Below are positions 1 to 5,372 of a stretch of 5,372 bases of DNA, one piece after another. The notes beneath the pieces were generated by a model, which was not told where the DNA came from, did no database searches, and was given only the letters and a program-made list of their open reading frames with translations. Source of the stretch: a bacterium HR25. Lineage in GTDB: Bacteria; Chloroflexota; Dehalococcoidia; SM23-28-2; HRbin24. The translations under genes were made by a program, and so were the position numbers. How positions within the stretch are numbered: the first letter of the stretch is position 1; each line of letters opens with the position of its first letter. The stretch spans positions 1 to 5,372 of the forward strand of contig BEIB01000052.1 in NCBI GenBank assembly GCA_002898615.1, in the 5' to 3' direction.

Positions 1-88
1 AGAACTCCAGGTTCTCCCGGTAGGCCTGCAGGCGGGAGAGGTCCATGCTGGCCAGGCGCTGGGGCAGGGGGACGGTCTCGGCGACCAC
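1..88 (-). CDS. Probable phage portal protein, N-terminal fragment (runs off left edge)
   Basis: Only the first 29 codons are present. A GTG start at 88-86 follows a strong ribosome binding site (AAAGGAGGT at 105-97, 9 nt gap after GGAGG). The peptide begins VVAETVPLPQRLASMDLSRL and continues with QAYRENLEF. Phage portal proteins often begin with a short leader followed by a helix of the form L-x-x-Y-R-x-x-L-x-F-Y, and the visible residues fit that up to the edge. Its place after a large terminase and a small HTH protein also fits, since the portal gene normally follows the terminase. The portal forms the dodecameric ring at the capsid vertex through which the terminase pumps DNA. The ribosome binding site overlaps the stop codon of the preceding gene (97-95), which suggests translational coupling. 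The reading frame is convincing; the portal identity is inferred from position and a short motif. Confidence 0.55.
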   Translation of the reverse strand, partial: MVAETVPLPQRLASMDLSRLQAYRENLEF

Positions 89-94
89 GCTATG

Positions 95-412
95 CTACCT
101 CCTTTCGGCGGCCGGCCGCTGGCGGGCCTTCTCCAGGGCCCGGAAGACGGTGCGACGGGAGACGCGGAAGCGGCGGGCCAGCTCCTCTATGCCCACCCCC
201 TGGAGGCGCAGGGCGATGATCTGCTGGTCGCGGTGGGCGTTGAGGATGGCCCGCAGTCCACCCGGCTCATCGTATCGGCAGCGGGGCAGGGGGCAGGTGA
301 GGCAGTGAGGGTGGATATCGCACCCCTCGTCCCGGTATTCCGTGTGCTCTGGCAGGGCGTCCTCCCGCACCCTGGGCAGGGCCGTGAGGCCCAGGGCCTT
401 CTCCTTCACCAT
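95..412 (-). CDS. Small Cys/His-cluster helix-turn-helix protein of a phage packaging operon
   Basis: A 105-aa protein of unknown precise function. The N-terminal half holds a cluster with C31, H34, H36, C37, C40 and C45 (C-x5-C-x2-C-x4-C, with CPLPRCRYDEP at 40-50), which looks like a small zinc or possibly Fe-S binding site. The C-terminal half (about 62-96) is a helix-turn-helix of the resolvase/sigma-like kind: EELARRFRVSRRTVFRALEK, with the recognition helix in VSRRTVFRALEKAR. DNA binding is therefore likely. The start at 412-410 overlaps the end of the terminase gene (ATGGTGA, 7 nt) and has a strong site GGAGGTGAG at 424-416; the stop TAG lies inside the next gene's ribosome binding site. 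Lying between TerL and the portal with no recognisable small terminase, it might recognise packaging DNA or act as a regulator; both are inference. The gene is convincing, the role is not known. Confidence 0.8.
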   Translation of the reverse strand: MVKEKALGLTALPRVREDALPEHTEYRDEGCDIHPHCLTCPLPRCRYDEPGGLRAILNAHRDQQIIALRLQGVGIEELARRFRVSRRTVFRALEKARQRPAAERR

Positions 413-1800
413 GCTCTCACCTCCGATAGCCGTCCGCGGGCGGTCCGCGGCCCCTGGAGGCCCCGGGCCGCCTCCACCGTCAGGGCCAGGCTCACCAGAT
501 AATCGTCGTGGCCCTGGCCCGCCTCCACGTAGAAGCTCATGGTGCGGTTGGGCCGGTAGGCGGCCCGCGCCAGCTCTAGCTCTCGCCAGAGGGCGGCCGC
601 CTCGGCGGAGCCGTCCGGGGCGTAGAGCTTGAGGCGACCGCCGTTGATGGCCGCCAGGAGCCCGTAGCCGAGCCGGGACTTGGTCTCCGCCGTGAAGCGG
701 AGGGCCGCCACCGTCTCCTCGCCCAGGGAGCGGGCCAGGAGGCGGGCCAGCGTCTCCCCCAGGCCGCTGGCGTCCACCGCCAGCCGCCGCACCCGCCAGA
801 GGTGACGCAGCAGGTCCACCAACTGGGCGTGGAGGGCCTCGTGGGGCTCGCCCGTCCAGGCACGGTGCTCCACCACCTCCAGCCGGGGCTCCTGGACGAA
901 GGCGTCCGGGGGCGGCCAGTGGACGCGGGCAATGGTGAGGACGGTGGCGTCGTGCTGGCCCGTCGTCCCTGGCAGGTCCTGGCCGCCCACGTCCAGCCCC
1001 GCCACGTAGACCTCCCCTGGCCGGGGCGCCGCCTGGCGGGGGTGCCCACCCCGGAGCTGGGCCAACTGGCCGGGCGAGAGGAGCCTGCCCCCGCCGCCGA
1101 TGCTGCGGAGGGTGTACTGGGTCAGGAAGAGGGGGTGCTCCTCCCCCAGGCGCTGCCGCTCCCCCTCCACGAAGCGGGCATAGGCCGGGCTGTGCTCCGC
1201 CACCGCTGTCCAGTCGAACTGGAAGTGGCGGCGCACGCCGTCCCGCCGCTCCAGCTCCAGATGGTGCTCCCGCATCTCCTCCAGCATGGTGGTGCCGTCC
1301 CAGGGAGTGCCATAGAAGACGATGGTGGCGCCGTGGGCGGCCGCCATGGGCAGGAAGTCCCGCTGGAACTTCTCACGTCCCACCTCCTGGGCCTCGTCCA
1401 CCTCCAGCAGGAGGGTGGCGGTGTGCCCCACCACGTGGGCCCCGGGCTCGGCGGAGAGGAAAAGCTGGCGGGCCCTCCCCAGGCGCACGGCCCGTCCCTC
1501 CTCCAGGGCCGCCAGCTCCCTCAGCCCCGCCTCCTCCAGGCGCTCCCAGAGGCGGCGCAGGCTGATGCGGGCCTGGGGGTCGAAGGTGGGGGCGCACTTG
1601 ATGAGCACCTCCGGCCGATGCAGGTGGCGGGCCAGCAGGTAGAGCTCCACCTGGGCCGAGAGCTCGTTCTTCCCCGCCTGACGGGCCATCATCACCGAGA
1701 GGGTGAGGGCACGGCGTTCCCGCACGCTGGCCACGATGGCCCGCGCCACCGCCACCTGATAGGGCCGCAAGACGATGCCGAGGGGGGACGACCTGGCCAC
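406..1800 (-). CDS. terL: Phage terminase large subunit (ATPase and nuclease)
   Basis: A 464-aa protein of normal length for large terminases, the motor that pumps viral DNA into the procapsid and cuts it. The ATPase half shows a Walker A-like motif ARQAGKNE at 39-46 (K44), a Walker B LLLEVDEAQE at 130-139 (D135, E136) and a coupling motif FYGTPWDGTT at 162-171. The nuclease half has the three acidic sites of an RNase H fold: D270 in VAGLDVGG, D343 in LAVDASGLGE, and D432/D433 in GHDDYLVSLAL. All key residues are present, so the protein looks intact. The GTG start at 1800-1798 has GGAGGTG at 1812-1806 with a 7-nt gap after GGAGG. It is the first gene of the leftward operon and begins about 20 nt after a promoter whose spacer holds a GAAC-N4-GTTC palindrome. 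No small terminase lies upstream. Base composition resembles the host genes nearby, so the element is either old or from a similar host range. Confidence 0.93.
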   Translation of the reverse strand: MARSSPLGIVLRPYQVAVARAIVASVRERRALTLSVMMARQAGKNELSAQVELYLLARHLHRPEVLIKCAPTFDPQARISLRRLWERLEEAGLRELAALEEGRAVRLGRARQLFLSAEPGAHVVGHTATLLLEVDEAQEVGREKFQRDFLPMAAAHGATIVFYGTPWDGTTMLEEMREHHLELERRDGVRRHFQFDWTAVAEHSPAYARFVEGERQRLGEEHPLFLTQYTLRSIGGGGRLLSPGQLAQLRGGHPRQAAPRPGEVYVAGLDVGGQDLPGTTGQHDATVLTIARVHWPPPDAFVQEPRLEVVEHRAWTGEPHEALHAQLVDLLRHLWRVRRLAVDASGLGETLARLLARSLGEETVAALRFTAETKSRLGYGLLAAINGGRLKLYAPDGSAEAAALWRELELARAAYRPNRTMSFYVEAGQGHDDYLVSLALTVEAARGLQGPRTARGRLSEVRAW

Positions 1801-1822
1801 CGCTGCACCTCCGATGGCCCGA

Positions 1823-1852
1823 AAGATAGAACAAATGTTCCAGAAACGTCAA
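1823..1852 (-). promoter_or_regulatory. Leftward promoter of the terminase operon
   Basis: On the minus strand, -35 TTGACG (1852-1847) is followed by an 18-nt spacer and -10 TATCTT (1828-1823), a good housekeeping-sigma match. Transcription should start near 1816, just before the terminase ribosome binding site. The last 12 nt of the spacer are a perfect GAAC-N4-GTTC palindrome that abuts the -10, so a bound repressor would block RNA polymerase directly. Confidence 0.75.
1829..1840. promoter_or_regulatory. SOS box-like operator 1 (GAACAAATGTTC)
   Basis: A perfect GAAC-N4-GTTC palindrome. The centre AAAT also fits the RNRY centre of the Bacillus LexA consensus CGAACRNRYGTTCG; only the outermost C/G bases differ. 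It lies between the -35 and -10 of the leftward promoter, touching the -10. Binding by LexA is inferred from the motif; a phage repressor with similar specificity is the alternative. Confidence 0.75.
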
Positions 1853-1890
1853 GAGGCGGCTGGCAACGCCCCGCCTGCCCCGGGAGGGGG

Positions 1891-1920
1891 TTGACAGTGA
1901 GAGAATGTTTGTTCTATTTT
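1891..1920 (+). promoter_or_regulatory. Rightward promoter of the zinc-ribbon gene
   Basis: A perfect -35 TTGACA (1891-1896), an 18-nt spacer and a -10 TATTTT (1915-1920). Predicted transcription start is near 1927, giving a leader of about 35 nt before the ATG at 1961. The spacer repeats the layout of the leftward promoter: 6 nt, then a 12-nt GAA-type palindrome, then the -10. Confidence 0.75.
1903..1914. promoter_or_regulatory. SOS box-like operator 2 (one mismatch)
   Basis: GAATGTTTGTTC. Read on the minus strand it is GAACAAACATTC, which matches GAAC-RNRY-GTTC except for one base in the second arm. It occupies the final 12 nt of the rightward promoter spacer, exactly as operator 1 does in the leftward promoter. 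The imperfect arm suggests weaker binding, perhaps helped by operator 3. Confidence 0.65.
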
Positions 1921-1922
1921 AA

Positions 1923-1934
1923 GAACACAAGTTC
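1923..1934. promoter_or_regulatory. SOS box-like operator 3 (GAACACAAGTTC)
   Basis: A perfect GAAC-N4-GTTC palindrome, extended by one base each side (AGAAC/GTTCT). It starts 3 nt after the rightward -10 and covers the expected transcription start. Its start is 20 nt from that of operator 2, close to two helical turns, so repressors on both sites would sit on the same DNA face. Confidence 0.72.
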
Positions 1935-1960
1935 TGTAGAGGTGCCGATGGGAGGTGGCC

Positions 1961-2125
1961 ATGGCTAGCGTAAGCCCCGCCGTCCAGATGCGTCTGCCCC
2001 TCTTCCCCCAGCGCCGCTGCCCCTGCTGCGGCGGCCCCGTGGCCCGTGGCGAGGGCCTCCTCGCCTGCGTCATCTGCGGCTTCGCCCACCCGCTGCGGCC
2101 GCGGCGGTCCGTCCGGAGGGGCTAG
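1961..2125 (+). CDS. Small zinc-ribbon protein, divergent partner of the terminase operon
   Basis: A 54-aa basic protein. Two CxxC pairs, C20-P-C-C23 and C36-V-I-C39, are 12 residues apart and each is followed by glycine (CPCCGG ... CVICG), a classic zinc-ribbon layout. The tail (RPRRSVRRG) is strongly basic, which would suit nucleic acid binding. The ATG at 1961 has a strong site GGGAGGTG about 5 nt upstream, and the gene follows the rightward SOS box-like promoter at 1891-1920. I do not recognise a named family. Because it shares its control region with the terminase operon it could belong to the phage-like element, for example as a small transcription factor. That is inference, and a host zinc-ribbon protein of unknown function is equally possible. 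No clear terminator follows, so transcription may continue into scpB. Confidence 0.72.
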   Translation: MASVSPAVQMRLPLFPQRRCPCCGGPVARGEGLLACVICGFAHPLRPRRSVRRG

Positions 2126-2154
2126 GCCCTCTGGAGCCTCCCCTCGCCGGGCGC

Positions 2155-2160
2155 TATCAT
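2155..2160 (+). promoter_or_regulatory. Possible -10 box upstream of scpB
   Basis: TATCAT matches five of six bases of the -10 consensus. The best -35 with a 17-nt spacer, TGGAGC (2132-2137), matches only three of six. A start near 2167 would put the 5' end at or next to the GTG at 2168, allowing leaderless translation. Weak evidence. Confidence 0.35.
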
Positions 2161-2169
2161 TCCCGGAGT

Positions 2170-2190
2170 GGGCGCCCGCCCCGGGCGCCC
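2170..2190 (+). repeat. Perfect 9-bp inverted repeat just before or within the scpB start
   Basis: GGGCGCCCG (2170-2178), a CCC loop and CGGGCGCCC (2182-2190) form a very stable GC hairpin. There is no following T run, so it is not a standard intrinsic terminator. It ends 7 nt before the ATG at 2198 and lies inside the reading frame if scpB starts at the GTG at 2168. It may hinder or set translation initiation. Confidence 0.6.
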
Positions 2191-2197
2191 GGCGAGC

Positions 2198-2728
2198 ATG
2201 GAAGAGGAGCGACCTCCCCTCAAAACGGTGCTGGAGGGCATCCTCTACCTGGCGGATGCCCCCGTCTCCCTGTCCCGTCTGGCCAGCGTGGCCGAGGCGC
2301 CTCCCGAGGCCGTGGAGGCGGAGCTGGAGGCCCTGGCCCAGGAGCTGCGGGGCCGCGGCGTCCGTATCCAGCGCAGCGGCGACGCCGTGCAGATGGTCAC
2401 CGCCCCCGAACTCGCCCCCTACGTGGAGCGCTTCCTGGGCGTCGCCCAGGACGACCGCCTCTCCCGCGCCGCCCTGGAGACCCTGGCCATCATCGCCTAC
2501 AAACAGCCCATCACCCGCAGCGACATCGAGGCGATACGGGGCGTGGGCTGTGAGCGGGCCATCGCTTCCCTCAAGGCCCGGGGCCTCATCACCGAGGTCG
2601 GCCGCGCCGACCGCCCGGGTCGGCCCTACCTCTACGGCACCACCTTCCGCTTCCTGGAGCACTTCGGTCTGGAGCGCCCCGAAGACCTCCCGCCCTTGAC
2701 GCCGCCGCCAGACCAGCAGGAACATTAA
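2198..2728 (+). CDS. scpB: Segregation and condensation protein ScpB
   Basis: A 176-aa protein. ScpB is the dimeric winged-helix (kite) subunit that, with the kleisin ScpA, completes the SMC condensin that compacts and separates the chromosome in the cytoplasm. The first winged helix covers about residues 7-75 (LKTVLEGILYLADAPVSLSRLA). The second holds the family signature LSRAALETLAIIAYKQPIT at 88-106 followed by RSDIEAIRGV, and GRPYLYGTTFRFLEHFGL at 141-158. Length is typical. The start is uncertain: the ATG at 2198 gives the usual short lead-in, but there is no ribosome binding site, and the in-frame GTG at 2168 could be used on a leaderless transcript, adding 10 residues. scpA, usually the neighbour, is absent; the upstream neighbours here are a zinc-ribbon gene and a phage packaging operon. 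The function is firm, the start is not. Confidence 0.95.
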   Translation: MEEERPPLKTVLEGILYLADAPVSLSRLASVAEAPPEAVEAELEALAQELRGRGVRIQRSGDAVQMVTAPELAPYVERFLGVAQDDRLSRAALETLAIIAYKQPITRSDIEAIRGVGCERAIASLKARGLITEVGRADRPGRPYLYGTTFRFLEHFGLERPEDLPPLTPPPDQQEH

Positions 2729-2785
2729 AGGGCGAGGCCGGGCACCTTACCCTAGGCTGCCTGGAGAGGTGGAGGGGCCACGAGC

Positions 2786-3100
2786 ATGACGGTGGGGCTG
2801 CTGCGCATCTGGCTGCGCCTGCCCGAGAACCACTCCCTCAAGGGCAAGCGACAGCTCGTCCGCTCCCTGACGGCGCGCCTGCAGAGCCGCTTCAATGTCT
2901 CCGTCGCTGAGGTCGACGACCAGGACCTCTGGCAGATGACCTCCCTGGGCATCTCCTGCGTCACCAACTCGGAGCGCCACGCCCACGAAGTCCTGGCCGC
3001 CGTCGTCAGCTACATCCGCTCCCAACGCCTCGACCTGGAGCTGGTGGACTACCGCACCGAGGTGATCCACGCCCTGAGCGGCAGCCGCTTCCAGCTCTAG
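2786..3100 (+). CDS. DUF503 family protein (YlxP-like)
   Basis: A 104-aa protein of the DUF503 family, named after Bacillus YlxP, which is encoded in the nusA-infB-rbfA region; its biochemical role is not established, though that location hints at translation or ribosome biogenesis. The family marks are the N-terminal strand and helix with HSLKGKRQLVRSL at 16-28, the central FNVSVAEVDDQDLWQ at 36-50 and SLGISCVTNS at 53-62. Length is normal. The ATG at 2786 has GGAGGGG at 2771-2777, about 10 nt from GGAGG to the start. It lies 57 nt after scpB on the same strand and could be co-transcribed. Its stop TAG (3098-3100) shares the palindrome CTAG with the stop of the converging hydrolase gene, so the two genes overlap by 4 nt. 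Confidence 0.93.
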   Translation: MTVGLLRIWLRLPENHSLKGKRQLVRSLTARLQSRFNVSVAEVDDQDLWQMTSLGISCVTNSERHAHEVLAAVVSYIRSQRLDLELVDYRTEVIHALSGSRFQL

Positions 3101-3972
3101 GGCCCCAGATAACGACGGAAGAACCCCCCCACCCGCTGGCAGTACTCGTCCGGGCAGTCCAGGCGGGCCAGGGCGTGGTGGCAGTTGGGCACCACCCACA
3201 GCTCCTTGGGCTTGCCGGCCCTCTCGTACAGCTCCAGGCACTGCTCCAGAGGGACGAAGGAGTCGCAGTCGCCGCAGATGAAGAGCACCGGCCGGGGCGC
3301 TATCCGGCCCACCCAGTCCACCGGCCGCACCTCCCGCGCCCGGAAGCCTGCCAGAAGCTCGCCCAGGCGAAGGCTCACGCGGGCCGCCCCCAGCAGGAGA
3401 GGCCAGGGTGTCCACTGCCGCACCCGCCTCTCCAGCAGCCGCTCCAGGTCAGGATAGGCCGAGTCCGCCACCACCGCCCCGATATCGGGGCAGCGGGCGG
3501 CGGCCATGATAGCGGCCGCCCCGCCCATGGAGATGCCCAGCACGCCGATGGCCGCCCCCGGCGCCCGCTCCCGTGCGGCCCGCACCGCTGCCAGCACGTC
3601 CAGCGTCTCCTGGGCGCCCAGGGTGGTCCAGCTCCCCTCGCTCTTCCCGCAGCCCCGGAAATCGAAGAGCAGCACGTTGTAGCCTAGGTCGTTCAGGTGC
3701 AACCCCAGGTCATAAGGCTCGACCAGGCTGCGGAAATAGCCATGGCAGAGGAGGACCACAGGCCAGCCCTCCCTCCCGGGAAGCCAGAGGCCCCGCAGGC
3801 GGAGGCCGTCTAGGCTGGAGAAGTAGAACTCCTCGCCCCGCAGCTCCGCGGAAGGAGAGGGCCAGCGCCCGGGGTGAACCCAGCGCCAGCTCACGTAGCC
3901 GAGGGCGCCAGCCCCCAGCCCTCCCAGCAACCCCACGCCCAGCCACCAGAGCCTGGACAGAGAGACGCCCAT
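3097..3972 (-). CDS. Membrane-anchored alpha/beta hydrolase
   Basis: A 291-aa serine hydrolase-fold protein. A hydrophobic segment at about 9-27 (WWLGVGLLGGLGAGALGYV) followed by basic residues looks like an N-terminal membrane anchor or uncleaved signal. The fold marks follow in order: the HG oxyanion region LLCHGYF at 74-80, FDFRGCGKSEG at 103-113, the nucleophile elbow GISMGG with S148, the probable acid D237 in ICGDCDSFVP, and the catalytic His at H265 or H266 in PNCHHAL. The catalytic triad is thus complete. This resembles the BAAT/FrsA/ABHD13-like group that includes esterases and peptidases; the substrate cannot be told. Nine cysteines, several near the active site, are more than expected. 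The start ATG at 3972 has a weak ribosome binding site (GGTGA, 4 nt away). It follows the RodZ-like gene by 41 nt on the same strand, probably as an operon. Confidence 0.9.
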   Translation of the reverse strand: MGVSLSRLWWLGVGLLGGLGAGALGYVSWRWVHPGRWPSPSAELRGEEFYFSSLDGLRLRGLWLPGREGWPVVLLCHGYFRSLVEPYDLGLHLNDLGYNVLLFDFRGCGKSEGSWTTLGAQETLDVLAAVRAARERAPGAAIGVLGISMGGAAAIMAAARCPDIGAVVADSAYPDLERLLERRVRQWTPWPLLLGAARVSLRLGELLAGFRAREVRPVDWVGRIAPRPVLFICGDCDSFVPLEQCLELYERAGKPKELWVVPNCHHALARLDCPDEYCQRVGGFFRRYLGP

Positions 3973-4013
3973 ACTGTCACCGCGGAGGAGCGGACAGCCC
4001 GCCGCCGGAGGGG

Positions 4014-4631
4014 CTAGCGGCTGACCACCAGCACCAGGGCGCTCCCGGGCGCCAGGGCCTCGCCGGCGTCCGGGCTCTGGGCCAGCACCTCGCCCCTGGG
4101 GCCTCCTCCCTCCGTCCCCACCAGGACAAAGTTGATCCCCTGGGCCTGCAACGTGCGGGCGGCCGTGGCCACGTCCTGGCCCACCAGCCCCGGCGTCGAG
4201 AGCCCCACGGCCGGCCGCTCCGGCTGCGCCGGAACGTTCTGGCCCTGCTGCAGAGGGCCGCCGCCCTCGTCCCGGCCCAGCCCGGTCACAGCCGCCACCG
4301 CCAGCAACAGCAGGGAGAGACCCGTCACCAGCACCAGCGCCCGCGTGGCGTAGGTGCGGGGCGGCTCCACTCTCGTCAGGGGGCGCAGACGGGGCTCCTC
4401 CACCTGTCCCACCGGGAGCAGGGGCAACAGCTCGCCAGGGTCGAGGCCCAGATAGCTGGCGTAAGAGCGCAGGAAGCCCCGCGCGTAGACCGGGGGCGGC
4501 AACTGCGAGAACCGCTCGTCCTCCAGGGCCAGGAGGTACTGGCGGGGTATACGGGTGGCCCGCTCCGCCTCCTCGAGGCTGAGCCCTCGCTGGCGCCGGG
4601 CCTCCCGTAGCGTCTCGCCGAGGCGGGTCAT
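4014..4631 (-). CDS. RodZ-like HTH membrane protein with C-terminal PASTA domain
   Basis: A 205-aa bitopic membrane protein. Residues 3-65 are a RodZ-type HTH (LGETLREARRQRGLSLEEAE, then ATRIPRQYLLALEDERFSQL and YARGFLRSYASYLGLDP), nearly diagnostic of the family that links the MreB cytoskeleton to the cell envelope. A transmembrane helix lies at about 98-117 (ALVLVTGLSLLLLAVAAVTG), then a short Gly/Gln/Pro-rich linker. The outer part, about 146-205, reads as one PASTA domain: TPGLVGQDVATAARTLQAQG, then a second strand and QSPDAGEALAPGSALVLVVS. PASTA domains bind peptidoglycan or muropeptides in Ser/Thr kinases and PBPs. The likely role is coupling of cell-wall sensing to shape or division, which is inference. 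The ATG at 4631-4629 has GGAGG (4645-4641) 9 nt upstream and a promoter at 4684-4655. The hydrolase gene follows 41 nt downstream. Confidence 0.88.
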   Translation of the reverse strand: MTRLGETLREARRQRGLSLEEAERATRIPRQYLLALEDERFSQLPPPVYARGFLRSYASYLGLDPGELLPLLPVGQVEEPRLRPLTRVEPPRTYATRALVLVTGLSLLLLAVAAVTGLGRDEGGGPLQQGQNVPAQPERPAVGLSTPGLVGQDVATAARTLQAQGINFVLVGTEGGGPRGEVLAQSPDAGEALAPGSALVLVVSR

Positions 4632-4654
4632 CGCCGGGCCCCTCCGACTTCTCG

Positions 4655-4684
4655 AGTATGGCCACCTGCTAAACCTTCCGTCAA
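4655..4684 (-). promoter_or_regulatory. Leftward promoter of the RodZ-like/hydrolase unit
   Basis: On the minus strand, -35 TTGACG (4684-4679), an 18-nt spacer and -10 CATACT (4660-4655; four of six consensus bases). The -35 and the spacer length are the same as in the terminase promoter, but no GAAC-N4-GTTC palindrome is present. It places the start of transcription about 17 nt before the RodZ-like start codon. Confidence 0.55.
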
Positions 4685-4711
4685 GCTGGAACGCCCCCGA
4701 CGCCGACGCGG

Positions 4712-4717
4712 TATCAT
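4712..4717 (+). promoter_or_regulatory. Possible -10 box upstream of the YihY/BrkB gene
   Basis: TATCAT, the same hexamer as upstream of scpB. No good -35 lies at the usual distance. A start near 4724 would give a short leader containing the GAGG (4725-4728) that serves the ATG at 4737, and would exclude the upstream in-frame ATG at 4716. Weak evidence. Confidence 0.35.
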
Positions 4718-4736
4718 GGAACACGAGGCGAAATTC

Positions 4737-5372
4737 ATGCCAGGACTCGGCTTTCTGGCCCGCTGGCCGGCCTACGCCCGGGAGCGTCTGGAGCGGGCCG
4801 CCGAACCGCCCCTGCGCCTTCCCCTGGCCGTCCCCGCCCTCATCGTTCAGGCGGTGCGACGCTTCCTGGACGATAACGCCTCCATGATGGCGGCCGCCCT
4901 CGCCTACTACGGCCTCTTCTCCCTCTTCCCCCTGGCCATCCTGGCCCTGGCCCTCCTGGGCTTCTTCGTCCAGGACGCCGACGTCCGGGAGCGGCTGGTG
5001 GAAGCGGCCCTGGATGCCGTCCCCCTCAGCGAAACCGAGGGCCAGAGTACCGTCAGGGATGTCCTCCAGCACCTGGAGGGAGCGGCGGCCGGGCTGGGCA
5101 TCTTCGGCCTGCTCTCCTTCGCCTGGTCCGCCAGCAACGTCTTCGGCGCCCTCCGCCGCTCCCTGAACATCGTCTTCGGTGTGGAGAAGGGAAGGTCGTT
5201 CCTCCTGGGCAAGCTGGTGGACCTGGCCAGCATGACGGTCCTGACCCTCCTCCTGGGCGGCTCCTACGCCGTGACCCTCCTGATGGCCCTGGCCAGGCAG
5301 TTCAGCGAGCGGCTCCCGGTCATCGGCCCCCTGGCCGAGTCCCTGGGCCCCGCCTGGGTGGCGGTGAGCGTC
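4737..5372 (+). CDS. YihY/BrkB family inner membrane protein (runs off right edge)
   Basis: The first 212 residues of a YihY/virulence factor BrkB-family protein; full members usually have about 270-320 residues and six or so membrane helices. The family hallmark near the first helix is clear: NASMMAAALAYYGLFSLFPL at 48-67 followed by AILALALLGFF. A second conserved region is AAGLGIFGLLSFAWSASNVF at 117-136 followed by GALRRSLNIVF, and a further helix spans about 161-186 (VDLASMTVLTLLLGGSYAVTLL). The exact role of the family is unclear; the old RNase BN label came from a misassignment. I chose the ATG at 4737 because GAGG lies 8 nt upstream; the in-frame ATG at 4716 has no ribosome binding site. 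It is divergent from the RodZ-like gene with a gap of about 105 nt. The family assignment is firm. Confidence 0.92.
   Translation, partial: MPGLGFLARWPAYARERLERAAEPPLRLPLAVPALIVQAVRRFLDDNASMMAAALAYYGLFSLFPLAILALALLGFFVQDADVRERLVEAALDAVPLSETEGQSTVRDVLQHLEGAAAGLGIFGLLSFAWSASNVFGALRRSLNIVFGVEKGRSFLLGKLVDLASMTVLTLLLGGSYAVTLLMALARQFSERLPVIGPLAESLGPAWVAVSV

Follow-up and report, generated by a model that had tools for sequence, protein, structure and literature searches.

Gene transfer agents are known, to our knowledge, from few lineages. In temperate phages such as CTX phi, coliphage 186 and GIL01, host LexA blocks a phage promoter directly and holds an early switch. LexA of Dehalococcoides reportedly uses the operator GAAC-N4-GTTC, of the gram-positive type. 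In the cited account this motif is given as that of gram-positive-type LexA (PMC3323433). Alphaproteobacterial gene transfer agents are described as vertically inherited phage-derived genes (PMC10883770). The best-studied ones respond to population and cell-cycle signals via intermediates (PMC6473078), and the cited passages name CtrA, GafA or RogA as the controlling factors (PMC9632790, PMC6473078). A link with LexA or DNA damage has precedent, since Caulobacter gene transfer agent particles are reported to promote survival after DNA damage (PMC9632790) and a LexA site is predicted at the gene transfer agent cluster of Dinoroseobacter shibae (PMC6473078).

We analysed a 5,372-nt stretch of DNA from bacterium HR25 (hereafter the window), in which a terminase and a small zinc-ribbon gene diverge from one intergenic region. 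The nearest locus in the genome collection was that of bacterium HR24 (HRbin24), whose terminase is 78 percent identical. Positions 1823-1934 are very probably, on the comparative evidence given below, a control region between two units that would be repressed by host LexA and opened by DNA damage. The features of the window are as follows.

2 to 88, minus strand: probable first part of a portal gene that runs off the edge of the window (judged by its resemblance to the beginning of the L003 portal, a phrog_64 match)
95 to 412, minus strand: small helix-turn-helix (HTH) protein encoded between the terminase and portal genes, with a weak likeness to late transcriptional activators of phages
406 to 1800, minus strand: terminase large subunit (PF17289)
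1823 to 1828, minus strand: -10 element TATCTT of the leftward terminase promoter (consensus scan)
1829 to 1840, minus strand: LexA-type box GAACATTTGTTC, perfect, inside the spacer and abutting the -10 of the terminase promoter
1847 to 1852, minus strand: -35 element TTGACG of the leftward terminase promoter (consensus scan)
1891 to 1896, plus strand: -35 element TTGACA of the rightward zinc-ribbon promoter (consensus scan)
1903 to 1914, plus strand: LexA-type box GAATGTTTGTTC, one mismatch, abutting the -10 of the zinc-ribbon promoter
1915 to 1920, plus strand: -10 element TATTTT of the rightward zinc-ribbon promoter (consensus scan)
1923 to 1934, plus strand: second rightward LexA-type box GAACACAAGTTC, perfect, lying over the point where the rightward transcript is expected to begin
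1961 to 2125, plus strand: zinc-ribbon protein, about 54 aa, four cysteine ligands
2198 to 2728, plus strand: scpB (PF04079), the next gene 3' of the zinc-ribbon gene
2786 to 3100, plus strand: DUF503 gene, its order kept in several relatives

Three promoter-like sites were found in the window by consensus scan, against 0.2 expected, and two of them are the terminase and zinc-ribbon promoters. In both, 6 nt separate the -35 from the box and the spacer measures 18 nt. A preliminary description of this DNA had reported two divergent promoters with embedded boxes, and its coordinates, 18-nt spacers and abutment of box and -10 were all reproduced. Both boxes that it listed were recovered; the third, at 1923-1934, had been overlooked. 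The window thus holds three boxes with at most one mismatch (1829-1840, 1903-1914 and 1923-1934), and three matches anywhere in the window were reached by 3 of 200 shuffles. Promoter-plus-box sites with one mismatch allowed are expected at about 0.003 per window-sized DNA, as estimated from dinucleotide shuffles. The two promoters had also been called mirror copies. That term suits their layout but not their origin. A duplicated promoter pair was ruled out: G001 and G083 carry the terminase and zinc-ribbon promoters on separate contigs, and each promoter there has a gene and a box of its own. The terminase-proximal promoter and box recur just upstream of the terminase in L002, L005, L007, L012 and L015, whose terminases are 63-69 percent identical. 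In L007, what looks by eye like a tRNA, with the selenocysteine-type anticodon TCA, lies upstream of the predicted LexA promoter of the terminase.

The LexA question was addressed in the genomes of relatives, namely 22 genomes with a related terminase, of which 20 contain a LexA DNA-binding domain. Among 21 strong lexA matches (eight weak ones were left out), GAAC-N4-GTTC was located at most 100 nt upstream of the start of the LexA domain in 18. The three lexA genes without a box belong to G007, G019 and G022; G007 has a box at its terminase promoter yet none at lexA. All 21 LexA proteins retain an Ala-Gly site and the serine and lysine motifs, which we take to be the self-cleavage site and the catalytic residues. 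Judged by these motifs, LexA of the relatives is predicted to be capable of self-cleavage. Two lexA-like genes are present in G001 (C1 and C98; L081 and L101), each with its own upstream box.

Other candidate members of the regulon were less uniform. The recA gene usually belongs to the LexA regulon, though not to every one, and hence does not define it. A box was found at recA in 3 of 22 genomes (G011, G013 and G014) in a search stretch that began at a conserved anchor within the gene and reached 420 nt upstream, with G010 and G009 left out. The regulon is not a textbook one, because so few genomes carry the box at recA. Y-family polymerase-like genes had a box in three of six chosen genomes; one of these genes was confirmed by Pfam and two were judged from sequence likeness, and G012 has just a 56-residue reading frame downstream. 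The preliminary description had named lexA, recA and other SOS genes as the places where the motif should be sought. For the relatives this proved right at lexA, partly right at the Y-family polymerase-like genes and mostly wrong at recA.

The bare palindrome was not enriched: over the 22 genomes the forward motif matched 510 times and its reversed control 587 times. Discrimination came from promoter context only, not from the bare motif. A strict pattern, TTGAC-N5-8-box, was searched with the reversed pattern as control. It gave 13 sites against 0 in six genomes (G001, G002, G005, G007, G010 and G012) that had been picked after boxes were noticed at several of their terminase loci. This choice, not being blind, slightly lowers our confidence in LexA control. 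Eight of the 13 fell on phage modules, two on the zinc-ribbon gene and three on Y-family polymerase-like genes. Extended to 148 genomes of the class, the search returned 117 sites, spread over 70 genomes, and 29 for the control. Of these 117, 25 coincided with terminase, head-protein or zinc-ribbon places already known, and 92 stand unassigned. G128 carried 16 strict sites, compared to 0 to 3 in each of the other 147 genomes. An expanded damage regulon and a repeated element are suggested as alternative sources of this surplus.

A set of 161 loci (80 genome loci, 80 viral-collection loci and the window; 1.86 Mb) was scanned with a stricter pattern comprising a box of the form GAAC-N4-GTTC or GAAT-N4-GTTC, TTG as the -35 and a TA directly adjoining. 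This yielded 39 sites. To 37 of them a phage-module or zinc-ribbon gene of that strand could be assigned; the other two lay elsewhere. The assigned sites were found within -34 to +83 nt of the tblastn-estimated gene start in 36 cases and at 475 nt in one. With any one mismatch tolerated the count rose to 86, and 71 of these lay at -60 to +150 nt from where a phage-module or zinc-ribbon gene is estimated to start. In ten dinucleotide shuffles of the 1.86 Mb the means were 0.0 perfect and 1.0 one-mismatch promoter-box sites; the context pattern had been refined after hits were seen, and the shuffles were run with the final pattern. The site counts are not counts of independent events, because of this refinement and because near-duplicate loci are present (e.g. 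L010, L011, L013 and L014). Genes with a promoter-box encode a small membrane protein, a holin-like protein, the terminase, the HTH protein and the scaffold preceding the head protein. At least one promoter-box near a recognised module start was seen in 47 of the 80 genome loci and 5 of the 80 viral loci. None was seen there in the other 33 and 75, respectively, partly because contigs end at that point. In Dehalococcoidales the phage-module box often reads GAAC-N4-GTGC. This form is seen in the Dehalococcoidia loci L041, L048, L068, L069, L072 and others, possibly a shift of operator preference.

A profile built from the window, G001 and G002 zinc-ribbon proteins found matches in 81 of the 148 genomes; many were the ends of long reading frames, and the three long frames tested were all class II ribonucleotide reductases. 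Locus counts were made on the best 20 matches. In 19 of these 20 loci, the 330 nt that precede the first cysteine pair hold at least two boxes with no more than one mismatch; in the sole exception (G138) the contig reaches only about 140 nt upstream. In G002 the gene faces the terminase, like in the window. In G056 it faces a scaffold-capsid module over a similar intergenic region, and the unusual box preceding it is identical to the window 12-mer GAATGTTTGTTC. In G001 and G083, where zinc-ribbon gene and terminase are on separate contigs, both zinc-ribbon boxes are retained. Among the viral contigs, no relative of the zinc-ribbon protein was confirmed. The scpB gene was present in 7 of the 20 loci, directly downstream in G001, G083, G056 and G007. 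Zinc-ribbon gene, scpB and DUF503 follow each other in the window (1961-3100) and in L308, L310, L311 and L314. With this order found in several genomes, a chromosome-segregation gene may be under LexA control, scpB perhaps being co-transcribed with the zinc-ribbon gene.

The zinc-ribbon family and the C-terminus of class II ribonucleotide reductase have a cysteine array in common. The G002 protein matched the end of NF006417 (positions 716-758 of 759, E 3.4e-9), as did the G092 protein (E 5.7e-8); the window protein reached an E value of 0.022 only. In the cited account of the enzyme, the role of zinc ligand is given to four of six C-terminal cysteines and that of electron transfer to the other two (PMC5704485). 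The window protein keeps the four zinc ligands and lacks the third and sixth cysteines, so that it falls short of the six-cysteine array. Both transfer cysteines were kept in 14 of the 21 small zinc-ribbon proteins compared. In the passages cited, a separately expressed cysteine-rich domain failed to restore enzyme activity with TCEP (PMC5704485), which speaks against a simple in-trans role of the zinc ribbon. The class II ribonucleotide reductase of G001 (L328:207-3629) appears to contain an intein.

Phage head and tail genes were found in the host chromosome. Terminase, portal, head protein and scaffold were recognised by families (in PHROGs, portal phrog_64, major head protein phrog_212 and scaffold phrog_1793) and a tail hub by its predicted fold. 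A head protein was found in 21 of 25 genomes searched, in G017 as a 33-residue piece only. The protein of about 650 residues encoded after portal, head and scaffold gave no family match. A predicted model of the L269 protein (mean pLDDT 87, 18 sequences) resembled hub proteins of phages and of injection systems (best E 1.2e-15) and contains an inserted propeller of the lectin or sialidase type; among the matches listed, the top ranks were shared by hub folds and lectin/sialidase propellers. The last structural gene (L269:17181-19124, modelled, and L271:13047-15005) is thus predicted to encode a tail hub with a lectin-like propeller, which would perhaps recognise recipient cells. The HTH protein of the window (95-412) has a cysteine cluster ahead of the HTH, as have those of L003 and L010. 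It could be the small terminase subunit or a late activator.

These genes can lie apart. G010 has its terminase on C22 and its head protein on C39, with a separate box for either side. In G083 (by Pfam) and G001 (by likeness), portal and scaffold are separated by a phosphotriesterase-like gene, and the scaffold once more carries a box of its own. Host neighbour genes vary between lineages, as read by eye from translations. The nearest terminase in the phage collection was 31.6 percent identical over 74 percent of the query, and the nearest head proteins, from Pseudomonas phages, were 38.2 percent identical at best. The target named in the preliminary description, the terminase operon, is supported and too narrow: it is one of several box-bearing modules in a vertically inherited phage-like gene set.

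Three other explanations were weighed against LexA control of such a set. Chance or general promoter similarity draws on the frequency of GAAC-N4-GTTC, which alone is common and does not exceed its reversed control. It fails on the locus survey, where 37 of 39 stricter sites found their gene, 86 one-mismatch sites stood against 1.0 in shuffles and 71 lay near gene starts of interest; the recurrence of the terminase-proximal site in five loci likewise opposes it. We rejected this explanation as having next to no probability, in line with the preliminary view that the arrangement was not accidental. A repressor other than LexA, be it a phage or Xre-type regulator or a LexA paralogue, might read a LexA-like palindrome. 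Such a reader could be sought in the second lexA-like gene of G001 or the small HTH protein of the cluster, and the GTGC variant of Dehalococcoidales would suit it. The same genomes, however, have the box at lexA and at Y-family polymerase-like genes, and we consider another repressor improbable. The reading of the palindrome as a LexA site, proposed in the preliminary description, is the one favoured by comparison with the relatives: the arrangement of promoter and box recurs at the terminase, is specific in its promoter context, and is accompanied by boxes at lexA (18/21) and at the zinc-ribbon gene (19/20).

The other alternative concerns the genes rather than the operator. An ordinary temperate prophage could have captured host LexA control, with a cluster that is mobile or recently decayed; all family-matched genes of the cluster are phage-like, and relatives are present in the viral collection. 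The terminase and RecA trees of 21 genomes nevertheless had 17 of 18 splits in common, the one discordant terminase split having a support of 0.094. Terminase and RecA distances correlated at 0.90, and none of 5000 permutations gave a value as high. Vertical inheritance was thus found, for the terminase only. A prophage is further opposed by a search for recombinases: no tyrosine or serine recombinase was found within 20 kb, on the same contig, of known terminase or head-protein places in ten genomes, a limited test because several contigs are shorter than 20 kb. The nearest recombinase match lay about 23 kb from the G056 head-protein gene. Modules split by other genes or placed on separate contigs also argue against a prophage, as does a related terminase that occurs mostly in single copy in 89 of the 148 class genomes, some of the matches being weak or fragmentary. 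We therefore regard a prophage as unlikely, though less so than another repressor. The evidence points instead to a gene set that is vertically inherited and gene-transfer-agent-like, and probably under direct LexA control. A gene-transfer-agent role, with packaging and transfer putative, fits the vertical inheritance, the dispersal of modules and the recombinase missing from the contigs scanned.

Under LexA control of these genes, LexA dimers would sit on the box in each -35/-10 spacer and, on the rightward side, on a second box over the start point, keeping RNA polymerase off both promoters. DNA damage would lead to RecA filaments and LexA self-cleavage, and both units would open. The leftward output would be the terminase-HTH-portal module of a chromosomally inherited, phage-derived gene set of Dehalococcoidia. 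Its other modules (membrane/holin-like and scaffold-capsid-tail hub), often fitted with the same type of switch, would be opened together with it. The rightward output would be the small zinc-ribbon protein, perhaps also scpB-DUF503. DNA damage may in this way make cells build phage-like particles, and the phage genes would most likely serve particle production in damaged cells. A broader proposal, to which we give an even chance, is that of an undescribed, chromosomally inherited gene transfer agent throughout the Dehalococcoidia, its scattered packaging, membrane and capsid modules each switched by LexA. Damage would release DNA-filled particles with a lectin-like tail hub, and the same signal would turn on a free-standing zinc ribbon that descends from class II ribonucleotide reductase.

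Literature on the class, genus or phylum together with gene transfer agents or LexA gave nothing on this gene set, at the level of titles and abstract openings and with preprints and most subscription papers outside the search. Predicted control of the LexA type, repeated at scattered modules and across one Chloroflexota class, appears to be new. Here a vertically kept phage-like gene set of another phylum is apparently wired straight to LexA at several separate promoters. Such wiring, if true, would couple particle production directly to DNA damage, and the purpose of the particles (repair templates, sacrifice or exchange) becomes a testable question. A recurring, uncharacterised small zinc-ribbon protein would, if the reading is true, join the damage response of the class.

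Compared to known systems, the zinc-ribbon protein resembles the cysteine-rich C-terminal domain of NrdJ, the class II ribonucleotide reductase, in its cysteine array and in the match of family members to the NF006417 end. It differs in standing alone, in having predicted LexA boxes and, in the window, in having lost the two electron-transfer cysteines. Temperate phages repressed by LexA differ from the present loci, where head and packaging modules bear the boxes and no recombinase was found near them in ten genomes. The operators are like those of gram-positive LexA (Bacillus subtilis, mycobacteria) in having GAAC-N4-GTTC at lexA. In contrast to these, recA is mostly without a box here, the box is set in the promoter spacer, and most strict sites in the six chosen genomes fall on phage modules. 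The alphaproteobacterial gene transfer agents (RcGTA, Caulobacter, Dinoroseobacter) are alike in their vertically inherited phage-derived genes and in a link to DNA damage or repair. The present, putative system differs from them in belonging to another phylum and in the predicted LexA boxes on several of its dispersed modules.
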